A stretch of 64,000 bases of DNA. Origin: Natrinema versiforme. GTDB lineage: Archaea > Halobacteriota > Halobacteria > Halobacteriales > Natrialbaceae. Position 1 is the first letter of the stretch. Each line of letters opens with the position of its first letter. This document shows, piece by piece, positions 1 to 64,000 of the stretch. Below the pieces are notes generated by a model. The model was not told the origin of the DNA, searched no databases, and saw only the letters and a list, made by a program, of their open reading frames with translations. A program made the translations under genes and the position numbers. The DNA lies in contig NZ_CP040330.1 of NCBI RefSeq assembly GCF_005576615.1, forward strand, positions 744,001 through 808,000. The letters are read 5' to 3'.

Positions 1-526
1 CGAGACCGACGGCGGCCTCCGAGCCTATACCGTCAGGCTCGAGCTCGTCGACGAACCCGGCGAGTTGCTCCGCGCGCTCGCCCCGATCGCCGACAACGGC
101 GGCAATCTGTTGAGTATCCACCACGAGCGCGGCAACATCACGCCGCGCGGCCACATCCCCGTCCAGGTCGATCTGGAGTGTCCCCCCGATCGGTTCGACG
201 ACGTCGTCGAGGGGCTCCGCGGTGCCGGCGTCAACGTGATTCAGGCCGGCGCAGAGCACTACGGCGAGGAGATAAACGTCGTACTGGTCGGCCACCTCGT
301 CGAAACCGACCTCTCGAATACGCTCTCCCGCATCGAGGACGAAGCCGACGCCGTCGTCCTCGACCTCTCGCTCGCCGCGCCCGAAGGGACCGGCGGCATC
401 TCGAGTGCGCGCGCCCGACTCGCGATCGACTCCGGCCGGTCGTCGGAAGCGCTCGCGGCGATCCGCTCGATCGGGACGGACAAGGAACTGACCGTCGTCG
501 AACCCCTGCTCGGAGGTGACGCCTGA
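1..526 (+). CDS. ACT domain-containing amino-acid-binding protein (5' end outside window)
   Basis: The reading frame is open from base 2 to the TGA at 524-526, so the start lies just upstream of the window; an internal TTG at 65 is not needed. The visible N-terminus (TVRLELVDEPGELLRALAPI) is a typical ACT beta-alpha-beta opening, the fold that binds amino acids and regulates amino-acid enzymes. About 174 codons are visible, and the family is close to this length. The stop overlaps the ATG of homoserine dehydrogenase by one base (TGATG), so the two are co-translated. I infer a sensor or regulatory partner for aspartate-family biosynthesis; the ligand is not visible from sequence. Confidence 0.85.
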   Translation, partial: ETDGGLRAYTVRLELVDEPGELLRALAPIADNGGNLLSIHHERGNITPRGHIPVQVDLECPPDRFDDVVEGLRGAGVNVIQAGAEHYGEEINVVLVGHLVETDLSNTLSRIEDEADAVVLDLSLAAPEGTGGISSARARLAIDSGRSSEALAAIRSIGTDKELTVVEPLLGGDA

Positions 527-1473
527 TGAAACTCGCAATCCTCGGTGCCGGTGATGTTGGTCGCTCTGTGGCCGATCTCGCCGGCGAATACGATCACGAG
601 GTCGTCGCGCTCGCCGACTCGACTACCGCGACGGTCAATCCGAACGGAATCGCCGTCGACGACGCCCTCGAGCGCAAGGTCGGCGACGAAGCCCTCGGCC
701 CCGGCGTCCCAGAAGACGTCTTCGAGATGGAGTACGACGTGCTGGTCGAGGCGACGCCGACGACGCTGGGCGACGCCGAACCCGGCTTCTCGCACGTGAA
801 ACGCGCACTCGAGGCCGACCGCCACGTCGTCCTCGCGAACAAGGGCCCGGTCGCCGAACGCTACGAGGAACTCCGCGCGCTCGAGGCCGACAGCGCGGGC
901 TCGATCCGGTTCGAAGCGACCGTCGGCGGCGCGATTCCAGTGCTCTCGACGGTCGAAGACTGCACGCCACAGGCCGTCACCGCGGTCCGGGGCGTGCTCA
1001 ACGGCACGGCGAACTTCATCCTCACCCGGATGGCCGCCGAGGGACTGGACTACGAGCACGTCCTCGCGGAGGCCCAGGATCTGGGCGTCGCCGAGGCCGA
1101 CCCCACCTTCGATGTCGACGGGACCGACGCCGCGCTCAAGTTCGTCATCCTCGCGAACGTGCTCGCTGACGGCGGGTTCTCGCTCGAGGACGCGACCGTC
1201 GAGGGTATCCAGGACATTCCGGGCAGCGCGCTCGATCTCGCCGCCGAGGACGGCCGCACGATTCGGCTCATCGGCGAGGCGACCCGCGACGGCGTCCGCG
1301 TCGGCCCGCGGCTCGTCCCCGAGAACGGGGCCCTCGCAGTCACGGGCACGCGTAACATCGTCCAGATCGAAACTCGCAACGCCGGCTCCCTGCACTCGAG
1401 CGGCCGCGGTGCCGGCGGTCCGGAGACGGCGACGGCGGTCCTCTCCGACGTCGGCCGACTGCCGCCGCTGTAA
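526..1473 (+). CDS. hom: Homoserine dehydrogenase
   Basis: Reduces aspartate semialdehyde to homoserine with NAD(P)H, on the way to threonine and methionine; cytosolic. The 315-residue protein starts with a Rossmann glycine motif (GAGDVG, residues 7-12), has the NKGPVA motif at 105-110 containing the conserved lysine, and the GGAIPVLSTVEDC and NGTANFILTRM stretches of the catalytic domain. It is the short form without a fused C-terminal ACT domain. The ACT protein immediately upstream, overlapping by one base, may supply that regulatory function in trans (inference). Confidence 0.95.
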   Translation: MKLAILGAGDVGRSVADLAGEYDHEVVALADSTTATVNPNGIAVDDALERKVGDEALGPGVPEDVFEMEYDVLVEATPTTLGDAEPGFSHVKRALEADRHVVLANKGPVAERYEELRALEADSAGSIRFEATVGGAIPVLSTVEDCTPQAVTAVRGVLNGTANFILTRMAAEGLDYEHVLAEAQDLGVAEADPTFDVDGTDAALKFVILANVLADGGFSLEDATVEGIQDIPGSALDLAAEDGRTIRLIGEATRDGVRVGPRLVPENGALAVTGTRNIVQIETRNAGSLHSSGRGAGGPETATAVLSDVGRLPPL

Positions 1474-1630
1474 CCCGCGATCGTCGTTTCTTTCGTCATC
1501 GTTCTCCGACCGCGCCGTTGCACTGGAACGTTCCGGAGTGTGTGAATGCTAGCCAAACCGCAAGAAGGCGTCGGGGTAGACCGAATACGCTTTCGAAATG
1601 GTTTTAACCGCAACGAGCCAAAGAGACCGA

Positions 1631-1636
1631 TATAAG
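1631..1636 (+). promoter_or_regulatory. TATA box of the EF-1A/S10 unit
   Basis: The hexamer TATAAG lies 25-30 bases before the ATG at 1661, which predicts a transcript with almost no leader. A second A/T stretch (GTTTTAA, 1601-1607) could drive a longer transcript. Confidence 0.5.
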
Positions 1637-1660
1637 CGCCTCTGCGCGTGAGCTACAACA

Positions 1661-2926
1661 ATGAGCGACCAACACCAGAACCTGGCCATCATCGGTCACG
1701 TTGACCACGGGAAGAGTACGCTCGTGGGACGACTCCTCTACGAGACGGGGAGCGTACCCGAGCACGTCATCGAACAGCACCGCGAAGAAGCAGAAGAGAA
1801 GGGCAAGGGCGGCTTCGAGTTCGCCTACGTCATGGACAACCTCGCCGAGGAGCGAGAGCGCGGTGTCACCATCGACATCGCCCACCAGGAGTTCTCCACC
1901 GACGAGTACGACTTCACCATCGTCGACTGTCCTGGTCACCGCGACTTCGTGAAGAACATGATCACGGGCGCATCCCAGGCGGACAACGCCGTCCTCGTCG
2001 TCGCCGCTGACGACGGTGTCGCGCCCCAGACCCAGGAGCACGTCTTCCTGGCTCGAACCCTCGGTATCGACGAGCTCATTATCGGCATCAACAAGATGGA
2101 CATCGTCGACTACGAAGAGTCGACGTACGACGAGGTCGTCGAGGAAGTCAACCAGCTGCTCAAGCAGGTCCAGTTCAACACCGAGGACGCCTCGTTCATC
2201 CCGATTTCGGCCTTCGAGGGCGACAACATCGCCGAGGAGTCCGACAACACGCCGTGGTACGACGGCGAAATCCTGCTCGAGGCCCTCAACAGCCTGCCGG
2301 AGCCGGAGCCACCGACGGACGCGCCGCTCCGACTCCCGATTCAGGACGTGTACACCATCTCCGGTATCGGTACCGTCCCCGTCGGCCGTATCGAGACCGG
2401 TCTCCTGAACACCGGCGACAACGTCTCCTTCCAGCCCAGCGACGTGGGCGGCGAAGTGAAGACGATCGAGATGCACCACGAAGAGGTGCCCAAAGCAGAG
2501 CCCGGTGACAACGTCGGATTCAACGTCCGCGGCATCGGCAAGGACGACATCCGACGCGGTGACGTCTGTGGCCCCGCCGACGACCCACCGAGCGTCGCCG
2601 AGACGTTCCAGGCCCAGATCGTCGTCATGCAGCACCCCAGCGTGATCACGGCCGGTTACACGCCGGTCTTCCACGCCCACACCGCACAGGTCGCCTGTAC
2701 GATCGAGTCCATCGACAAGAAGATGGATCCCTCGAGCGGCGAGGTCGCCGAGGAGAACCCCGACTTCATCCAGTCGGGTGACGCTGCTGTGGTCACCATC
2801 CGACCGCAAAAGCCCCTCAGCATCGAGCCGTCCAGCGAGATCCCCGAACTCGGGAGCTTCGCCATCCGCGACATGGGTCAGACCATCGCCGCCGGAAAGG
2901 TCCTCGAAGTTCACGAGAAAGAATAA
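1661..2926 (+). CDS. tef1a: Translation elongation factor EF-1 alpha (EF-Tu homologue)
   Basis: GTPase that delivers aminoacyl-tRNA to the ribosome. At 421 residues it has family length. The G1 motif GHVDHGKST is at 12-20, DCPGH at 89-93 and NKMD at 144-147, followed by the two beta-barrel domains. ATG at 1661 follows a good TATA box. The stop is directly followed by the ATG of S10 with no spacer, the classical archaeal EF-1A/S10 arrangement, so both are made from one mRNA. Confidence 0.98.
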
Positions 2927-3235
2927 ATGCAGCAAGCACGCGTTCGACTCGCGGGCACGAGTCCAGACGACCTCGACGACATCTGTGACGACGTCCGCGA
3001 GATCGCGAACAACACCGGCGTCAACCTGAGCGGTCCGATCCCGCTGCCGACGAAGACCCTCGAGGTGCCGACCCGGAAGTCGCCCGACGGCGAGGGCACT
3101 GCGACGTGGGAGCACTGGGAGATGCGCGTCCACAAGCGCCTGATCGATCTGGACGCCGACGAACGCGCACTCCGACAGCTCATGCGCATTCAGGTGCCGA
3201 ACGACGTTTCGATCGAGATCGTCCTCGAAGACTGA
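2927..3235 (+). CDS. rps10: 30S ribosomal protein S10
   Basis: Small-subunit head protein of 102 residues, family length. Recognisable motifs are ISGPIPLPT-like ([17 protein letters not shown]) and the [15 protein letters not shown] stretch typical of archaeal/eukaryotic S10/uS10. The ATG is immediately after the EF-1A stop (TAAATG), so translation is probably coupled. Confidence 0.97.
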
Positions 3236-3399
3236 CGGTCGCGGTCGCGACTCGAAGTGGCGTTATTTACCGTTTTTACCGCGTCTCGAGCACTGGTTCC
3301 AGCCGTGGCTATGCGATTCGAATAGTTCGTGAGACATGCGCGAGGAGCATCGACCAGATAGCTCGCTCCCCGTCTCGACCAACCCGTGAGCGATGGGAC

Positions 3400-3405
3400 T
3401 TTTAT
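3400..3405 (+). promoter_or_regulatory. TATA box of the rhomboid gene
   Basis: TTTTAT lies 24-29 bases before the ATG at 3429. This spacing argues for that ATG rather than the in-frame ATG at 3393, which would sit upstream of the promoter. Confidence 0.55.
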
Positions 3406-3428
3406 CGCTCGCCGTCGCACTCTCTCGT

Positions 3429-4133
3429 ATGGCGAGCCGCTCGCGGTCACGATCGCAGTCGAACACCTACCTGCGGTCCGACTCCGGCGGGACCGACGGA
3501 TCAGCGTCGGGCTCGAGCAGCCCGATTCTCGAGGTGCTCGTCGTCTTCGCCGTCGTCTTCGTCGCGCAGGGGATCACGACGGTCGCGGGCCTGATGGGGA
3601 CGTTCTTCGTCCTCGCGCCGCCGCTGACGACGAACCCGTGGACGATCGTGACGAGCGTCTACGCCCACAGCGGGCTCGGCCACCTCGTCTCGAACACCCT
3701 CGCGCTGCTCGTCTTCGGCTGGCCGGTCGCGCGGGCCACGACGCGCCTGCGCTTTCACGCCTTCTTCGCGATCACGGGTGCGATCGCGGGCGTCTCCCAG
3801 ATCGTCATCACGGGCGTGCTCGCGGCACTCCCGTTCGTCCCCGTCGCGCCGACGCCGGGCGTGCTCGGTGCCAGCGGTGCCGTCTTCGCCCTGCTGGGCT
3901 ATCTCGTCGCCTCGAACCGGCTCTCGACGGGGCTGGCCTCGTTCGTCACGGTCCCGCAGTGGCTGTCGATCCTCGTCTTCGTCGGGCTCGCGATCGCGGT
4001 CACGTTCGCCACCGCCTCGCCCGGCGTCGCCCTGATCGCCCACTTCACCGGGTTCCTCGTCGGAGTGGGTGCCGGCCGCGCTCGCGTATTGCAGGTCGGC
4101 TCGAGCGCTCGGTCGGACGCCGCGCGGCGCTGA
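3429..4133 (+). CDS. Rhomboid-family intramembrane serine protease
   Basis: Integral membrane protease that cleaves transmembrane substrates. The 234-residue protein (start at 3429) has an arginine/serine-rich N-terminal tail of about 30 residues, then about six hydrophobic helices. The catalytic serine is in GASGAVFALLG (Ser149), the histidine in the last helix (AHFTGFLVG, His205), and the H-L-x-x-N motif is at about 85-89. The gene stands alone between S10 and tRNA-Ala. Its substrates are unknown; PGF-CTERM or other surface proteins are only a possibility. Confidence 0.9.
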   Translation: MASRSRSRSQSNTYLRSDSGGTDGSASGSSSPILEVLVVFAVVFVAQGITTVAGLMGTFFVLAPPLTTNPWTIVTSVYAHSGLGHLVSNTLALLVFGWPVARATTRLRFHAFFAITGAIAGVSQIVITGVLAALPFVPVAPTPGVLGASGAVFALLGYLVASNRLSTGLASFVTVPQWLSILVFVGLAIAVTFATASPGVALIAHFTGFLVGVGAGRARVLQVGSSARSDAARR

Positions 4134-4245
4134 GCGCTTTCGGGCCTCAAGGGGCGCGCTCGAGTGCTGCGTTCCCGTGGTGGTCGGTCACGATCCGTCC
4201 TCGAAACACAAGCTACAAATAGAAACCCGGGTTAGAAACGGGCGA

Positions 4246-4317
4246 GGGCTCGTAGATCAGTGGTAGATCGCTTCCTTCGCAAGGAAGAGGCCCTGGGTTC
4301 AAATCCCAGCGAGTCCA
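4246..4317 (+). tRNA. trnA-CGC: tRNA-Ala (anticodon CGC)
   Basis: The 7-bp acceptor stem pairs GGGCTCG (4246-4252) with CGAGTCC (4310-4316), with discriminator A at 4317. The anticodon stem CTTCC/GGAAG encloses the loop TTCGCAA, anticodon CGC. The acceptor stem contains the G3:U70 wobble pair, the universal alanine identity element. The T arm contains GGTTCAAATCC-type sequence. The 3' CCA is not encoded. The bases downstream carry inverted and direct fragments of the 3' end (see 4347-4402). Confidence 0.95.
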
Positions 4318-4346
4318 CTTCTTCACGTCGCTTCGCTCTTCAGTCG

Positions 4347-4402
4347 TGGACTCGTCGAACATCGCAAACGCTTCGCGTTTGCTTAATCCCGACGAGTCCA
4401 CT
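4347..4402 (+). repeat. Nested palindrome carrying inverted and direct copies of the tRNA-Ala 3' end
   Basis: TGGACTCGTCG (4347-4357) and CGACGAGTCCA (4390-4400) are perfect 11-bp inverted repeats and both match the acceptor/discriminator end of tRNA-Ala (4308-4317) almost exactly. Between them is a second perfect hairpin, GCAAACGC-TTC-GCGTTTGC (4364-4382). The direct copy at 4385-4402 repeats the tRNA end with two swapped bases (AATCCC-GA-CGAGTCCACT against AATCCC-AG-CGAGTCCACT). This resembles a degenerate attachment site or tRNA-derived palindromic element bordering the A/T-rich island. Confidence 0.6.
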
Positions 4403-4746
4403 CGTTTGTACCGTGAGTAACTCGAATTTAGATTTAGATCGCTCGAGACTGCCGAACACGGCTTGGCACTGGCTGTAGCGGTCAGTCGGCCAGTGGCAAC
4501 ACATTCTAACCCCTTATTTCGTCGATTTCGGCGTGTAATAGCCCGGATTGCTCCTCGATCGGCGCGCGCCGCGAGGTGGGCGGGAACGAGCCCCCGCCAC
4601 GCCTGACGGGGAACCACGACGGGGCCGTCGGGTTCCGTTAGGGGCGTGGCTAAGGCCACTACATCAAAATACACCGCACTGCTCCGCGACAGCGGAGTTA
4701 AAACAATACCATTGTGAAGGAACCCCATAGCCTGTTGATTAGTGAG
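4403..4746. other. Gap between tRNA-Ala repeat and A/T-rich island; no gene supported
   Basis: About 340 bases. The 4550-4640 part is G/C-rich and contains a short stretch with coding-like composition (readable on the plus strand as REVGGNEPPP...), possibly a remnant of a broken gene, but there is no start and the frame closes at once. From about 4665 the composition switches sharply to A/T-rich. No integrase, transposase or RNA gene is visible. Confidence 0.35.
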
Positions 4747-6150
4747 TTACTCTTCAGACACCGCATTAGCCAATTCAGTTGGCCAGCCGCCATTTTCATC
4801 TTTAATGGTTTGTTCTAAATGATCAGCTGTAGTTTCTATAACTGACTCAGACAATTTTTCAACAATTGTGTTAAAGAACACTATTTTCTTTGCAGCTTCT
4901 GATTGAGAATAATAGTTGGGTGTGTTCCCGTGAAGTATTGGGTTTCGCTTCTCGAATAGTTCATTCACGAAATATTCTACAACATTCTCATTAAAGTGAT
5001 TAGAAACAGGAGTGTTTTGCACAAGATCTCTGATATGAGGCTCTTCTATACAATTACCGGTCTGCGACTGCACTTCCAAATCATCATGATCCCGATAATT
5101 AAAGCGCCAGAAATCATCATAATCTACCTCAATAAAGATATCTACCTCTTTCTTTTCATCAAGGAAAGCAGCATATATCCATATTATATGTTCTATCTGT
5201 GGATATAATAAATTAATTACAGAGGCATAACGCCCATCCTTGTAGTTTTCCACCACTTCACTTATTATTTCCTCTCTTTCTCTTAGAGAGGGTAATTTGA
5301 TAGATTCGGTTACAAGATTATCTAAATATTCATCTCCATCAACCTCTGCAACTACTGCCTGTTCAACATCGTCACCACTTTTATATTTCCTATAGAGTGT
5401 GCGTATTTCTGGGATAGTAAGGTGGGTAAGCCATCTCAGTGGGAAATCTTCAAATTCTTCTTCAAATTGGAATAAACTAGTATAGAGCTTCGGATTATAT
5501 ATCTGAATTGAAAAATGTTTCAAAACTCGCATCTCATCAGAGCCAATTCTTGGAAGTTCACCTTCTAAATCTTCTTCATCGTATGGAAATGTCTCAAGAC
5601 TATTTTTTGCATATAGCAATCTGTTTCTCTTGTTGACTAACTCTTCATTATCAGGATTATTCAAAACTGGTTCTTTTATTGATCCTAGTATCTCTTCTTT
5701 ATCGTTTCTATCGGATTTTCTTATAGTAATTAAATCTGAATACGCTGGCCCGAAAAGTTCTCGTTCAATTTCCTCTAAGTATTCTTCGGCTTCCTGTATG
5801 TATTGCTCTGCGTTGCTGTGGTAAAGGTCCACAAGCTCTTGGCTTATTTCACCTCGATCAAAATCATCCCTGACCATTTTGAATATATCATAGCAATCAT
5901 CCATATTCATGTAGAAATCTACCTCCTTTTCTGAGACATGTGAGGTAAGAAGGAGTGTCTCTCCAGTCTTCACTTTGAGTTCGGTATCAAACGTCGTATC
6001 AACCCATTGTCTTCGTTGTATTTCCTCAATTATATCACCAATTATTGGTTCTTCATCAACCAATTTTGAGAATAATTTTTCTGCTTCTTCTTCGCTCTCA
6101 AGATCATCTGTTGATATATTGAAAGGATTGGTCGGGTTGTCGTCCCCCAT
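4747..6150 (-). CDS. Uncharacterised protein with C-terminal HEPN-type RNase motif
   Basis: A 467-residue acidic protein from the ATG at 6150; a GTG at 6186 would add 12 residues. ATG is preferred because a TATA-like GGATATACG lies about 27-34 bases upstream. Near the C-terminus is RNPILHG (Arg402, His407), the R-x4-H signature of HEPN ribonuclease domains, within predicted helices; upstream stretches (YASVINLLYPQIEHIIWIYAAFLDE) fit the helical bundle. I do not recognise the N-terminal part. The gene is strikingly A/T-rich with AGA, ATA and A/T-ending codons, unlike every G/C-rich neighbour, which points to recent acquisition. HEPN proteins are often toxins or defence effectors; that role here is inference. 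Confidence 0.75.
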   Translation of the reverse strand: MGDDNPTNPFNISTDDLESEEEAEKLFSKLVDEEPIIGDIIEEIQRRQWVDTTFDTELKVKTGETLLLTSHVSEKEVDFYMNMDDCYDIFKMVRDDFDRGEISQELVDLYHSNAEQYIQEAEEYLEEIERELFGPAYSDLITIRKSDRNDKEEILGSIKEPVLNNPDNEELVNKRNRLLYAKNSLETFPYDEEDLEGELPRIGSDEMRVLKHFSIQIYNPKLYTSLFQFEEEFEDFPLRWLTHLTIPEIRTLYRKYKSGDDVEQAVVAEVDGDEYLDNLVTESIKLPSLREREEIISEVVENYKDGRYASVINLLYPQIEHIIWIYAAFLDEKKEVDIFIEVDYDDFWRFNYRDHDDLEVQSQTGNCIEEPHIRDLVQNTPVSNHFNENVVEYFVNELFEKRNPILHGNTPNYYSQSEAAKKIVFFNTIVEKLSESVIETTADHLEQTIKDENGGWPTELANAVSEE

Positions 6151-6236
6151 AAGGATATTATTAGTATAGTAGATACGTATATCCACCCCTCCGTTTTGAG
6201 TTGGCGATAGTTTTCAGAGCAAATATGAAATTCAAT

Positions 6237-6578
6237 TTAGGGGAATTGAAATAATAATTCGATTGGTATCTTTGCTTGGTCTGTCCCTCGATGGTCACCG
6301 CCCCCGTGCCATTGAAGTAATGGTAACTCGCTTGAGCGGACCATCTTGTCTTGAAGGATCGTCAGCCCGCTTTGCCCATGGGGTTTGTAGACGACAAAAC
6401 AGTACCAGCCATTGTGTCGTCGCAGTTTCTCATGGTATTTCCGATAGACTTTGAAGTTTCCCGGCTGGCCATCGGCGTGCTCAAGCATTGTACTCTTGAT
6501 TTCGACCGGTGTCCTGTTCCCGAATCGGGCATCATGCCAGCTGGCCCGCTCGAGTTCGAACCGTCGCTTCTTGGCCAT
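6237..6578 (-). CDS. Small protein with PD-(D/E)XK nuclease-like motif
   Basis: 113 residues. WHDARFGNRTPVEIKST (Asp16, Glu26-Ile-Lys28), with an upstream acidic Glu8/Glu10, fits the D...E-x-K core of the restriction-endonuclease fold. The rest (HADGQPGNFKVYRKYHEKLRR, WHGGGDHRG) is reminiscent of a recurrent haloarchaeal family of short proteins found on accessory DNA. It lies 86 bases upstream of the HEPN gene on the same strand and is intermediate in base composition between island and chromosome. Nuclease activity is inferred from the motif only. Confidence 0.6.
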   Translation of the reverse strand: MAKKRRFELERASWHDARFGNRTPVEIKSTMLEHADGQPGNFKVYRKYHEKLRRHNGWYCFVVYKPHGQSGLTILQDKMVRSSELPLLQWHGGGDHRGTDQAKIPIELLFQFP

Positions 6579-6695
6579 CCGCTTTTCACAGATCGTGCCG
6601 AAGTGATTCGCTCGCTTTCAGAGAACGACTCACGTACCTCGTGCGCCGATAGATCAATAGCTCTGTTTCCTGCACACAAACTGTTGACCCAAACC

Positions 6696-7016
6696 TCACT
6701 CGTCACTCGAGCCTTCGTCCTCAATAACCGCGACTTCGATCGTGCCATCTCCAGAAACAGTAACGAGGAACTCGTGATAGCGAAAGGAGACCGACAGCTG
6801 CTGGGTGTGGGTCGCGCGCTGTGCGTGTTCCAGTACGGTATCGAGGCCCTCGGGGTCGATGACCTCGTAGAGCGGGGGCAGCGTCGCCGACTCGCGCTCG
6901 GTGATCGACTCGAGCACGTCGACGACTGCGACGCTGGGTTCGACCGACGCGAAGTCGTACTGCACGCGATAGGTATTCGTCTCGATGTCGTATTCGATCG
7001 GGCCGCGGTCACTCAT
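6696..7016 (-). CDS. HalOD1 output domain protein
   Basis: 106 residues covering a single HalOD1 domain, a haloarchaeal signalling output domain of unknown mechanism. Typical features are the Y-R-V-Q-Y-D start of the first strand, PPLYEVIDPEGLDTVLEH, and the closing beta hairpin VTVSGDGTIEV. Its ATG overlaps the stop of the Lrp regulator by eight bases (ATGAGTGA, 7009-7016), so the two proteins are translationally coupled and may act together. Confidence 0.85.
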   Translation of the reverse strand: MSDRGPIEYDIETNTYRVQYDFASVEPSVAVVDVLESITERESATLPPLYEVIDPEGLDTVLEHAQRATHTQQLSVSFRYHEFLVTVSGDGTIEVAVIEDEGSSDE

Positions 7017-7488
7017 CCGTTTCGTCGTCGACGATCTGTTGGCCGAAGTGGTCGAACGGTTGCTTGTGGAAACTCTTGAGGATCTTCGAGTTGATGACCT
7101 CGAGCCCGAGATCGGAGAGTTCGTCGCTGATCCGTGCGATGTCGTCGGTTTCGGTGCCGACGGCCTCGATCTGGATGTTCTGCTGGCCGTTGAGGACTTC
7201 CTGGATCGTGACGACGCCGCTCACCTCGCGGGCCGCTTTCGCCAACTGCTCGCGTTCCGGATTCGGCGCGGTACAGATAAAGAGGACGTGCAACTGGAGG
7301 CCCGCTTTGTCGTAGTCGACGATCGGATGGTAGCCGCGGATGATGCCTTCCGCCTCGAGTTGCTCGATTCGATTCCGCACCGTGCTCGGTGAGACGCCGA
7401 TTTTTTCGGCCATCTCCTTGGTCGTGAGTCGCCGTGCATCGCGTTGGAGCAGATAGAGGACGGCCTTGTTCGTTTCATCGAGATCCAT
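7009..7488 (-). CDS. Lrp/AsnC family transcriptional regulator
   Basis: 159 residues: N-terminal winged helix-turn-helix (DETNKAVLYLLQRDARRLTTKEMAEKIGVSPSTVRNRI..., about 1-50) and a C-terminal RAM ligand-binding domain (about 65-140). Such proteins bind DNA as dimers/octamers and respond to amino acids. Two inverted repeats upstream (7500-7513 and 7535-7552) are candidate self-binding sites. The gene is followed by an overlapping HalOD1 gene. Confidence 0.92.
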   Translation of the reverse strand: MDLDETNKAVLYLLQRDARRLTTKEMAEKIGVSPSTVRNRIEQLEAEGIIRGYHPIVDYDKAGLQLHVLFICTAPNPEREQLAKAAREVSGVVTIQEVLNGQQNIQIEAVGTETDDIARISDELSDLGLEVINSKILKSFHKQPFDHFGQQIVDDETDE

Positions 7489-7499
7489 TTGCTTGCATT

Positions 7500-7513
7500 C
7501 GCAAATGTTTGCG
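7500..7513 (-). promoter_or_regulatory. Candidate Lrp operator (palindrome)
   Basis: CGCAAA-TG-TTTGCG is a perfect 6-2-6 palindrome 12 bases before the Lrp start codon. Lrp/AsnC proteins commonly autoregulate from such sites. Confidence 0.4.
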
Positions 7514-7534
7514 GTTCCCTTGTCCTTTTCGTAC

Positions 7535-7552
7535 TAGAAATCGGTATTTCTA
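7535..7552 (-). promoter_or_regulatory. Second inverted repeat in the Lrp upstream region
   Basis: TAGAAAT-CGGT-ATTTCTA, a perfect 7-4-7 inverted repeat, A/T-rich, centred about 30 bases upstream of the first palindrome. It could be a second operator or part of the basal promoter. The remaining 7553-7883 region to the next gene shows no ORF or RNA gene. Confidence 0.35.
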
Positions 7553-7883
7553 CAAATATCGCATCTTCGGACGCGAAATATGTGGCCTTTCGCCGCGATT
7601 GTTGCGGAATAAGCAACGGCGATCGATCCGTCGGAACGGATCAGCACCACGCGAGACGGAACTCCATCCCGGCCCACGGCCCCCGCCGGAGCCGTGTCTA
7701 CGGCCGCGACCGCAAGTCCCGTGGACAGCGGGGTGGAGCCCGAATCCCTGACTCGGGCGGGTGGTTATCGGCCGCCTACCCCGAAATTTCGTCGCTCCGA
7801 AACCGGTTGGCAGTCGTTACCGTCACGGGGCCGGTGAGGAATGGACGGACTACCAAATAGGGAACCCCTCTTGACAACGAGCA

Positions 7884-8996
7884 ATGGCACAAAAGACCGG
7901 CGGCAACGCTCGCTCGAGATTCCATCGACTCGGGTCGCTGTTCTCGAATCGGTACGGGCGATCCGCCACTGAGGGGTCAGATCTCGAGGTGAACGTCGTC
8001 GATTCCATCCGGGATGTGGGGAAAGCACAGTGGAACGGCATCGTCGAGCGCTCGAGTCGGGGCAGCGTCTTTCACCGCTACGAGTGGCTCGACGCGATCG
8101 AGCAGGGGCTGGGGTACACGCCCAAACACCTCGAGGTCACCAAGGACGGAAACACGATCGGCGGGATGCCGAACTTCGTGGTGGAGATCGAGAAGACCCC
8201 GTTCAACCGCCTCTCGTCGCTCTATCCGGGATTTGGCGGCCCGCTGCTCCCGACGGACACGACGGAGTCGCTCGAGCGCGTAACGAAGGCCGTCCCGCAA
8301 CTCTGTCGGGGGAAGACGATCGTTCACCAGATCCGCGGGCTCGATATGAGCTATCTGCGGTACAACGACGCGCTTCAGTCACAGGGGTATCAGCCGTACC
8401 GGCGGGAGTGTCGGTTCCTGCTCGATCTCACCAAGGGCCACGACGAGATCCTCGCGGACATGAGCCGGACCCGGCGGCGGGGGATCGAACACGGTCAGGA
8501 CGTCGACTACGAGATCGTCGAGGAGGAGATCACGCGGGAGACCATGCAACGATTCTATCGGAGTTACGAACGCGTCATGGACCGCGTCGGCGGGGAGGTG
8601 TATCCGTTTTCCTTCTTCGAACAGCTGCAGGCGATGGACGACCGCCTCCTCTTGCTGACGATTCGGATCGACGGCGAGTACGCGGGCGGGATGCTCGAGG
8701 TGCTCGACGACGAGCGCGATTCGATCCACGGCTTTTTCGCCGCCGTTCCCCGGGAGTACTTCGACGATCACGCGTCGGAGCTCCTCTACGATCACGTGTT
8801 CCAGTGGGGGATCGACCACGGGTACGAGACCTACGACTTCGGCAGCACGAACACGGACTTCGAGGACGGCGTCTTCCGGTTCAAGGAAGGCTTCGGCGGG
8901 CGATCCGTCCCGATCCTCGTCTGGGAGCGGGGGTGTAGCCCCCTCTGGCCGCTGGTGAAGGCCGGCCGTGCGTTGTACTGGCCGTATTACACGTGA
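7884..8996 (+). CDS. FemAB-like / GNAT-superfamily acyltransferase
   Basis: 370 residues. FRYEWLDAIEQGLGYTP-like opening (FHRYEWLDAIEQGLGYTPKH), a central SRTRRRGIEHG motif, then a second GNAT fold ending with GYETYDFGSTNTDFEDGVFRFKEGFGG, the hallmark of FemAB/BioF2-like transferases. These transfer aminoacyl or acyl groups to peptides, sugars or envelope precursors. Start at 7884 is preceded by an A/T-rich CCAAATAGG about 26-33 bases upstream. The gene is monocistronic; the substrate is unknown, cell-envelope modification being most likely. Confidence 0.8.
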   Translation: MAQKTGGNARSRFHRLGSLFSNRYGRSATEGSDLEVNVVDSIRDVGKAQWNGIVERSSRGSVFHRYEWLDAIEQGLGYTPKHLEVTKDGNTIGGMPNFVVEIEKTPFNRLSSLYPGFGGPLLPTDTTESLERVTKAVPQLCRGKTIVHQIRGLDMSYLRYNDALQSQGYQPYRRECRFLLDLTKGHDEILADMSRTRRRGIEHGQDVDYEIVEEEITRETMQRFYRSYERVMDRVGGEVYPFSFFEQLQAMDDRLLLLTIRIDGEYAGGMLEVLDDERDSIHGFFAAVPREYFDDHASELLYDHVFQWGIDHGYETYDFGSTNTDFEDGVFRFKEGFGGRSVPILVWERGCSPLWPLVKAGRALYWPYYT

Positions 8997-9137
8997 TTCG
9001 GCTCGCCGGGATCGAGCGGCCGTTCAGACCCGCTCGAGGACCCTGTCCTAACGGCCGCCGGCTCGCGGTTCATCGGCGCAGACGGGCCGACGGATCGGCG
9101 GTCACGCGACCCGGCGATCGATCCGGTGTGGCGGGCG

Positions 9138-10670
9138 TCAGCGGCCGCTTACTGCGTCGGTATCGATCCCCGCCGCGTCGGCCACGGCCGGAAACGATAG
9201 TCGAACGGTCGTTCCGCCCTCGGGGACGTCGCTAAAGGAGAGTTCGCCGCCGGTCGTCCGAACGATCCAGTTGACGAGCCACAGTCCGAGCCCGGAGCCG
9301 TGGTCCAGTGCCGTCTCGTGGCCCGCGAGCACCGCTCGGCGTTCGGTCTCCGGAATCCCCGGTCCGTCGTCGGTGATCGTAAACTCGAGTCGGGTGCGAG
9401 AGTCGGACTCGACAGTGGAGACGGCGATTTCGATGCTCGGACGCCCGCCGGACCGGGCAGACACATCGGCGTGGCCGTTGCCGTCGCCGTCGGTCGCGAC
9501 GGGTTCTCGCGACCGCGTCGCGGTGTTGTGTTCGACCGCGTTGTCGACGAGTTCGTTCAAGGCATCGACCACCGTGTCGTCGACGGTGGGCGTCGCGGAC
9601 GCCGCTCCGCCGTCTTCCACTCGCGACACGATGTCGGCGTTCGGATAGACCGACAGCGCCCGGTCCGTGACCCGTCGGACCGCCTCGCCGGGGTTGATCA
9701 GGTCGGCGTTCCCGTGTCGGTCGAGCGTCCGCTCGACGCCGCGGGCCTTATCGGCCGTCGCGAGCAGGTCGTCGATCTCCGCGCGGATCGGCTGCACGTG
9801 CCGGGCCTCGAGTTCGGGATCCCGTTCGCCGATCATGTTGGCGTGGCCCCGGATGACGGTGAACGCGTTCCGGAGGTTGTGCCGGAGCACTCGGTTGAGG
9901 ACCTGAATGCGCTGCTCGCGGTCGCGCTGGTTGGTGACGTCGCGGGCGACGACGACGTAGCCGTCCTCGAGGCTACTCACCGTCACGTCCTGTGGGTACG
10001 TCGTCCCGTCCGTTCGCGTGCCGGTCAGGGTGCCGCGCCAGTAGTTTCGGTCGGACAGCGCCGGGACGACCTCCCGCTCGATTCGGCGTTGAGAGTCGTT
10101 CGTGTACAGCGTACACCACTGCTGGCCTTCGAGGTCGGCCCCATCCCCCAGTCCGTAGAGCGCGGCATACGCCTCGTTGGCGTAGACGTGGCGGTCGTCG
10201 ACGACGACCGCGATACCGTCCATCGAGGCGTCGACGGCCCGCGAGAGCCGCTCGTTCTCGCGGTACTGCTGTGAGAACTCGGCGTAGACGTGCCCGATGG
10301 CGGCCCCGAAAGCGAGACCGGTGCTCGAGGCGTTGATGACCGGCTGGGCGAACCCGCCGGAAAATCCCATTCGGACCGAGAGGAGAGCAATACTACAGAG
10401 ACAGAAGAGCGCGACCAACGCCCCGCAGATACACGAGCCGATGGTGACGATCACCGCCCGGTCGGGGTCGTCCGCGGCGTCGGTCCGCAGGCCGTATCCG
10501 ACGAGCGCGACGCCGATTGCCGTCGGGACGACCATCTCGAGTGCCAGCAACAGCGGGGGGCCGCCGAACGCCAGCGCGTAGGCTACGACGATGCCGAGCA
10601 GGCCGAGACCGACCAGCGACACTATGTGCGCTCGAACACGGCCGACCGTGTGGCGAGTGAGAGCCCCCAT
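9138..10670 (-). CDS. Membrane PAS-domain histidine kinase
   Basis: About 510 residues from the ATG at 10670, chosen because it begins directly before the hydrophobic domain; a longer frame to 10844 exists but is arginine-rich and shadow-like. Four membrane segments (about 10-150), a PAS sensor domain (about 160-280), the H-box NRVLRHNLRNAFTVIRGH, then the ATPase domain with N-box NELVDNAVEHN, G1 DDGPGIP and G2 GSGLGLWLV. This is the typical haloarchaeal HNLRN-type kinase. No response regulator is adjacent, so it probably signals to a partner elsewhere. Confidence 0.93.
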   Translation of the reverse strand: MGALTRHTVGRVRAHIVSLVGLGLLGIVVAYALAFGGPPLLLALEMVVPTAIGVALVGYGLRTDAADDPDRAVIVTIGSCICGALVALFCLCSIALLSVRMGFSGGFAQPVINASSTGLAFGAAIGHVYAEFSQQYRENERLSRAVDASMDGIAVVVDDRHVYANEAYAALYGLGDGADLEGQQWCTLYTNDSQRRIEREVVPALSDRNYWRGTLTGTRTDGTTYPQDVTVSSLEDGYVVVARDVTNQRDREQRIQVLNRVLRHNLRNAFTVIRGHANMIGERDPELEARHVQPIRAEIDDLLATADKARGVERTLDRHGNADLINPGEAVRRVTDRALSVYPNADIVSRVEDGGAASATPTVDDTVVDALNELVDNAVEHNTATRSREPVATDGDGNGHADVSARSGGRPSIEIAVSTVESDSRTRLEFTITDDGPGIPETERRAVLAGHETALDHGSGLGLWLVNWIVRTTGGELSFSDVPEGGTTVRLSFPAVADAAGIDTDAVSGR

Positions 10671-10851
10671 CGAACTAGTAGGGGATCTGTCTACTGCTCT
10701 CATTAATGAATTGGCACGGCGGTTGACACGACCGGCGAGTCGAGACTCACGACTCCGCTGATGCGAGTGCGAACGGACGGCTAATCGATCGCCGGACGGC
10801 AGGGCGACGGGGGCTCCGATCGACAGTTCTGATCGAAGGCCCATGCGACGG

Positions 10852-10857
10852 TATATC
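10852..10857 (+). promoter_or_regulatory. TATA box of the BNR-propeller gene
   Basis: TATATC lies 25-30 bases before the ATG at 10882 and so supports that start over the one at 10843. Confidence 0.5.
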
Positions 10858-10881
10858 CGGCTCGCCCCCGTTCGGTCCCGT

Positions 10882-11901
10882 ATGACGACGGTACTCGTCG
10901 CACTCCGAGACCGACTGCTCGTCTGTACGGGCGACGGATCCGCGGCCGGCGACTGGACGACGACGGCGCGACTCGAGGGCCACGACCTCGAGTGCGTCGC
11001 GGCGGATCCCGACGCGCCGGACCGCTACGTCGTCGGCACGTTCGAAAACGGCCTGTTCCGAAGCGCCGACGGCGGCGAGACGTTCGAGCGACTCGAGATC
11101 GACTCCGATGCCCTCGAGAGCGACGCCGTAATGTCGGTGACGGTCAGCTCGCACGATCCGCGGGTCGTCTACGTCGGCACCGAACCCAGCCGTATCTTCC
11201 GGTCGCGCGACGGCGGCGATTCGTGGACGCATCTCGAGGGGCTCGCGGCCCTCCCCTCCGCGGACGAGTGGTACTTCCCGCCGCGCCCGCACACCCACCA
11301 CGTTCGCTGGCTCGAGGTGGACCCGTTCGATCCCGAGCGACTGGCGGTCGGAATCGAAGCGGGCGCGTTCGTCTCCACGCCCGACGGCGGCGAGACGTGG
11401 CGCGAGCGGCCCCCAGGATCGCGCCGGGACAACCACAGTCTGGCGACGCACCCGGATCGGGAGGGGCGACTCTACGCCGCGGCCGGCGACGGCTACGCCG
11501 AGAGCGACGACGGCGGGCGGTCGTGGCGGCGGCCAGAGGACGGGCTCGCACACACCTACTGCTGGAGCGTCGTCCCCGATCCCGGCGATCCGGACCGCGT
11601 GCTCGTCTCGAGCGCGAGCGGCGCGTCGACGGCCCACACGGCGAGCAGAGCGGAGTCGTACGTCTACCGTCGCGAGGACGACGGCCCGTGGGAGCGGCTC
11701 GACGATCGGGGCTTGCCGACCGGCGAGGGCGTCGTCAGAGCGGTGTTCGCGACGACGGGCGAGCCCGGCGTCGTCTACGCGGTAAACAATCGCGGGCTCT
11801 TCGCAACCCGGGACTTCGGCGACTCGTGGACGCCGATCGAGATCGACTGGCCCGCGGGGCTCGAGGCGCAATCACCGCGCGGACTGGTCGCGCTTCCCTG
11901 A
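10882..11901 (+). CDS. BNR/VPS10-type beta-propeller repeat protein
   Basis: 339 residues without signal peptide or membrane segment. Five Asp-box repeats of the pattern S-x-D-G-G-x-(S/T)-W are visible (RSADGGETF, RSRDGGDSW, STPDGGETW, ESDDGGRSW, ATRDFGDSW), spaced about 45-65 residues apart, which fold as blades of a sialidase-like propeller. No catalytic residues of a glycosidase can be assigned, so this is best called a WD40/YVTN/BNR-like repeat protein of unknown role. It converges with the membrane protein gene at 11910. Confidence 0.8.
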   Translation: MTTVLVALRDRLLVCTGDGSAAGDWTTTARLEGHDLECVAADPDAPDRYVVGTFENGLFRSADGGETFERLEIDSDALESDAVMSVTVSSHDPRVVYVGTEPSRIFRSRDGGDSWTHLEGLAALPSADEWYFPPRPHTHHVRWLEVDPFDPERLAVGIEAGAFVSTPDGGETWRERPPGSRRDNHSLATHPDREGRLYAAAGDGYAESDDGGRSWRRPEDGLAHTYCWSVVPDPGDPDRVLVSSASGASTAHTASRAESYVYRREDDGPWERLDDRGLPTGEGVVRAVFATTGEPGVVYAVNNRGLFATRDFGDSWTPIEIDWPAGLEAQSPRGLVALP

Positions 11902-11909
11902 GTCTGACC

Positions 11910-12815
11910 TCAGTCGGAAACACCGGCTGTCTCGTCCGATTCCGCCCGCACCGTGACGGTCGAGACGGCGTGGGCCGCGCCGACGACGGTCGTGCTCAGC
12001 ACCGTTCCGACGGACGGCAGGCTCCCAAGGAACCACGCCGCGAGGCCGAGACAGCCCACGAGCGCGAGCACCCGCAAGCCGATCCCGCGGGTCGCTCGCC
12101 AACTCCGGGAGAGCGCGGTCAGCGGGCCCGCACCGGCGACGACGAACGCGGGCGCGGCAAAGGCCCGAACGAACGCGGCGAACAGGGGAACGGCGAGCAC
12201 TGCTCCGAGCAGGAGCCCGCCGTCGAACGAGCCGAGGACTCGCCCGACCGCATCGAACGAGACGACCACCCCGAAATACGCGAGCAGCCGTCGGCCCGAG
12301 AGCGCCTCGTCCCAGCGCTCGATGTCGGCGCTGGCTCGCGCGACGGTCGCGATCCCGGCGACCGCGACGGCGGCGAAGGCGAGAATCTCGAGGCCGATCC
12401 CCCAGACGAGATACGGGGGCCGCAGACCGACGAAGGCCTCGAGCGAGCGCGCCGTTTCGGGGACTCCGGTCGGATAGCCGGCGTACTCGATGCTGAGACG
12501 CGTCCATTCACCGCCCCCGGTCGCCAGCGTCGGAAGCGGGTCGGCGCGCCGGAGCCAGTCGAGGACGGTGAGGAAAACGCCCGCGATCGCGAACGGCAGC
12601 GCGAGCGTCGGCTCGCGCCGGAGACGCGCTACCGGCTGCGGAAGCGTTACGGACGGTCCGGCATCGTCGGCGTCCCGCTGTCCGTTCTCGTCTGCGGACA
12701 CCGCCTCTCCGGTCGGACTCATCGGCGAACGGTCGTCCGAGTCCGGATCGGCGTCCGATTCCGAGTTCGAACGGTCCGCCGTCGATGTCGCCGCCTCGAC
12801 CTCCCCGTCAGTCAT
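11910..12815 (-). CDS. Uncharacterised membrane protein
   Basis: 301 residues: an acidic, low-complexity N-terminal tail of about 60 residues, then five or six hydrophobic segments (e.g. LALPFAIAGVFLTVLDWL, YLVWGIGLEILAFAAVAVAGI, LLLGAVLAVPLFAAFVRAFAAPAFVV). No motif identifies a function. Its ATG overlaps the stop of the PQQ-propeller gene by eight bases (ATGACTGA, 12808-12815), so it is translated with it and may anchor or assist it. Confidence 0.75.
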   Translation of the reverse strand: MTDGEVEAATSTADRSNSESDADPDSDDRSPMSPTGEAVSADENGQRDADDAGPSVTLPQPVARLRREPTLALPFAIAGVFLTVLDWLRRADPLPTLATGGGEWTRLSIEYAGYPTGVPETARSLEAFVGLRPPYLVWGIGLEILAFAAVAVAGIATVARASADIERWDEALSGRRLLAYFGVVVSFDAVGRVLGSFDGGLLLGAVLAVPLFAAFVRAFAAPAFVVAGAGPLTALSRSWRATRGIGLRVLALVGCLGLAAWFLGSLPSVGTVLSTTVVGAAHAVSTVTVRAESDETAGVSD

Positions 12816-14028
12816 CCTGTTCCTCCAGCGCGAGGACGCGGTCCCCGTCGACGACGTAGAGGGTGCCGTCGCCGACTGCCGGCATGGAGATCGCCCACTT
12901 CGCCCCGTAGGTAAAGCCCGGGTCGCCCGTTTCCGCGTCGAACGCGGCCAGTTCGTAGCCGCTGTTGGTCACGTAGACGACGCCGTCGGCGACGATCGGC
13001 GTGTCGTCGTGCCCGTACAAAACCGACCACGCCGGCTTTCCGGTCTCGAGGTCGAGCGCGTGCAATTCCCCGTCGACGCCGTCGTCGGCCACGAAGACCC
13101 GTCCCTCGGCGACCGCGGCGGCCCCGCGGGTCGCGTTTCCCTCGAGGGACTTCCGCCATCGCCGCGCGCCGCTGTCGGCCTCGAGCAGTCGGATGCCCGT
13201 TCTGGTCGGGACGACGACGCCGGCCTCGGTCGCCGTCGGCGGCCGAACGGTCGCGTCCTCGAGCGTTCGGTCCCACCGTTTAGTGCCGCTCTCGGCGTCG
13301 AACGCCGCCACCTCGCCCGGCCGGCCGGTGGCGAAGACGATGCCGTCCCGGACCGCGGGTCGGTGGGTGATGCCACCGGCCTCGTCGTCGTCGTCTCGAT
13401 CGAACCCCCGTCGCCATCGCTCGTGGCCGCTGTCGGCCTCGAGGGCGACGATCTCCGCGGTATCCGGTATCGCGGTGTATACGGTGTCTCCGACCCGCAC
13501 GGGCGATGGCGTTTCGGACCGGTCTCGGAAATCGATCTCCGAGACCTGACCGGGGCCGCGCCAGCGCACGTCGCCGAATCGCAGTCCGAACAGTTCGACC
13601 CCGCCGCCGGCGCTCAGGCCGATGACACCGTCTTTTGCGGTGACCGCCAGCGTCCCGGTCTGATAGACCGACGACGGGACGTAGGTCGGACTCGAGGCGT
13701 CGATCGCGTCGACCGAAAAGCGGGCGGCTCCGCGCTCGGTATCGATCGCGACGAACTCGTCGCCGACGGTGTAGAGGATGTCGTCGACGAGGACCGGCGG
13801 CGTGACTTCGAACCCGCTGACACTCTCGAGGGATTCGTCCCACGCGACGTGGATCTCGTCGCGCGGGCCCGACGCGTCGGGATTGTATCCCGTCCCGGCG
13901 GCGTCGTAGCGGGCCATCGGCCAGTCGGTATCAGTTGTGGCTGAGCGGTCGGCGAGGAGGGTCCCGCCGGCGAGCAGTCCCGCGAGGCTCAGACCACACC
14001 CCGCGAGGAGTCGGCGTCTGGAGGGCAT
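12808..14028 (-). CDS. PQQ-like beta-propeller repeat protein, Tat-exported
   Basis: 406 residues. The N-terminus MPSRRRLLAGCGLSLAGLLAGG is a twin-arginine signal; the Cys lies too early to be a convincing lipobox. Repeats such as IVALEADSGHERWRR, VAAFDAESGTKRWDR, IRLLEADSGARRWRK and LHALDLETGKPAW are PQQ-type propeller blades. Related proteins include outer-membrane assembly BamB-like propellers and quinoprotein dehydrogenases; no PQQ-ligand set can be assigned. It lies first in a two-gene unit with the overlapping membrane protein gene. Confidence 0.88.
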   Translation of the reverse strand: MPSRRRLLAGCGLSLAGLLAGGTLLADRSATTDTDWPMARYDAAGTGYNPDASGPRDEIHVAWDESLESVSGFEVTPPVLVDDILYTVGDEFVAIDTERGAARFSVDAIDASSPTYVPSSVYQTGTLAVTAKDGVIGLSAGGGVELFGLRFGDVRWRGPGQVSEIDFRDRSETPSPVRVGDTVYTAIPDTAEIVALEADSGHERWRRGFDRDDDDEAGGITHRPAVRDGIVFATGRPGEVAAFDAESGTKRWDRTLEDATVRPPTATEAGVVVPTRTGIRLLEADSGARRWRKSLEGNATRGAAAVAEGRVFVADDGVDGELHALDLETGKPAWSVLYGHDDTPIVADGVVYVTNSGYELAAFDAETGDPGFTYGAKWAISMPAVGDGTLYVVDGDRVLALEEQDD

Positions 14029-14151
14029 CAGTCGAGAGGTCGCCGCGCCGTTATGTAATTCTTACTTTCAGTTCAGCGCGTAGTCAAATCCGGCGGGTGC
14101 CGACCGCCGGCGGATCGTCACCCGGGCAAACGGGTGGGCGCTTCGAAATCC

Positions 14152-14157
14152 TTTTAG
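14152..14157 (+). promoter_or_regulatory. TATA box of the S24e/S27ae unit
   Basis: TTTTAG lies 38-43 bases before the S24e ATG, predicting a leader of about ten bases. An ATAATA at 14171-14176 is a less well-spaced alternative. Confidence 0.4.
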
Positions 14158-14194
14158 GCGCTACCCGGGGATAATAGGGTAACTGAGTGATATC

Positions 14195-14509
14195 ATGGAC
14201 GTCGACATCATCTCCGAAACGGAGAACCCCATGTTGCATCGAACGGACGTGACCTTCGAACTCGTCCACGAGGACGCCACGCCCTCTCGTCTGCAGGTTC
14301 GTGACAGCCTCGCGGCGAAGCTGAACAAGGACGCCGACGAGGTCGTCATCCGCACGCTCGACACCAAGTTCGGGATGCGCAAGACCGTCGGCCAGGCGAA
14401 AGTCTACGACACCGCCGACTACGCCCGCGATGTCGAGCAAGACCACATGCTCGAGCGAAACAAGATCGGCGCCGAGGAAGACGCCGAAGCGGAACCGGAG
14501 GAAGCCTAA
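14195..14509 (+). CDS. rps24e: 30S ribosomal protein S24e
   Basis: 104 residues, family length. The motifs HEDATPSRLQVRDSLAAKL and TKFGMRKTVGQAKVYDT are diagnostic of archaeal/eukaryotic S24e, with an acidic haloarchaeal C-terminal tail. It is followed directly by S27ae (TAAATG, no spacer), a conserved archaeal pair. Confidence 0.97.
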   Translation: MDVDIISETENPMLHRTDVTFELVHEDATPSRLQVRDSLAAKLNKDADEVVIRTLDTKFGMRKTVGQAKVYDTADYARDVEQDHMLERNKIGAEEDAEAEPEEA

Positions 14510-14644
14510 ATGGCGCGCTACGAACTCTACGGCGACGACGGCAGCACCGAGGGCGAACTGTGCCCCCGCTGTGGTGACGCCTTCCTCGCCGACCACGGCG
14601 ACCGCAAACACTGCGGGAAGTGCAGCTACACCGAGTGGGAGTAG
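14510..14644 (+). CDS. rps27ae: 30S ribosomal protein S27ae
   Basis: 44-residue zinc-ribbon ribosomal protein that starts on the base after the S24e stop. Two Cys pairs, CPRC (18-21) and CGKC (35-38), bind zinc, and the protein ends KCSYTEWE as in other archaeal S27ae. Short but of normal family length. Confidence 0.95.
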
Positions 14645-14685
14645 GCGCAATGTGGCGACCCGCGGCGGGTCGTACCGAACCGCGA

Positions 14686-14741
14686 CCGGGCCCTGAGTCG
14701 GCCCGGCCGCGGGCGATACATCCGGTCTAACGCGATGTATC
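14686..14741 (+). promoter_or_regulatory. Hairpin and inverted repeat before kae1-bud32
   Basis: CCGGGCC (14686-14692) and GGCCCGG (14700-14706) form a 7-bp stem after S27ae, without a T run. GATACATC (14715-14722) and GATGTATC (14734-14741) form an 8-bp inverted repeat that overlaps the likely TATA element (ATGTATC) 25-30 bases before the GTG start at 14766. It may be an operator. Confidence 0.35.
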
Positions 14742-14765
14742 CACCACCGCAGATTCGTTCTAACC

Positions 14766-16397
14766 GTGAGTAACACCGCACGTATCCTCGGGATCGAAGG
14801 CACCGCGTGGGCCGCCAGCGCAGCCGTCTTCGACGCCGAGACCGACGACGTCTTCATCGAGAGCGACGCCTACCAGCCCGAGAGCGGCGGCATCCACCCC
14901 CGCGAGGCGGCCGAACACATGCACGACGCGATCCCGCGCGTCGTCGAGCGCGCACTCGAGCACGCCCGGGAAACCTACGACGGGCCGGCGACGGAGCCGC
15001 CGATCGATGCCGTCGCCTTCTCGCGCGGCCCCGGGCTCGGCCCTTGCCTGCGGACCGTCGGCACGGCCGCTCGAGCACTGAGTCAGGCGCTTTCGGTGCC
15101 GCTTATCGGCGTCAATCACATGGTGGCCCACCTCGAGATCGGCCGCCACTCCTCGGGCTTCGATTCCCCAGTCTGTCTCAACGCCAGCGGCGCGAACGCG
15201 CACTTACTGGCCTACCGCAACGGGCGCTACCGCGTGCTCGGGGAGACGATGGACACCGGCGTCGGCAACGCGATCGACAAGTTCACCCGCCACGTCGGCT
15301 GGTCTCACCCCGGCGGCCCGAAAGTCGAGGCGGCCGCCGAGGACGGCGAGTACGTCGATCTCCCCTACGTCGTCAAGGGGATGGACTTCTCGTTTTCGGG
15401 GATCATGAGCGCCGCGAAGCAAGCGTACGACGATGGGACGCCGGTCGAGGACATCTGCTACTCCCTCCAGGAGAACGTCTTCGGCATGCTTACGGAGGTC
15501 TCGGAGCGCGCCCTGTCGCTGACCGGCAGCGACGAACTCGTCCTCGGGGGCGGCGTCGGACAGAACGCCCGCCTGCGCGAGATGCTCACCGAAATGTGCG
15601 AACAGCGCGGGGCCGAGTTCCACGCGCCCGAGCCGCGATTCCTGCGGGACAACGCCGGCATGATCGCGGTGCTGGGTGCGAAGATGTACGCGGCGGGCGA
15701 CACGCTCGCGCTCGAGGACTCGCGGGTCGACCCCGATTTCCGACCCGACCAGGTGCCCGTTAGCTGGCGGACCGACGAACCCGAACTCGCGGCCGGCCGC
15801 GGCGAAGCCGTCGCGGGCGACCGGGAGGTCCGCGGGGCCGAAGCGCTCGTCTCCCTCGAGCCCGACGCGGGTCGCGTCACCAAGCGCCGCGAAGCAAAGA
15901 CCTACCGCCATCCCGAACTCGACGACCGGCTCCGTCGGGAGCGGACGACGCTCGAGGCTCGACTCACGAGCCTCGCGCGCCGGGAGGGAGTACCCACGCC
16001 GGTGCTCTCGGACGTCGATCCCCGCGAGTCGCGACTCGAACTCGAGTACGTCGGCGAGCGGGACCTCCGGGCGGGGCTGACGCCTGCGGGCGTCCGCGAC
16101 GTCGGGCGGCACCTCGCGCGGCTCCATCGGGCCGGCTTCGTCCACGGCGATCCGACGACGCGGAACGTCAGGGTCGACGACCGAACCTATCTCATCGACT
16201 TCGGTCTCGGCTACCACACCGACCACGTCGAGGACTACGCGATGGACCTGCACGTCTTCGACCAGAGCCTCGTCGGCACCGCCGACGATCCCGCCCCACT
16301 CCGTGAGGCGGTCCGGGAGGGCTACCGCGAGGTCGGCGAGGAACGGGTGCTCGAGCGCTTACGCGAGGTCGAGGGCCGCGGCCGATATCAGGCATAG
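14766..16397 (+). CDS. kae1-bud32: Bifunctional Kae1-Bud32: tRNA t6A synthase subunit fused to protein kinase
   Basis: 543 residues, GTG start. Residues 1 to about 325 are Kae1/TsaD, which transfers the threonylcarbamoyl group to A37 of ANN-decoding tRNAs; the metal ligands are in NHMVAHLEIG and the ASKH-fold motif LGGGVGQNARL is present. Residues about 340-543 are the Bud32 kinase: VTKRREAKTYRHPELD (KAEAK-like lysine region), HGDPTTRN catalytic loop and DFGLGYHT. The fusion is common in euryarchaea and these form the KEOPS core. Confidence 0.97.
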   Translation: MSNTARILGIEGTAWAASAAVFDAETDDVFIESDAYQPESGGIHPREAAEHMHDAIPRVVERALEHARETYDGPATEPPIDAVAFSRGPGLGPCLRTVGTAARALSQALSVPLIGVNHMVAHLEIGRHSSGFDSPVCLNASGANAHLLAYRNGRYRVLGETMDTGVGNAIDKFTRHVGWSHPGGPKVEAAAEDGEYVDLPYVVKGMDFSFSGIMSAAKQAYDDGTPVEDICYSLQENVFGMLTEVSERALSLTGSDELVLGGGVGQNARLREMLTEMCEQRGAEFHAPEPRFLRDNAGMIAVLGAKMYAAGDTLALEDSRVDPDFRPDQVPVSWRTDEPELAAGRGEAVAGDREVRGAEALVSLEPDAGRVTKRREAKTYRHPELDDRLRRERTTLEARLTSLARREGVPTPVLSDVDPRESRLELEYVGERDLRAGLTPAGVRDVGRHLARLHRAGFVHGDPTTRNVRVDDRTYLIDFGLGYHTDHVEDYAMDLHVFDQSLVGTADDPAPLREAVREGYREVGEERVLERLREVEGRGRYQA

Positions 16398-16460
16398 CGC
16401 GGATCGGTTCCGCCGCACCCGGCCGCCGTCGGTCGCTCGCACCGATCGTCACGGCACACA

Positions 16461-16470
16461 ATACTCTTAT
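16461..16470 (+). promoter_or_regulatory. TATA-like element of the DUF5808 gene
   Basis: ATACTCTTAT ends 24 bases before the ATG at 16494, giving a leaderless layout. Confidence 0.35.
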
Positions 16471-16493
16471 CAGGGGAGGACGTATCACCTGCC

Positions 16494-16784
16494 ATGGCAG
16501 AGAAGCCGACTTCCGGTGAGATTCTTGGGGTCCCGTACAACTTCGAACGACCGAGCATCAGCCGCATGCTCTCGTCGTACTGGCAGCCCGGCGAAGGGAT
16601 GCTCGTCGAGAAGCCCTTCGGCGTCGGCTACACCCTGAACCTCGCCAACTGGCGGTCGTGGATCGTCGTCGCCGTCGCCGGCGCGCTCCTCTGGCAACAG
16701 GAGTCGGGAGCCACCGAGGAAAGCGATGACGCCGCGGACGAACCCGTGGAAGTCATTGTCGACGACAGCGAAACGGACGACTGA
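16494..16784 (+). CDS. DUF5808 domain protein (small haloarchaeal)
   Basis: 96 residues. The core GEILGVPYNFERPSISRMLSSYWQPGEGMLVEKPFGVGYTLNLANW matches the haloarchaeal DUF5808 pattern; after one hydrophobic segment (WIVVAVAGALLW) comes an acidic tail. Function is unknown; a membrane-tethered small protein is the best description. Confidence 0.8.
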   Translation: MAEKPTSGEILGVPYNFERPSISRMLSSYWQPGEGMLVEKPFGVGYTLNLANWRSWIVVAVAGALLWQQESGATEESDDAADEPVEVIVDDSETDD

Positions 16785-16883
16785 GCGGCGCTCAGCGCGA
16801 TTTCTCTCGAGTACGTGTCGACTGCTGACTGCCCGAACAGGTGCTCGGCTCCCGATCGGCGGCCGAAGTCGGCCAACCGACGC

Positions 16884-16890
16884 CTATTTT
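16884..16890 (+). promoter_or_regulatory. TATA box of the ITP pyrophosphatase gene
   Basis: CTATTTT lies 25-31 bases before the ATG at 16915 and fixes that start against the longer frame from 16726. Confidence 0.5.
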
Positions 16891-16914
16891 CCGTCCGGGA
16901 CCGCCGCCTCGTAC

Positions 16915-17466
16915 ATGGCCATTCGATTCGTCACCGGCAACGACGGGAAGGTTCGCGAGGCGCGGGAGTACCTCTCCGGGATCGAGCCCGTCGAGCAGAT
17001 CGAGTACGACTACACCGAGGTCCAGAGCGACTCACTCGCGGAGATCGCCGCACACGGTGCCGGCGAGGCCTACGCGGAACTGGGGAGCGACGAACCGGTG
17101 TTAGTCGACGACGCGGGCCTGTTTGTCGACGCGCTGGGCGGCTTTCCGGGACCGTACTCGGCCTACGTCGAGGACACCGTCGGCGTCGAGCGACTCTGGC
17201 GGCTCGCGAGCGAGGAGGAAAACCGGCGCGCGAAATTCCGAACCGTACTCGCCTACGCCGACGAGAACGGCACGGAGACCTTTTCCGGGTCGGTCGCCGG
17301 CACGCTCATCGCACCGCGGGGCGAGGGCGGGTTCGGCTACGACCCCATCTTCGAGTACAACGGGCAGACGATGGCCGAGATGAGTACGGAAGAGAAAAAC
17401 GCGATCTCACATCGCGGGCGCGCGCTGGCCGATTTCGCGGAGTGGTACGCCGGCCGCGACGAGTAA
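16915..17466 (+). CDS. rdgB: XTP/dITP pyrophosphatase (RdgB/HAM1 family)
   Basis: 183 residues. Hydrolyses non-canonical purine triphosphates (ITP, XTP, dITP) to keep them out of nucleic acids. Visible motifs: the N-terminal substrate loop FVTGNDGKVREA, VDDAGLFVDALGGFPGPYSAYVE, GGFGYDPIFE and the closing ISHRGRAL. Length is normal. The neighbour on the other strand is an IMPDH/GMPR enzyme, also purine-related. Confidence 0.95.
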   Translation: MAIRFVTGNDGKVREAREYLSGIEPVEQIEYDYTEVQSDSLAEIAAHGAGEAYAELGSDEPVLVDDAGLFVDALGGFPGPYSAYVEDTVGVERLWRLASEEENRRAKFRTVLAYADENGTETFSGSVAGTLIAPRGEGGFGYDPIFEYNGQTMAEMSTEEKNAISHRGRALADFAEWYAGRDE

Positions 17467-17503
17467 CGGGCCGACTCGAGCGGTCGTCGTCCTCGAGCGG
17501 AAC

Positions 17504-18631
17504 TCAGTCGTCGCTCTCGGCGGCGGCCGTCCCGGTCTCGTCGTCCGCGAGTTGCGAGTCGGTCTCGTCTTTCGCCTCGCTATCGACGCTGACGCCCTCC
17601 CAGTCCTGATCCGTGTGATAGCCCTCGCGTTCCTTCGCGCTCGGGGCGACGCGGATGAACTCGGCCTTTCGGCGCGCGTCGGCGACGGTGTGTCCGCCGC
17701 AGTAGGAGAGCCCGGACTGGATGCCGGCACAGAACTCGCCGACGACGTCGGCGACCTGCCCCTTGTACGGCGTCAGGGCCTCGACGCCCTCGTCGGCGCG
17801 CACGTCGGCCTCCTTGTCGTCGCGGTTCTCGGCGGCCGTCGTGGTCGCCATGCCGCGCGAGCGCTTGTACCGATCGCCGTCGACTTCGACGACCGCGCCG
17901 GGCGCTTCCTCGGTGCCGGCGAGGAGGCTCCCTAGCATCACGGTGTCAGCACCCGCCATCAGCGCCTTCGCCGCGTCGCCGGACGTGCGGATCCCGCCGT
18001 CGGCACAGATCGTCACGTCCAGGTCCTCGGCCGCCGTCGCGCAGTCGTCGACGGCGGTCAGTTGCGGGACGCCGGCACCCGCGACCTTCCGCGTGGTACA
18101 GTGGGAACCGGGACCGATGCCGACTTTCACGCAGTCCGCGCCGGCGGCCGCCAGATCCGTGACCCCCTCCGGCGTCGCGACGTTGCCGGCGACGAGGTCC
18201 GTCGACGGGAACTCCTCCCGGAGCGTTTCGACGGCCTCGAGCGTTCGCTCGAGGTGGCCGTGAGCCACGTCGACGACGAGCGCGTCGACGCCGGCCTCGA
18301 CGAGCGCGGCGCTGCGGTCGACGTAGTCCTCGTTGATGCCCACCGCGGCGGCCACCCGTTCGCCGGCGGCTTTCACTTTCTCGACTTGTGCCGACTGCTC
18401 GTCGGCAGTGAGGAATCTGTGCAAGACGCCGAGGCCGCCGGCTCGAGAGAGTTCGATCGCCAGTTCGGCCTCCGTGACGGTGTCCATCGCGGCGGAGACG
18501 ACCGGCGTGTCCAACTCGAGGCTCGGCGTGAACGGCGTCGAGAGGTCGACGTCACTGCGGCTGTCGACGGGCGAGCGGTTCGGGACGAGGAGCACGTCAC
18601 CGTAGCTCAATCCCGTGCGGAGATCGTTCAT
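17504..18631 (-). CDS. IMP dehydrogenase / GMP reductase family enzyme lacking CBS domains
   Basis: 375 residues. TIM-barrel enzyme of purine interconversion. The catalytic loop [11 protein letters not shown] holds Cys178, and [33 protein letters not shown] is the phosphate/NAD region. CBS domains are absent and the size is close to GMP reductase (about 350) rather than IMPDH (about 490). The flap reads [12 protein letters not shown], matching neither subfamily cleanly. The C-terminal 45 residues are an acidic tail. IMPDH versus GMPR cannot be decided from sequence alone. Confidence 0.85.
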
Positions 18632-18747
18632 AACCCCTCAACACTCGGGGCTCGCCTCGCATAAGGGTGTCGGCAGCCGAACGGCACTGCAGAGCGGCGC
18701 TGCAAACCGGCCTTCAACCGGCCGAGCGCAGTCGGACGGTGTGGTCG

Positions 18748-19227
18748 CTACGCTCGCGGGTCCCGATCCGGCCCCGGGTAGTCCCCGCCCTCGACGACCG
18801 CGTACAGACTCTCGGGATCGAACAGCGTCGCGAACGCGTCCGGCGGGCGAATGCTGACGGAGACGCGGGGCTGCAGGGTCAGCCCGGCCTCTGCCGATCG
18901 AAGCCGCTCGTCGTAGGAAAGCAGGTGTGCCGCCTCGCCCCGATAGGTCGAGGCCAGCGCGGGGTGGTCGCCCTCGGGTTGCTCGACCGCGACGCGCTCG
19001 GCCTCGAGTCGTTCCCGGTGGTCGGCGGCGAGGTCGGCGTCGGCGAGGCTCGCCACGAGTCGCTCCGTTTCCTCGAGCAGCGGATCGCTCGCGATCAGTT
19101 TGACCCACGAGTGGCGGCGAACGTGGTCCAGCGCCTCGCGCGCGTCGCCACCCACGAGGAGATCCGCCGCGAGCACGTCGGCGTCCGCGACGACCCGTGC
19201 GGGGTTCGGTTCATCTCGCTCAGGCAT
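18748..19227 (-). CDS. PIN-like domain protein (possible VapC-type RNase)
   Basis: 159 residues. Starts with VVADADVLAADLLVGGDAREAL, the first PIN acidic position, with further conserved acids in the middle (ETERLVASLADADLAADHRE) and GDHPALASTYRGEAAHLLSYDERL resembling the D-x-x-H/A-A PIN region. The haloarchaeal family is usually annotated only as a DUF. Its ATG overlaps the stop of a 35-codon ORF by eight bases (ATGCCTGA), as in a vapBC-like pair. RNase activity is inferred. Confidence 0.7.
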   Translation of the reverse strand: MPERDEPNPARVVADADVLAADLLVGGDAREALDHVRRHSWVKLIASDPLLEETERLVASLADADLAADHRERLEAERVAVEQPEGDHPALASTYRGEAAHLLSYDERLRSAEAGLTLQPRVSVSIRPPDAFATLFDPESLYAVVEGGDYPGPDRDPRA

Positions 19228-19327
19228 CGTCGTCCTCCCGGATCGACTCGCGTTCGGTTCGGATTCGCTCGAGGTCGCCGCCGTACGCCGCCCCGCGGTC
19301 GAACAGGTCGGCCCAACTCGCGCTCAT
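19220..19327 (-). CDS. 35-residue small protein preceding the PIN gene
   Basis: ATG at 19325-19327, stop at 19220-19222. The peptide begins MSASWADLFDRGAAYGGDLE and ends in acidic residues. It has high G/C at third positions and is coupled to the PIN gene by the overlap, both signs of a real gene. It could be an antitoxin-like or PIN-binding partner, but it is shorter than known VapB proteins and has no DNA-binding motif that I can see. Confidence 0.6.
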   Translation of the reverse strand: MSASWADLFDRGAAYGGDLERIRTERESIREDDDA

Positions 19328-19392
19328 TGGCGGCCGTTGGAACTACGGAACAAAAGGTCGTCCGGCTCGGGCGGACAGCGGCGACGGTTCGG

Positions 19393-20505
19393 TCAGACTC
19401 CTCGAGCGGACCGCGACAGCAGCCAGAACGCGACTGTTCCGAGGACGAACGCGACCCCGACGTTGCCCACGAGGCCGACGAGACCGACCGTCGTGACGAC
19501 CGCGAGCGAGCGACGACCGTCGACGGGCGCGAACGCGGCGCGGCCGAGTTCGAGCGCCACGACGACGAGCAACACGCCCAGAATCGCCGTCGGGAAGGCC
19601 GCGAGCACGGCACCGGCGGCGACCAGCGCGAGCGCGAGGTAGCCGATCCCCAGCAGGACGTTCGCGCCGCCGGTTCGCGCGCCGAAGGCGTACTTCCCCG
19701 CGAGGCCGCCGCTGCCGTGACACATCGGGACGCCGCCGAGCGGGATCGATGCGAGGCAGGTGACGCCCATGCTCTGCGAGAGGTCGTCCGGCGACACGTC
19801 CCGATCGTAGAGGTCGCCACAGAGCAAAGCGGTCGCGATCGCCGCGTTCCCGACCGTCATCCCCAACTGGGCGACGGTCCCCTCGAGCGCGGCGGCGCTG
19901 AACGACGGCGATCCGGCGGGAAAGACGGCGAGATCGGGGACCGCCGGCGTCGGAACGCCGGCCGCCGCGACGGCCGCGACCGCGCCGAGTCCGAGCACGA
20001 CGAGCACGCTCGCCTCCCGGTAGCCGACGAGCGCCAGCAGGCCGACGACGGCCAGCCCGCCCGCCGCCATCGGGGGGTTTCCGAGCGAGAGGTCGACCGC
20101 CGCCTCGAGCAGGAGCAGCGCTACGGCGAGTTGCACCCCGCGGATGACCGGCTCGCCGACGACCCGCTCGAGCCGACCGACGAGTCCGAGCCGGCCGACG
20201 ACGAGCAAGACGCCGCCGGCGAGCAGCCCGGCGGCGGCGAGTTCGGCGTAGGAAAGCGCGCCGACGATGGCCAGCCCGACCAGCGCCTTCATCGGCTCGA
20301 CGGAGAGCGGCATCCCGTAATACAGCCCCCAGACGATCTGGAAGACGCCGAAGCCGACCAACACGTGGGGCAGCGAAACGCTCGTCGTTGCAGCCAGCGC
20401 GACCAGCAGCGGCAACACCGTAACCGAATCACCTAGCGCACCCGTCAGTTCGCTCGCGGAGAACTCGAGGTCGGCGTCGGTCGGTGACCGGAACGAGTAC
20501 GCCAT
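19393..20505 (-). CDS. Putative molybdate/sulfate transporter (MOT1-like)
   Basis: 370 residues, 10-11 hydrophobic segments. N-terminal ELTGALGDSVTVLPLLVAL, PLSVEPMKALVGLAI and GGVPMCHGSGGLAGKYAFGARTGGANVLLGIGYL are the signature regions of the MOT1 branch of the SulP superfamily. There is no C-terminal STAS domain. It should import molybdate or sulfate across the cytoplasmic membrane. No molybdopterin gene adjoins it. Confidence 0.88.
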   Translation of the reverse strand: MAYSFRSPTDADLEFSASELTGALGDSVTVLPLLVALAATTSVSLPHVLVGFGVFQIVWGLYYGMPLSVEPMKALVGLAIVGALSYAELAAAGLLAGGVLLVVGRLGLVGRLERVVGEPVIRGVQLAVALLLLEAAVDLSLGNPPMAAGGLAVVGLLALVGYREASVLVVLGLGAVAAVAAAGVPTPAVPDLAVFPAGSPSFSAAALEGTVAQLGMTVGNAAIATALLCGDLYDRDVSPDDLSQSMGVTCLASIPLGGVPMCHGSGGLAGKYAFGARTGGANVLLGIGYLALALVAAGAVLAAFPTAILGVLLVVVALELGRAAFAPVDGRRSLAVVTTVGLVGLVGNVGVAFVLGTVAFWLLSRSARGV

Positions 20506-20848
20506 CTGTCCCGGATAACTCGGCGACGGCCTTCACTCTTGTCTGTAATCAAACTGGGTTTCGATCCCGGGAAGACGTTAGTGGATTTGGTTTCGAACCG
20601 TCGAATGACTGGCCCGTGTGACAGGTCTGTGTTGGGCGACGGATACCGACCCGCAGCGACGGGTATCGCATCACGGGGCTGCCGTCACCGATCGCCTCGT
20701 CACTAGTAGGTACCGGTACCCGTTACCGCACGTGTTCGCCCGGCTGGAGCCGCAGAGCGGCGGGCTCGAGTCCCGTTCGCGACCCGCGTTCGGGCGATTG
20801 CGGCGGCGAACCACTACGGATAAGGCGGCCGACCGGAATCGTTCGCCC
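20506..20848. other. Gap of about 340 bases; no gene seen
   Basis: Divergent intergenic region between the transporter and the AIR synthase genes. It contains a 12-bp perfect palindrome GGTACCGGTACC (20709-20720). An in-frame extension of the AIR synthase frame reaches 20618 but lacks coding character. Confidence 0.4.
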
Positions 20849-21889
20849 GTGAGCGACCTCGGAAAAATCGATCGCGCGTTCTTCGACCGCCACGTCGCAC
20901 CGAACCTCGGTGCCGACCGCGACGACGTCGCCGTCGGCCCGACCCACGGCGTCGATTTCGGCGTCCTCGATATCGGCGGGCAGGCGCTGGTCACCGCCAC
21001 CGATCCGCTCTCGATCCTTCCGGCAATCGGCCTCGAGCGGGCGGCGCGGTTCGCCCTCGACCTCGTGCTCGCGGACGTGGCCGTCAGCGGCGTCGCTCCG
21101 TCGCACCTCTCGATCTGTTTCACCCTTCCGGAGGGGCTGACCGACGAGGAGTTCGCAACGATCTGGGAGACGATTCACGCGGAGTGTGCGGACCTCGGTG
21201 TCGCCGTCGTGACGGGGCATACGGCCCGCTACTCCGATATCTCGCATCCGTGGGTCGGCGCTGCGACCGCGATGGGCGTCGGCGACCACGACGACATCGT
21301 CCGGCCCGACGGTGCCCGCCCCGGCGACCGACTCCTGCTGACGAACGGCCCCGCCGTCGAGTCGGTCGGCCTCCTGACCACTCTCTTCGGCGACCGGCTC
21401 GAGCTCCCCGACGACGTGATCGCGGCCGGCCGGGACCGCCTCGAGGAGGTGTTTTCCGTCCGCGACGCCCTCACGGCGGCCGCGGCGGGCCCGGTGACGG
21501 CGATGCACGACGTGACTGAAGGCGGCCTCGCCGGCGCGTGCAACGAGATGGCCGACGGCGCGGGCGCTCGGTTCGCGGTCGATCGCGCGGCCGTCCCGAT
21601 GCGTCCCGGCGTCCGCGAGGTCTGTGACCACCTCGGGTTCGACCCGTGGGCGGCGACCAGTTGCGGCTCGCTGCTGCTCGCCGTCGATCCCGACGGCGTC
21701 GACGACGTGCGCGCAGCACTCGCGGACCGAGACACTCCGGTCGCCGAAATCGGCCGCGTTGAGGCCGCCGATGACGGCGGGAGCGAGGTGCTCGTCGACG
21801 GCGAGCGACTCGAGCACCCGTCCGTCGATCCGTCGTGGGACGCCTACGCCGCGTTGGCCGCCGACGCGGCCGACGACTCCGATTCGTAA
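20849..21889 (+). CDS. AIR synthase family protein (HypE/ThiL/PurM-like ATPase)
   Basis: 346 residues from GTG 20849. LGADRDDVAVGPTHGVDFGVLDIGGQALVTATDPLS is the N-terminal ATP/substrate loop, VVTGHTARYSD and GDRLLLTNGPAVES the middle, and MHDVTEGGLAGACNEMADGA the C-terminal domain. It is closest in layout to HypE-type proteins, which dehydrate carbamoyl groups to make cyanide ligands, but no hyp or hydrogenase gene is nearby, so another small-molecule ATP-dependent reaction is likely. Confidence 0.85.
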   Translation: MSDLGKIDRAFFDRHVAPNLGADRDDVAVGPTHGVDFGVLDIGGQALVTATDPLSILPAIGLERAARFALDLVLADVAVSGVAPSHLSICFTLPEGLTDEEFATIWETIHAECADLGVAVVTGHTARYSDISHPWVGAATAMGVGDHDDIVRPDGARPGDRLLLTNGPAVESVGLLTTLFGDRLELPDDVIAAGRDRLEEVFSVRDALTAAAAGPVTAMHDVTEGGLAGACNEMADGAGARFAVDRAAVPMRPGVREVCDHLGFDPWAATSCGSLLLAVDPDGVDDVRAALADRDTPVAEIGRVEAADDGGSEVLVDGERLEHPSVDPSWDAYAALAADAADDSDS

Positions 21890-22013
21890 CGGCTGGGGGA
21901 GGGGTTCATGTCGGCTCGAGCCGACGCTCGTCTACCGTACGTGTTCACACGGTCCGTCCGCTGGTCTCCGGGACCGAAGACGACTCTCATCCTCGCTGAC
22001 CATCATCGCTTAG

Positions 22014-22019
22014 TATAAC
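22014..22019 (+). promoter_or_regulatory. TATA element of thiD-thiN
   Basis: TATAAC within TTAGTATAACC, 19-28 bases before the ATG at 22038; the leader would be absent or minimal. Confidence 0.4.
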
Positions 22020-22037
22020 CGGGGAATACGGTTCACT

Positions 22038-23399
22038 ATGAGAACACCAGCACCCGAGAGTCGACCGGTCGCGCTGACGATCGCCGGCAGTGACTCCGGC
22101 GGCGGCGCGGGGATTCAGGCCGACCTCGCGACGATGGCCGCCCACGGCGTCTTCGGCACGTCCGCGATCACGGCCGTCACCGCCCAGAACACCCGCGGCG
22201 TCGAGTCTTCGTTCGTCCTCCCGATCGAGGAAATCGAGGCCCAACTCGCGGCCGTCACCGACGACTTCGCGGTCGGCGCGGCGAAGACGGGAATGCTCGC
22301 GACGACCGAGGTCATCGAAACCGTCGCGAACCGCGCCGGCGAGTTCGACTTCCCGCTGGTGGTCGACCCCGTGATGGTCGCGACCACCGGCGACCGCCTG
22401 TTAGAGCCCGAGGCCGAGCGCGCCTACGAGGACCTGCTCGGCGCGGCGACGCTGGTGACGCCGAACGCCGACGAGGCCGAGGTACTGACCGACATCGCGG
22501 TGACCGACGAGGAGACCGCCCACGAGGCCGGCGAGGCGATCCTCGAGACGGGCGTCGACGCGGTCCTCGTCAAGGGCGGTCACGTCCCCGGCGAGCGGGT
22601 ACAAGACGTGCTCGTCACCGACGACACCACCCGGGCGTTCGAGCACCCCCGCGTCGGCACCGACGCGACCCACGGCTCCGGCTGTGCCCTCGCCGCCGCG
22701 ATCGCGGCCCGCCTCGCGAAGGGCGAACCCCTCGAGACCGCCGTCGAGGGCGCGACCGACTTCCTCGCCCGCGCGGTGCGGTACTACTACGACGTGGGCG
22801 AGGGCCACGGCGCGGTCAACCACATGGCGCCGCTGCGAAACGAGGCCGCTCGAGAGCTGACCGCCGAGGAAGTGCAGGCCGTCGTCGACCGGTTGGTCGA
22901 CGCCGACGCCTCGGCGCTCGTTCCCGAGGTTGGCATGAACGTCGTCGGCGCGACGCCCTACGCTGAGTCCGTCGCCGAGACCGCCGCCGTCGAGGGCCGG
23001 ATCACGCGAACGCTCTCCGGGCTGCAGCCGAACCGCGGGGTCCGGTTCGGCGCCTCGAGCCACGTCGCCCGCTTCCTCCTCTCGGCGCGGGAGTTCGTCC
23101 CCGACCTCCGGTTCGCGGTCAATTGCCGGTTCGACGCGGACGTGGCGGCGGCACTTGAGTCCCTCGAGTGGCCGACTGCGGAGTACGACCGCGGGGAACA
23201 GCCCGACGCCATCGCGGACACGGAGGGCAGCACGATGGGCTGGGGTGCCCGGCAGGCCTTCGCGGACCGCGACGAGCCGCCCGCGGCCGTCGTCGACCGC
23301 GGCGAGGTCGGGAAGGAGGCCCTCGTCAAACTCGTCGCCGAGGACCCCGAAACGCTCGCGGAGCGGGCGCTGGCACTCGATCGGGAGGTAACCGAATGA
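22038..23399 (+). CDS. thiDN: Bifunctional HMP kinase/HMP-phosphate kinase fused to thiamine-phosphate synthase (ThiD-ThiN)
   Basis: 453 residues. The ThiD part (1 to about 265) has AGSDSGGGAGIQADL, TGMLAT, DPVMVATTGDRLL and the ATP/anion motif GTDATHGSGCALAAAIAA. The ThiN part (about 275-453) has VPEVGMNVVGATPYAES, LSGLQPNRGVRFGASSHVARFLL and TEGSTMGWGARQAF. It phosphorylates the pyrimidine precursor and joins it to the thiazole phosphate. Overlaps the next gene by four bases (ATGA). Confidence 0.95.
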   Translation: MRTPAPESRPVALTIAGSDSGGGAGIQADLATMAAHGVFGTSAITAVTAQNTRGVESSFVLPIEEIEAQLAAVTDDFAVGAAKTGMLATTEVIETVANRAGEFDFPLVVDPVMVATTGDRLLEPEAERAYEDLLGAATLVTPNADEAEVLTDIAVTDEETAHEAGEAILETGVDAVLVKGGHVPGERVQDVLVTDDTTRAFEHPRVGTDATHGSGCALAAAIAARLAKGEPLETAVEGATDFLARAVRYYYDVGEGHGAVNHMAPLRNEAARELTAEEVQAVVDRLVDADASALVPEVGMNVVGATPYAESVAETAAVEGRITRTLSGLQPNRGVRFGASSHVARFLLSAREFVPDLRFAVNCRFDADVAAALESLEWPTAEYDRGEQPDAIADTEGSTMGWGARQAFADRDEPPAAVVDRGEVGKEALVKLVAEDPETLAERALALDREVTE

Positions 23400-24385
23400 G
23401 CGCCGCCGAACGCGACGCGACCGATCTCGATATCGGGCTGATCCTCCCGCAGTACGGGACCGATATCGGGACGGTTCGGGACACCGCGCTCGAGGCCGAA
23501 TCGCTGGGCTACGACGCGGTCTGGCTCGAGGATCACTCCCAGTCGTGGATCGGCGACCCGCGGCGAGCCACCCACGAGTGCTGGACGACCCTGAGCGCGA
23601 TCGCCGAGGCGACCGATCGGATTCGGCTCGGCACGCTCGTCACGAGCCAGTCCTACCGCCAGCCGGCGCTGCTCGCGAAGATGGCCGCGACGGTCGATCG
23701 GGTGAGCGACGGCCGGCTCGAACTCGGGCTGGGCGGCGGCTGGTACGCGGACGAGTACGACCGCTTCGGCTACGAGTTTCAGGAGCCGCCGGCCGAACGC
23801 CTCCGCCGGCTCGCAGAGACCGTCGAGATCCTGCAGGGCCTCTGGACCAACGAAACGTACAGCCACGAGGGCGAGCACCTCGAGATCGACCTCGAAAATG
23901 CGTTCTGCGAACCCCAGCCCGTACAGGAGCCCCACCCGCCGATCTGGATCGGCGGCGGGGGCGAGGACTTCACCCTGCGCTACACCGCCGAACTGGCCGA
24001 CGGCTGGAACTACGGCACCCTCGAGCCCGAGGGCTTCGCGGAGAAACTCGAGGTGTTGCGCGACCACTGCGAGAGCGAGGCCCGGTACGACGAGATCCGC
24101 AAATCCGCCGAACTGTTCGTCTTCGTCGGCGAGACGACCGAGGCAGCCGCTGAAAAGCGCGAGACCTTCCGGGACGAGTTCCTGCCCGATGGTCCCAGCG
24201 AGCCCCGCGAGTTCTTCCTCTCGGGCTACCTCGAGACGGCCCCCACCGGGACCCCGGCCGAGGTCCGCGACCGGCTGGCGGACTACGCCGACGCCGGCAT
24301 CGAGGAGGTCATGCTCGCGGTGCCGAATGCGGCCGACGACGGGGACGAGAGCCTGTCCCTGCTGGCCGACGAACTGCTCGCGTAG
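23396..24385 (+). CDS. LLM-class (F420-dependent) oxidoreductase
   Basis: 329 residues from ATG 23396, coupled to thiDN by ATGA. Luciferase-like TIM barrel: IGLILPQYG, AVWLEDH, IRLGTLVTSQSYRQPALLAKMAATVDRVSDGRLELGLGGGWYADEYDRFGYEF and PPIWIGGGGEDFTLRYTAELADGWN are the F420/flavin-binding and active-site segments. Operon position suggests a link to thiamine metabolism, but the family has many substrates and none can be assigned. Confidence 0.88.
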   Translation: MSAAERDATDLDIGLILPQYGTDIGTVRDTALEAESLGYDAVWLEDHSQSWIGDPRRATHECWTTLSAIAEATDRIRLGTLVTSQSYRQPALLAKMAATVDRVSDGRLELGLGGGWYADEYDRFGYEFQEPPAERLRRLAETVEILQGLWTNETYSHEGEHLEIDLENAFCEPQPVQEPHPPIWIGGGGEDFTLRYTAELADGWNYGTLEPEGFAEKLEVLRDHCESEARYDEIRKSAELFVFVGETTEAAAEKRETFRDEFLPDGPSEPREFFLSGYLETAPTGTPAEVRDRLADYADAGIEEVMLAVPNAADDGDESLSLLADELLA

Positions 24386-24432
24386 CTGGCGGGGTCGGGG
24401 CTGCGCCGATTCGGCGCTCGAGAACCGATACC

Positions 24433-24439
24433 TAATTTT
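24433..24439 (+). promoter_or_regulatory. TATA box of the CsaA-like gene
   Basis: TAATTTT lies 24-30 bases before the ATG at 24463 and supports that start. Confidence 0.5.
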
Positions 24440-24462
24440 CGGTGGGGCTGGTACCCCGGCGC

Positions 24463-24786
24463 ATGGTCGAGAGTCCGTTCGACGCGACTATCGAAGTCGG
24501 CGAAGTGATCGACGCCGAACCGTTCCCCGAGGCAGAGAAGCCGGAGATGACGAAACTGTGGATCGACCTCGGCGACGAGGAGATCCAGTCCGCCGCGCAA
24601 CTCGATTACCACTACGACGCCGCCGACCTCGAGGGGCGGCAGGTGCTGTGTGCGACGAACCTCGGCTCGGTGCGGATCGCCGGTTTCAAATCCGAGGCGC
24701 TGACCGTCGGCGTTCCCGGCGAGGAGGGGTATCCCGTGCTGGTCTCGCCCGACGAGGACGTGCCGCTGGGCGGACCGTTGTACTGA
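24463..24786 (+). CDS. csaA: tRNA-binding domain protein (CsaA-like)
   Basis: 107 residues. A single OB-fold tRNA-binding domain as in the C-terminus of methionyl-tRNA synthetase: VGEVIDAEPFPEAEKPEMTKLWIDLGDEEIQSAAQL, then GRQVLCATNLGSVRIAGFKSEAL and the closing VLVSPDEDVPLGGPLY. Such stand-alone proteins bind tRNA or act as CsaA chaperones. Monocistronic. Confidence 0.88.
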   Translation: MVESPFDATIEVGEVIDAEPFPEAEKPEMTKLWIDLGDEEIQSAAQLDYHYDAADLEGRQVLCATNLGSVRIAGFKSEALTVGVPGEEGYPVLVSPDEDVPLGGPLY

Positions 24787-24872
24787 CTCGGGCTCGGAGG
24801 TGTCCGTTCGCTTGCCCTGCCAACCAGACCGAATCGATCCGATTTCCCCCGCTGAGACCGGTTTAACTAGAC

Positions 24873-24882
24873 AATAAGTATA
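24873..24882 (+). promoter_or_regulatory. Orphan TATA-like element in the mutS upstream gap
   Basis: AATAAGTATA stands out in a G/C-rich gap. Transcription would begin near 24905. No convincing ORF follows, so it would drive a non-coding RNA. Confidence 0.35.
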
Positions 24883-24904
24883 GTCACGGGTCGCCACGGA
24901 ACAC

Positions 24905-25098
24905 ACGTGGCGAGGCGGGGCAGATCCGGTCGTTGCCAACCGACCCGTCTGATCATCCGAGACATCATCGCCCCGCTCGCCACGGATCGGATATCGTTCC
25001 ACCGTCAACCCCTCCCCCCTCGATTCCGATCCTCCATCACCTACCACAGCGCCGAACTGATTCGACGTCGGCTTCCGGCCGACGTTTTAGCGAGGCTC
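24905..25098 (+). ncRNA. Candidate small non-coding RNA unit upstream of mutS
   Basis: The 403-base gap 24787-25189 has an isolated TATA (24873-24882), a hairpin near the predicted start (TCGCCACG 24891-24898 with CGTGGCGA 24906-24913), and an intrinsic-terminator-like stem ACGTCGGC (25075-25082)/GCCGACGT (25088-25095) running into TTTT at 25095-25098. The only open frame here (24907-25110) has no coding character. The mutS promoter lies further downstream. This is inference from signals only. Confidence 0.35.
25075..25098 (+). terminator. Stem-loop followed by T tract
   Basis: Perfect 8-bp G/C-rich stem with a 5-base loop (TTCCG) ending in four T residues, before the mutS promoter. It may end the candidate RNA or readthrough from csaA. 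Confidence 0.4.
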
Positions 25099-25160
25099 CT
25101 CCCCCGCTGAGCGACGCGCCTCGTCGCTGATCGACCACGTTCACCGCGGATCCCGCAGGG

Positions 25161-25167
25161 TTTTTGC
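25161..25167 (+). promoter_or_regulatory. TATA-like element of mutS
   Basis: TTTTTGC lies 23-29 bases before the ATG at 25190. It argues for that ATG over the GTG at 25169. Confidence 0.45.
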
Positions 25168-25189
25168 GGTGGAGGGACAGTCACCGGAT

Positions 25190-27922
25190 ATGACCGAGGC
25201 GACGGGTATCGTCGGAGAGTTCTTCTCGTTGAAGGAGGGAACCGACGCCGAACTACTGGCGATGCAGTGTGGTGACTTCTACGAATTCTTCGGCGAGGAC
25301 GCCGAAATCGTCAGCGAGGAACTCGATCTCAAAGTCTCCCAGAAGTCCTCCCACGGCTCGTCGTACCCCATGGCCGGCGTGCCCGTCGACGACCTGACGC
25401 CCTATCTCAAGGCCTTAGTCGAGCGCGGCTACCGCGTCGCCGTCGCCGACCAGTACGAGACCGACTCCGGCCACGCCCGCGAGATCGTCCGCGTGGTGAC
25501 CCCCGGCACCCTGCTCGAGACCAGCGACGCCGACGCCCAGTACCTCGCGGCGGTCGTCGACGGCGGTGACGACGCCTACGGGCTCGCCTTCGCGGACGTG
25601 ACGACCGGCCGATTCCTCGTGGCGGCGGCCGACGACGCCGACGACGCGCTGACGGAGTTGTACCGGTTCGACCCGGTCGAAGTGCTGCCGGGGCCCGACG
25701 TTCGGGCGGACGACGACCTGTTGAATCAGGTTCGTGAACGCATCGGCGCGACGCTTACACTCCACGAGACCGAAGCATTCGCGCCCAAACGGGCCAGACA
25801 CGGGGTTCGCGAACAGTTCGGCGCCGAAACCGTCGAGCGGTTGTCGGTCGGCGAGCCGACGATCGCCGCGGCCGGCGCGATCCTCTCCTACGTCGAGGAG
25901 ACCGGTGCGGGCGTCCTCGCCTCGATGACCCGCATTCAGGCCCACCACGGCGACGACCACGTCACGCTGGACGCGACCACGCAGCGCAACCTCGAGCTCA
26001 CCGAGACCATGCAGGGCGAGCGCGACGGCTCGCTGTTCGCGACGATCGATCACACCGAGACCAGCGCCGGCGGCCGCCTGCTAAAGGAGTGGCTCCAGCG
26101 CCCGCGGCGCTCGCTCGAGACCCTCGAGCGGCGACAGGAGTCCGTCGCCGCGCTCTCGACGGCGGCGCTCGCTCGCGACGAGTTACAGGATTCCCTCGGC
26201 GAGGCCTACGATCTGGCGCGGCTGGCCTCGAAGGCGACTCACGGCAGCGCGGACGCGCGAGACTTGCTCGCGGTCCGGGACACGCTGGCAGTGCTCCCCG
26301 AACTGGCCGATAGTATCGCGTCGAACCCGGATCTGGCCGACTCGCCGCTCTCGGAAATCGTCGACCGGCCGGATCGGGACGCCGCGAGCGAGCTTCGGGA
26401 GACCCTCGAGGAAGCCATCGCCGAAGATCCGCCCTCGACGGTGACCCAAGGGGAACTCCTCCAGCGGGGGTACGACGCCGACCTCGACGAGGTGATCGAG
26501 CGCCACGAGGAACTCAAGGAGTGGCTCGACACCCTCGCCGAGCGCGAGAAGGGACAGTACGGCCTCTCCCACGTCACCGTCGACCGGAACAAGACCGACG
26601 GCTACTACATTCAGGTCGGCAAGTCCGCCGCCGACGGCGTTCCGGACCACTACGAGGAGATCAAGACGCTCAAGAACTCCAAACGATTCACCACCGACGA
26701 ACTCGAGGAGAAGGAACGCGAGATCCTTCGGCTCGAGGAACGACGCGGCGAACTCGAGTACGAACTCTTCGAGGAACTCCGCGAGACAGTCGCCGCGCGG
26801 GCCGAACTGCTGCAAGATGTCGGCCGGGCGCTGGCGACGGTCGACGCGCTCTCGAGTCTGGCGACCCACGCGGCCGAGAACCGGTGGGTCAAGCCGGACC
26901 TGCACCGCGGCGATCGACTCGCGCTCGAGCAGGGTCGCCACCCGGTCGTCGAGCAGACGACCGAATTCGTCCCGAACGACGTGCGGATGGGGTCGGCGGC
27001 CGGAGCCGCCGACCAAGAACGCGCCAGCGGGCGCGCAGACGAGGATCGTGGCTTCCTCGTCGTCACCGGCCCGAACATGTCCGGGAAATCGACGTACATG
27101 CGACAGGTCGCCTGTATCGTCTTGCTCGCGCAGGTCGGGAGCTTCGTCCCGGCGAAGGAGGCCGAGATCGGTCTCGTCGACGGCATCTTCACCCGCGTCG
27201 GCGCGCTGGACGAACTCGCGCAGGGCCGCTCGACGTTCATGGTCGAGATGAGCGAACTCTCGAACATCCTCCACACCGCGACCGAGGAGTCCCTGGTCAT
27301 CTTAGACGAGGTCGGCCGCGGGACCGCGACCTACGACGGGATCTCGATCGCGTGGGCGGCCACGGAGTACCTGCACAACGAGGTGCAGGCGAAGACCCTC
27401 TTCGCGACCCACTACCACGAACTGACCGGGCTCGCGGAGAACCTCCCCCGCGTCGCCAACGTCCACGTCGCGGCCGACGAACGCGACGGTGAGGTGACGT
27501 TCCTCCGGACGGTCCGGGACGGGCCGACCGACCGATCCTACGGGATCCACGTCGCCGACCTCGCAGGGGTGCCCGACCCCGTCGTCGACCGCTCGAGAGA
27601 CGTCTTGGAGCGCCTGCGCGAGGAGAAGGCCATCGAGGCCAAGGGCGGGACCTCGAGCGAGCCGGTACAGGCCACGTTTGACCTGGGGAGCGGAACGATG
27701 CGGACGCAGGGTGGGAGCGATTCGCAGGACTCCGCACAGACGGCGTCGACCGACGGCGGTCCCGCGGAGGCCGACGCCGCGGACGCGGCGATCGACCCCG
27801 AGAGCGAAGCCGTCCTCGAGGACCTCGAGTCGCTGGACGTGAACACGACGCCGCCGATCGAACTCGTCTCGAAAGTCCAGCAGTTACAGGAGCGACTCGA
27901 GGACGCCACTCGGTCCGAGTGA
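25190..27922 (+). CDS. mutS: DNA mismatch repair protein MutS
   Basis: 910 residues. The mismatch-recognition domain carries FYEFF (Phe-x-Glu that stacks on the mispair) near residue 28 and AGVPVDD; lever/clamp regions follow. The ATPase has Walker A GPNMSGKST (627-635) and LVILDEVGRGTATYDG, and the dimer region ATHYHELTGLAENLP. A serine/acid-rich linker follows, then a short C-terminal helix. It binds mispairs and recruits MutL, encoded 3 kb downstream. Confidence 0.97.
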   Translation: MTEATGIVGEFFSLKEGTDAELLAMQCGDFYEFFGEDAEIVSEELDLKVSQKSSHGSSYPMAGVPVDDLTPYLKALVERGYRVAVADQYETDSGHAREIVRVVTPGTLLETSDADAQYLAAVVDGGDDAYGLAFADVTTGRFLVAAADDADDALTELYRFDPVEVLPGPDVRADDDLLNQVRERIGATLTLHETEAFAPKRARHGVREQFGAETVERLSVGEPTIAAAGAILSYVEETGAGVLASMTRIQAHHGDDHVTLDATTQRNLELTETMQGERDGSLFATIDHTETSAGGRLLKEWLQRPRRSLETLERRQESVAALSTAALARDELQDSLGEAYDLARLASKATHGSADARDLLAVRDTLAVLPELADSIASNPDLADSPLSEIVDRPDRDAASELRETLEEAIAEDPPSTVTQGELLQRGYDADLDEVIERHEELKEWLDTLAEREKGQYGLSHVTVDRNKTDGYYIQVGKSAADGVPDHYEEIKTLKNSKRFTTDELEEKEREILRLEERRGELEYELFEELRETVAARAELLQDVGRALATVDALSSLATHAAENRWVKPDLHRGDRLALEQGRHPVVEQTTEFVPNDVRMGSAAGAADQERASGRADEDRGFLVVTGPNMSGKSTYMRQVACIVLLAQVGSFVPAKEAEIGLVDGIFTRVGALDELAQGRSTFMVEMSELSNILHTATEESLVILDEVGRGTATYDGISIAWAATEYLHNEVQAKTLFATHYHELTGLAENLPRVANVHVAADERDGEVTFLRTVRDGPTDRSYGIHVADLAGVPDPVVDRSRDVLERLREEKAIEAKGGTSSEPVQATFDLGSGTMRTQGGSDSQDSAQTASTDGGPAEADAADAAIDPESEAVLEDLESLDVNTTPPIELVSKVQQLQERLEDATRSE

Positions 27923-28262
27923 CTCGTTGACACACCGTCTTTCCGGTGAATCGCCGCGAGTCGGCGACGGGGCGATTGCGCCGCCGTGATCGCGACCGTA
28001 TAGCAGCCCGTTTTCGCCGTCGATCACCGTGCGAGTCGGTGGGAGACATCGTTCGGAGTGTCTTCGATAGCAGTCGTTCCACGTCCACTTTCACTGCGCT
28101 TGGCTCCCCCTTACGTTCGAGCGGCCCGTGTCGTCTATACCGCAATCGCGTCGCGCCGGTGACGGGTCGAATCGGGTCGCGATTGCGAGCGAGCGGAACC
28201 CCGGTGGGCGAACCGCGGATCGTTCCCGCGGCGGGGCTTCGGGCGACCGCCTGATACACACC
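27923..28262. other. Gap of about 340 bases; no gene seen
   Basis: Apart from a weak hairpin just after mutS (CACCG 27933-27937/CGGTG 27944-27948) I see nothing. An in-frame extension of DUF5806 to 28128 lacks coding character. Confidence 0.4.
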
Positions 28263-28844
28263 ATGCCCGACGAAACTGAGTCTACGACCGACCGAGACGG
28301 AGCGACGAGCAAGTACGCCGGCAATCCGGACGGCGAGCGATTCACGAAGATCAGCGGGGCCGAGTACGACCGCGTCAACGAGTTCCTCAAAGCGCGGACG
28401 TCCTTCACCGCGCGGGAGTGGGCGATCGCCCGCGCCTGTCAGGACTTTCGCACCCCGACCGGCGTCCCGATGCAGACGGTCGGCGAGAACCTCCCGGATC
28501 TCGTCCCCTTCATGGACGATACCTACTCGGGACAGTCCGTCGGCAGCGCGAAACACCGGTTCGACGAGAAGGTCCAGAACGCGGCGAACACGATGCTGTA
28601 CGGCGCACTTTCCGGGTTCTACACGGCCGACGAACTCGACGCGATCCTCTACGAGGCCGTCGAGACCGCGAAACTCCTGATCGAAACCGAGGGCGGCACG
28701 ATCGACCTCGAGACCGAGGAGCGCGTCGAGTCTCGACTCGCCGAGTCCATGCGCGAGGTTCGAGCGACGAGCCGGGAGGTGTCGGCCGAGCTCGCCGGCG
28801 AGAGCGACTCCGAAAACCGCGGAACCGAAGCGAGCGAGGACTGA
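28263..28844 (+). CDS. DUF5806 family protein
   Basis: 193 residues from ATG 28263. The segment AEYDRVNEFLKARTSFTAREWAIARACQDFRTPTGVPMQTVGENLPDLVPFMDDTYSGQSVGSAKHRFDEKVQNAANTMLYG is characteristic of this haloarchaeal family; acidic flanking tails. The TAREWAIARACQDF region has helix-turn-helix character, so DNA binding is possible, but no function is established. Confidence 0.85.
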   Translation: MPDETESTTDRDGATSKYAGNPDGERFTKISGAEYDRVNEFLKARTSFTAREWAIARACQDFRTPTGVPMQTVGENLPDLVPFMDDTYSGQSVGSAKHRFDEKVQNAANTMLYGALSGFYTADELDAILYEAVETAKLLIETEGGTIDLETEERVESRLAESMREVRATSREVSAELAGESDSENRGTEASED

Positions 28845-28932
28845 GACCGCTCGAGCGACATCTTTCACTGATTCGTCCTGCGAATCGGATCGGCGCAAGT
28901 CGGTCCGAACGGGACGGGTCGGTCGCGTCCGG

Positions 28933-29763
28933 CTACCCGTGAACGGAGCCGGTCGACTCCCGTTCGTTGCTGTCGGCGGGGCCCGCTTCAGGGTGGTACT
29001 CCCCGATCACGACGTTCACCGCCACGCCGACGAGGAGGACGAACGAGGTCCCGTAGAGCCAGATGAGCAGGAGGATGACCGCACCGAACGTGTCGAACGT
29101 GCCGACGGTGTTCACGAGGTCCGCGTAGACGCCGAACAGCGCCTCGAGGACGACCCAGCCCGCGGCGGCGATGAGGGTCCCGGGAAGGGCCTCCCGCGCC
29201 GAGACGTCCGGTTCGGGGAAGACGTAGTAGATGGGAAAGAACGCGACGACCAGGCCACAGAACAGGACGAGTGGGGTCACTGCGACGACGACGGGATGGT
29301 CCACCGTCGCCAGCGTCGCCGTCGCGAAACTGACGCCGGTGGTGGCGATCACGATGGCGAGGAAGACCACGATACCGTCGACGAACTTGCCCGAAACGGA
29401 GCGCTCTCCCGCGCCGTACAGTTCGTCGAACGCGGTGTTCAACCCCCGGAAGATGCGCAGCATGCCCCACAGTAGCGAGACGATCCCGATGAGCGACGCC
29501 CCGGCCCGCTTTGACGCGTGGGTCAGCGCCTCGTAGACGAGCCCCTGACCGGCGGGACTGAGGTGGTCTCGAGCCACCGCGACGATCTGTTCGGTCAGGT
29601 AGTCGTTACCGACCGCGCCGGCGACGATAAAGAGCAGGAGCAAGAGCGGCAGCAGGGAGAGAAAGGCGGCGTGGGCGATGCTCCCCGCCATGAACGTCAC
29701 GTTGTGCTCGTCGACGACGGCCACCACATCTCGAGCGACGGAGCGGGTCCGTCGCAGATCCAT
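28933..29763 (-). CDS. YihY/BrkB family membrane protein
   Basis: 276 residues from ATG 29763. Six predicted membrane helices with the family pattern (VTFMAGSIAHAAFLSLLPLLLLLFIVAGAVG, SKRAGASLIGIVSLLWGMLRIFRGLNTAFDELYG, FDTFGAVILLLIWLYGTSFVLLVGVAVNVVI). Formerly mis-called ribonuclease BN. Function unknown, possibly a transporter. Divergent from the SDR gene. Confidence 0.9.
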   Translation of the reverse strand: MDLRRTRSVARDVVAVVDEHNVTFMAGSIAHAAFLSLLPLLLLLFIVAGAVGNDYLTEQIVAVARDHLSPAGQGLVYEALTHASKRAGASLIGIVSLLWGMLRIFRGLNTAFDELYGAGERSVSGKFVDGIVVFLAIVIATTGVSFATATLATVDHPVVVAVTPLVLFCGLVVAFFPIYYVFPEPDVSAREALPGTLIAAAGWVVLEALFGVYADLVNTVGTFDTFGAVILLLIWLYGTSFVLLVGVAVNVVIGEYHPEAGPADSNERESTGSVHG

Positions 29764-29896
29764 ACCGTCCGGACGGCTGCGGTCAGCAAAAGCGCGGCGC
29801 TGGCACTCGCCATCGGAGTCGTCGACGCCGGACAGCGACGGCTCGGCTGGCGCGAATGATGCCGAGCAGCGACGCTCCTCGAGAGCCATCGGAAGC

Positions 29897-29903
29897 GTTT
29901 TGC
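29897..29903 (+). promoter_or_regulatory. TATA-like element of the SDR gene
   Basis: GTTTTGC lies 25-31 bases before the ATG at 29928. Confidence 0.4.
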
Positions 29904-29927
29904 AACGCTAGGTTGCCCGTTAGCACG

Positions 29928-30728
29928 ATGCACGAAGCAGACTTCGACGTCGCGGGCAAGACCGCGATCGTCACCGGTGCGAGCCAGGGAATCGGCCGCG
30001 CGATCGCGGAGACGCTCGCGGCCAGCGGTGCGGACGTAGCGATCTGTTCGCGTTCGATGGATCGCGTCGGGCCGGTCGCCGAGGGGATCGCCGAGGATGT
30101 GGACGCGGGCGACGCGCTCGCCGTCGAATGCAACGTCCGCGAGCGCGAGCAGGTTCAGAATCTGGTCGACGAGACGGTCGCGGAGTTCGGCGACATCGAC
30201 GTGCTCGTCAACAACGCCGGCGGGGAGTTCGTCGCGCCGTTCGAGGACATCTCCGCGAACGGCTGGAAGACCATCGTCGACCTCAACCTGAACAGCACGG
30301 TCCACTGCACGCAACTCGCCGGCGAGGTCATGCGCGAGGGGTCGGGCGGCGTCATCATCAACCTCTCGAGCGTGAACGGCCAGCACGCGGCCCCGGGCGA
30401 GAGCCACTACGGCGCGTCGAAGGCGGCGATCATCCGGCTGACCGAGACGCTGGCCGTCGAGTGGGCCGAAGACGGCATCCGCGTCAACTGCGTCGCGCCC
30501 GGGCTGATCCAAACCCCCGGCGTCGCCGAGACGCTCGGCATCGACAGCGAGGACATGCCGCCCCGCGAGGAGACCGACCGCCGTATCGGCCACGCGGAGG
30601 AGATCGCCGACGTGATCCAGTTCCTCGCGAGCCCCGCCGCCTCCTTCATGAACGGCGAGACGGTGACGGCGAAGGGTGTTCCGCGCGCCGGCAACTCGAT
30701 GTCGCAGGATCTGGGTCTCGAGGACTGA
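29928..30728 (+). CDS. Short-chain dehydrogenase/reductase (SDR)
   Basis: 266 residues from ATG 29928. NAD(P)-binding TGASQGIGRA, NNAG(G)EF, catalytic Ser in INLSSVN and YGASK (Tyr/Lys). A short insertion in the substrate loop and RIGHAEEIADVIQFLASPAASFMNGETVTAKG end the domain, as in 3-oxoacyl-ACP reductase/sugar dehydrogenase-type SDRs. The substrate is not assignable. Confidence 0.9.
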   Translation: MHEADFDVAGKTAIVTGASQGIGRAIAETLAASGADVAICSRSMDRVGPVAEGIAEDVDAGDALAVECNVREREQVQNLVDETVAEFGDIDVLVNNAGGEFVAPFEDISANGWKTIVDLNLNSTVHCTQLAGEVMREGSGGVIINLSSVNGQHAAPGESHYGASKAAIIRLTETLAVEWAEDGIRVNCVAPGLIQTPGVAETLGIDSEDMPPREETDRRIGHAEEIADVIQFLASPAASFMNGETVTAKGVPRAGNSMSQDLGLED

Positions 30729-30845
30729 CGGCGGACTCGAGCGGCCGTCACCGTCGAACGGCAGGGACGTAAGACCTAACCAGTCGCCTTCTGTACGGCT
30801 ATCCAGTACTCGAGCGTCGGAACCGAGTCCCGACGCCGAATCATC

Positions 30846-33098
30846 ATGAGTGACGAGAGCACACTACCACAGGACGACACCGGCATCCGCCGATTGGACG
30901 AGGACACCGTCGCCCGCATCGCCGCCGGCGAGGTCGTCGAGCGCCCCGCCAGCGCGGTCAAGGAACTCGTCGAGAACAGTCTCGACGCCGACGCGGACAG
31001 CGTCGACGTCACCGTCGAGGCGGGCGGCACCGAACTGATCCGCGTCGCCGACGACGGCCACGGGATGAGCGAGGCCGATCTCCGGGCGGCCGTCCGCGAA
31101 CACACGACGAGCAAGATCGATGGCCTCGAGGACCTCGAGTCGGGCGTCGCGACGCTGGGATTCCGCGGCGAGGCCTTGCACACCATCGGCTCGGTCTCGC
31201 GGCTGACGATCTGCTCGCGGCCCCGCGAGGCCGATGGTGCGGGAACGGAACTCGTCTACGAAGGCGGCGAGGTGACCAGCGTCGAACCGACGGGCTGTCC
31301 CGCGGGCACCACCGTCGAGATCGAGGATCTCTTCTACAACACCCCCGCTCGCCGGAAGTTCCTCAAGACGACCGCGACGGAGTTCGCCCACGTCAACCGC
31401 GTCGTCACCCGCTACGCGCTCGCGAACCCGGACGTTGCGGTCACGCTGACCCACGACGGCCGCGAGGTGTTCTCGACGACGGGACAGGGCGACCTGCAGG
31501 CCGCCGTGCTGTCGGTCTACGGCCGCGACGTCGCCTCGGCGATGATCCCGGTCGACGCCGACGGCGACGAACTCCCGCCCGGCCCCCTCGAGTCCGTCTC
31601 GGGGCTCGTCTCCCATCCCGAAACGAATCGCTCGAGCCGGGACTACCTCGCAACCTACGTCAACGGACGCGCGGTGACCGCGGACGCCGTCCGCGAGGGG
31701 ATCATGGGTGCCTACGGCACGCAACTGGGCGGCGACCGCTACCCCTTCGTCACGCTCTTCCTCTCGGTCCCCGGCGACGCGGTCGACGTGAACGTCCACC
31801 CCAGAAAGCGGGAAGTCCGCTTCGACGACGACGATGCGGTCCGCCGGCAGGTCGACGCCGCGGTCGAGAGCGCGCTGCTCGAGCACGGACTGCTCCGGTC
31901 TCGAGCCCCGCGGGGCCGCTCGGCACCCGGCGAGGCGCGAGTCGACCCCGGCGATCGACGCGGCGTCGAGAGCGGGGCGGATTCGCCCGCCAGCGAGGCC
32001 GCAACGCTCGAGTCCGGAGCCGGGACCGAGGCCGTCTCGGCTCCTGACGACTCAGCCGCCGAAACCGACGGCGAGCGATCGACGAGCGAGTCCGCGAACG
32101 CGGGGTCGAGTGCAGCGACCGACTCGAGCGGCTCGGACGCTGCCGGTGGCACGGGCGGCACGGACGCTGCCAGCGCGAGCAGTTCAGACCCAGCCGGCAG
32201 CGCAGGCGGCTCGGATGCCGCCGTCAGCGACCGATCCTCGAGTCCGCAGTCTCCCTCGAGCGGCACGGGTCGCGAATCGACGACCGCGGCGACGAACGCT
32301 GACGCGGCCGGTAGCTCGGCACCTGATTCGACCGAAACGGGCTCGGGTTCTGGCTCGAGTCGGGCCGATTCGAATCGCGAATCCGACTCGGTTCCGGATC
32401 GGGACCGCGACCCCGAGCGCAAGTTCGCGGCCGCCACCGAACAGCGGACGCTGACCGGCGAGCCCGCGACGGGCGAGGAAACTGAGTTCGACTCGCTGCC
32501 CTCGCTGCGGGTCCTCGGACAGCTCCGCGACACCTATCTGGTCTGTGAAACGCCCGCCGGACTCGTCCTGATCGACCAGCACGCCGCCGACGAGCGGGTC
32601 AACTACGAGCACCTGCAGGAGGTGTTCGCGGACGATCCGACTGCACAGGCCCTCGCCGAACCCGTCGAACTCGAGTTGACCGCGGCGGAGGCGGAAGCCT
32701 TTGAACACTACAGCGAGGCGCTCTCTCGGCTGGGCTTCTACGCCGACCGGGTCGACGATCGGACGGTCGCCGTGACGACCGTGCCCGCGGTGTTCGCGGA
32801 GACCGTAGAGCCCGAGCGCCTGCGGGACGTGCTCACCTCGTTCGTCGAGGGCGACCGCGAAGCGGGCGCGGAGACGGTCGACGCGCTGGCCGACGAGTTC
32901 CTCGGCGATCTGGCCTGCTATCCGTCGATCACGGGGAACACGTCGCTGACGGAGGGGTCGGTGATCGACCTGCTGTCGGCGTTAGACGACTGCGAGAACC
33001 CCTATTCCTGCCCGCACGGACGGCCGGTGGTCATCCGGTTCGACGAGCGCGAGATCGAGGACCGGTTCGAGCGGGACTATCCCGGCCACGGCGGGTAG
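30846..33098 (+). CDS. mutL: DNA mismatch repair protein MutL (endonuclease type)
   Basis: 750 residues. GHKL ATPase: ELVENSLDA, DDGHGM and TLGFRGEALHTIGSVS. A very long Ser/Ala/Asp/Gly-rich linker spans roughly residues 345-540. The C-terminal domain has the metal-dependent nicking motif DQHAADERVNYE (from Asp577), matching DQHA(x)2E(x)4E, and CPHGRP near the end. So this MutL should nick DNA itself, as expected in an organism without MutH. It works with MutS encoded 3 kb upstream on the same strand. Confidence 0.97.
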   Translation: MSDESTLPQDDTGIRRLDEDTVARIAAGEVVERPASAVKELVENSLDADADSVDVTVEAGGTELIRVADDGHGMSEADLRAAVREHTTSKIDGLEDLESGVATLGFRGEALHTIGSVSRLTICSRPREADGAGTELVYEGGEVTSVEPTGCPAGTTVEIEDLFYNTPARRKFLKTTATEFAHVNRVVTRYALANPDVAVTLTHDGREVFSTTGQGDLQAAVLSVYGRDVASAMIPVDADGDELPPGPLESVSGLVSHPETNRSSRDYLATYVNGRAVTADAVREGIMGAYGTQLGGDRYPFVTLFLSVPGDAVDVNVHPRKREVRFDDDDAVRRQVDAAVESALLEHGLLRSRAPRGRSAPGEARVDPGDRRGVESGADSPASEAATLESGAGTEAVSAPDDSAAETDGERSTSESANAGSSAATDSSGSDAAGGTGGTDAASASSSDPAGSAGGSDAAVSDRSSSPQSPSSGTGRESTTAATNADAAGSSAPDSTETGSGSGSSRADSNRESDSVPDRDRDPERKFAAATEQRTLTGEPATGEETEFDSLPSLRVLGQLRDTYLVCETPAGLVLIDQHAADERVNYEHLQEVFADDPTAQALAEPVELELTAAEAEAFEHYSEALSRLGFYADRVDDRTVAVTTVPAVFAETVEPERLRDVLTSFVEGDREAGAETVDALADEFLGDLACYPSITGNTSLTEGSVIDLLSALDDCENPYSCPHGRPVVIRFDEREIEDRFERDYPGHGG

Positions 33099-33180
33099 CC
33101 CGCTCGAGAGCCGTGGACGGCCCAGTACCACGCGACCCGGCGTCGGCACTGGTAGGTGACTCGAGGCCCAACCTTCGCAC

Positions 33181-34257
33181 ATGACGACCCCTCGCGAACT
33201 CGACGGCTCGAGCGCCGGCGGCCAGTTTCTCCGAACGGCGCTCGCGCTGTCGGTCCTCGAGAACGACCCGGTTCGACTCGAACACGTCCGCGGCGACCGG
33301 TCGACGCCCGGACTCCGCCACCAGCATCTGGCGGTCCTCGAGACGATGGCCGAACTCTGCGACGCCGATGTCTCGGGCGGCGAACTCGGCTCGGAGACCG
33401 TCGAGTTCGATCCGGGGCTCGAGGCGGGGACCGATCCAGCGGGCCGCCAGCGACTCGAGGGCGGCAGCTACGCCGTCGATATCGGGACCGCCGGCAGCGC
33501 GACGCTGCTGTGTAACGCCCTCTTGCCGCTGGCGACGGTCCTCGAGTCACCGCTCTCGGTGACGGTCACCGGCGGGACGGACGTGGCGTGGTCGCCGCCG
33601 CTCGACTACCTCCGCTACGTTACACTCCCGTTGCTCCGCCGGTTCGGCGTCGAGGCCGCCTGCGAGGTCGACCGGCGCGGGTTCTATCCCGACGGCGGCG
33701 GGACCGCGACGCTTCGGCTCGCCCCCTCGAGCCTCGAGCCGATCGTCCTCACCGAACGGGGACCGCTCGAGGGGCTCCGACTCTACACCACCGAATCGGA
33801 ATCGCTGGCCGACCGCGATGTCGCCTATCGGCAGGCCGAAGGCGCGCTCGAGCGGCTGAACCCCGAGCCCGATCTCGAACTGACGAAACGCTGTGAGACG
33901 ACCGTCGAGAGCCCGTCGCCCGGCTCCGCGCTGGTGCTCTGCGTCGATCACGGAACCGGCGTCGCCGGCTTTTCGGCGCTCGGCGAGCGCGGCAAGCCCG
34001 CCGAGCGGGTCGGCGAAGACGCCGCCGACGCGGCGAACCGGTTTCTCGAGGGCGCGGCACCGGTCGATCGACATATGGCCGACCAGTTGCTTGTCTTTCT
34101 CGCGCTCGCCGGCGGGCGGGTGCGGATTCCCGCCGTGACCGACCACGTCGAGACGCGGTGTGCGCTGCTCGAGGCGTTCGGGGTCGACGTGGGGCTCGAG
34201 CGGGAGGCCGAGGCGACGGTGGTGTCGGTCGCGTCGTCGCTGGACGGGGGTCAGTAG
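33181..34257 (+). CDS. rtcA: RNA 3'-terminal phosphate cyclase
   Basis: 358 residues. Converts RNA 3'-phosphate to 2',3'-cyclic phosphate with ATP. LDGSSAGGQFLRTALALSVL opens the protein, GGSYAVDIGTAGSATLLCNALLPLA is the cyclase core, the long insert domain follows, and the nucleotidylated histidine is in VDRHMADQLLVFLALAGG. No RtcB neighbour. Confidence 0.95.
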   Translation: MTTPRELDGSSAGGQFLRTALALSVLENDPVRLEHVRGDRSTPGLRHQHLAVLETMAELCDADVSGGELGSETVEFDPGLEAGTDPAGRQRLEGGSYAVDIGTAGSATLLCNALLPLATVLESPLSVTVTGGTDVAWSPPLDYLRYVTLPLLRRFGVEAACEVDRRGFYPDGGGTATLRLAPSSLEPIVLTERGPLEGLRLYTTESESLADRDVAYRQAEGALERLNPEPDLELTKRCETTVESPSPGSALVLCVDHGTGVAGFSALGERGKPAERVGEDAADAANRFLEGAAPVDRHMADQLLVFLALAGGRVRIPAVTDHVETRCALLEAFGVDVGLEREAEATVVSVASSLDGGQ

Positions 34258-34273
34258 GTCGTAACGTCTGGGG

Positions 34274-34522
34274 TTACTGCTGGTCTCGATTCAGCAGTCC
34301 TGCCAGCGCGACCAGTAGGCAAATCACGAGCATACCGCCTCCCGTGACCGCGAGCGCGAACGTCGGGTCCGTGGGCTCGATGTCCAAGTCCGTGAGCGGA
34401 AGCGTCCCCAGATACGCCACGAGTCGGCTGCCCGCGGCGGTGACACAGACGAACGCGATAGCGAGCCCCGTGAAGAGGAGTTGGTAGTCGAACCATGTCT
34501 TGAGTCCGTCTGCCGACACCAT
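34274..34522 (-). CDS. Small two-helix membrane protein
   Basis: 82 residues with two hydrophobic segments (LLFTGLAIAFVCVTAAGSRL and FALAVTGGGMLVICLLVALAGLL) joined by an acidic loop. CTATATGG about 26-33 bases upstream of the ATG (reading from 34555 downward) is a plausible TATA box. I recognise no family. Confidence 0.65.
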   Translation of the reverse strand: MVSADGLKTWFDYQLLFTGLAIAFVCVTAAGSRLVAYLGTLPLTDLDIEPTDPTFALAVTGGGMLVICLLVALAGLLNRDQQ

Positions 34523-34652
34523 CTATGAACATGTTGTCACAGAAACCATATAGACTTTCGGTCGGTTCGGCATCCGTCTGTGTGCTCCCCGAGAGGGCGC
34601 GGCAGTGAGACCTCCCCGCTCGAGCGGGACGGTCGTCGATAACCGCCACAAC

Positions 34653-34658
34653 TTATAG
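34653..34658 (+). promoter_or_regulatory. TATA box upstream of the kdgK leader ORF
   Basis: TTATAG lies 24-29 bases before the ATG at 34682, not before the kinase GTG at 34735, so transcription should begin at the small upstream ORF. Confidence 0.5.
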
Positions 34659-34681
34659 TATCGCCGACCGTCGCCTCGAGT

Positions 34682-34738
34682 ATGACCGAGGGAGACACTA
34701 CCATTCGCGTCCGATCGGTTCGGAGGGAAGAGCCGTGA
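34682..34738 (+). CDS. 18-residue upstream ORF overlapping kdgK
   Basis: ATG at 34682, TGA at 34736-34738: a peptide MTEGDTTIRVRSVRREEP. It begins where a leaderless transcript from the TATA at 34653 would start and its stop overlaps the GTG of the kinase by four bases (GTGA). Inside it lies GGAGG (34722-34726), a Shine-Dalgarno match 8 bases before that GTG. It may serve as a coupling or attenuating leader. Confidence 0.45.
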   Translation: MTEGDTTIRVRSVRREEP

Positions 34739-35694
34739 GCGAGAGCGATATCGTCACGTTCGGCGAGACGATGCTCCGGCTGTCGCCGCCGGGGAACGAA
34801 CGCATCGAGAACGCGGACACGTTCGAGGTCCGGGCCGCCGGGGCCGAGAGCAACGTCGCCATCGCGGCCAACCGGCTGGGTGCGTCGGCGACGTGGATCT
34901 CGAAAGTCCCCGAGACGGAGTTGGGACGGCGCGTCGTCGGCGAAATCCGCAGACACGGTATCGAGGCCGATCCCGTCTGGAGCCACCGCGGTCGACAGGG
35001 GACCTACTACCTCGAGCACGCGGGCAAACCCCGCGGGACGAACGTGATCTACGACCGCGATAACACCGCGATTTCGACGGCGGAGGCCCGCGAGTTCGAT
35101 ATCGATCGGATTCAGGACGCGAAGGTCTTCTTTACGACCGGCATCACGCCCGCGCTCTCCTCGACGCTCCGGGATACGACGCTCAACCTACTCAAAGCGG
35201 CCCGGAAGGGCGGGACCTCGACCGCGTTCGACTTCAACTACCGACGCAAGCTCTGGTCGCCCGACGAGGCCAGAGAGACGCTGACGAAACTGTTCCCGGG
35301 CATCGATATCCTCGTGATCGCCGCCCGCGACGCCCGAACCGTCCTCGGATTCGAGGGCGATCCGCGCCAGCTCGCGCACAAACTCGGCTCGCAGTACGAT
35401 TTCACCACCGTCGTCGTTACCCGCGGCTCGGAGGGCGCGGTCGGCTGGCACGACAACGTCGTCCACGACCACGACGCCTACGAGACCGATACCGTCGATC
35501 CCATCGGTACGGGCGACGCCTTCACCGGCGCGTTCATCGCCCGCCGGCTCGACGGCGACGACGTTCCCACCGCCCTCGAGTACGCCGCGGCGACGGCGTC
35601 GCTCAAACGGACGATCCCCGGCGACGTCGCGCTCGTCACCGCGGACGAAGTCGAGACGATCGTCAAGGAACAGGGCGAAGACATCTCGCGATAG
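34735..35694 (+). CDS. kdgK1: 2-keto-3-deoxygluconate kinase (PfkB family)
   Basis: 319 residues, GTG start with Shine-Dalgarno GGAGG at 34722-34726. PfkB ribokinase fold: VTFGETMLRLSPPGNERIENADTFEVRAAGAESNVAIAANRLG at the N-terminus and DPIGTGDAFTGAFIARRL with catalytic Asp261. The N-terminus resembles haloarchaeal KdgK1, which phosphorylates KDG in the semi-phosphorylative Entner-Doudoroff pathway. The partner aldolase and dehydratase genes are not in the window. Confidence 0.9.
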   Translation: MSESDIVTFGETMLRLSPPGNERIENADTFEVRAAGAESNVAIAANRLGASATWISKVPETELGRRVVGEIRRHGIEADPVWSHRGRQGTYYLEHAGKPRGTNVIYDRDNTAISTAEAREFDIDRIQDAKVFFTTGITPALSSTLRDTTLNLLKAARKGGTSTAFDFNYRRKLWSPDEARETLTKLFPGIDILVIAARDARTVLGFEGDPRQLAHKLGSQYDFTTVVVTRGSEGAVGWHDNVVHDHDAYETDTVDPIGTGDAFTGAFIARRLDGDDVPTALEYAAATASLKRTIPGDVALVTADEVETIVKEQGEDISR

Positions 35695-35850
35695 CTCGCC
35701 CGACGCGGGCGGGCCGCTGCAGATAGCCTCGTTTTGCAACGGCTCCGGACGACGGCCGGAGTGGCCGGCGAGCGCCGCACCTCGTCGCCTCGACTCGCCT
35801 CGAGTCGCCGACGATTCCCCGGACGATTGGACGGTTCTGCCAGAAGTCGT

Positions 35851-35857
35851 TTTATAC
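35851..35857 (+). promoter_or_regulatory. TATA box of the PGF-CTERM gene
   Basis: TTTATAC lies 25-31 bases before the ATG at 35882. Confidence 0.55.
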
Positions 35858-35881
35858 GGGCGTCGAAAGCCACGACTCGTA

Positions 35882-37096
35882 ATGAATCGCGGAGCCACAC
35901 TGGTGATTGCACTGCTCGTGGCCACGAGCACCGTCACGATGGCCGCGGCCGCCGGTGCAACGCCGACGACGACTGCAGCAGGATCGAGTACAACTACTCA
36001 GAGCGACGCCTACGCTGGCGCCAACGTCGAGTTCGACGTGCAGGGCGATGCGATCGCTAACTACAGCGTCGACGGCGAACGGACGTTCTCCTCGGTCGCC
36101 GTCCAGTCCCAGAGCGAGGCCGACGCCGATGCCGGACTCGACGCGAGTACCGGACTCGAGGCTGCGACGGACCTGAACGGCGCGGGGCTGTCGCTCGCAA
36201 CCGAAACGCAGGCGAGCGCCGAGATACAGGCTGACAGCGGCGCGACGCTGTCGGCCCACGACAACCAGCACGGGACCCTCGTCGTCGAGAGCGGCGACGA
36301 GGCCCAGTACGTCGAGGCCGACCTCGGGGCGAGCGCGGAGGCCCGTGAGGACGGCGACCGCGTCGTGGTCGAGACCGACGGCCGCGAGGGTGCCTTCCTC
36401 GTCGTCGGCGACGGCGAGGTGACCGTCTCCGACGGGAACGTGACGGCGGATCTCGGCGAGAACGCAACGCTCGCGTTCCGCTCCTACGAGGAGGGTGAGC
36501 GCGACGAGCGCGCGACCTACGAGGAGTCGCTGATCGCCGAGGGCAACGCCGCCGTCGAGGTCACGGCCGACCAGCGGGACGGCGAGACGGTGTCCGACGC
36601 CGTCACCTACGGCCAGGAGACGTCCGCCGAGGCGGCGACGACCGCCGACGGGGCCGTCGAGATGACGATCGATCGGACGACCCACACGGGGACCGTCGTG
36701 TTGACCACCGTCTCCGAGGACGCCGTCGGGAGCCTCGAGAACCTCTCGGTGACCGTCGACGGCGAGGCCGCGGTCGAGGCGTCCTCGAAGAGCGAACTCG
36801 AGGGTGCGATCGGGAGCGACGAGTCCCGATACATGGTCGTACAGGATACACAGGCGGAGGGACAGGCGACGGTCTACGTCGCGGTCAACCACTTCTCCGA
36901 GCGAACGGCGACGATCGACGGCGCGTCCGCACAGGACGAGAGCACGGACGAGAGCGACTCCAGCGACGAAGAGAGCGCCGATGGGTCCGCCGAGGACGAG
37001 ACCGACGGCAGCGGCGACGACAGCGTGCCCGGCTTCGGTGCCGGCGCTGCGGTGCTCGCCCTGCTGACCGGCGTCGCGGCTCGAGTCCGCCGGTAA
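35882..37096 (+). CDS. PGF-CTERM surface protein (archaeosortase substrate)
   Basis: 404 residues. A Sec signal peptide (NRGATLVIALLVATSTVTMAAAAGA), a very acidic beta-rich extracellular region with N-glycosylation-like N-x-S/T sites (NYSV, NVTA, NATL, NLSV), a Ser/Asp/Glu linker and the C-terminal tripartite signal VPGFGAGAAVLALLTGVAARVRR. The Pro-Gly-Phe signal is recognised by archaeosortase A, which removes the tail and lipid-anchors the protein. Binding function unknown. Confidence 0.9.
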   Translation: MNRGATLVIALLVATSTVTMAAAAGATPTTTAAGSSTTTQSDAYAGANVEFDVQGDAIANYSVDGERTFSSVAVQSQSEADADAGLDASTGLEAATDLNGAGLSLATETQASAEIQADSGATLSAHDNQHGTLVVESGDEAQYVEADLGASAEAREDGDRVVVETDGREGAFLVVGDGEVTVSDGNVTADLGENATLAFRSYEEGERDERATYEESLIAEGNAAVEVTADQRDGETVSDAVTYGQETSAEAATTADGAVEMTIDRTTHTGTVVLTTVSEDAVGSLENLSVTVDGEAAVEASSKSELEGAIGSDESRYMVVQDTQAEGQATVYVAVNHFSERTATIDGASAQDESTDESDSSDEESADGSAEDETDGSGDDSVPGFGAGAAVLALLTGVAARVRR

Positions 37097-37152
37097 CGAA
37101 CTCCGGTTTTTCCGCTTCCGATCGCTACAGTGCGGACACATCGAAGGAACGC

Positions 37153-37158
37153 CTTTTT
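37153..37158 (+). promoter_or_regulatory. TATA-like element of the disulfide reductase gene
   Basis: CTTTTT lies 23-28 bases before the ATG at 37181 and supports that start over 37130. Confidence 0.4.
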
Positions 37159-37180
37159 GCGTCGCCGTCGAACTACCGCT

Positions 37181-38644
37181 ATGGTACACGTTGCGATCGT
37201 CGGTGCCTACGGCAGCGCTGGCGTCGCCGTCGCCGACGAACTCGAAGAGCGCCGCGACGAGTTCGACGGCGACCTCGAACTGACGCTGATCGACGACGGC
37301 GACCCCGGCGGCGGGCTCTGCATTCTCCGCGGCTGTATGCCCTCGAAAGAGGTCCTTTCGGCCGGCGAACACCGCTATCTCGCACGCCACGACGACCGAC
37401 TCGAGGGGACGCCTGACCCCGATCCCGAGCGGATCGTCGCCCGAAAGGACGAGCACGTCTCGAACTTCGCCGAACACCGTCGGGACCACGTCCACGACCT
37501 CGCCGAGCGGGAGGGGGTCGAACTCGTCCGCGACACTGCCCGCTTTGTCGACGATCGCGTCCTCGCGGTCGGTGACCGCCGACTCGAGCCCGATTACGTC
37601 GCCATCGCGACCGGCTCGGTGCCGAACGTCCCCGACCTGCCGGGGATCGACGAAGTCTCGTTCCAGACCAGTACCGACGTCCTCGACGCGACCGCGTTCC
37701 CGGACTCGGGGATCGTGATGGGGCACGGCTACATCAGCCTCGAGCTCGGCCCCTACCTCAGCGAGGTCGGGGACATCGACCTCACCGTGATCGAACACGA
37801 CCAGCGACCGCTCGATGACATGGAACCCGAGTACGGCGACGCGCTGGTGGACATCTACCGCGACCACTTCGGGATCGACGTGCTGACCACCACCGACGAG
37901 AAGCGCCTCGAGCCGACCGACGACGGCGGCGTCCGGCTGTTCGTCGAGCGAGAGGACGGGACGGAGCGAGTGCTCGAGGCCGACGACCTCTACCTGTTCA
38001 CCGGCCGCCGGCCGAACCTCGACGGGCTGGGGCTCGAGACCACCGGCCTCGAGCCGGGCGACGGCTGGGTCACGTCGACGATGCAGGCCCGCGACGACGA
38101 CCGCGTGTTCGTCGTCGGCGACGCCAATGGCCGCGAGCCGATCCTCCACGTCGCCAAGGAACAGGGGTTCGCGGCGGGGGAGAACATCGTCAACCACCAC
38201 CGGGGCGCTGCGTGTGACCCCTACACGAGCGTTCCCCACCACGTGATCTTCTCGGGGCTGGGCGTCTATCCCTTCGTTCGCATCGGTCACACGCCGGCGA
38301 CCGCCGCCGAGACGGGCATGGACGAGATCGTCGTCACCCGCGAGGCGTCGGCGGACGGCGTCTTCGAGACGAAGGGCCACCCCGAAGGCCGCGCGACGCT
38401 GATCGTCAGCGCCGAGGACGGAAGCGTGCTGGGCTATCAGGGGCTGCACCGCCACGCCGACGTGATGGCCAAGACGATGCAGATCGCCGTCGAGATGGGG
38501 CTCGACGTTCGCGACCTGCCCAAGCGGGCCTATCATCCGACGACGCCCGAAATCCTCGACGGACTGTTCCGTGAGGCCTGTTCCGAACTCGCGGATCGAC
38601 AGGAGTGCGTCGACGATACGGACTCGCCGGACATTGAACTGTGA
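37181..38644 (+). CDS. Pyridine nucleotide-disulfide oxidoreductase (dihydrolipoyl dehydrogenase-like)
   Basis: 487 residues. FAD-binding N-terminus VHVAIVGAYGSAGVAVADEL (variant of GxGxxG), redox disulfide GGLCILRGCMPSKEVL (C-x4-C), NAD domain and second FAD motif VFVVGDANGREPILHVAKEQG, then the dimerisation domain. It is a single gene, not in a 2-oxoacid dehydrogenase cluster. The dimer-domain His-x4-Glu pair of true lipoamide dehydrogenases is not obvious at the C-terminus (KRAYHPTTPEIL aligns with HAHPTxxE), so other disulfide substrates remain possible. Confidence 0.88.
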   Translation: MVHVAIVGAYGSAGVAVADELEERRDEFDGDLELTLIDDGDPGGGLCILRGCMPSKEVLSAGEHRYLARHDDRLEGTPDPDPERIVARKDEHVSNFAEHRRDHVHDLAEREGVELVRDTARFVDDRVLAVGDRRLEPDYVAIATGSVPNVPDLPGIDEVSFQTSTDVLDATAFPDSGIVMGHGYISLELGPYLSEVGDIDLTVIEHDQRPLDDMEPEYGDALVDIYRDHFGIDVLTTTDEKRLEPTDDGGVRLFVEREDGTERVLEADDLYLFTGRRPNLDGLGLETTGLEPGDGWVTSTMQARDDDRVFVVGDANGREPILHVAKEQGFAAGENIVNHHRGAACDPYTSVPHHVIFSGLGVYPFVRIGHTPATAAETGMDEIVVTREASADGVFETKGHPEGRATLIVSAEDGSVLGYQGLHRHADVMAKTMQIAVEMGLDVRDLPKRAYHPTTPEILDGLFREACSELADRQECVDDTDSPDIEL

Positions 38645-38893
38645 CAGCAGCGACGGCTCGCAGCCGCCGAGACGACGTCGGAATAGAAAGGGGATAGCGG
38701 GCGGGACAGTGGTGGTGGAGCCGCTCCCTCGAGAACGGTCGGTCCGCCCGCCATCGCATCGTTCAGCGATCGTCGGGATAATAGTACTGACAAAACCGTC
38801 CAAAGAACGGTACTGAAACCGCGCCCGGCAGCGACCGCGAGCGACGAATCCATCGCGACGCGACCGTCCCGGATCGATGGCTGTCGGCCGCTG

Positions 38894-38900
38894 CTTTTTG
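38894..38900 (+). promoter_or_regulatory. TATA-like element of the GNAT gene
   Basis: CTTTTTG lies 24-30 bases before the GTG at 38924. Elsewhere in the 38645-38923 gap an ATAATAGTACTGA stretch (around 38779-38791) resembles another promoter with no gene. Confidence 0.4.
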
Positions 38901-38923
38901 ACGGGCGCTGTGCTACGTCCCGT

Positions 38924-39460
38924 GTGACTCGAGACGTTCGACGGGCGACGGTCGACGACGTCTGGGCCGTCCACGAGGTCGCCCGCCAGAGTTGGCACGC
39001 CGCCTACGACGACGTGCTCGGCCCCGAAACGGTCGACGCGGTCGTCGACGAGTGGTACGCGATCGGCGACCTCGAGTCGTCGATCACGGAGGCGAGCGGC
39101 CGCGACGACGCCGCCTTCCTCGTCGCCGAGGACTCGCCCGCGACCGACCCCGCGTTCGAAACCGACTACGACGGCTTCGCACACGCCGTCCCATGGCCGG
39201 AAGACTCCTCGGTCGCGTTTCTCGCGCGCCTGTACGTCCGACCCGACGGCTGGAACGAAGGGACCGGGACCGCGTTGCTCGAGGGCCTCGAGACCGAACT
39301 CTCGGCCGGATTCGATCGGCTTCGTCTGGCCGTCCTCGCCGCCAACGAGGTCGGCATCTCGTTCTACGAATCGCGCGGGTTCGACCGCATCGGGACGCGG
39401 CCGTCCGATCTGGCGGCGGGTCTCGAGGAGCACGTCTACGAGAAGCGGCTTTTCGAATAG
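38924..39460 (+). CDS. GNAT family N-acetyltransferase
   Basis: 178 residues, GTG start. RRATVDDVWAVHEVARQSWHAAYDDVLGPE opening, acetyl-CoA motif A in LARLYVRPDGWNEGTGTALLEGLE, and motif B LAVLAANEVGISFYESRGFDRIG. Substrate unknown. Confidence 0.9.
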   Translation: MTRDVRRATVDDVWAVHEVARQSWHAAYDDVLGPETVDAVVDEWYAIGDLESSITEASGRDDAAFLVAEDSPATDPAFETDYDGFAHAVPWPEDSSVAFLARLYVRPDGWNEGTGTALLEGLETELSAGFDRLRLAVLAANEVGISFYESRGFDRIGTRPSDLAAGLEEHVYEKRLFE

Positions 39461-39768
39461 TCCGTATCTGCGAATCGACGGATCGAACTCACACCGGAGT
39501 GACGGCGAAGACGAGTGTCCTGCTCTCGTGGCGGCGGGGAATCGCCACACCCTCCCCAGCCGATTCGCTCACTGCTCACGGTTCCCACAGGTCACCGTTC
39601 GCTTGCGAGGCCTCACCGTGCTCGGCCTCGCACCGCTCGCTCATCCCTCGCACGGCAGTACCGGCCGCCCTCGTATCACTCGGCCGGCTCACAGCGCGCG
39701 CCACCGCTGTAAATTGAGAAAATACGCTGTACATTGTGGAAATACGATGTACACCGTAGCGGAGCCCG
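39461..39768. other. Convergent intergenic region of about 310 bases
   Basis: Lies between the ends of the GNAT and RNB genes. It holds the 20-bp tandem repeat described at 39708-39757 and otherwise G/C-rich sequence without ORF support. Confidence 0.4.
39708..39757. repeat. Two and a half tandem copies of a 20-bp unit
   Basis: Units start with TGT at 39708, 39728 and 39748. Units 1 and 2 agree at 16 of 20 positions (TGTA-A/C-ATTG...AAATACG); the third is cut after TGTACACCGT. TGTACA palindromes recur at 20-bp spacing at 39728 and 39748, i.e. two helical turns, a layout seen in protein-binding sites. Confidence 0.6.
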
Positions 39769-41067
39769 CTATAGCGTTTTGTCAGCCTCGTCGTCGTCCA
39801 CGACTTCGATCCCGCGGTTGTTGACCGCCATCGGATCGAGGCCGACCTCCTGCAGGAAGGTCTTGTACTCGCGCTCGCACTGCTCGGCGTCTTTCTGCTT
39901 GTCGCTGGCGCGATCGCAGAGTTCGACGAGGTTCTCCGGCACGTCGTTCTGGTAGACGATCCAGTGGTTGATCAGGTCCGAGAGCCGCCGAATGGGGCTC
40001 GTGAAGTGACCGTAGATCTCGAAGTTCAGCGCGTGGTGGCCGCCGAACGGATCGTTCATGTACCGCGCCCGGGGCATGACCTTCATCACCGCCCACTGGA
40101 TCTTGTCCAGTTGGCGCTCCGGTGCGTCCTCGAGGGTCGCGTTGACCGCCTTTCGGGGGTCGTCCCACGTGCTGCCGGGGATCGAGACGCCGTCTAAGTC
40201 CTGAATCTCTCGCAGCGCTTCGGACCACTCGTCGGGGCTGGGCTGGGGGTGGACCCGGTACATGGCCGAGACGCCGCGGTTCCACATGAGTTCGTGCGTG
40301 ACGGCCTTGTTGGCCTTCAGCATGCACTCCTCGATGATGGTGTGAGCGCGGTCGCGGCTCGGGTTCAGGACGAGCGACCCGTCCTCCTTGCGCTGTTCGT
40401 GCATCTGCTCTGCGAGGTCGTAGACCAGCGCGTTCTCCTCGTGGAGGGGCGCGTCGGGCTCCTCGAGTCGGCTTTCAGCCTCGGCGTAAGTGAGCCGCTC
40501 GTCGGACTCGATGACGGACTTGTAGATCTCGATGTTCTCGTAGGTCAGGTTCTCCTTGTCGAGGTGCATCTCGACGGTGTGGGCCAGCCGGTCCTCGTTG
40601 GGGACCAGCGAGCAGACCGTCTCGGCGAGCACGGGCGGCAGCATGTGGACCGTGTAGCCGGGGAGATAGACCGTGTTGCCGCGCTCGACGGCCTCGTCCC
40701 ACATCGCTGTCTCGGGGTTGACGTAGTGGGTCACGTCGGCGATGTGGACCCAGAGGACGTACTCGTCGTCCCGTTCCTCGATCGAGAGCGCGTCGTCGAA
40801 GTCTTGGGCGTCGATCGGGTCCGTCGTCCACGTCGTCAGTTCGCGGAGATCCTGCCGCTCGTCGATCTCGTCCTGTATCTCGGCCGTGACGCCCTCCGTT
40901 CGGGCTTCGGCCTCCTCCAAGACCGCCGGCGGGAACTCGTCGCGGAGTTCGAACTTCTCGAACAACTCCTCGCGCTTGTTCTCGAGATGGCGCGCGAGAT
41001 CCTCCGAGACCTCGACGGGACCTTGGCCTTCCACGGTCCCGGCGTCGGCCTGTGCGTCGTCACTCAT
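39769..41067 (-). CDS. rnr: RNB-domain (RNase II/R-type) ribonuclease
   Basis: 432 residues from ATG 41067. Hydrolytic 3'-5' exoribonuclease. The catalytic core has TTDPIDAQDFDDALSIEERDD (acidic metal ligands), LWVHIADVTHYV, GNTVYLPGYTVHMLPPVL, and FTSPIRRLSDLINHWIV near the end. Compared with bacterial RNase R the cold-shock and S1 domains are missing; the haloarchaeal form is naturally this short. A GACTTTCACC promoter-like stretch lies upstream. Confidence 0.95.
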   Translation of the reverse strand: MSDDAQADAGTVEGQGPVEVSEDLARHLENKREELFEKFELRDEFPPAVLEEAEARTEGVTAEIQDEIDERQDLRELTTWTTDPIDAQDFDDALSIEERDDEYVLWVHIADVTHYVNPETAMWDEAVERGNTVYLPGYTVHMLPPVLAETVCSLVPNEDRLAHTVEMHLDKENLTYENIEIYKSVIESDERLTYAEAESRLEEPDAPLHEENALVYDLAEQMHEQRKEDGSLVLNPSRDRAHTIIEECMLKANKAVTHELMWNRGVSAMYRVHPQPSPDEWSEALREIQDLDGVSIPGSTWDDPRKAVNATLEDAPERQLDKIQWAVMKVMPRARYMNDPFGGHHALNFEIYGHFTSPIRRLSDLINHWIVYQNDVPENLVELCDRASDKQKDAEQCEREYKTFLQEVGLDPMAVNNRGIEVVDDDEADKTL

Positions 41068-41207
41068 ACCGAGGGGTACGGACGTAAGGGTGAAAGTCGT
41101 GTCGGGACGCGAATCCGTCCGTTCGCGAGCGGCCGGACCGCCGATACCGCGGGTCAGTGCGTTCCCGATCAGAAGACGTATTTCCCATCTAACATAACTG
41201 TGGGTGA

Positions 41208-42122
41208 ATGCCAGCAATATCCCTCCGGGATGTCACCAAGCGCTTCGGTGACGTTCGCGCCCTCCGCGGTATCGATATGACCGTCGAGTCCGGCGAGGTG
41301 TTCGGTTTCCTCGGACCGAACGGTGCCGGCAAGTCGACGACGATCGACATCCTGTTGCACTACACGCACCCCTCGAGCGGCTCGGTTGACGTGCTCGGTC
41401 ACGACGTTACCGAAGCGCCGGTCGCCGTCCGGAAACGCGTCGGTATCCTCCCCGAGGGCTTCGCCCCGTTCGAGACGATGACCGGTCGCCAGCACCTCGC
41501 GTACGCGATCGAGGCCACCGAGGCCGACGCCGACGACGATCCGGCGGCCCTGCTCGAGCGCGTTGGCCTGTCCGACGCCGCCGATCGGGCCGCCGCGGAC
41601 TACTCAACGGGGATGACACAGCGCCTCGCGCTGGCGATGGCGCTGGTCGGCGAGCCCGACGTGTTGATTCTCGACGAACCCTCGACCGGGCTCGACCCCC
41701 ACGGCGTCCGCCGCATGCGCGAGATCGTCCGGGCGGAACGCGACCGCGGTGCCACCGTCTTCTTCTCGAGCCACATCCTGGCGCAGGTCGAGGCGGTCGC
41801 CGACCGCGTCGGAATTCTCCGGAAGGGCGACCTCGTCGCCGTCGACACGATCGACGGACTGCGCGAGACGGCCGACGCCGGTGCGGAGCTGACCGTCGAT
41901 CTGGCCGACGACCCGGGTGCGGTCGCGCCCACCATCGCCTCCGTCGACGGGGTCTCGACGGTCGAGGAACACGACGACGCCCTCGTCGTCGGCTGTACCG
42001 CCGACGCGAAACTCCGGGTGCTCGACGAGATCCGGGACGCCGGCGCGACGATCCGCGATTTCTCGACCGGTGAGGCGTCGCTCGAGGAGTTGTTCGTCTC
42101 CTACACGGAGGAGGCGGCATGA
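41208..42122 (+). CDS. ABC transporter ATP-binding protein
   Basis: 304 residues. Walker A GPNGAGKSTT, Q-loop after GILPEGFAPF, signature DYSTGMTQRL, Walker B LILDEPSTGLD, H-loop FFSSHILAQ; then a C-terminal domain of the exporter (CcmA/NosF/DrrA) type. Overlaps the permease by four bases (ATGA), forming a two-gene ABC-2 exporter. Substrate unknown. Confidence 0.93.
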   Translation: MPAISLRDVTKRFGDVRALRGIDMTVESGEVFGFLGPNGAGKSTTIDILLHYTHPSSGSVDVLGHDVTEAPVAVRKRVGILPEGFAPFETMTGRQHLAYAIEATEADADDDPAALLERVGLSDAADRAAADYSTGMTQRLALAMALVGEPDVLILDEPSTGLDPHGVRRMREIVRAERDRGATVFFSSHILAQVEAVADRVGILRKGDLVAVDTIDGLRETADAGAELTVDLADDPGAVAPTIASVDGVSTVEEHDDALVVGCTADAKLRVLDEIRDAGATIRDFSTGEASLEELFVSYTEEAA

Positions 42123-42910
42123 ACTGGCAGCTGATCGCTCGAAAGGAGATCGGCGACGCGATCCGGAACCGGCAGTTGTACGCGCTCGCCGCGACGTTCG
42201 CGCTGGTCTTCGCCGTCATGGCCGAACTCCACGTCAGGCAGGTCGATCGGGGATACGCGGTCCCCATCGACCTCGTCGACCAGTTCGCGCTTGCCGGCAT
42301 GCTCCTCGTGCCGGTGACCGGACTGCTGCTCGCCTCCGGCGCGATCGTCAGGCGGCGCTCGAACGGCCAACTGACGCTCTTGCTCGGCCTGCCACACGAC
42401 CGACGGGATATCGTCCTCGGAACGTACGTCGGCCGATACGCGATCTTCCTCGCGTCCCTGCTCGCGGGCGTCCTCGCCGGCGTCGCCGTCGTCTTCGTCA
42501 CCGGACACGCGGTCCCGACGACCGCCGTCCTCGGCTATCTCCTCGCCAGCGCCGGCTTGGGGCTCGCGTACCTCGCCGTTGCGATCGCGATCTCGGCGAC
42601 GGTCCGCACCCAGACGTGGGCGACGTTCGCCGTCTTCGGCGCGTTGCTGCTCCTCCTGTTCGTCTGGCGGTTCGTACCCGAGGGGCTCGCCTACGTCGCG
42701 GCCGGCTTCGAAGAGCCGGTGACGCGACCATGGTGGATGTCGTACGTCGGTGCGCTCTCTCCGAGTCTCGCCTACGAACAGTTGCTGGAACCCGTGCTCG
42801 GATCGGACGCCGATCGCTCTCTGGCCTGGTTCAGTGCTGCCGTCCTGCTGGGCTGGAGCGCGCTCGCCCCTGCCGTCGGTTACTGGCGGTTCGCGACCGA
42901 CGACCTCTAG
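42119..42910 (+). CDS. ABC-2 type transporter permease
   Basis: 263 residues with six hydrophobic segments and the family start LIARKEIGDAIRNRQLYALAATFALVFAVMAELH. A charged loop RRRSNGQLTLLLGLPHDRRDIVLGTYVGRY precedes helix 3, as in NosY-like permeases. Pairs with the ATPase at 41208. Confidence 0.9.
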   Translation: MNWQLIARKEIGDAIRNRQLYALAATFALVFAVMAELHVRQVDRGYAVPIDLVDQFALAGMLLVPVTGLLLASGAIVRRRSNGQLTLLLGLPHDRRDIVLGTYVGRYAIFLASLLAGVLAGVAVVFVTGHAVPTTAVLGYLLASAGLGLAYLAVAIAISATVRTQTWATFAVFGALLLLLFVWRFVPEGLAYVAAGFEEPVTRPWWMSYVGALSPSLAYEQLLEPVLGSDADRSLAWFSAAVLLGWSALAPAVGYWRFATDDL

Positions 42911-42913
42911 CGA

Positions 42914-43210
42914 TTACCGTTCGCGTTCCTCGAGCGTGCCGTACCGCTCCTCGACCGCGGAGAGATAGCTCGCGAGAAACGCGTCCCGATCCCGTCGGCC
43001 GGCCTCGAGATCGACCAGTAGCTCCTCGAGTTCGCCGCGCGGGTGGTGACAGAGGTCGCTGTGACAGGCCTTACAGAGGTGTTCGAAGGTCTTGTCCTCG
43101 CGATCCCAGCGGTCGCCGTGCTTGTCGTACTCGCGGGCCTCGTCGCGCGCTCGCTCGGTGCCACAGGCGAGACAGGTGACCGTCTCCGTCCCGTTCCGAG
43201 AGGGCCACAT
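42914..43210 (-). CDS. Small zinc-binding protein (DUF7562-like)
   Basis: 98 residues from ATG 43210. Four-cysteine zinc site: CLACG (about residues 12-16) and CKACHSDLCHH. Sequence DEAREYDKHGDRWDREDKTFEHLCKACH is recurrent in haloarchaea. Nucleic-acid binding or HNH-like function is possible but unproven. Converges on the ABC permease with a 3-base gap. Confidence 0.75.
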   Translation of the reverse strand: MWPSRNGTETVTCLACGTERARDEAREYDKHGDRWDREDKTFEHLCKACHSDLCHHPRGELEELLVDLEAGRRDRDAFLASYLSAVEERYGTLEERER

Positions 43211-43315
43211 ACGCGGTCCGACGGCGTGGGTCCACTTAGCGATTGGCACACGTTTCCCTCGTCCTGACCGTCAGGCCAACCGATTCACCGGGTTCGGTCG
43301 CTCTCCGGAACGGGC

Positions 43316-43323
43316 CTTTTATC
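43316..43323 (+). promoter_or_regulatory. TATA box of the PUA-domain gene
   Basis: CTTTTATC lies 25-32 bases before the ATG at 43348 and rules out the upstream in-frame start at 43243. Confidence 0.5.
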
Positions 43324-43347
43324 TCCGGACCGCTCGTTTGCCCGATC

Positions 43348-43827
43348 ATGCAGGTCAAGTCTCGACATCACCTCCGCAGCGACGCGGTATCCGATCTCGA
43401 GGAGACACTCGAGGAGCAACTGGGCGTCTCGCCCGAGGGAGACGCCTACGAGCGCGTCGAGTTCGAGGACACCGATTGGGAGGTCGTCCTCATCGACGGC
43501 GAACCGCAGGTCGCAGCGTTCGGCGACGACCTCTTTCTGACGGTCCGCGGGGCGAACGCCTACGAACCCGAAAAACGGCTCGTCACCGTCGACGCGGGTG
43601 CGGTCTCGTTCGTCAGCGACGGTGCCGACGTGATGCGCCCGGGGATTACCGACGCGACCGAGGATATCTCGCCGGACGATCTGGTCGTCATCGCCGAGGA
43701 ATCCCACGGAAAAGTGCTCGCGGTCGGCCGCGCCCGTGTCGACGGCGCGGAGATGGCCGGCGACGAGGGGAAGGTCGTCGACTCGCTCCACCACGTCGGC
43801 GACGACCTCTACGAGTTTACCGGGTAA
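43348..43827 (+). CDS. PUA domain RNA-binding protein
   Basis: 159 residues. An N-terminal domain (about 1-75) precedes a PUA fold (about 80-159) with VTVDAGAVSFVSDGADVMRPGITDATEDISPDDLVVIAEESHGKVLAVGRA. The architecture resembles archaeal MCT-1/Tma20-like RNA-binding proteins linked to translation or RNA modification. Confidence 0.9.
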   Translation: MQVKSRHHLRSDAVSDLEETLEEQLGVSPEGDAYERVEFEDTDWEVVLIDGEPQVAAFGDDLFLTVRGANAYEPEKRLVTVDAGAVSFVSDGADVMRPGITDATEDISPDDLVVIAEESHGKVLAVGRARVDGAEMAGDEGKVVDSLHHVGDDLYEFTG

Positions 43828-44002
43828 GCCCCACCGCGGGAGCGAGCCGAATCACTTTTGCAAATCGTCCGTACAACCGCGCCATCACTTTCGACTATCG
43901 CATTTTGGCTGTTTTACCACTGATACATGCTAGCAATACTAGTACCTAGGAGACGGTTGTCCACTAGCGTTATGTATTGGTTCGTGATACCACATATCAA
44001 CC

Positions 44003-44452
44003 ATGATCGAGACGACAGTCGAATCAATCGACCTTCGCTCGCCACCGAGGATCACCTCCGAAACGCCTGTTACCGAGGCGGCCCACGCTCTCCGTCGGCC
44101 GACAGTGTCCGCGCTCCCCGTCCTCGAGGACGAGTCAGTCGTCGGCATCGTCACCGAATCGGATCTCGTCGCGTTAGTCGCGGAAACGGACGAACGCCCG
44201 GCGACTCGAGCGATCATGTCGGCACCGGTGACGACGATTTCGCCGACCGCGACGATCGCCGAGGCCGCCGAAACGATGCGAACGGACGGGGTCAAACACC
44301 TCCCCGTCGTCGACGACGGCGTCTACCGCGGCCTGCTTTCGGCCCGCACGCTGGCCCCATACCTGTCGCGTCACCGCCTCGAGATCGAGTGGCGGGACGA
44401 GCCGCTGCGTCTGGAGGCGTCCGAGGGTCGGGAACTCACCGCGGGCGACTGA
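44003..44452 (+). CDS. CBS-pair domain protein
   Basis: 149 residues with two CBS motifs (about 10-60 and 70-120): VTEAAHALRRPTVSALPVLEDESVVGIVTESDLV and IAEAAETMRTDGVKHLPVVDDGVYRGLLSARTLA. Such stand-alone pairs bind adenosyl ligands. TATGTATT about 25-32 bases before the ATG is a plausible TATA box. The region 43828-44002 holds no gene. Confidence 0.9.
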   Translation: MIETTVESIDLRSPPRITSETPVTEAAHALRRPTVSALPVLEDESVVGIVTESDLVALVAETDERPATRAIMSAPVTTISPTATIAEAAETMRTDGVKHLPVVDDGVYRGLLSARTLAPYLSRHRLEIEWRDEPLRLEASEGRELTAGD

Positions 44453-44459
44453 GTCACGG

Positions 44460-45011
44460 TCACTCCGCGGCGTCCAGCGAATCCGTCTCGAACGCGCCTT
44501 CGTATTGTGCGAGCATGTCCCTGTAGCCCTGCTCGGCGAGGTCGTCGGTCTCCCGTAAGTCCGCGATCGGTGTCTCGGTCGCGTCGAGGCGCAGGTCGTT
44601 GTACGGCGGCTCGACGGCGTGGGACTCCGTCGTCTCGACGACCACCGCCGCGCTCTGAACCGACAGCTCCTCGCGCTTGTCCCCGCCCTCGAGGTCGCCG
44701 GCCGCCAGCGCGTCGATCAATCGCTTCGCGAGGGGTTCGGTGTCGACGTCTTCCGTGACCGCGGTCGGTCCGGTCGCGGGGTCCATCGTGCCGTGGACGG
44801 CGTTCGCCGCGTAGGCCTCGCTGACCGTCTCGAGGACGTCCTCGCCGGTCAGCATGTTGCCCGCGACGGTGTAGTGGTCGCCCTCGCGGTGGCCGTACTC
44901 GGCGACGCACTCCTCGCCCGAGAAGGCGAACGTCGACTCGCCGTCGACGCCGTGTAACTGCCGCTGGGGCGCGCCGTCGTCGGCGTTGAGCAGCGCCTCG
45001 AGCGCGTTCAT
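44460..45011 (-). CDS. DUF1028 protein, C-terminal part (split gene)
   Basis: 183 residues beginning MNALEALLNADDGAPQRQLHGVDGESTFAFSGEEC and containing YTVAGNMLTGEDVLETVSEAY and GDLEGGDKREELSVQSAAVVV, typical of the second two thirds of DUF1028 proteins. The first third is encoded by the ORF immediately upstream in the same frame; between them sits a palindromic insert (45006-45056) that supplies both a stop and this ATG. It may be expressed as a separate chain, or the locus may be a pseudogene. Confidence 0.75.
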   Translation of the reverse strand: MNALEALLNADDGAPQRQLHGVDGESTFAFSGEECVAEYGHREGDHYTVAGNMLTGEDVLETVSEAYAANAVHGTMDPATGPTAVTEDVDTEPLAKRLIDALAAGDLEGGDKREELSVQSAAVVVETTESHAVEPPYNDLRLDATETPIADLRETDDLAEQGYRDMLAQYEGAFETDSLDAAE

Positions 45012-45056
45012 CAGACTGCGTCTGATGGGCCGTCAGAACGCGGACGTTCTGACGAC
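45006..45056 (-). repeat. 51-bp double-hairpin insert splitting the DUF1028 gene
   Basis: Two adjacent perfect palindromes: CATCAGAC-TGC-GTCTGATG (45009-45027) and CGTCAGAACG-CGGA-CGTTCTGACG (45031-45054), three bases apart. Comparison with the family (DDGLAV-DD followed by ALEALLNAD) suggests that exactly 17 codons were inserted. The insert keeps frame but contains one TGA (45033-45035), and an ATG at 45009-45011 re-opens the frame. Confidence 0.7.
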
Positions 45057-45272
45057 GTCGTCGACGGCCAGTCCGTCGTCGATATACTCGATCCCGCGCG
45101 CGCCGAGGTCGACGTTGACCAGGCTCTGCGTGGCGACCGCCCCGCGGTCGCTGACGAACGGACAGAGCGTCCCGACGCCCGGCAACCGCGTGGTGACCGC
45201 GACGCCGAACCGGCGGTGACGGTCGCCGTCTTCGGTTTCGTACTCCTCGCGAACGCAGATGCTGAACGTCAT
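45033..45272 (-). CDS. DUF1028 protein, N-terminal part (split gene)
   Basis: 79 residues: MTFSICVREEYETEDGDRHRRFGVAVTTRLPGVGTLCPFVSDRGAVATQS and so on, the start of DUF1028 proteins, whose fold is of Ntn-hydrolase type. The family sequence runs to DDGLAVDD, then diverges into VVRTSAF and a TGA inside the palindromic insert. The remainder of the protein continues in the same frame after the insert. Confidence 0.75.
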   Translation of the reverse strand: MTFSICVREEYETEDGDRHRRFGVAVTTRLPGVGTLCPFVSDRGAVATQSLVNVDLGARGIEYIDDGLAVDDVVRTSAF

Positions 45273-45441
45273 CGTTCGAACGGCAACGGTGTGGAATTAA
45301 AAGCTACCGGACTCGTCGGATGCTCGCGGATCGACGCCGCTCGAGACGGGTCGAATCGGCGATCGACTGCGGAATCCGGCGTCGCTCGAGCCGTCGGTCG
45401 TCCGAACGGTCCCGGAGACGGGACCGTGTCTGACGTAAGAA

Positions 45442-45447
45442 CTATAC
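45442..45447 (+). promoter_or_regulatory. TATA box of sepF
   Basis: CTATAC lies 25-30 bases before the ATG at 45472. Confidence 0.5.
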
Positions 45448-45471
45448 TGGCGGCGGCGGTGGATACCGCCA

Positions 45472-45834
45472 ATGGGACTCATGAGCAAAATTCTCGGCGG
45501 CAACCAGTCCAGAACCGTCGAGGACTACGCCGAACTGAACCTCGAGGACGTCTCGGACGGCTCTGCAGAGGCGACGATGCAGGTACACATCGCGGAAGTC
45601 AGCGGGCAGGCCGACGCGATCGACATCAAAGACGCCGTCTACGACGGCGACATCGTCATCGCGGATATCACGCGCCTGCGGACCGAAGACAGCACCGTCG
45701 AACACATCGTCGACGAACTGCGACAGGTCGCCCAGGAAGTCAACGGCGACATCGTCCGGAAAGGCGAGGATCAGATGATCATCACGCCGACCGGCATCCA
45801 CATCAGTCGCGAAAAGCTGGGCCAGAAGCTGTAG
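45472..45834 (+). CDS. sepF: Cell division protein SepF
   Basis: 120 residues. N-terminal membrane-targeting helix (MGLMSKILGG), flexible segment, then the SepF core (AEATMQVHIAEVSGQADAIDIKDAVYDGDIVIADITRL... IVRKGEDQMIITPTGIHISREKL). In haloarchaea SepF anchors FtsZ to the membrane and is essential for division. Family length. Confidence 0.93.
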   Translation: MGLMSKILGGNQSRTVEDYAELNLEDVSDGSAEATMQVHIAEVSGQADAIDIKDAVYDGDIVIADITRLRTEDSTVEHIVDELRQVAQEVNGDIVRKGEDQMIITPTGIHISREKLGQKL

Positions 45835-46025
45835 CGGTCGTCCTCGTTTTCGGTCTCATCGACCTCTCTCGTTGCCGTCGACGGACCCCGTAGTAGCCCC
45901 GATATCCGCAGGTTCGCTCGCTCTCGATACGGAGGGTACCTGCGGTACTCGCGCTGCTATCAGTGTATACTGTCGATAAAATGATTGGTAGTTACGCGTC
46001 GCTCGAGGCCACGCGCCGGTCGAAC

Positions 46026-46232
46026 TTACGTGCGAACGACGTTCGTCGCGCGCGGGCCCTTGGGGGCCTGTTCGATATCGAATTCGATCTCCGTGCCTTC
46101 TTCGAGGTCAGGACCGCCGACATCCTCCATGTGGAAGAAAACGTCTTCGTCGTCGTCGAGGTCGCCGTCGTCCGTCGAAATGAAACCGTAGCCGCCTGTG
46201 TCGTTGAAGAAATCAACGTTACCTTTCGCCAT
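46026..46232 (-). CDS. cspA: Cold-shock domain protein
   Basis: 68 residues from ATG 46232. RNP1 GGYGFI, RNP2 VFFHM and the closing KGPRATNV mark a single cold-shock OB fold that binds single-stranded nucleic acid. The RNP1-RNP2 loop carries a run of extra Asp residues (DDGDLDDDED) compared with usual haloarchaeal CspA. The complementary strand at 46259-46267 offers GGTTATCCC as TATA box, about 27-35 bases upstream. Confidence 0.93.
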   Translation of the reverse strand: MAKGNVDFFNDTGGYGFISTDDGDLDDDEDVFFHMEDVGGPDLEEGTEIEFDIEQAPKGPRATNVVRT

Positions 46233-46350
46233 TACAAACAAACGTACGGCCGAACACGGGATAACCCTTCCGAGGGTCGTGGTACCACGGCCGTCGACTC
46301 ATCCGGTCGAGACCTGTGCCGGAAATCGGTGCCGCAGTTCGTGATCGTGA

Positions 46351-46617
46351 CGATCCCGGCCGAGGGCACCTTTCGAGGGAGAACCGCCGAGCGCCGCGTT
46401 CGGTCTCGAGACGACCGCGATCGACCGCCCGGACGCGCTCGAGGGGTTGGCCGAGTGGAATCGGCAGCGCGCGGAATCGATCCTCCCGCGGGCGTTCGAC
46501 CCGGAGGGGAGTATCGGGATCACCGACGAGCCCCCCCGAGAGGCCTACGACGGGACCGACCGCGAGCCGGAGCCGCTGAACCCGGCCCGCGTCCACCAGT
46601 ACGAGGAGTGGTGCTGA
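46351..46617 (+). pseudogene. Coding-like 3' remnant without a start
   Basis: The frame ending at TGA 46615-46617 is open back to about 46351 and has strongly biased codons and protein-like sequence (AAFGLETTAIDRPDALEGLA, PLNPARVHQYEEWC), but there is no ATG/GTG start and stops close it at 46342-46350. It looks like the C-terminal end of a gene whose 5' part was lost or frameshifted. I do not recognise the family. Confidence 0.3.
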
Positions 46618-46670
46618 ACGGGTCCTCGGCCCGCGCAAGGAATTTTCACCCGGCGGGAATTCCGGCGTCG

Positions 46671-46677
46671 GTTATCC
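46671..46677 (+). promoter_or_regulatory. TATA box of the Bat-type HTH gene
   Basis: GTTATCC lies 24-30 bases before the ATG at 46701. Confidence 0.45.
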
Positions 46678-46700
46678 GGCGCGGACGCGTACGAACCGAT

Positions 46701-47354
46701 ATGACGGGCTTTCGTGCAACGGTCGTCGTCCACGAACCGGCGGACTGTCCGGTGGCCGACGTCTCCGCCTCCGCCGACGAACCGGTCGACTCCGTCTCGC
46801 GGTCGTCCCAGACGACGGCCGACGGGACGGTCGTCGAGGAATTCGGCGTCGCCGCCGACGCCGCGGTCGAGGGGGACCACGACGTCGAACTGACGCCGGT
46901 CCAGTCGAACGACCGCGAGGCGATCTATCGGTTCGAGCGCGACAGCGGCGCCGACTGCGCCTGCGAGATCATCGAGGGGACGGGAACGCCGGTCTCGTCG
47001 GTCCGCGCCCAGAACGGCTCGTTGCTCCTCTCCTTTCGCACCCTCGAGTTGGCGGAGATCGCCGAAATCGTCGACGAACTGCGGGCGTACTTCGACGGCG
47101 TCATCGTGGAGGAACTCACGCAGGATCACGAGGATATCTCGGCCGATCCGGTCGTCGTCGACCGGGAGGCGCTCACGACCAGACAGCGAGAGATCCTCGA
47201 AACGGCCCACGAGATGGGCTACTTCGACTACCCCAAGGGCGCGAACGCGACCGATGTCGCCGAGGAACTGGGCGTCGCCCGATCGACGTTCACCGAACAT
47301 CTGGGGGCAGCTCAGACGAAGCTGATGGACGCGATCCTCGAGGAAGAAACGTAG
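46701..47354 (+). CDS. Bat-type helix-turn-helix regulator (HTH_10)
   Basis: 217 residues from ATG 46701; a longer frame upstream is not coding. The N-terminal sensor-like domain is unassigned. The C-terminus LTTRQREILETAHEMGYFDYPKGANATDVAEELGVARSTFTEHLGAAQTKLM is the bacterio-opsin-activator HTH_10 domain characteristic of haloarchaeal transcription regulators. Target unknown. Confidence 0.92.
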   Translation: MTGFRATVVVHEPADCPVADVSASADEPVDSVSRSSQTTADGTVVEEFGVAADAAVEGDHDVELTPVQSNDREAIYRFERDSGADCACEIIEGTGTPVSSVRAQNGSLLLSFRTLELAEIAEIVDELRAYFDGVIVEELTQDHEDISADPVVVDREALTTRQREILETAHEMGYFDYPKGANATDVAEELGVARSTFTEHLGAAQTKLMDAILEEET

Positions 47355-47399
47355 TCGCGTCGCCGCGCCCGTTCTCGAGCCGTCTTCTCTTTCGTGGCG

Positions 47400-47837
47400 T
47401 CAGTCGGCGATGATGACCGGCCGGTCGGCGTCGATGATGACCTGCTGGCTGACGCTGCCGAAGAGCGCTTTGCCGACAGGGGACCGTTTCCGGCCGCCAA
47501 GCAGGATCGCATCGGCGTCGACATCCGACGCGACCTGCGTGATTCCGTCGGCGGCGTCGCCGACCAACTCCGCGCGGTCGACCTCGATGCCGTCGGCTTC
47601 GAGCCGCTCTTCGACCAGCGACACGGTGTCGGGCACGTCCCGGATCTCCGACAGCGACTCGTTGAGTTCCTCGATGAACGTCGCCCCGCCCTCGTCGGGC
47701 ATGGTGTCGATCTCCTCGAGGACGTGCAGTACCGTCACAGTCAGGTCGTCGGGATCGGCCGGCAGCGAGCGCAGGGTCTCGATCTGCGCGGTCACGCGCT
47801 GCTCGTCGGTGTCGACCGGAATGAGGACGTGATACAT
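47400..47837 (-). CDS. Universal stress protein (UspA family)
   Basis: 145 residues. Starts HVLIPVDTDEQRV and contains the nucleotide-binding motif GGRKRSPVGKALFGSVSQQV (G-x2-G-x9-G-S type), then VIIDADRPVIIAD. Likely ATP-binding; role in stress response inferred from the family. Confidence 0.92.
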   Translation of the reverse strand: MYHVLIPVDTDEQRVTAQIETLRSLPADPDDLTVTVLHVLEEIDTMPDEGGATFIEELNESLSEIRDVPDTVSLVEERLEADGIEVDRAELVGDAADGITQVASDVDADAILLGGRKRSPVGKALFGSVSQQVIIDADRPVIIAD

Positions 47838-48030
47838 ATCCTATCGTCGGGACCGCGCCGTCAAAGTCGTACTGGCAGTTCCCACCGTCTGAGGGTGGAG
47901 ACGGGGCGACGGCATCTCCGACCCGGAACCGGCGGACCGTCTCGAGCCCGGGCGGTTCGGATCGGCTCGAGGCCTGCCAGCCCCGACGAATGTCAGTAAC
48001 CCTTTGACTGGGGGCGTCATCACCGATACC

Positions 48031-48405
48031 ATGGATGTCATTCACACTGCGCTGTGGGTATCGGACATCGACCGGACACGCGGGTTCTACATCGACGGGC
48101 TCGGACTCACGGAGAACTGGTCGTTCACCGGCGACGACGGCGTCGAAAACGTCTACATCGGCGGCGAGAACGGCGAGTTCCAGTTCAAGTACGACCCCGA
48201 CGGCGAGACCGAAATCGACGCGGGATCGATGGCCCACGTCGCGGTCGGCGTCGACAGCACCGACGAGACCTTCGAGCGACTGGTCGAGCGCGAGGACCCG
48301 CCGGTCGAGACGGAGCCGACAACGATGGACGAAATCGACGTTCGCGTCGCGTTCGTCGAGGACCCGAACGGCTACGTCGTCGAACTCGTCGAAGAACTCG
48401 AGTGA
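48031..48405 (+). CDS. VOC family protein (glyoxalase-like)
   Basis: 124 residues from ATG 48031. Paired beta-alpha-beta-beta-beta modules: VIHTALWVSDIDRTRGFYIDGLGLTENW and MAHVAVGVDSTDETFERL, ending VRVAFVEDPNGYVVELVEEL. His/Glu metal ligands are present at the usual strand positions. It resembles lactoylglutathione lyase, but the substrate is not known. Confidence 0.88.
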   Translation: MDVIHTALWVSDIDRTRGFYIDGLGLTENWSFTGDDGVENVYIGGENGEFQFKYDPDGETEIDAGSMAHVAVGVDSTDETFERLVEREDPPVETEPTTMDEIDVRVAFVEDPNGYVVELVEELE

Positions 48406-48435
48406 GCCGGCGGCGGCGTCGTGCGACTCGAGCGA

Positions 48436-49644
48436 CTACTTTTCGGCGGCGTCGGTCGCGGCGGGGTTCTCGACGGCCGGCGGCGTCCGGACGACCTGCA
48501 CGAGGAGGCCGGCCGCGACCGTCACGACGGCGGCCAGAAAGAGCCACGAGGTGCGGTAGCCGACCGTGTCGGCGAGATAGCCGAACGCGGGCGGCGCGAC
48601 GAGCGCGCCGCTCGTGAGCGCGAGTTGGCCGCCGGCAGTCGCGCCGCCCATCTCGTCGGCGCTGACGAGCGTCGCCATGACGGAGTAGTAGACGCCCGTG
48701 TAGCCGAGCACGAAGAAGCCGAGCACGCCGAACGCGACCGCGGCACCGAGTTCGGTGCTCGTCGACGCGACGACGACGAACATGACGGCGCTGCCCAGCG
48801 ACTGGACGACGAGCAGCAGCCCGATCCTGACGCGGGGCTCGCCGGGCAGGACGTCGCTCAGCCAGCCGGTCAGCACGCGGCCGACGCTGCCGAACAGTTG
48901 GACGAGAGCGAGGACGACGCCGCCGAAGCCGACGGACGCGCCGATCGACTCCTCGACGTAGAGGACGGTGTACCCGGTCGTCGTGAACAGGGCCGCGCCG
49001 AGGAAGAGCCCGGCGGTCGTCAACACGACGTACGGCCGGTTCGAGAGCAGCGCGCCGAAGTCGGGATAGTCGGCGACGCCGCCGTCGCTGTCGCTCGAGT
49101 AGCTCAGATAGAAGGCGACGGCGACGATCACGCCGACGCTTGCGGCGACGAGAAAGCCGGTTTGCCAGACGAAGGCTCCCGCGAGGCCGGTGATCAGGAG
49201 CGCGCTGATGCCGCTCCCGCCGGTGACGCCGACCTGTTTGATACCCATCGCGAGGTTCTGGCGACCCGGTTCGATGTTGTCGAAGACGGCTTTGTTCGTC
49301 CCGGGGATCGCCGTCCCGTAGGCCGATCCCAACACGAACACTGCCGCGAGCAACAGCGCGTACGTCGGAGCGCCCGCGACGAGGAGCGTTCCCGTCGCGA
49401 GCCCGATGAGACCGAGCGTCAGCGTCAGTCGCTCGCCGAAGCGGTCCGTCAGCGCGCCGAGGGGCAACAGGAAGACGGCGTAGCCGAGGGTAAGCGTCGT
49501 GACCACGAGGCCGACCGAGAACCGCGAGAGCCCGAAGGCGTCCCGGAAAAAGGGCGTCGCGGCGAAGATCGCGTAATAACAGATGCTCGCGGAAATCTGC
49601 CAGATCGTGACGAGGGACACCGTCTTCCAGTACGACCGATCCAT
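48436..49644 (-). CDS. Major facilitator superfamily transporter
   Basis: 402 residues from ATG 49644, 12 hydrophobic segments. The loop motif PLGALTDRFGERLTL after helix 2 and GWLSDVLPGEPRVRIGLL after helix 8 are the MFS A-motifs. CTTTTTGAACC lies about 25-33 bases upstream. Substrate unknown. Confidence 0.92.
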   Translation of the reverse strand: MDRSYWKTVSLVTIWQISASICYYAIFAATPFFRDAFGLSRFSVGLVVTTLTLGYAVFLLPLGALTDRFGERLTLTLGLIGLATGTLLVAGAPTYALLLAAVFVLGSAYGTAIPGTNKAVFDNIEPGRQNLAMGIKQVGVTGGSGISALLITGLAGAFVWQTGFLVAASVGVIVAVAFYLSYSSDSDGGVADYPDFGALLSNRPYVVLTTAGLFLGAALFTTTGYTVLYVEESIGASVGFGGVVLALVQLFGSVGRVLTGWLSDVLPGEPRVRIGLLLVVQSLGSAVMFVVVASTSTELGAAVAFGVLGFFVLGYTGVYYSVMATLVSADEMGGATAGGQLALTSGALVAPPAFGYLADTVGYRTSWLFLAAVVTVAAGLLVQVVRTPPAVENPAATDAAEK

Positions 49645-49968
49645 CACTCGGTGATCCTTTGCAAAGGGGTTCAAAAAGAGTGACGGGGTGACGCCTGGCT
49701 CGAGGTTCAGAAAACATGTCCAACGTTGCCGTCCCGCATTCGTCATCGGGTTTTCGCCGGCGAAACTCGCGACGGCCGCCCACACAACTCTTCACGAAAG
49801 ACAATTATAGTAGTCGTCCCGACCATCGACTGACTATCTGTTCGTTCGATCACGAAACGAGCATTCGTCTGTAGTCGTAAAACCGGCAAAATGCGAACAT
49901 CCGGAGTGTCGATCGACGCCACCGGGCAAACGATAATACTTTTCCATTGGCGTCCGAAATCCTTGACT
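49645..49968. other. Divergent promoter region (MFS / citrate synthase)
   Basis: About 320 bases with an A/T-rich middle (around 49795-49870). Both gene promoters lie here; I see no extra gene. Confidence 0.45.
49937..49943 (+). promoter_or_regulatory. TATA box of citrate synthase
   Basis: TACTTTT lies 26-32 bases before the ATG at 49969. Confidence 0.5.
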
Positions 49969-51117
49969 ATGTCTGACGACCTCAAGAAAGGGCTCGAGGG
50001 TGTGTTGGTTGCCGAATCGGAGCTCAGTTCGATCGACGGTGATGCCGGTCGGCTGATCTATCGCGGCTACACGATCGAGGACCTGGCTCGCGGCGCGAGC
50101 TACGAGGAAGTCCTCTACCTGCTCTGGAACGGCCACCTCCCGACCGAAGACGAACTCGAGCCGTTCGCGGACGCCCTGATGGACGAACGCGAGGTCGACG
50201 ACGATGTCCTCGAGACGATGGAGAAACTCGCCGCGGCCGACGAACGGCCGATGGCCGCGCTCCGGACTGCAGTCTCGATGTTCTCCGCCTACGAACCCGA
50301 AGCCGACGCCGATCCCGAGGACCTCGACGCGACGCTGCGGAAGGGCCGTCGGATCACGGCCAAGATCCCGACCGCGCTCGCGGCCTTCGAGCGCTACCGC
50401 CTCGGTGAGGAGCCCGTCGACCCCCACCCGGATCTGGGTCTCGCCGCGAATTTCCTCTACATGCTGACCGGCGAGGAGCCGGACGACATCGCCGCCGAGA
50501 CGTTCGATCAGGCGCTCATCCTGCACGCGGACCACGGCCTGAACGCCTCGACGTTTACCTCGATGGTCATCGGCTCGACGATGGCCGACATCTACAGCGC
50601 CGTGACCGGCGGCATCAGCGCCCTCTCGGGGCCGCTCCACGGCGGCGCGAATCAGGACGTCATGGAGGTCTTAATCGAGATCGACGAGAGCGACCTCGAC
50701 CACCGCGAGTGGGTCGAACAAGCAACCGCCGAGGGCCGTCGTATCCCCGGCTTCGGCCACCGTGTCTACAACGTCAAAGACCCCCGCGCGAAGATCCTGC
50801 AGGAACGCAGCAAGGAACTCGCGGAAAACGGCGAGGGCAAGTGGTACAACTACACCACCACCATCGAGCAGTTCCTCACCGAGGAGAAGGGCCTCGTCGA
50901 GAAGGGAATCGCCCCGAACGTCGACTTCTACTCCGGCTCGGTCTACTACCAGCTCGGCATCCCGATCGACATGTACACGCCCATCTTCGCCATGAGCCGC
51001 GCCGGCGGCTGGATCGCCCACGTCCTCGAGTATCAGGATGACAACCGCCTCATCCGCCCGCGCGCCCGCTACACCGGCCCGCAGGATCAGGCGTTTGTTC
51101 CGCTCGAAGAGCGGTAA
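49969..51117 (+). CDS. citZ: Citrate synthase
   Basis: 382 residues from ATG 49969. Condenses oxaloacetate and acetyl-CoA in the TCA cycle. LEGVLVAESELSSIDGDAGRLIYRGYTIEDLA start, catalytic histidines in LHADHGLNASTF and GFGHRVYNVKDPRA, plus GPLHGGANQDVM. The size matches archaeal type I enzymes. Confidence 0.97.
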   Translation: MSDDLKKGLEGVLVAESELSSIDGDAGRLIYRGYTIEDLARGASYEEVLYLLWNGHLPTEDELEPFADALMDEREVDDDVLETMEKLAAADERPMAALRTAVSMFSAYEPEADADPEDLDATLRKGRRITAKIPTALAAFERYRLGEEPVDPHPDLGLAANFLYMLTGEEPDDIAAETFDQALILHADHGLNASTFTSMVIGSTMADIYSAVTGGISALSGPLHGGANQDVMEVLIEIDESDLDHREWVEQATAEGRRIPGFGHRVYNVKDPRAKILQERSKELAENGEGKWYNYTTTIEQFLTEEKGLVEKGIAPNVDFYSGSVYYQLGIPIDMYTPIFAMSRAGGWIAHVLEYQDDNRLIRPRARYTGPQDQAFVPLEER

Positions 51118-51217
51118 CGCACGCCCGAGTCCGATTCCGTTTTTTCTCTCAGTTTCGCTGCTCGTTTTCGCGCCCGGTATCAGTACGCGCAAGCCCCTCG
51201 AGCCCGAACGAACACTC

Positions 51218-51667
51218 GTGGACGTCTTCGTCTACGGTACGCTGACCGACCCCGACCGCGTTCGGACCGTCCTCGAGACGGACGCCGCGACTGCGGCAGC
51301 CACGTTCGTCGGCCGCGCGACCCTCGAGGGGCTCCACCGGGTCGACGGCCGGTATCCGACGCTCGTACCCGGCGGCAGCGCCGACGGGCGACTGCTCGCG
51401 GTCGACAACGTGGGACTCGAGCGACTCGACCGGTACGAGGGAGTCGACAGCGGGCTCTACGTGCGAGTCGCGGTGCCAGTGGCGGGTCAGGACGACGACC
51501 TGCAGGAAGCTGCGGAGCGGGACCGGGACGACGAACGGTGCTGGGTGTACCTCGGCGATCCTGACCGACTCGGCGTCGACGCGACGTGGCCCGGCGACGG
51601 CCCGTTCCGCGAGCGGGTGCGAGCGTTCGTTTCGCACACCGATCTCGCGGTTCGGAACCACGAATGA
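51218..51667 (+). CDS. Gamma-glutamylcyclotransferase (AIG2-like) protein
   Basis: 149 residues from GTG 51218. DVFVYGTLTDPDRV is the family start (VYGTL), followed by GRYPTLVPGGSADGRLLAV and LERLDRYEGVDSGLYVRVAVPV. The catalytic Glu is expected in the RYEGV region. The haloarchaeal gamma-glutamylcysteine cycle makes a cyclotransferase role plausible but unproven. Confidence 0.85.
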   Translation: MDVFVYGTLTDPDRVRTVLETDAATAAATFVGRATLEGLHRVDGRYPTLVPGGSADGRLLAVDNVGLERLDRYEGVDSGLYVRVAVPVAGQDDDLQEAAERDRDDERCWVYLGDPDRLGVDATWPGDGPFRERVRAFVSHTDLAVRNHE

Positions 51668-51746
51668 CGCCCGTCTGTCTTCCGTCTGACGCCACCTCTA
51701 CCCCGTCGCCCTCTCGCGGTTTCACTTCCACCGCGGGTGCATGAGA

Positions 51747-51754
51747 TTTATATG
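51747..51754 (+). promoter_or_regulatory. TATA box of a possible leader RNA before ilvA
   Basis: TTTATATG is the best TATA match between 51668 and 51929, yet no ORF starts 25-35 bases further on. ilvA has a second, weaker TATA-like element CCTTACAC at 51900-51907. Confidence 0.4.
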
Positions 51755-51775
51755 GTCAGGGTCCCCTTCTCCAGT

Positions 51776-51837
51776 TGCACGTCACACGCCGTGCATTCCC
51801 TGTATTCCCTGTCGTGCTGTCCAGGTTTGACAGCACA
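51776..51837 (+). other. Structured segment upstream of ilvA
   Basis: TGCACG (51776-51781)/CGTGCA (51790-51795) form a first stem, ATTCCCTGT is repeated twice in tandem (51795-51812), and GTGCTGTC (51814-51821)/GACAGCAC (51829-51836) form a second, 8-bp stem. It begins where transcription from the 51747 TATA should start. It may be a small RNA or a regulatory leader of threonine deaminase. Confidence 0.35.
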
Positions 51838-51929
51838 TCGCTGTTGGGGGGACGACGGTGCGGGCCCGGCGACAGGCTCTCCCGGTCCCCGACAGTAATC
51901 CTTACACCGCACGCCGAGTAGACGGTCGT

Positions 51930-53141
51930 ATGCTGGAACTCGACGATATTCTCGAGGCGCGCGAGCGAGTCCGAGCGACGGCTCGGCACACGCCGCTCGA
52001 GCACTCCCACACCTATTCGGCGATGACCGGGGCCGACGTCCGCCTGAAACTGGAGACCTTCCAGCGGACGGGCGCGTTCAAGATCCGCGGGGCGACGAAC
52101 CGGATCGCGACCCTCTCCGAGGCCCAGAAGGACGCCGGCGTCGTCACCGCGAGCGCGGGCAACCACGCACAGGGGGTCGCGCTCGCGGCCACGCGGTCGG
52201 GCGTCGACTCGAAGATCGTCATGCCCGAGCACGCGCCGATTTCGAAGGTCAAGGCGACGAAGAGCTACGGTGCGGAGGTCGTCCTCTCCGGCCGGGACTA
52301 CAACGAGGCCGCCGAGCGCGCCCACGAGATCGAACGCGAGGAGGACCGCACCTACGTCCACGCTTTCGACGACGAGTACATCATGGCCGGGCAGGGAACG
52401 ATCGGCCTCGAGATACTCGAGGACTGCCCCGAGGTCGAGACCGTCGTCGTCCCGATCGGCGGCGGCGGGCTCATCAGCGGCATCGCGACCGCGATCAAGG
52501 AGCAAAAACCCGACACGCGGGTGATCGGCGTCCAGGCCGACGGTGCCTCGAGCGCCGCGAAATCCCTCGAGAAAGGCGAGCGAATTTCGCTCGACGGCGT
52601 CGACACCATCGCGGACGGCATCGCCACCCGCAGCGTCGGCGAGCAGACCTTCCCCTACATTCAGGAGTACGTCGACGAGGTCGTCACCGTCTCCGATCCC
52701 GAGATCGCCGTCGCGTTGGTCTACCTGCTCGAGCGCTCGAAGACCCTCGTGGAGGGCGCGGGCGCGGTTCCCCTCGCCGCGGTCCTTTTCGAGAAATTCG
52801 ACTATGCCGAGGACGAAGTCATCGTCCCCGCGCTCTGTGGCGGGAACATCGACCTCAACACGCTCACTAACGTCATCGTCCGCGGCCTCGTCGAGACCGG
52901 TCGCTACCTGAAGATCAGAACCGTCCTGAAAGACAGGCCCGGCGCGCTCGAGGACCTGCTGGATATCTTCACTGAACACCGGGCGAACATCTACGCCATC
53001 CACCACGACCGGACCTCCCGCGACGTCGAGATGAGCGATACGGAGGTCGAGATCGAACTCGAGATGCGCGGCCCCGACCACGTCGACGCCTTCCTCTCGG
53101 CGCTCCGGGACGCGGGGTACGAAGTCGACGTGCTCGCCTGA
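51930..53141 (+). CDS. ilvA: Threonine ammonia-lyase (threonine deaminase) with ACT domain
   Basis: 403 residues from ATG 51930. PLP enzyme that converts threonine to 2-oxobutanoate. Lys51 in FKIRGATNR binds PLP; SAGNHAQG and the GGGG phosphate loop (IGGGGLISG) follow. A C-terminal ACT-like domain (about 330-403, RTVLKDRPGALEDLLDIFTEHRANIYAIHHDRTS) suggests feedback regulation. RidA, which detoxifies the enzyme's reactive intermediate, is encoded 2.8 kb downstream. Confidence 0.95.
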   Translation: MLELDDILEARERVRATARHTPLEHSHTYSAMTGADVRLKLETFQRTGAFKIRGATNRIATLSEAQKDAGVVTASAGNHAQGVALAATRSGVDSKIVMPEHAPISKVKATKSYGAEVVLSGRDYNEAAERAHEIEREEDRTYVHAFDDEYIMAGQGTIGLEILEDCPEVETVVVPIGGGGLISGIATAIKEQKPDTRVIGVQADGASSAAKSLEKGERISLDGVDTIADGIATRSVGEQTFPYIQEYVDEVVTVSDPEIAVALVYLLERSKTLVEGAGAVPLAAVLFEKFDYAEDEVIVPALCGGNIDLNTLTNVIVRGLVETGRYLKIRTVLKDRPGALEDLLDIFTEHRANIYAIHHDRTSRDVEMSDTEVEIELEMRGPDHVDAFLSALRDAGYEVDVLA

Positions 53142-53285
53142 GTCCCTCTATTTGCCGGATTCGCTGTTGTCATCGACCGACTCGCGGCTCGGGTCGGCTG
53201 CCCGCCGATAGGCCCGTAGCGTCGTCAACGCTGTGAGCGGTTCCCAGCGCTCGAGAATCGCCGAGGACCCGTCAAACGGCGGCCG

Positions 53286-53292
53286 GTTATCT
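53286..53292 (+). promoter_or_regulatory. TATA-like element of cydAB
   Basis: GTTATCT lies 30-36 bases before the cydA ATG. Confidence 0.35.
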
Positions 53293-53321
53293 CCGATCGG
53301 GTAGTCAGCCCCGAGCTTCCA

Positions 53322-54869
53322 ATGGTCGATCCAGCCCTCGCCAGTCGACTCCAGTTCGCGCTCACGACCATCGTTCACATTATCTTCCCCGTGATGAGCA
53401 TGGGCCTCGCGCCCTTTCTCGTCTACTTCACGTGGAAGTCCATCCGTTCGTCCGACCCACTCTGGGAGCGCCAGCGACGCTTCTGGACCCGGCTCTTCGC
53501 GATCAGCTTCGTCGTCGGCACCGTGACGGGCCTCGTCCTCGAGTTCGAGTTCGGGACGAACTTCGCGGCGTTTTCGACGTTCGCCGGCGAACTGTTCGGC
53601 GGTCCGCTGGCCGTCGAGGGGATGATGGCCTTCTTCCTCGAGGCCACGTTCCTCGGCGTCTTCGTCTTCGGCCGCGAGAAGGTCGGCGACGCGCTCTACA
53701 TGTTCTCGGCGATCGCCGTCGGTCTCGGAACGTGGCTTTCGGCGGTCTGGATTCTCATCGCAAACTCGTGGATGCAGACACCGCGTGGCTACGAACTCGC
53801 CCAGCGGAACGGGCAACCGGTCGTGACGCTCGTCGACCCCGTCGCGGCCTACCTCAACCCCCGATTCCCGTGGCTGTTCGTCCACATGCAGTCCGCCGCC
53901 GTTCTCTCGGTCGCGCTCTTCATGGCCGGCGTCGCGGCGTACTTCGTCTATCGCTCGAGCGACGGTGGCACCGAGAGCGGCGAGACGGCGGATTCGGGCG
54001 ACGAGAGAGCGGACTCGAGCGACGATCCCAGCGCCGTCGAGACGACTGCTGGATCCGACGACGCCCGCTTCTGGCGAACGACGCTGAAGATCGCACTGGT
54101 CGTCCTCCTCGTGACCGCGCCGTTTCAGGTCGTCCACGGCGACTCCTACGCGCGCCACGTCGCCGAGACCCAGCCCCAGAAGTTCGCCGCCATGGAGGCC
54201 CAGTACGAAACCGAAGCGCCGGCCGCGCTTCACCTGCTCGCGATTCCGACCGATCCGAGCGCCTTCACCGACCCCCGCGCGGAGAACCTCTGGACGGTCG
54301 ATATTCCGGCGATGGCGTCCGTGTTGGCCAGCGGGGGCGATCCGTCCTACGAGGTGACCGGCCTCGACGAGTTCGAGGGCTCGCCGCCGGTCGCGATCGT
54401 CTTCTGGTCGTTCCGCGCCATGGTCTTGCTCGGCTTCTGGTTCGTCGGACTGGCGCTGTGGAGCGGCTACCGCTGGCGGCGTGGCGACCTGTTCGACGAT
54501 CAGCGGCTCCACCTCGCCTTGATGGGCTCCGCCCCGCTCGGTTTCATCGCCGTCGAGACCGGGTGGATCGTCACCGAGGTCGGTCGCCAACCGTGGGTCG
54601 TCCAAGGCTTGCTCCGGACCGAAGACGGCGTCTCACCCGGACTCACCGGCACCGAAGCGACGCTGACGCTCGCCGGCTTCGCACTCGTCTACACCGCCCT
54701 GCTCGTCGGCTACGGCTACGTCGTCCGGCGGCTCGTTCTGGCCGGGCCGCCCGAAGTCGAATCAGCCACCGGGTCGACGGCGGAGCGGAAACCGAACCCG
54801 GAGCCGACAGCGGACTCGAGCCCAGACGACGGGACGGCGTCGACCCCGGAGGTGTCGACTGATGACTGA
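53322..54869 (+). CDS. cydA: Cytochrome bd ubiquinol oxidase subunit I
   Basis: 515 residues, about nine membrane helices. Haem ligands by family position: His19 (TTIVHIIFP), His188 (PWLFVHMQS) and Met367 (FWSFRAMVLLGF). The quinol loop GDSYARHVAETQPQKFAAMEAQYE is the short type, and GWIVTEVGRQPWVVQ is diagnostic. An Asp/Ser/Glu-rich loop of about 40 residues (around 215-255) is an acidic insertion. It oxidises quinol and reduces oxygen without proton pumping. Its stop overlaps cydB by eight bases (ATGACTGA). Confidence 0.96.
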   Translation: MVDPALASRLQFALTTIVHIIFPVMSMGLAPFLVYFTWKSIRSSDPLWERQRRFWTRLFAISFVVGTVTGLVLEFEFGTNFAAFSTFAGELFGGPLAVEGMMAFFLEATFLGVFVFGREKVGDALYMFSAIAVGLGTWLSAVWILIANSWMQTPRGYELAQRNGQPVVTLVDPVAAYLNPRFPWLFVHMQSAAVLSVALFMAGVAAYFVYRSSDGGTESGETADSGDERADSSDDPSAVETTAGSDDARFWRTTLKIALVVLLVTAPFQVVHGDSYARHVAETQPQKFAAMEAQYETEAPAALHLLAIPTDPSAFTDPRAENLWTVDIPAMASVLASGGDPSYEVTGLDEFEGSPPVAIVFWSFRAMVLLGFWFVGLALWSGYRWRRGDLFDDQRLHLALMGSAPLGFIAVETGWIVTEVGRQPWVVQGLLRTEDGVSPGLTGTEATLTLAGFALVYTALLVGYGYVVRRLVLAGPPEVESATGSTAERKPNPEPTADSSPDDGTASTPEVSTDD

Positions 54870-55866
54870 GCCCGTCAGCGCGACGCTCCCGCCGGTCGCG
54901 CTCTCGAGCCCGATCGACTTGCCGACGCTGTGGGTCGCCGTCGTCTTCGCGTTCCTCGGTACGTTCCTCTTCCTCGACGGCTTCGACTTCGGGGCCGGAG
55001 CGCTGTTCGCGACCCGAACCGACGAGGAAGAGCGCGAGCGCATCCTCGCGGCGATCGGCCCCTTCTGGGACGGCAACGAGGTCTGGCTGGTGGTCTTCGG
55101 CGGCGGCCTGTTCGCGGCGTTTCCGCCGCTCTATGCCTCTCTCTTCAGCCGCCACTACCTGCTGCTCTTCGGCGTGCTCGGGGCGCTCATCTGTCGCGGC
55201 CTCGCACCCGAGTTCTACGAGCAACGCGAGGACGAGGCGTGGCAGCGCTGGTGGGGCCGCGCGTTCGTCGTCGGCAGCGTCACAGCGCCGCTGTTGCTCG
55301 GCGTCTTCGTCGGCAACTGGCTGCTCGGAACGACCGTCACCGAGGCCCCCGCGACCGTGCTCGTCGGCCTCGCCGTCGTCGCGCTCACCGTCGTCACCGG
55401 CGGTGCCTTCGTCGCCCTGAAGACCGACGGCTCGCTCGCGGCCGACGCCCGGACGTGGGGGCTGCGCGCGCTCGCCGCCTATCTCCTCTCGCTCGTCGCG
55501 GTCTTCCTCGCACTGGTCGCTCGGCCTGCCGTTCGACCCGCCCTGCTCGAGCCCGTTCCGTTGGCGCTCGTCGCCGTCTCGAGCGCGGTAGGCGGCGGTT
55601 ACGCCCTCGCGATCCGGCGCGAGCGCGACCGCCTCGCGTTTTTCGCGGCCGGCGGACTGACCTACGCGCTGGTCGCGCTCGTCGCGGTGTTGCTGTTTCC
55701 GACGCTCGACCCCGCGACCGGGCTTACCGTCACCGAGGCCGCGATCTCGTCGCCCGCGATCGGTCTACTGACGCTGTCCGCGGCCCTCCTCGTGCCGCTG
55801 GTCTGTGTCTACTTCGCGGTCCTCTACTCGACGTTTGCTGGACCGGTCGAGGCCGAAGGGTACTGA
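54862..55866 (+). CDS. cydB: Cytochrome bd ubiquinol oxidase subunit II
   Basis: 334 residues, eight to nine membrane helices. LPTLWVAVVFAFLGTFLFLDGFDFGAGALF and AIGPFWDGNEVWLVVFGGGLFAAFPPLYASLFS are the CydB signatures. Translated with cydA through the 8-base overlap. No cydDC or cydX gene adjoins. Confidence 0.95.
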   Translation: MTEPVSATLPPVALSSPIDLPTLWVAVVFAFLGTFLFLDGFDFGAGALFATRTDEEERERILAAIGPFWDGNEVWLVVFGGGLFAAFPPLYASLFSRHYLLLFGVLGALICRGLAPEFYEQREDEAWQRWWGRAFVVGSVTAPLLLGVFVGNWLLGTTVTEAPATVLVGLAVVALTVVTGGAFVALKTDGSLAADARTWGLRALAAYLLSLVAVFLALVARPAVRPALLEPVPLALVAVSSAVGGGYALAIRRERDRLAFFAAGGLTYALVALVAVLLFPTLDPATGLTVTEAAISSPAIGLLTLSAALLVPLVCVYFAVLYSTFAGPVEAEGY

Positions 55867-55912
55867 CCAACCCATCGGTCTCGGATATCGACAGCGATCC
55901 GGACCTCGAGGC

Positions 55913-55918
55913 TTTAAG
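55913..55918 (+). promoter_or_regulatory. TATA box of ridA
   Basis: TTTAAG lies 25-30 bases before the ATG at 55943. Confidence 0.5.
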
Positions 55919-55942
55919 CGCGGTCGGATACACGCTTCGGGT

Positions 55943-56332
55943 ATGAAACGAATCATCGAAACCGACGACGCGCCCGCTGCGGTCGGCGCGTACAGTCAGG
56001 CGGCCGGGAACGACTCGCTGCTGTTCACCGCCGGGCAGATCCCCATGACCGCCGACGGCGACCTACTCGACGACGAGCCCATCGCAAACCAGACCGAGCA
56101 GGCACTGTACAACCTCGACGCCGTCCTCGACGAGGCCGGCGCGAGTTCCGAAGACATCCTCAAGGTGACCGTCTTCCTCGACGATATCGACGACTTCGAG
56201 GCGATGAACGAGGCCTACGCCGACTACTTCGACGACCAGCCGCCGGCCCGCAGCGCCGTCGAGGTGTCCGCGCTGCCCAAGGGCGTCGGCGTCGAAATCG
56301 AAGCGATCGCGTCCCTCGAGGACGAGGCATAG
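55943..56332 (+). CDS. ridA: RidA family reactive imine deaminase
   Basis: 129 residues from ATG 55943. AVGAYSQAAGNDSLLFTAGQIPM, LKVTVFLDDIDDFEAMNEAYADYF and PPARSAVEVSALPKGVGVEIEAIA are the Rid fold, with the substrate-binding Arg in PPARSAVEV. It hydrolyses 2-aminoacrylate/2-aminocrotonate produced by threonine/serine deaminases such as the IlvA encoded nearby. Confidence 0.95.
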   Translation: MKRIIETDDAPAAVGAYSQAAGNDSLLFTAGQIPMTADGDLLDDEPIANQTEQALYNLDAVLDEAGASSEDILKVTVFLDDIDDFEAMNEAYADYFDDQPPARSAVEVSALPKGVGVEIEAIASLEDEA

Positions 56333-56338
56333 CCCGCC

Positions 56339-56584
56339 GTGAGCGGCTATCCGGCCGGACGGATGGGGGTCGATCCGCGGGCGAAATCCGCCGCCCTGTG
56401 GGGTCTCGTCGGCTTCCTGTCCTTTCTGGTACTCGTCCAGAGCTATGCCCTGCTCGCAACACCGATCGTAACGATTACGGGCGCGCTGGGGCTCGGACTG
56501 GTCGTCGGGCTCGCCGCGGGGATCGGGGCGTACGTGCTCGAGCCGCGACTCGCTGCGCGGGCGGCCGATCGCCGGACGGAGTAA
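56339..56584 (+). CDS. Small two-helix membrane protein (DUF7534-like)
   Basis: 81 residues from GTG 56339 (an ATG at 56363 is an alternative). Two hydrophobic segments separated by a short turn: SAALWGLVGFLSFLVLVQSYALL and ALGLGLVVGLAAGIGAYVLE. It starts six bases after ridA, so it is likely cotranscribed. Function unknown. Confidence 0.7.
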   Translation: MSGYPAGRMGVDPRAKSAALWGLVGFLSFLVLVQSYALLATPIVTITGALGLGLVVGLAAGIGAYVLEPRLAARAADRRTE

Positions 56585-56631
56585 ACGTATCTCGTAAGGG
56601 TTAAACGACGGACCCGGTTAGGATGACGTGA

Positions 56632-56712
56632 GCCAGGATGGCCGAACGGTAAGGCGCACGCCTGGAAAGCGTGTTCCCTTTGGGATTCAGGGTTCAAATC
56701 CCTGTCCTGGCG
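56632..56712 (+). tRNA. trnS-GGA: tRNA-Ser (anticodon GGA)
   Basis: Acceptor GCCAGGA (56632-56638) pairs with TCCTGGC (56705-56711), discriminator G at 56712. The anticodon loop is CTGGAAA (GGA), the long variable arm TTCCCTTTGGGA is of class II size, and the T arm is GGTTCAAATCC. Variable-arm length identifies serine. Two more copies of its 3' end follow (56814 and 56956). Confidence 0.93.
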
Positions 56713-56718
56713 TTTCTG
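56691..56718 (+). repeat. tRNA-Ser 3'-end repeat, copy 1 (native)
   Basis: The last 22 bases of the tRNA plus six downstream bases (TTTCTG after the discriminator). Copies 2 and 3 repeat it exactly, so this is the master copy. Confidence 0.8.
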
Positions 56719-56744
56719 TCGCGAACAACATCGTGAGCGACAGA
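56715..56744 (+). other. Inverted repeat directly behind tRNA-Ser
   Basis: TCTGTCGC (56715-56722) and GCGACAGA (56737-56744) form an 8-bp stem immediately after the tRNA. It could serve as a tRNA processing or termination hairpin. Confidence 0.5.
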
Positions 56745-56813
56745 TACCCAACGAAGGATTTGAATCAGGGAGGTCGCGCACAGCGAGTGCAACGAGCGAG
56801 CACGTCCGACTGT

Positions 56814-56841
56814 GGTTCAAATCCCTGTCCTGGCGTTTCTG
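56814..56841 (+). repeat. tRNA-Ser 3'-end repeat, copy 2
   Basis: Perfect 28-base copy of 56691-56718. It is preceded at 56756-56764 by GGATTTGAA, the exact reverse complement of the T-arm core in the copy, and followed by inverted repeat GCCGAAATCG (56841-56850)/CGATTTCGGC (56872-56881). Confidence 0.85.
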
Positions 56842-56955
56842 CCGAAATCGACCGACGAGCAACGCGAGTCGCGATTTCGGCGAAACGTAAATGTCGGGAT
56901 TTGAACACGCGAGTCGCATGCGGTCGAACGAAGTGAGACCGATCGTCTCGCATCT

Positions 56956-56982
56956 GTTCAAATCCCTGTCCTGGCGTTTCTG
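56956..56982 (+). repeat. tRNA-Ser 3'-end repeat, copy 3
   Basis: 27-base perfect copy of the tRNA 3' end. It is preceded at 56896-56906 by GGGATTTGAAC, its 11-base inverted partner (GTTCAAATCCC, 56956-56966), and followed by the 12-bp inverted repeat CTGTCACTGTAA (56980-56991)/TTACAGTGACAG (57039-57050). Confidence 0.85.
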
Positions 56983-56999
56983 TCACTGTAAGTCAGTGA

Positions 57000-57031
57000 A
57001 CGAATTCGCCGCGCCGTCGCGGCGAATTCGT
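57000..57031 (+). repeat. 14-bp perfect hairpin inside the array
   Basis: ACGAATTCGCCGCG (57000-57013), four-base loop CCGT, and CGCGGCGAATTCGT (57018-57031). It is nested within the 12-bp inverted repeat 56980-57050. Confidence 0.85.
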
Positions 57032-57054
57032 GTAACCGTTACAGTGACAGTATA

Positions 57055-57072
57055 TTCTGTCGCGAACAACAT
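57055..57072 (+). repeat. 18-base direct repeat closing the tRNA-Ser array
   Basis: TTCTGTCGCGAACAACAT is identical to 56714-56731, which directly follows the tRNA. The array is therefore flanked by a direct repeat, as if the tRNA's original downstream flank had been duplicated. Confidence 0.8.
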
Positions 57073-57134
57073 GAGCAACGGCTCTCTCGAGCGAGACTGC
57101 GTCGACGAAAGGGTAGGGGTACGGATGGAGCGCG

Positions 57135-57248
57135 TTACCGCTCGAGTTCGACAGGGGAGTCGGTCGCGATCCAGCAGTCGGGGTCATCCGGGTCTCTGAG
57201 TTCCAGCCGACCGCTCTGACACACCACCATTTCGTATCGGTCGTTCAC
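57135..57248 (-). CDS. 37-residue small acidic protein
   Basis: GTG at 57246-57248, TAA at 57135-57137: the peptide starts MNDRYEMVVCQSGRLELRD and ends ATDSPVELER. The composition and the D-P-D...W-I-x-T/S-D pattern resemble short haloarchaeal DUF7331-like proteins. A GATATCC-type element (on the minus strand near 57281-57286) sits about 33-38 bases upstream. The frame extends further upstream without ATG, so the start is uncertain. Confidence 0.5.
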   Translation of the reverse strand: MNDRYEMVVCQSGRLELRDPDDPDCWIATDSPVELER

Positions 57249-57418
57249 GATGACCCCGACGAGGACTCCACCGGGATCGGATATCGTAACAGGGCCCGTA
57301 CCGGTTGCTCGAGTCGGCGTAAGGGCCGCATACTGACCATGGGGCGGCGATTTTCGGTCGGTCGTCGGAAACGACCGAGACGGGACACGCCTTTGGTCCG
57401 GCGGCCCGAGGAACAGGT

Positions 57419-58111
57419 ATGTGCGGTCGCTACACGCTCGTCGTCGAGCAAGCGGACCTCGAGTCGCGGTTCGACGCCCGGTTTCGTGAGAGCGAGTTCG
57501 CTCCTCGCTACAACATGGCTCCCGGACAGGAGCTTCCGGTGATCACGAACGAGGAGTCGGAGACGTTCCAGCGCCTCGAGTGGGGGTTGGTGCCGTCGTG
57601 GGCCGACGACGACAGCGGCGGGCTAATCAACGCGCGGGCGGAATCCGTCGATGAGAAGCCGAGTTTCGAGGCGGCCTACGAGCGACGGCGGTGTCTCGTT
57701 CCCGGGGACGGGTTCTACGAGTGGGTCGAGACGGACGAGGGAAAACAGCCCTACCGAGTCGGATTCGAGGATGATCGAGTGTTCGGGATGGCGGGGCTGT
57801 GGGAGCGCTGGGAGCCGGAGACGACCCAGACGGGCCTCGACGCGTTCGGCGGCGGCGTCGACGACGACGCAGAGAGCGGGCCGCTCGAGACGTTTACGAT
57901 CATCACGACCGAGCCGAACGACCTCGTCTCGGAGCTGCACCACCGGATGGCGGTGATCCTCGAGCCTGACGCCGAACGGCGCTGGCTCTCCGGCGACGCC
58001 GGCCGCGAGGTGCTCGAGCCACACTCGGCCGACGGAATGGAAGCGTATCCGGTCTCGACGGCGGTGAACGATCCCGGGACGGACGAGCCGTCGCTGGTCG
58101 AGCCGCTTTAG
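57419..58111 (+). CDS. HMCES/YedK family protein (abasic-site crosslinker)
   Basis: 230 residues. Cys2 (MCGRY) is the catalytic N-terminal nucleophile after Met removal. PRYNMAPGQ, GFYEW (Glu) and HHRM (His) complete the SRAP active site. These proteins form thiazolidine crosslinks with abasic sites in single-stranded DNA. An acidic insertion with GGGVDDDAES lies between the Glu and His motifs. Confidence 0.93.
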   Translation: MCGRYTLVVEQADLESRFDARFRESEFAPRYNMAPGQELPVITNEESETFQRLEWGLVPSWADDDSGGLINARAESVDEKPSFEAAYERRRCLVPGDGFYEWVETDEGKQPYRVGFEDDRVFGMAGLWERWEPETTQTGLDAFGGGVDDDAESGPLETFTIITTEPNDLVSELHHRMAVILEPDAERRWLSGDAGREVLEPHSADGMEAYPVSTAVNDPGTDEPSLVEPL

Positions 58112-58149
58112 GGACGGTCCTCGAGCCCGGCGAAAACAGCCGGAATCGC

Positions 58150-59079
58150 TTACTGCAGTTCGTCGATAATCTCGCGCGTCGACCGGCGGACCGCCTCGTC
58201 GCTCGAGAGGCGGGGCTCCCAGCCCAGCGCCGAGAGCTTCTCGATCGAGAGGCGCATCTTCGGTACGTCGCCGGTCCAGCCGCGCTCGCCGCCGGTGTAC
58301 TCCCGCTCGGGGTCGACGTCCAGTTCCTCGGCGACGATGGTCGCGATTCGATCGACCGAGGTCGTCGTGCGGGTGCCGAGATTGTAGGTGTTCATCGCGT
58401 CGTCGGCGGTATCGATTACGTGCAGCATGGCGTCGAGACAGTCCTCGACGTGGAGGTAGGACTTCTCCTGTCGGCCGTCGCCGAGGATGGTCAGCGACTC
58501 GGGGTTGTCCCGCAACTTCTCGATGAAGTCCGGGATCACCGCGCCCCGGAGCCGCGGCCCGACGACGTTCGCAAAGCGGAAGTTCCAGACGGTGAGGTCG
58601 TGGCTGTGGGCCCGCGCCGAGAGCAACCCTTCGTCGGCCAGTTTGCTCGCGCCGTAGGCGCTGATCGGCTCGAGGGGCGCGTAGTCTTCCGGCGTCGGCC
58701 GCGGAGCCTCGCCGTAGACCGTCGAGGAAGAGGTGTAGGCGATGTCGGTCACGCCGGTGTCGGCCATCGCCTCGAGGATAGTCCGGGTCATCCGCGTGTT
58801 ATCGTCGAACTGGCCGTGGGGCCGGTCCGTATCGACGTGTTTCGACGCAGCGAGGTGGAAGACGAGGTCGATATCCTCGAGGTGGCCGTCGAGCGCGTCG
58901 GGCTCGGTCAGATCGGCCTCCAGGAAGTCGGCCTTGTCCGGAATCCGGTCGGCGTCACCGTTCGATAGGTTATCGACGACCGTTACGGACGCGCCGTCGG
59001 CGAGCAGGCGTTCGGTGAGGTGCGAACCGATGAAGCCGGCCCCACCCGTCACGAGCACGCGTCGGTTCGAGATGGCCAT
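58150..59079 (-). CDS. NAD-dependent epimerase/dehydratase (UDP-glucose 4-epimerase-like)
   Basis: 309 residues, extended SDR: TGGAGFIGSHL cofactor motif, YTSSSTVYGEA, catalytic YGASK and the C-terminal substrate domain (YTGGERGWTGDVPKMRLSIEKLSALGW). Probably acts on nucleotide sugars for surface glycans or glycoproteins. No glycosyltransferase neighbours here. Confidence 0.92.
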   Translation of the reverse strand: MAISNRRVLVTGGAGFIGSHLTERLLADGASVTVVDNLSNGDADRIPDKADFLEADLTEPDALDGHLEDIDLVFHLAASKHVDTDRPHGQFDDNTRMTRTILEAMADTGVTDIAYTSSSTVYGEAPRPTPEDYAPLEPISAYGASKLADEGLLSARAHSHDLTVWNFRFANVVGPRLRGAVIPDFIEKLRDNPESLTILGDGRQEKSYLHVEDCLDAMLHVIDTADDAMNTYNLGTRTTTSVDRIATIVAEELDVDPEREYTGGERGWTGDVPKMRLSIEKLSALGWEPRLSSDEAVRRSTREIIDELQ

Positions 59080-59190
59080 GGTCGATGGATCACCGACGCG
59101 GTGTTAATCCCCATGTCAGATTTCGCTGGCAGAGAGACGGCGAAACGCGTCGCTCGTCGCGACTGCGAACCGAACGAACAGAAAAGCCGC

Positions 59191-60450
59191 TTAGACGCCG
59201 GTGGAGTAGCGAAGGAGGCCGGCGAAGCCGCCGAAGGCGTTCAGCAACTGTTCGCCCTTCTCGAAGTCCGTCGAGATGAACTTGGTCTCGGTGCCGCGTT
59301 GTTCGGCGATCTCGATGAGGTGATCGATGGCGTCCTCGCGGTCCTCGTCTGCTGCCTCGACCTCGGTGCCACACTCGGTGCAGGTGTGAGTCGGCGTCGA
59401 CTTCCGGCGGTCGACGACCTCGCGCTCGGTGGTGTCACAGTCGGGACAGTCGTAGGTGATCACGTCCTTTCGAAGGTCCTCGCTGATGAGCAGTCGGTCG
59501 ACCGACCCCATCATGAGGTTCCGGCGGGTCGGCTCGAACCCGTAGGTCGCCAGATCGCCGGCGTTGAGTTCCTCGAAGAACTCCTCCATCACCTTCTTGT
59601 CCTTCATCACCTCGGCGTCGGCGAGCGCGTCTTCGGCGTTGTCGACGAGGTCTTTCAGGCCGGACTCGTCGGTGTAGGCCACGTCGAACTTGCCCAGTAC
59701 GGTGTCCTGCAGTTCGTGGTGGAGGTAGTCGCCGTCGAGGAACTCGTCTTTGGTCGGCGAGGGACCGCCGACGAGAATGCCGTCGAGTTCGTGGCGACGG
59801 GGGACGAACAGGTCGTTCGCCATCCCCGCGACCTCCTGATAGAAGTTGTCGATGGCCTCGAGGCGCAGGCGGGCGAATCGCTGGGCGGACTGGCCGCCCT
59901 TTCGCTGCTTGCCGGGGACGAGCGAGGAGGCGGACTTGACCGGTTCGATGCGCTTGCCCTTCAGCCAGCCGACGTTCGCCTCGCGCCGGTCGAGGACGAT
60001 CAGGCCGTAGAGGCCCTTGTCGGCGAGCATCTCCTCTAAGGGCTCGGTCAGGAAGTCCGAGTCGCAGTGATAGCGGAACGACTCGATGGGCTGGGGCGGA
60101 CTCTCGAGGACTTTCGTGACCATGTCGGTACGGCCGCCGCCGGAGTCGACGGCACCCGAAAACAGGACGATGCCGTTGTCCGGCGGGTAGGTGTCGTAGT
60201 ACCGCAGTCGGTCTTTGATACTCGTCAGCGCGTCCTGGACGGCCGTTCGTGTCTGTTTCGACTTGATGTTGGCCGCTTCGCTGTGTTCCTGCGTGACGTG
60301 TTGGACGACGTCACTGATCTGTCTATCGTCTGGAATGTAGATCGTCACGAGCTGCGTTCCGGAGCCGTCGTAGTCCTTGAGATCCTCGATGACCTTCCGG
60401 AACTCGTACTTTTTCCGGTCGGATTGCTCCTGCTCGCCCTCCTGGCTCAT
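59191..60450 (-). CDS. prf1: Peptide chain release factor aRF1
   Basis: 419 residues from ATG 60450; the frame extends further but the N-terminus then loses family similarity. NIKS (61-64) and YxCxxxF (Tyr127-Phe133) read stop codons and GGQ (185-187, in KGGQSAQRF) triggers peptide release. C-terminal domain 3 contains the zinc-site cysteines (CPDCDTTE and CTECGTE). Single copy, essential for termination. This matters because the DUF1028 locus depends on a TGA. Confidence 0.97.
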   Translation of the reverse strand: MSQEGEQEQSDRKKYEFRKVIEDLKDYDGSGTQLVTIYIPDDRQISDVVQHVTQEHSEAANIKSKQTRTAVQDALTSIKDRLRYYDTYPPDNGIVLFSGAVDSGGGRTDMVTKVLESPPQPIESFRYHCDSDFLTEPLEEMLADKGLYGLIVLDRREANVGWLKGKRIEPVKSASSLVPGKQRKGGQSAQRFARLRLEAIDNFYQEVAGMANDLFVPRRHELDGILVGGPSPTKDEFLDGDYLHHELQDTVLGKFDVAYTDESGLKDLVDNAEDALADAEVMKDKKVMEEFFEELNAGDLATYGFEPTRRNLMMGSVDRLLISEDLRKDVITYDCPDCDTTEREVVDRRKSTPTHTCTECGTEVEAADEDREDAIDHLIEIAEQRGTETKFISTDFEKGEQLLNAFGGFAGLLRYSTGV

Positions 60451-60690
60451 TACCCGTATAAAACGGGGCTGTGGGTAAGAATCCTTTGACACACCTGTCG
60501 ACGTGGGACCGAGTCCCCCGGAGGCGCGGAACCGAATATCGGAACGAGATGTGTTAGATCCCGCTAAAACGGAGTCGACCGCGGCTCGCGGTACCCCCGT
60601 CTCGCCGATCTGTCGGCCGCTCGCCACGACTCGCGAGGTGTGGTGACGATTTAAGGTGTTCCCGTTCTAGGGTCCGGACAGTACCCGAGT
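60451..60690. other. Divergent promoter region (aRF1 / MinD)
   Basis: 240 bases. It contains a likely MinD TATA (ATTTAAG, 60649-60655), 36-42 bases before the ATG, implying a leader of about ten bases, and a CGTTTTATACGG stretch close to the aRF1 start. No gene. Confidence 0.4.
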
Positions 60691-61596
60691 ATGTCTCACG
60701 AGACGGTCTACGCCATCGCGAGCGGGAAAGGCGGCGTCGGGAAGACGACGACGACGGTAAACCTCGGCACGGCCCTCGCAGAGGCCGGCGAGCGCGTCGC
60801 GATCGTCGACGCCGACCTCGGCATGGCGAACCTCGCCGGGTTCGTCAGCCTCACCCCCGACTCGACCACCCTATACGACGTGTTAGCCGGAGATGCATCG
60901 ATCGACGACGCCACCTATCGACTGGCGGACAATATCGTCGCCGTGCCGAGCGGCACCAGCCTCGACGAGTACGCCGAAACATCCCCCGAGGGACTGCGCG
61001 AGGTCGTCGATGAACTGCGGTCCCAGTTCGACTACGTCTTTCTCGACGTCGGGGCCGGTATCAGCCACGAAACCGTCCTCCCGCTGGGACTCGCCGACGC
61101 CGTCCTCCTCGTCTCGACGCCCGAACCCGCCGCCGTCCACGACTCGACGAAGACCCTCGAGTTGACCGATCGGTCCGGCGGAACCGTCGCCGGGCTCGTC
61201 CTCACCCGGACCCGCCCGGACGGCGATATCTCCCACGAGGAGATCGCCGACCGCCTCGAGGTGCCTCTGCTCGGCACGATTCCCGAGGACCCTGCGGCCC
61301 GCGACAGCGTCTACGCGGGGACGCCGCTGGTCGTCTTCGAACCCGACGGACCCGCGTCGGCAGCCTACCGCCGGCTCGCAGCGGACCTGACTGGCGTCGA
61401 CGTTCCGGTCCCGACTGGGGGCGACGAGACCGGTGCGGACGACGACTCCACCCCCGCTGACTCTGCGCCGGAGCAGGCGGGCGCTACCGCCGAGTCGACC
61501 GCGGCCGACTCGGAGACCGATGACGATACCGACGGTCGGCAAGCGGCACACGACGACGTCTCGAGTGCGATCACGGAAGCCGAGTCCGATCGCTGA
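60691..61596 (+). CDS. minD: MinD/ParA-like ATPase
   Basis: 301 residues. Deviant Walker A GKGGVGKTTTT, Switch/Walker B DADLGMANLAG and D-x-G region VFLDVGAGISHETVLPLGLADAVLLV. The catalytic domain ends at about 235 and is followed by a long acidic tail (about 65 residues) instead of an obvious membrane-binding amphipathic helix, so membrane cycling as in bacterial MinD is doubtful. Haloarchaeal MinD paralogues position surface structures. Confidence 0.92.
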   Translation: MSHETVYAIASGKGGVGKTTTTVNLGTALAEAGERVAIVDADLGMANLAGFVSLTPDSTTLYDVLAGDASIDDATYRLADNIVAVPSGTSLDEYAETSPEGLREVVDELRSQFDYVFLDVGAGISHETVLPLGLADAVLLVSTPEPAAVHDSTKTLELTDRSGGTVAGLVLTRTRPDGDISHEEIADRLEVPLLGTIPEDPAARDSVYAGTPLVVFEPDGPASAAYRRLAADLTGVDVPVPTGGDETGADDDSTPADSAPEQAGATAESTAADSETDDDTDGRQAAHDDVSSAITEAESDR

Positions 61597-61907
61597 TCTC
61601 GGCTCCGTCGACGGGACCGATTGGTCCCGAAATCGGTCGGTAAGGAGCGCTTTCCGTCGTGAACTCGTCTCTCGGCTCGCTCGTTTTTCTCGAACGGAGC
61701 GATTACCACCGGCTCGTGACTGTCTTCGCCGGCTGACCGTCGTGACCGGACTCGCTCGATCTGTCGCCGGAACGCACTCTTTTCGATCCGTTTGTCGGTC
61801 GTTTCCGAGACGGTTTCGACGCGCGCAATCGGTCGAACGAGTCGGTCTCGAGGACAGAAACGGTAACGAACTGATTACTAATCATGGCGGTTCCCGATGG
61901 GTCGTCC
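61597..61907. other. Gap of about 310 bases; no gene seen
   Basis: Promoter of the lipoprotein gene at its end (TGATTACTA at 61872-61880, 28-36 bases before ATG 61908). Otherwise nothing. Confidence 0.4.
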
Positions 61908-62423
61908 ATGGAGCGACGAAAGATCCTCCTCGGCAGTGGCGCAGCGCTCGCAACCGTGCTCGCGGGTTGTTCCAGTGACGAGACCGGCGACGACTCCGAG
62001 TCGAACGATGACGACGACGAATCACTCAACAACGACGGTAGCGACGATACCAATGAGACCGACGATAAGACCGACATTCCCGGGCTCGACCGCGACAAGA
62101 TGAAAGTCGACAGCGACAAGCTGTCGATCAAGGACGTCAACAAGGACGCCGACACGGTCGATGTCGTCGCGACGACGACCACGACGGATCCCGAGACGCT
62201 GCGAGCGGAACTCCAGTCCCTCGGCGAGACGGTCGCCGCGGCGATCACGGATCCCGAAGCGTTCGCCACCGAGGTCAACAGCGTCACGTGGGTACTCGAG
62301 TCCGACGGCGCGAAGGTGATGTCGTTCTACGTGGACGTCCAGTGGGCGCTCGCGTACATCAACGACGAGATGAGCGAAGACGAGTTCGTCGAGACCGTCC
62401 TCGCGACCTCCGACGAAACGTAG
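61908..62423 (+). CDS. Tat lipoprotein, acidic, function unknown
   Basis: 171 residues from ATG 61908, chosen from TATA spacing. Signal MERRKILLGSGAALATVLAGC has twin arginines and the lipobox LAGC, so the mature protein is lipid-anchored at Cys21. About 50 residues of Asp/Ser/Asn linker follow, then one small domain (TVDVVATTTTTDPETLRAELQSLGETVAAAITDPEAFATEVNSVTWVLESDGAKVMSFYVDVQWALAYINDEMSEDEFVETVLAT) found in haloarchaeal lipoproteins. Confidence 0.8.
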   Translation: MERRKILLGSGAALATVLAGCSSDETGDDSESNDDDDESLNNDGSDDTNETDDKTDIPGLDRDKMKVDSDKLSIKDVNKDADTVDVVATTTTTDPETLRAELQSLGETVAAAITDPEAFATEVNSVTWVLESDGAKVMSFYVDVQWALAYINDEMSEDEFVETVLATSDET

Positions 62424-62544
62424 TAAGTGGCGACGCGGTTACAGTAACCGGTGTTGTTCTTTCGGCCCGAGACGGACAGCCGCGAGTCCGTCGAACGTGT
62501 TTGGTGTCGGCGGACAGTAGGAATGGTAGAAGATCAGCGGCCGC

Positions 62545-64000
62545 TCACATCGACCGCGGCGCGGCCACGCCCATGATCGAGAGGGCGTTCGCGACCGCGT
62601 GTTTCGAGGCCGCGACCAGCGCCAGCCGCGCCTCGCGGACCTCGGGATCGACGTCGTCGGCCAGCACCGGACACTCCCGGTAGAAGCCGTTGAACCGGTC
62701 GGCGAACTCGCGGGTGTAGGTCGCGATCTGGTGGGGCTCGAGGTCGTCCGCGGCCTCGTCGACGACCGCCGGGAACCGCGCGGTCGTCTCGAGGAGGTCC
62801 CGTTCGGCCTCGGTTGCGAGGAGGTCGGCGTCGACGGCGGTCTCGACGTCGTCCATCCCGGTCTCGGGGTCGATCCCTGCCTCCTCTAAGATGCCACAGC
62901 AGCGCGCGTGGACGTACTGGACGTAGGGGGCGGACTGGGCCTCGAAGTCGAGCGCGCGGTCCCACTCGAAGGTGATCGCCTTCGTCGGTTGCTTGGAGAC
63001 GATGTCGTAGCGGACCGCGCCGATCCCGACCTGATGGGCGATGCGTTCGATGTCTGCCTCGTCCAGATCGTCGTCGCGGATGCGGTCGTCCAGCCGGTCC
63101 TCGACCTCGTCGCGGGCGCGGTCGATCGCCTCGTCTAACAGATCGTCCAGATCCACGCCGGTCCCGCGGCGCGTGCTCATCTTCCCCTCGGGCAGGTTCA
63201 CGTAGGAGTACAGCACCTGCCGGAGCCTGTCGGTGTCGTTGCCCAGTAACTCGAGGGTCGTCCGGACCTGCTTCGCTTGCAGTTTGTGGTCCTCGCCGAG
63301 CACCGTCACCGCGCGGTCGTAGTTGTCGAACTTCCACTCGTGGTGGGCCAGATCGCGGGTGGCGTACAGCGACGTGCCGTCCGATCGGAGGAAGACGAGG
63401 TTCTTGTCGATCCCGTGGTCCTCGAGTTCGAGCTGCCACGCGTCCTCCTCGTAGACCGATTCGTCGAGGTCCTGTAGCCGGTCGACGAGGTCGTCGGTGT
63501 CGCCGTTGCGCATGAACCGCGTCTCCTTGACGAACTCGTCGAACTCGGCGGGCAGGCGCGCGAGACACTCCGTCATCCCGCCGAGCACCTGATCGACGAC
63601 CTCGCTGACCCGCTCGTAGGCCTCGTCGTCGCCTTCCTCGAGCCCCTGCATGATCGACTCGATCTCGGCCTCGGCTTCCTCGACGTCGTCCTCGTCGGCG
63701 TTCTCGAGGTAGGCGTTGCCCTTGCGGTAGTAGCGCACGAGGTCGTACTCGATGCGGTCGCGCTCGGGTTCGCTCTCGAGGTCGTCCTCGTCGAAGGTCT
63801 CGTAGGCCCACGTGAAGACGGCCATCTGCCGGCCGGCGTCGTTGACGTAGTAGTGGCGGTCGACGTCGTAGCCGGCGAAATCGAGCAGATTAGCGACGGC
63901 GTCGCCGATGATCGGGTTTCGGGCGCGCCCGACGTGGACCGGCCCCGTCGGGTTCGCGCTCGTGTGCTCGACGACGACGCTGGTGTCGCGGTCGGACAGG
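62545..64000 (-). CDS. argS: Arginyl-tRNA synthetase (5' end outside window)
   Basis: Reads leftwards from the window edge; about 485 codons are visible to the TGA at 62545-62547. The catalytic class I HIGH signature is seen as HVGR in [18 protein letters not shown] near the window end, and the KMSTRR signature ([15 protein letters not shown]) near 63170. The C-terminal anticodon-binding helical domain ends [11 protein letters not shown]. Residues before the HIGH region are outside the window. Confidence 0.95.

Follow-up and report, generated by a model that had tools for sequence, protein, structure and literature searches.

Rickettsia palindromic elements (RPEs; Ogata 2000/2002) are short palindromic mobile DNAs that lie in frame in unrelated coding genes and are tolerated as added peptides, the first families being about 150 bp long, as described in two accounts (PMC10969869, PMC3733652). 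CGTC-tagged REP dimers are known from bacterial phyla, and have an unpaired CGTC motif at one end, stems of 8–9 bp, loops of 4–5 nt and a 3-nt tail fitting CCA (PMC3733652). In Haloquadratum walsbyi, the small mobile repeat SMR-A is about 110 bp long, has terminal inverted repeats, shows neither a transposase nor a target duplication, and uses palindromes near the ends of IS605-type elements as its insertion sites (PMC3119063). PATEs share near-terminal palindromes with an IS605-type transposon, and the terminal-only PATEs of 52 bp keep one 22-bp palindrome (PMC3119063). These are the nearest kinds to the 51-bp element that interrupts a DUF1028 gene of Natrinema versiforme, and the element fits the full definition of none of them.

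Like RPEs, the haloarchaeal element is inserted in frame in many unrelated coding genes (NAD-kinase-like, P-type ATPase, acetyl-CoA-synthetase-like, luciferase-like, ABC transporter and others). Compared by description, RPEs are bacterial and about 150 bp, whereas this element is archaeal, 51 bp long and made of two hairpins, and it differs further in its strong shared target and in the stop that it carries in one orientation. It resembles the CGTC REPs in its two hairpins of differing sequence, its intragenic copies and the lack of an associated transposase, and perhaps in a CGTC at its left junction. Over 29 distinct sites, this junction shows C (93%) followed by GTC or GTT; the C is flanking sequence, and the motif is partly paired in type I elements. 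The median stems of 9 and 8 bp (n=108 elements) agree with the 8–9 bp of the CGTC REPs, but the loop of hairpin 2 is 3 nt in 103/108 elements and that of hairpin 1 mostly 3 or 4 nt rather than 4–5 nt, the element ends in GAMC/GACG instead of the 3-nt CCA tail, and, unlike in CGTC REP dimers, the spacer is fixed at about GCC. With SMR-A and the PATEs it shares a haloarchaeal host and the lack of both a transposase and a target duplication. The 52-bp members, which lie in CCCGGCGTTTACGCC/GGG, a palindrome at the presumed right ends of IS elements, also seem to share the IS605-type palindrome sites of SMR-A, while the copy studied here is in a host gene. The length of about 110 bp and the terminal inverted repeats of SMR-A are replaced by 51 bp and internal hairpins with no outer repeats, and in-frame insertions in host genes are not reported for SMR-A or PATEs in the available part of their description (PMC3119063).

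Structure of the insert and of the interrupted gene

The window, i.e., the whole 64-kb stretch of contig NZ_CP040330.1 that was analysed, contains a DUF1028 gene on the minus strand (44460..45272), with its ATG at 45272 and its final stop at 44460. The 51-bp element lies within this gene at 45006..45056 on the minus strand, and the gene frame across it reads GLAVDD-VVRTSAF(stop)RPIRRSLMN-ALEALLNADD. Hairpin 1, CGTCAGAACG-TCCG-CGTTCTGACG (45031..45054, minus), is perfect, with arms of 10 bp (45031–45040 and 45045–45054) and a loop of 4 nt. It is separated by a GCC spacer (45028..45030, minus) from hairpin 2, CATCAGAC-GCA-GTCTGATG (45009..45027, minus), which is also perfect, with arms of 8 bp (45009–45016 and 45020–45027) and a loop of 3 nt. 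The in-frame TGA (45033..45035, minus) is located within the 3' arm of hairpin 1, which reaches 12 bp in RNA folding, and the ATG (45009..45011, minus), the final three bases of hairpin 2, is paired with the CAT of the 5' arm. The distance from the TGA (45035–45033) to the ATG (45011–45009) is 21 nt, and both are read on the minus strand, the earlier note having described them in plus-strand coordinates. No GGAGG or other Shine-Dalgarno sequence was found in the insert upstream of the ATG. The fold of the insert gave z = −3.6 in RNA folding. Neither hairpin pattern was found again in the 64 kb of the window, where shuffles expect 0.00–0.01 matches.

The TGA divides the gene into an N-terminal ORF of 79 aa (45033..45272, minus), which ends at the TGA of the element, and a C-terminal ORF of 183 aa (44460..45011, minus), which begins at its ATG. 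In profile searches, the two parts matched consecutive stretches of PF06267 (DUF1028), positions 1–69 with E 2.4e-15 and positions 65–193 with E 3.7e-33, respectively. In a MAFFT alignment with the uninterrupted copies of the genus, the insert stood opposite one gap, exactly 51 columns wide, in 16/16 copies, and no target duplication was seen against these relatives. Both halves are intact apart from the insert, and the same split without the palindrome was not seen at the DUF1028 site among the relatives. The proposal of the earlier note, that a miniature palindromic element made almost entirely of two perfect hairpins had landed in an intact gene with the frame kept in phase, is thus borne out by this gap and by the family found in other genomes.

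DUF1028 was not found in 12 genus-mates of the species, and the closest relative (G027, a draft genome) has an uninterrupted DUF1028 gene with a 2-bp frameshift in a GC repeat. The dN/dS of the window gene against its genus relatives was 0.15–0.23, with a background of 0.08–0.23, and no relaxation was seen. As a test of relaxed selection this ratio was uninformative for the window gene: values near the background leave the loss of function unproven, and the gene was either hit recently or is still functional. Another DUF1028 gene (G055:C1:2265739-2266665) appears to carry a partial duplication in frame, residues 71–132 of the query having matched twice.

A family of double hairpins in haloarchaea

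No close second copy of the element was found in the genome of N. versiforme (G000) by blastn of the region or by a further genome search, so the family is visible only across genomes. The search for the palindromes as a repeat family was therefore negative in the genome itself and positive among the relatives, and the view of a lone event, which the own-genome result had favoured, was overturned by the patterns across genomes and by a covariance model. A search with the hairpin pattern, together with an exact scan across species genomes, detected the same 51-bp element in trpB of Halopiger goleimassiliensis (G039), and the closest relative, G027, has a 51-bp element in a NAD-kinase-like gene in the opposite orientation. 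Scanning 125 genomes of the taxonomic family with the junction pattern TCTGAYGNNNCRTCAGA added the DUF1028 gene of another genus, a second NAD-kinase-like gene, two P-type ATPases and a HAD phosphatase.

A covariance model was built from 11 elements, and the window element matched it with E 2.3e-17, a value given by construction because the window copy was among the 11. The model matched 106/125 genomes of the taxonomic family, in 27/29 genera (E<=0.05), and 124/292 genomes across the class (E<=1e-6), both counts resting on E-values that the tool itself states to be rough. Among 122 distinct aligned matches, 91.5% of the cells pair as compared with 76% in shuffles, a figure that leans upward because the alignment is model-fitted and holds both strands of near-palindromic matches. 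In the same matches, compensatory (double) changes occur at 18/18 pairs, the number of double-changed cells being 336 as compared with 85 in the shuffles. A separate hairpin search gave 108 elements, in which 101 of the first stems and all of the second stems are free of mismatches with G-T allowed, and the first-stem arms comprise 54 different strings. The design is two adjacent hairpins with GCC or GGC between them.

Only double hairpins were kept as members, because single CRTCAGA...TCTGAYG matches take in unrelated repeats. A single hairpin at G000:C4:354994 was rejected on this ground, as were the 51-bp tandem repeats with CGTCAGA hairpins at L054 1181-1260 and L055 1220-1290, whose architecture is different. 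Rfam gave no match for the element up to E 1, and two scans of viral contigs for it were empty. The family of tiny mobile elements is apparently undescribed in the main texts of the open-access literature.

Target sequence and repeated sites

The flanks of 29 distinct sites gave the profile T(-8) C G. C G C/A C, insert, G C G. T, and the preferred target is close to TCGNCGMC-insert-GCGYTCG. By this profile, the target halves in the window are TCGACGAC upstream (45057..45064, minus) and GCGCTCGA downstream (44998..45005, minus). Near-identical elements are located at the same DUF1028 position in G000, G053, G054 and G095, at the same trpB position in G039 and G286, at the same position of a NAD-kinase-like gene in G027 and G055, and at the same P-type ATPase position in G051 and G055. 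The C part of the N. versiforme DUF1028 is closest to its own genus-mates (79–91% identity), and the DUF1028 of G095 is nearest to that of G096, with a dN of 0.055 as compared with 0.20 to the window copy. Since each of these two interrupted genes has its nearest match among the uninterrupted copies of its own genus, their sequences suggest that the site was probably hit repeatedly and independently, and the region of the element may alternatively have been passed on by recombination.

All the type I elements read in genes are in one codon phase, and both orientations occur. The open orientation reads HQTxSDGPSERxRSDD, and the stop orientation reads VVRTxAF(stop)RPIRRSLM. The lengths 51 and 48 prevail in intact coding hosts, and non-coding copies are 52, 46 or 58 bp long.

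Orientation and state of the host genes

The hosts of the open orientation are otherwise open over the stretch read. They are two NAD-kinase-like and two P-type ATPase genes, a luciferase-like oxidoreductase, an ABC transporter, two epimerase-like genes, an alcohol-dehydrogenase-like gene, a TrkA/PhoU-like gene and an acetyl-CoA-synthetase-like gene, the last in many genomes (host names from Pfam for four and by eye for the rest). In the stop orientation, the DUF1028 genes of G000 and G095 and the trpB of G039 are otherwise intact, and frameshifts or deletions are present in the DUF1028 genes of G053 and G054, the trpB of G286, the HAD gene of G051, a tnpB (L097) and an acetamidase gene (L125). 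Further lesions were thus counted in 6/9 stop-orientation hosts against 0/11 open-orientation hosts (Fisher p 0.002), in a small post hoc tally made by eye from which the YchF-like copies (L115, L155, L159) were excluded, as they look like fragments or duplicates.

G039 also has a further, intact gene with a TrpB-like score in a PALP search, so redundancy is possible there. Its interrupted trpB holds a second double hairpin, diverged and stop-free, a little upstream of the first (L051 4110-4170), so this gene was hit twice. The acetyl-CoA-synthetase-like gene has a 51-bp copy in frame (xRQTTSDEPSGSGGAGDD) in many genera (L110, L112, L114, L117, L118, L120, L131, L140, L142, L151, L152), probably an old insertion that was vertically inherited.

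Interpretation of the interrupted DUF1028 gene

The explanation that we favour, with a probability of roughly 0.77, is a mobile family without a transposase, of which one member recently entered a dispensable DUF1028 gene, in the stop orientation, and most likely inactivated it. The element inserts without target duplication at a preferred sequence near TCGNCGMC/GCGYTCG. In the GC-rich genes of haloarchaea this target holds a fixed codon phase (e.g. GAC-GCG-CTC-GAG), so that a 51-bp insert preserves the frame and the outcome is set by orientation alone, one orientation adding an open hydrophilic peptide and the other adding VVRTxAF, a stop, RPIRRSL and a new M. Of the three outcomes offered by the earlier note, the dead gene is the best supported, and inactivation is most likely, with the caveat that the DUF1028 copies of the window and of G095, like the G039 trpB, show no further damage; the split enzyme and readthrough are both unlikely.

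If ribosomes stopped at the TGA and re-initiated at the ATG of the element, the two halves could assemble into a two-chain enzyme. The frame is preserved, and neither half is damaged in G000 or in G095. The TGA and ATG belong to the element itself, as the earlier note supposed; they recur with type I insertions in the stop orientation. Termination-reinitiation is also described for haloarchaea, at overlapping gene pairs, in the available part of one study (PMC6728339). A translationally coupled pair, however, has an overlapping stop and start or an accessible start, whereas here the two are 21 nt apart without overlap, and the ATG is enclosed in the 8-bp stem. This predicted anatomy, with the TGA in hairpin 1, the ATG in hairpin 2 and no GGAGG upstream, argues against efficient re-initiation. 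In addition, the majority of the other stop-orientation hosts are decayed, and the DUF1028 gene is absent or frameshifted in relatives. The working pair of coupled ORFs envisaged earlier is improbable, and a tidy functional split is disfavoured by the frameshifts of the interrupted copies in G053, G054 and G286.

A broader reading, which we consider improbable as a whole, joins a class-wide, enzyme-less element that moves as a hairpin into a codon-phased target in either orientation with a stop form that is still decoded in the recently hit DUF1028 and H. goleimassiliensis trpB. As part of this reading, decoding would occur by readthrough, bypass or re-initiation.

Readthrough of the stop or ribosome bypassing, giving a protein of full length whether or not the 17 added residues are included, is quite improbable. 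The stop has a TGA-C context and is flanked by strong hairpins, and the length of the insert is near that of the 50-nt stretch bypassed by ribosomes in phage T4 gene 60. Matched take-off and landing codons, on the other hand, are not conserved: the codon GCG that follows the element is replaced by CCC in G053 and by GCT in G051, and a bypass element with matched codons was rejected because of this variation. The prevalence of 51 and 48 bp in coding hosts is as expected if the insert is translated and not skipped.

Template switching or strand slippage could have made the insert locally, as template switching can make perfect palindromes and the target duplication is absent, but near-identical 51-bp sequences, alike in spacer and architecture, occur in genes and families that are unrelated, which makes this origin very improbable. 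A sequencing or assembly error at the stop, conceivable where each species has one genome only, is negligible, as the same TGA occurs in independent assemblies of the DUF1028, trpB and HAD insertions.

Mobilisation and significance

Neither a transposition event, a mobilising enzyme nor a polymorphic strain was observed among the genomes examined. By analogy with IS200/IS605 elements, movement may proceed through a single-stranded hairpin intermediate, driven by some enzyme. PF01797 (Y1 transposase) was not matched in the element-bearing G039, G053 and G054, and 1/17 Y1 loci in other genomes had a nearby element match, a weak one, so a linked Y1 (IS200-type) transposase is unsupported as the mobiliser. 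In this respect the family differs from RAYT/REPIN systems, which are associated with a Y1 transposase. Members are also present in tnpB genes, as well as in the presumed IS right ends.

The family can be regarded as a haloarchaeal counterpart to the RPEs of Rickettsia, i.e., selfish DNA spreading in coding genes with the frame kept, with a target that can be recognised and an outcome, peptide insertion or knock-out, that follows simply from the orientation. It bears on the question, raised for the Haloquadratum small mobile repeats and the CGTC REPs, of which enzyme moves enzyme-less palindromes, and the many repeatedly hit sites make that question testable. For annotation, 'split' trpB, DUF1028 and similar haloarchaeal genes can be accounted for by the element.

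Several variants were observed besides. Many copies occupy one tnpB-like site, between DxNA and AxN (L080, L081, L084, L086-L089, L217-L219), where they read as VVRLRLTGSKIARDFAT and the 52-bp versions disrupt the frame. A 62-bp version closes a dnaK-like gene at its 3' end (L135, L136, L137, L141, L161), giving the last residues and the stop (VDENDED, stop). Multicopy palindromic repeats carrying the double hairpin were found in G136 (L236-L244) and G339 (L245-L251), and in G339 the double hairpin is nested within CCACGTTTTTGC...GCAAAAAGTGG inverted repeats.
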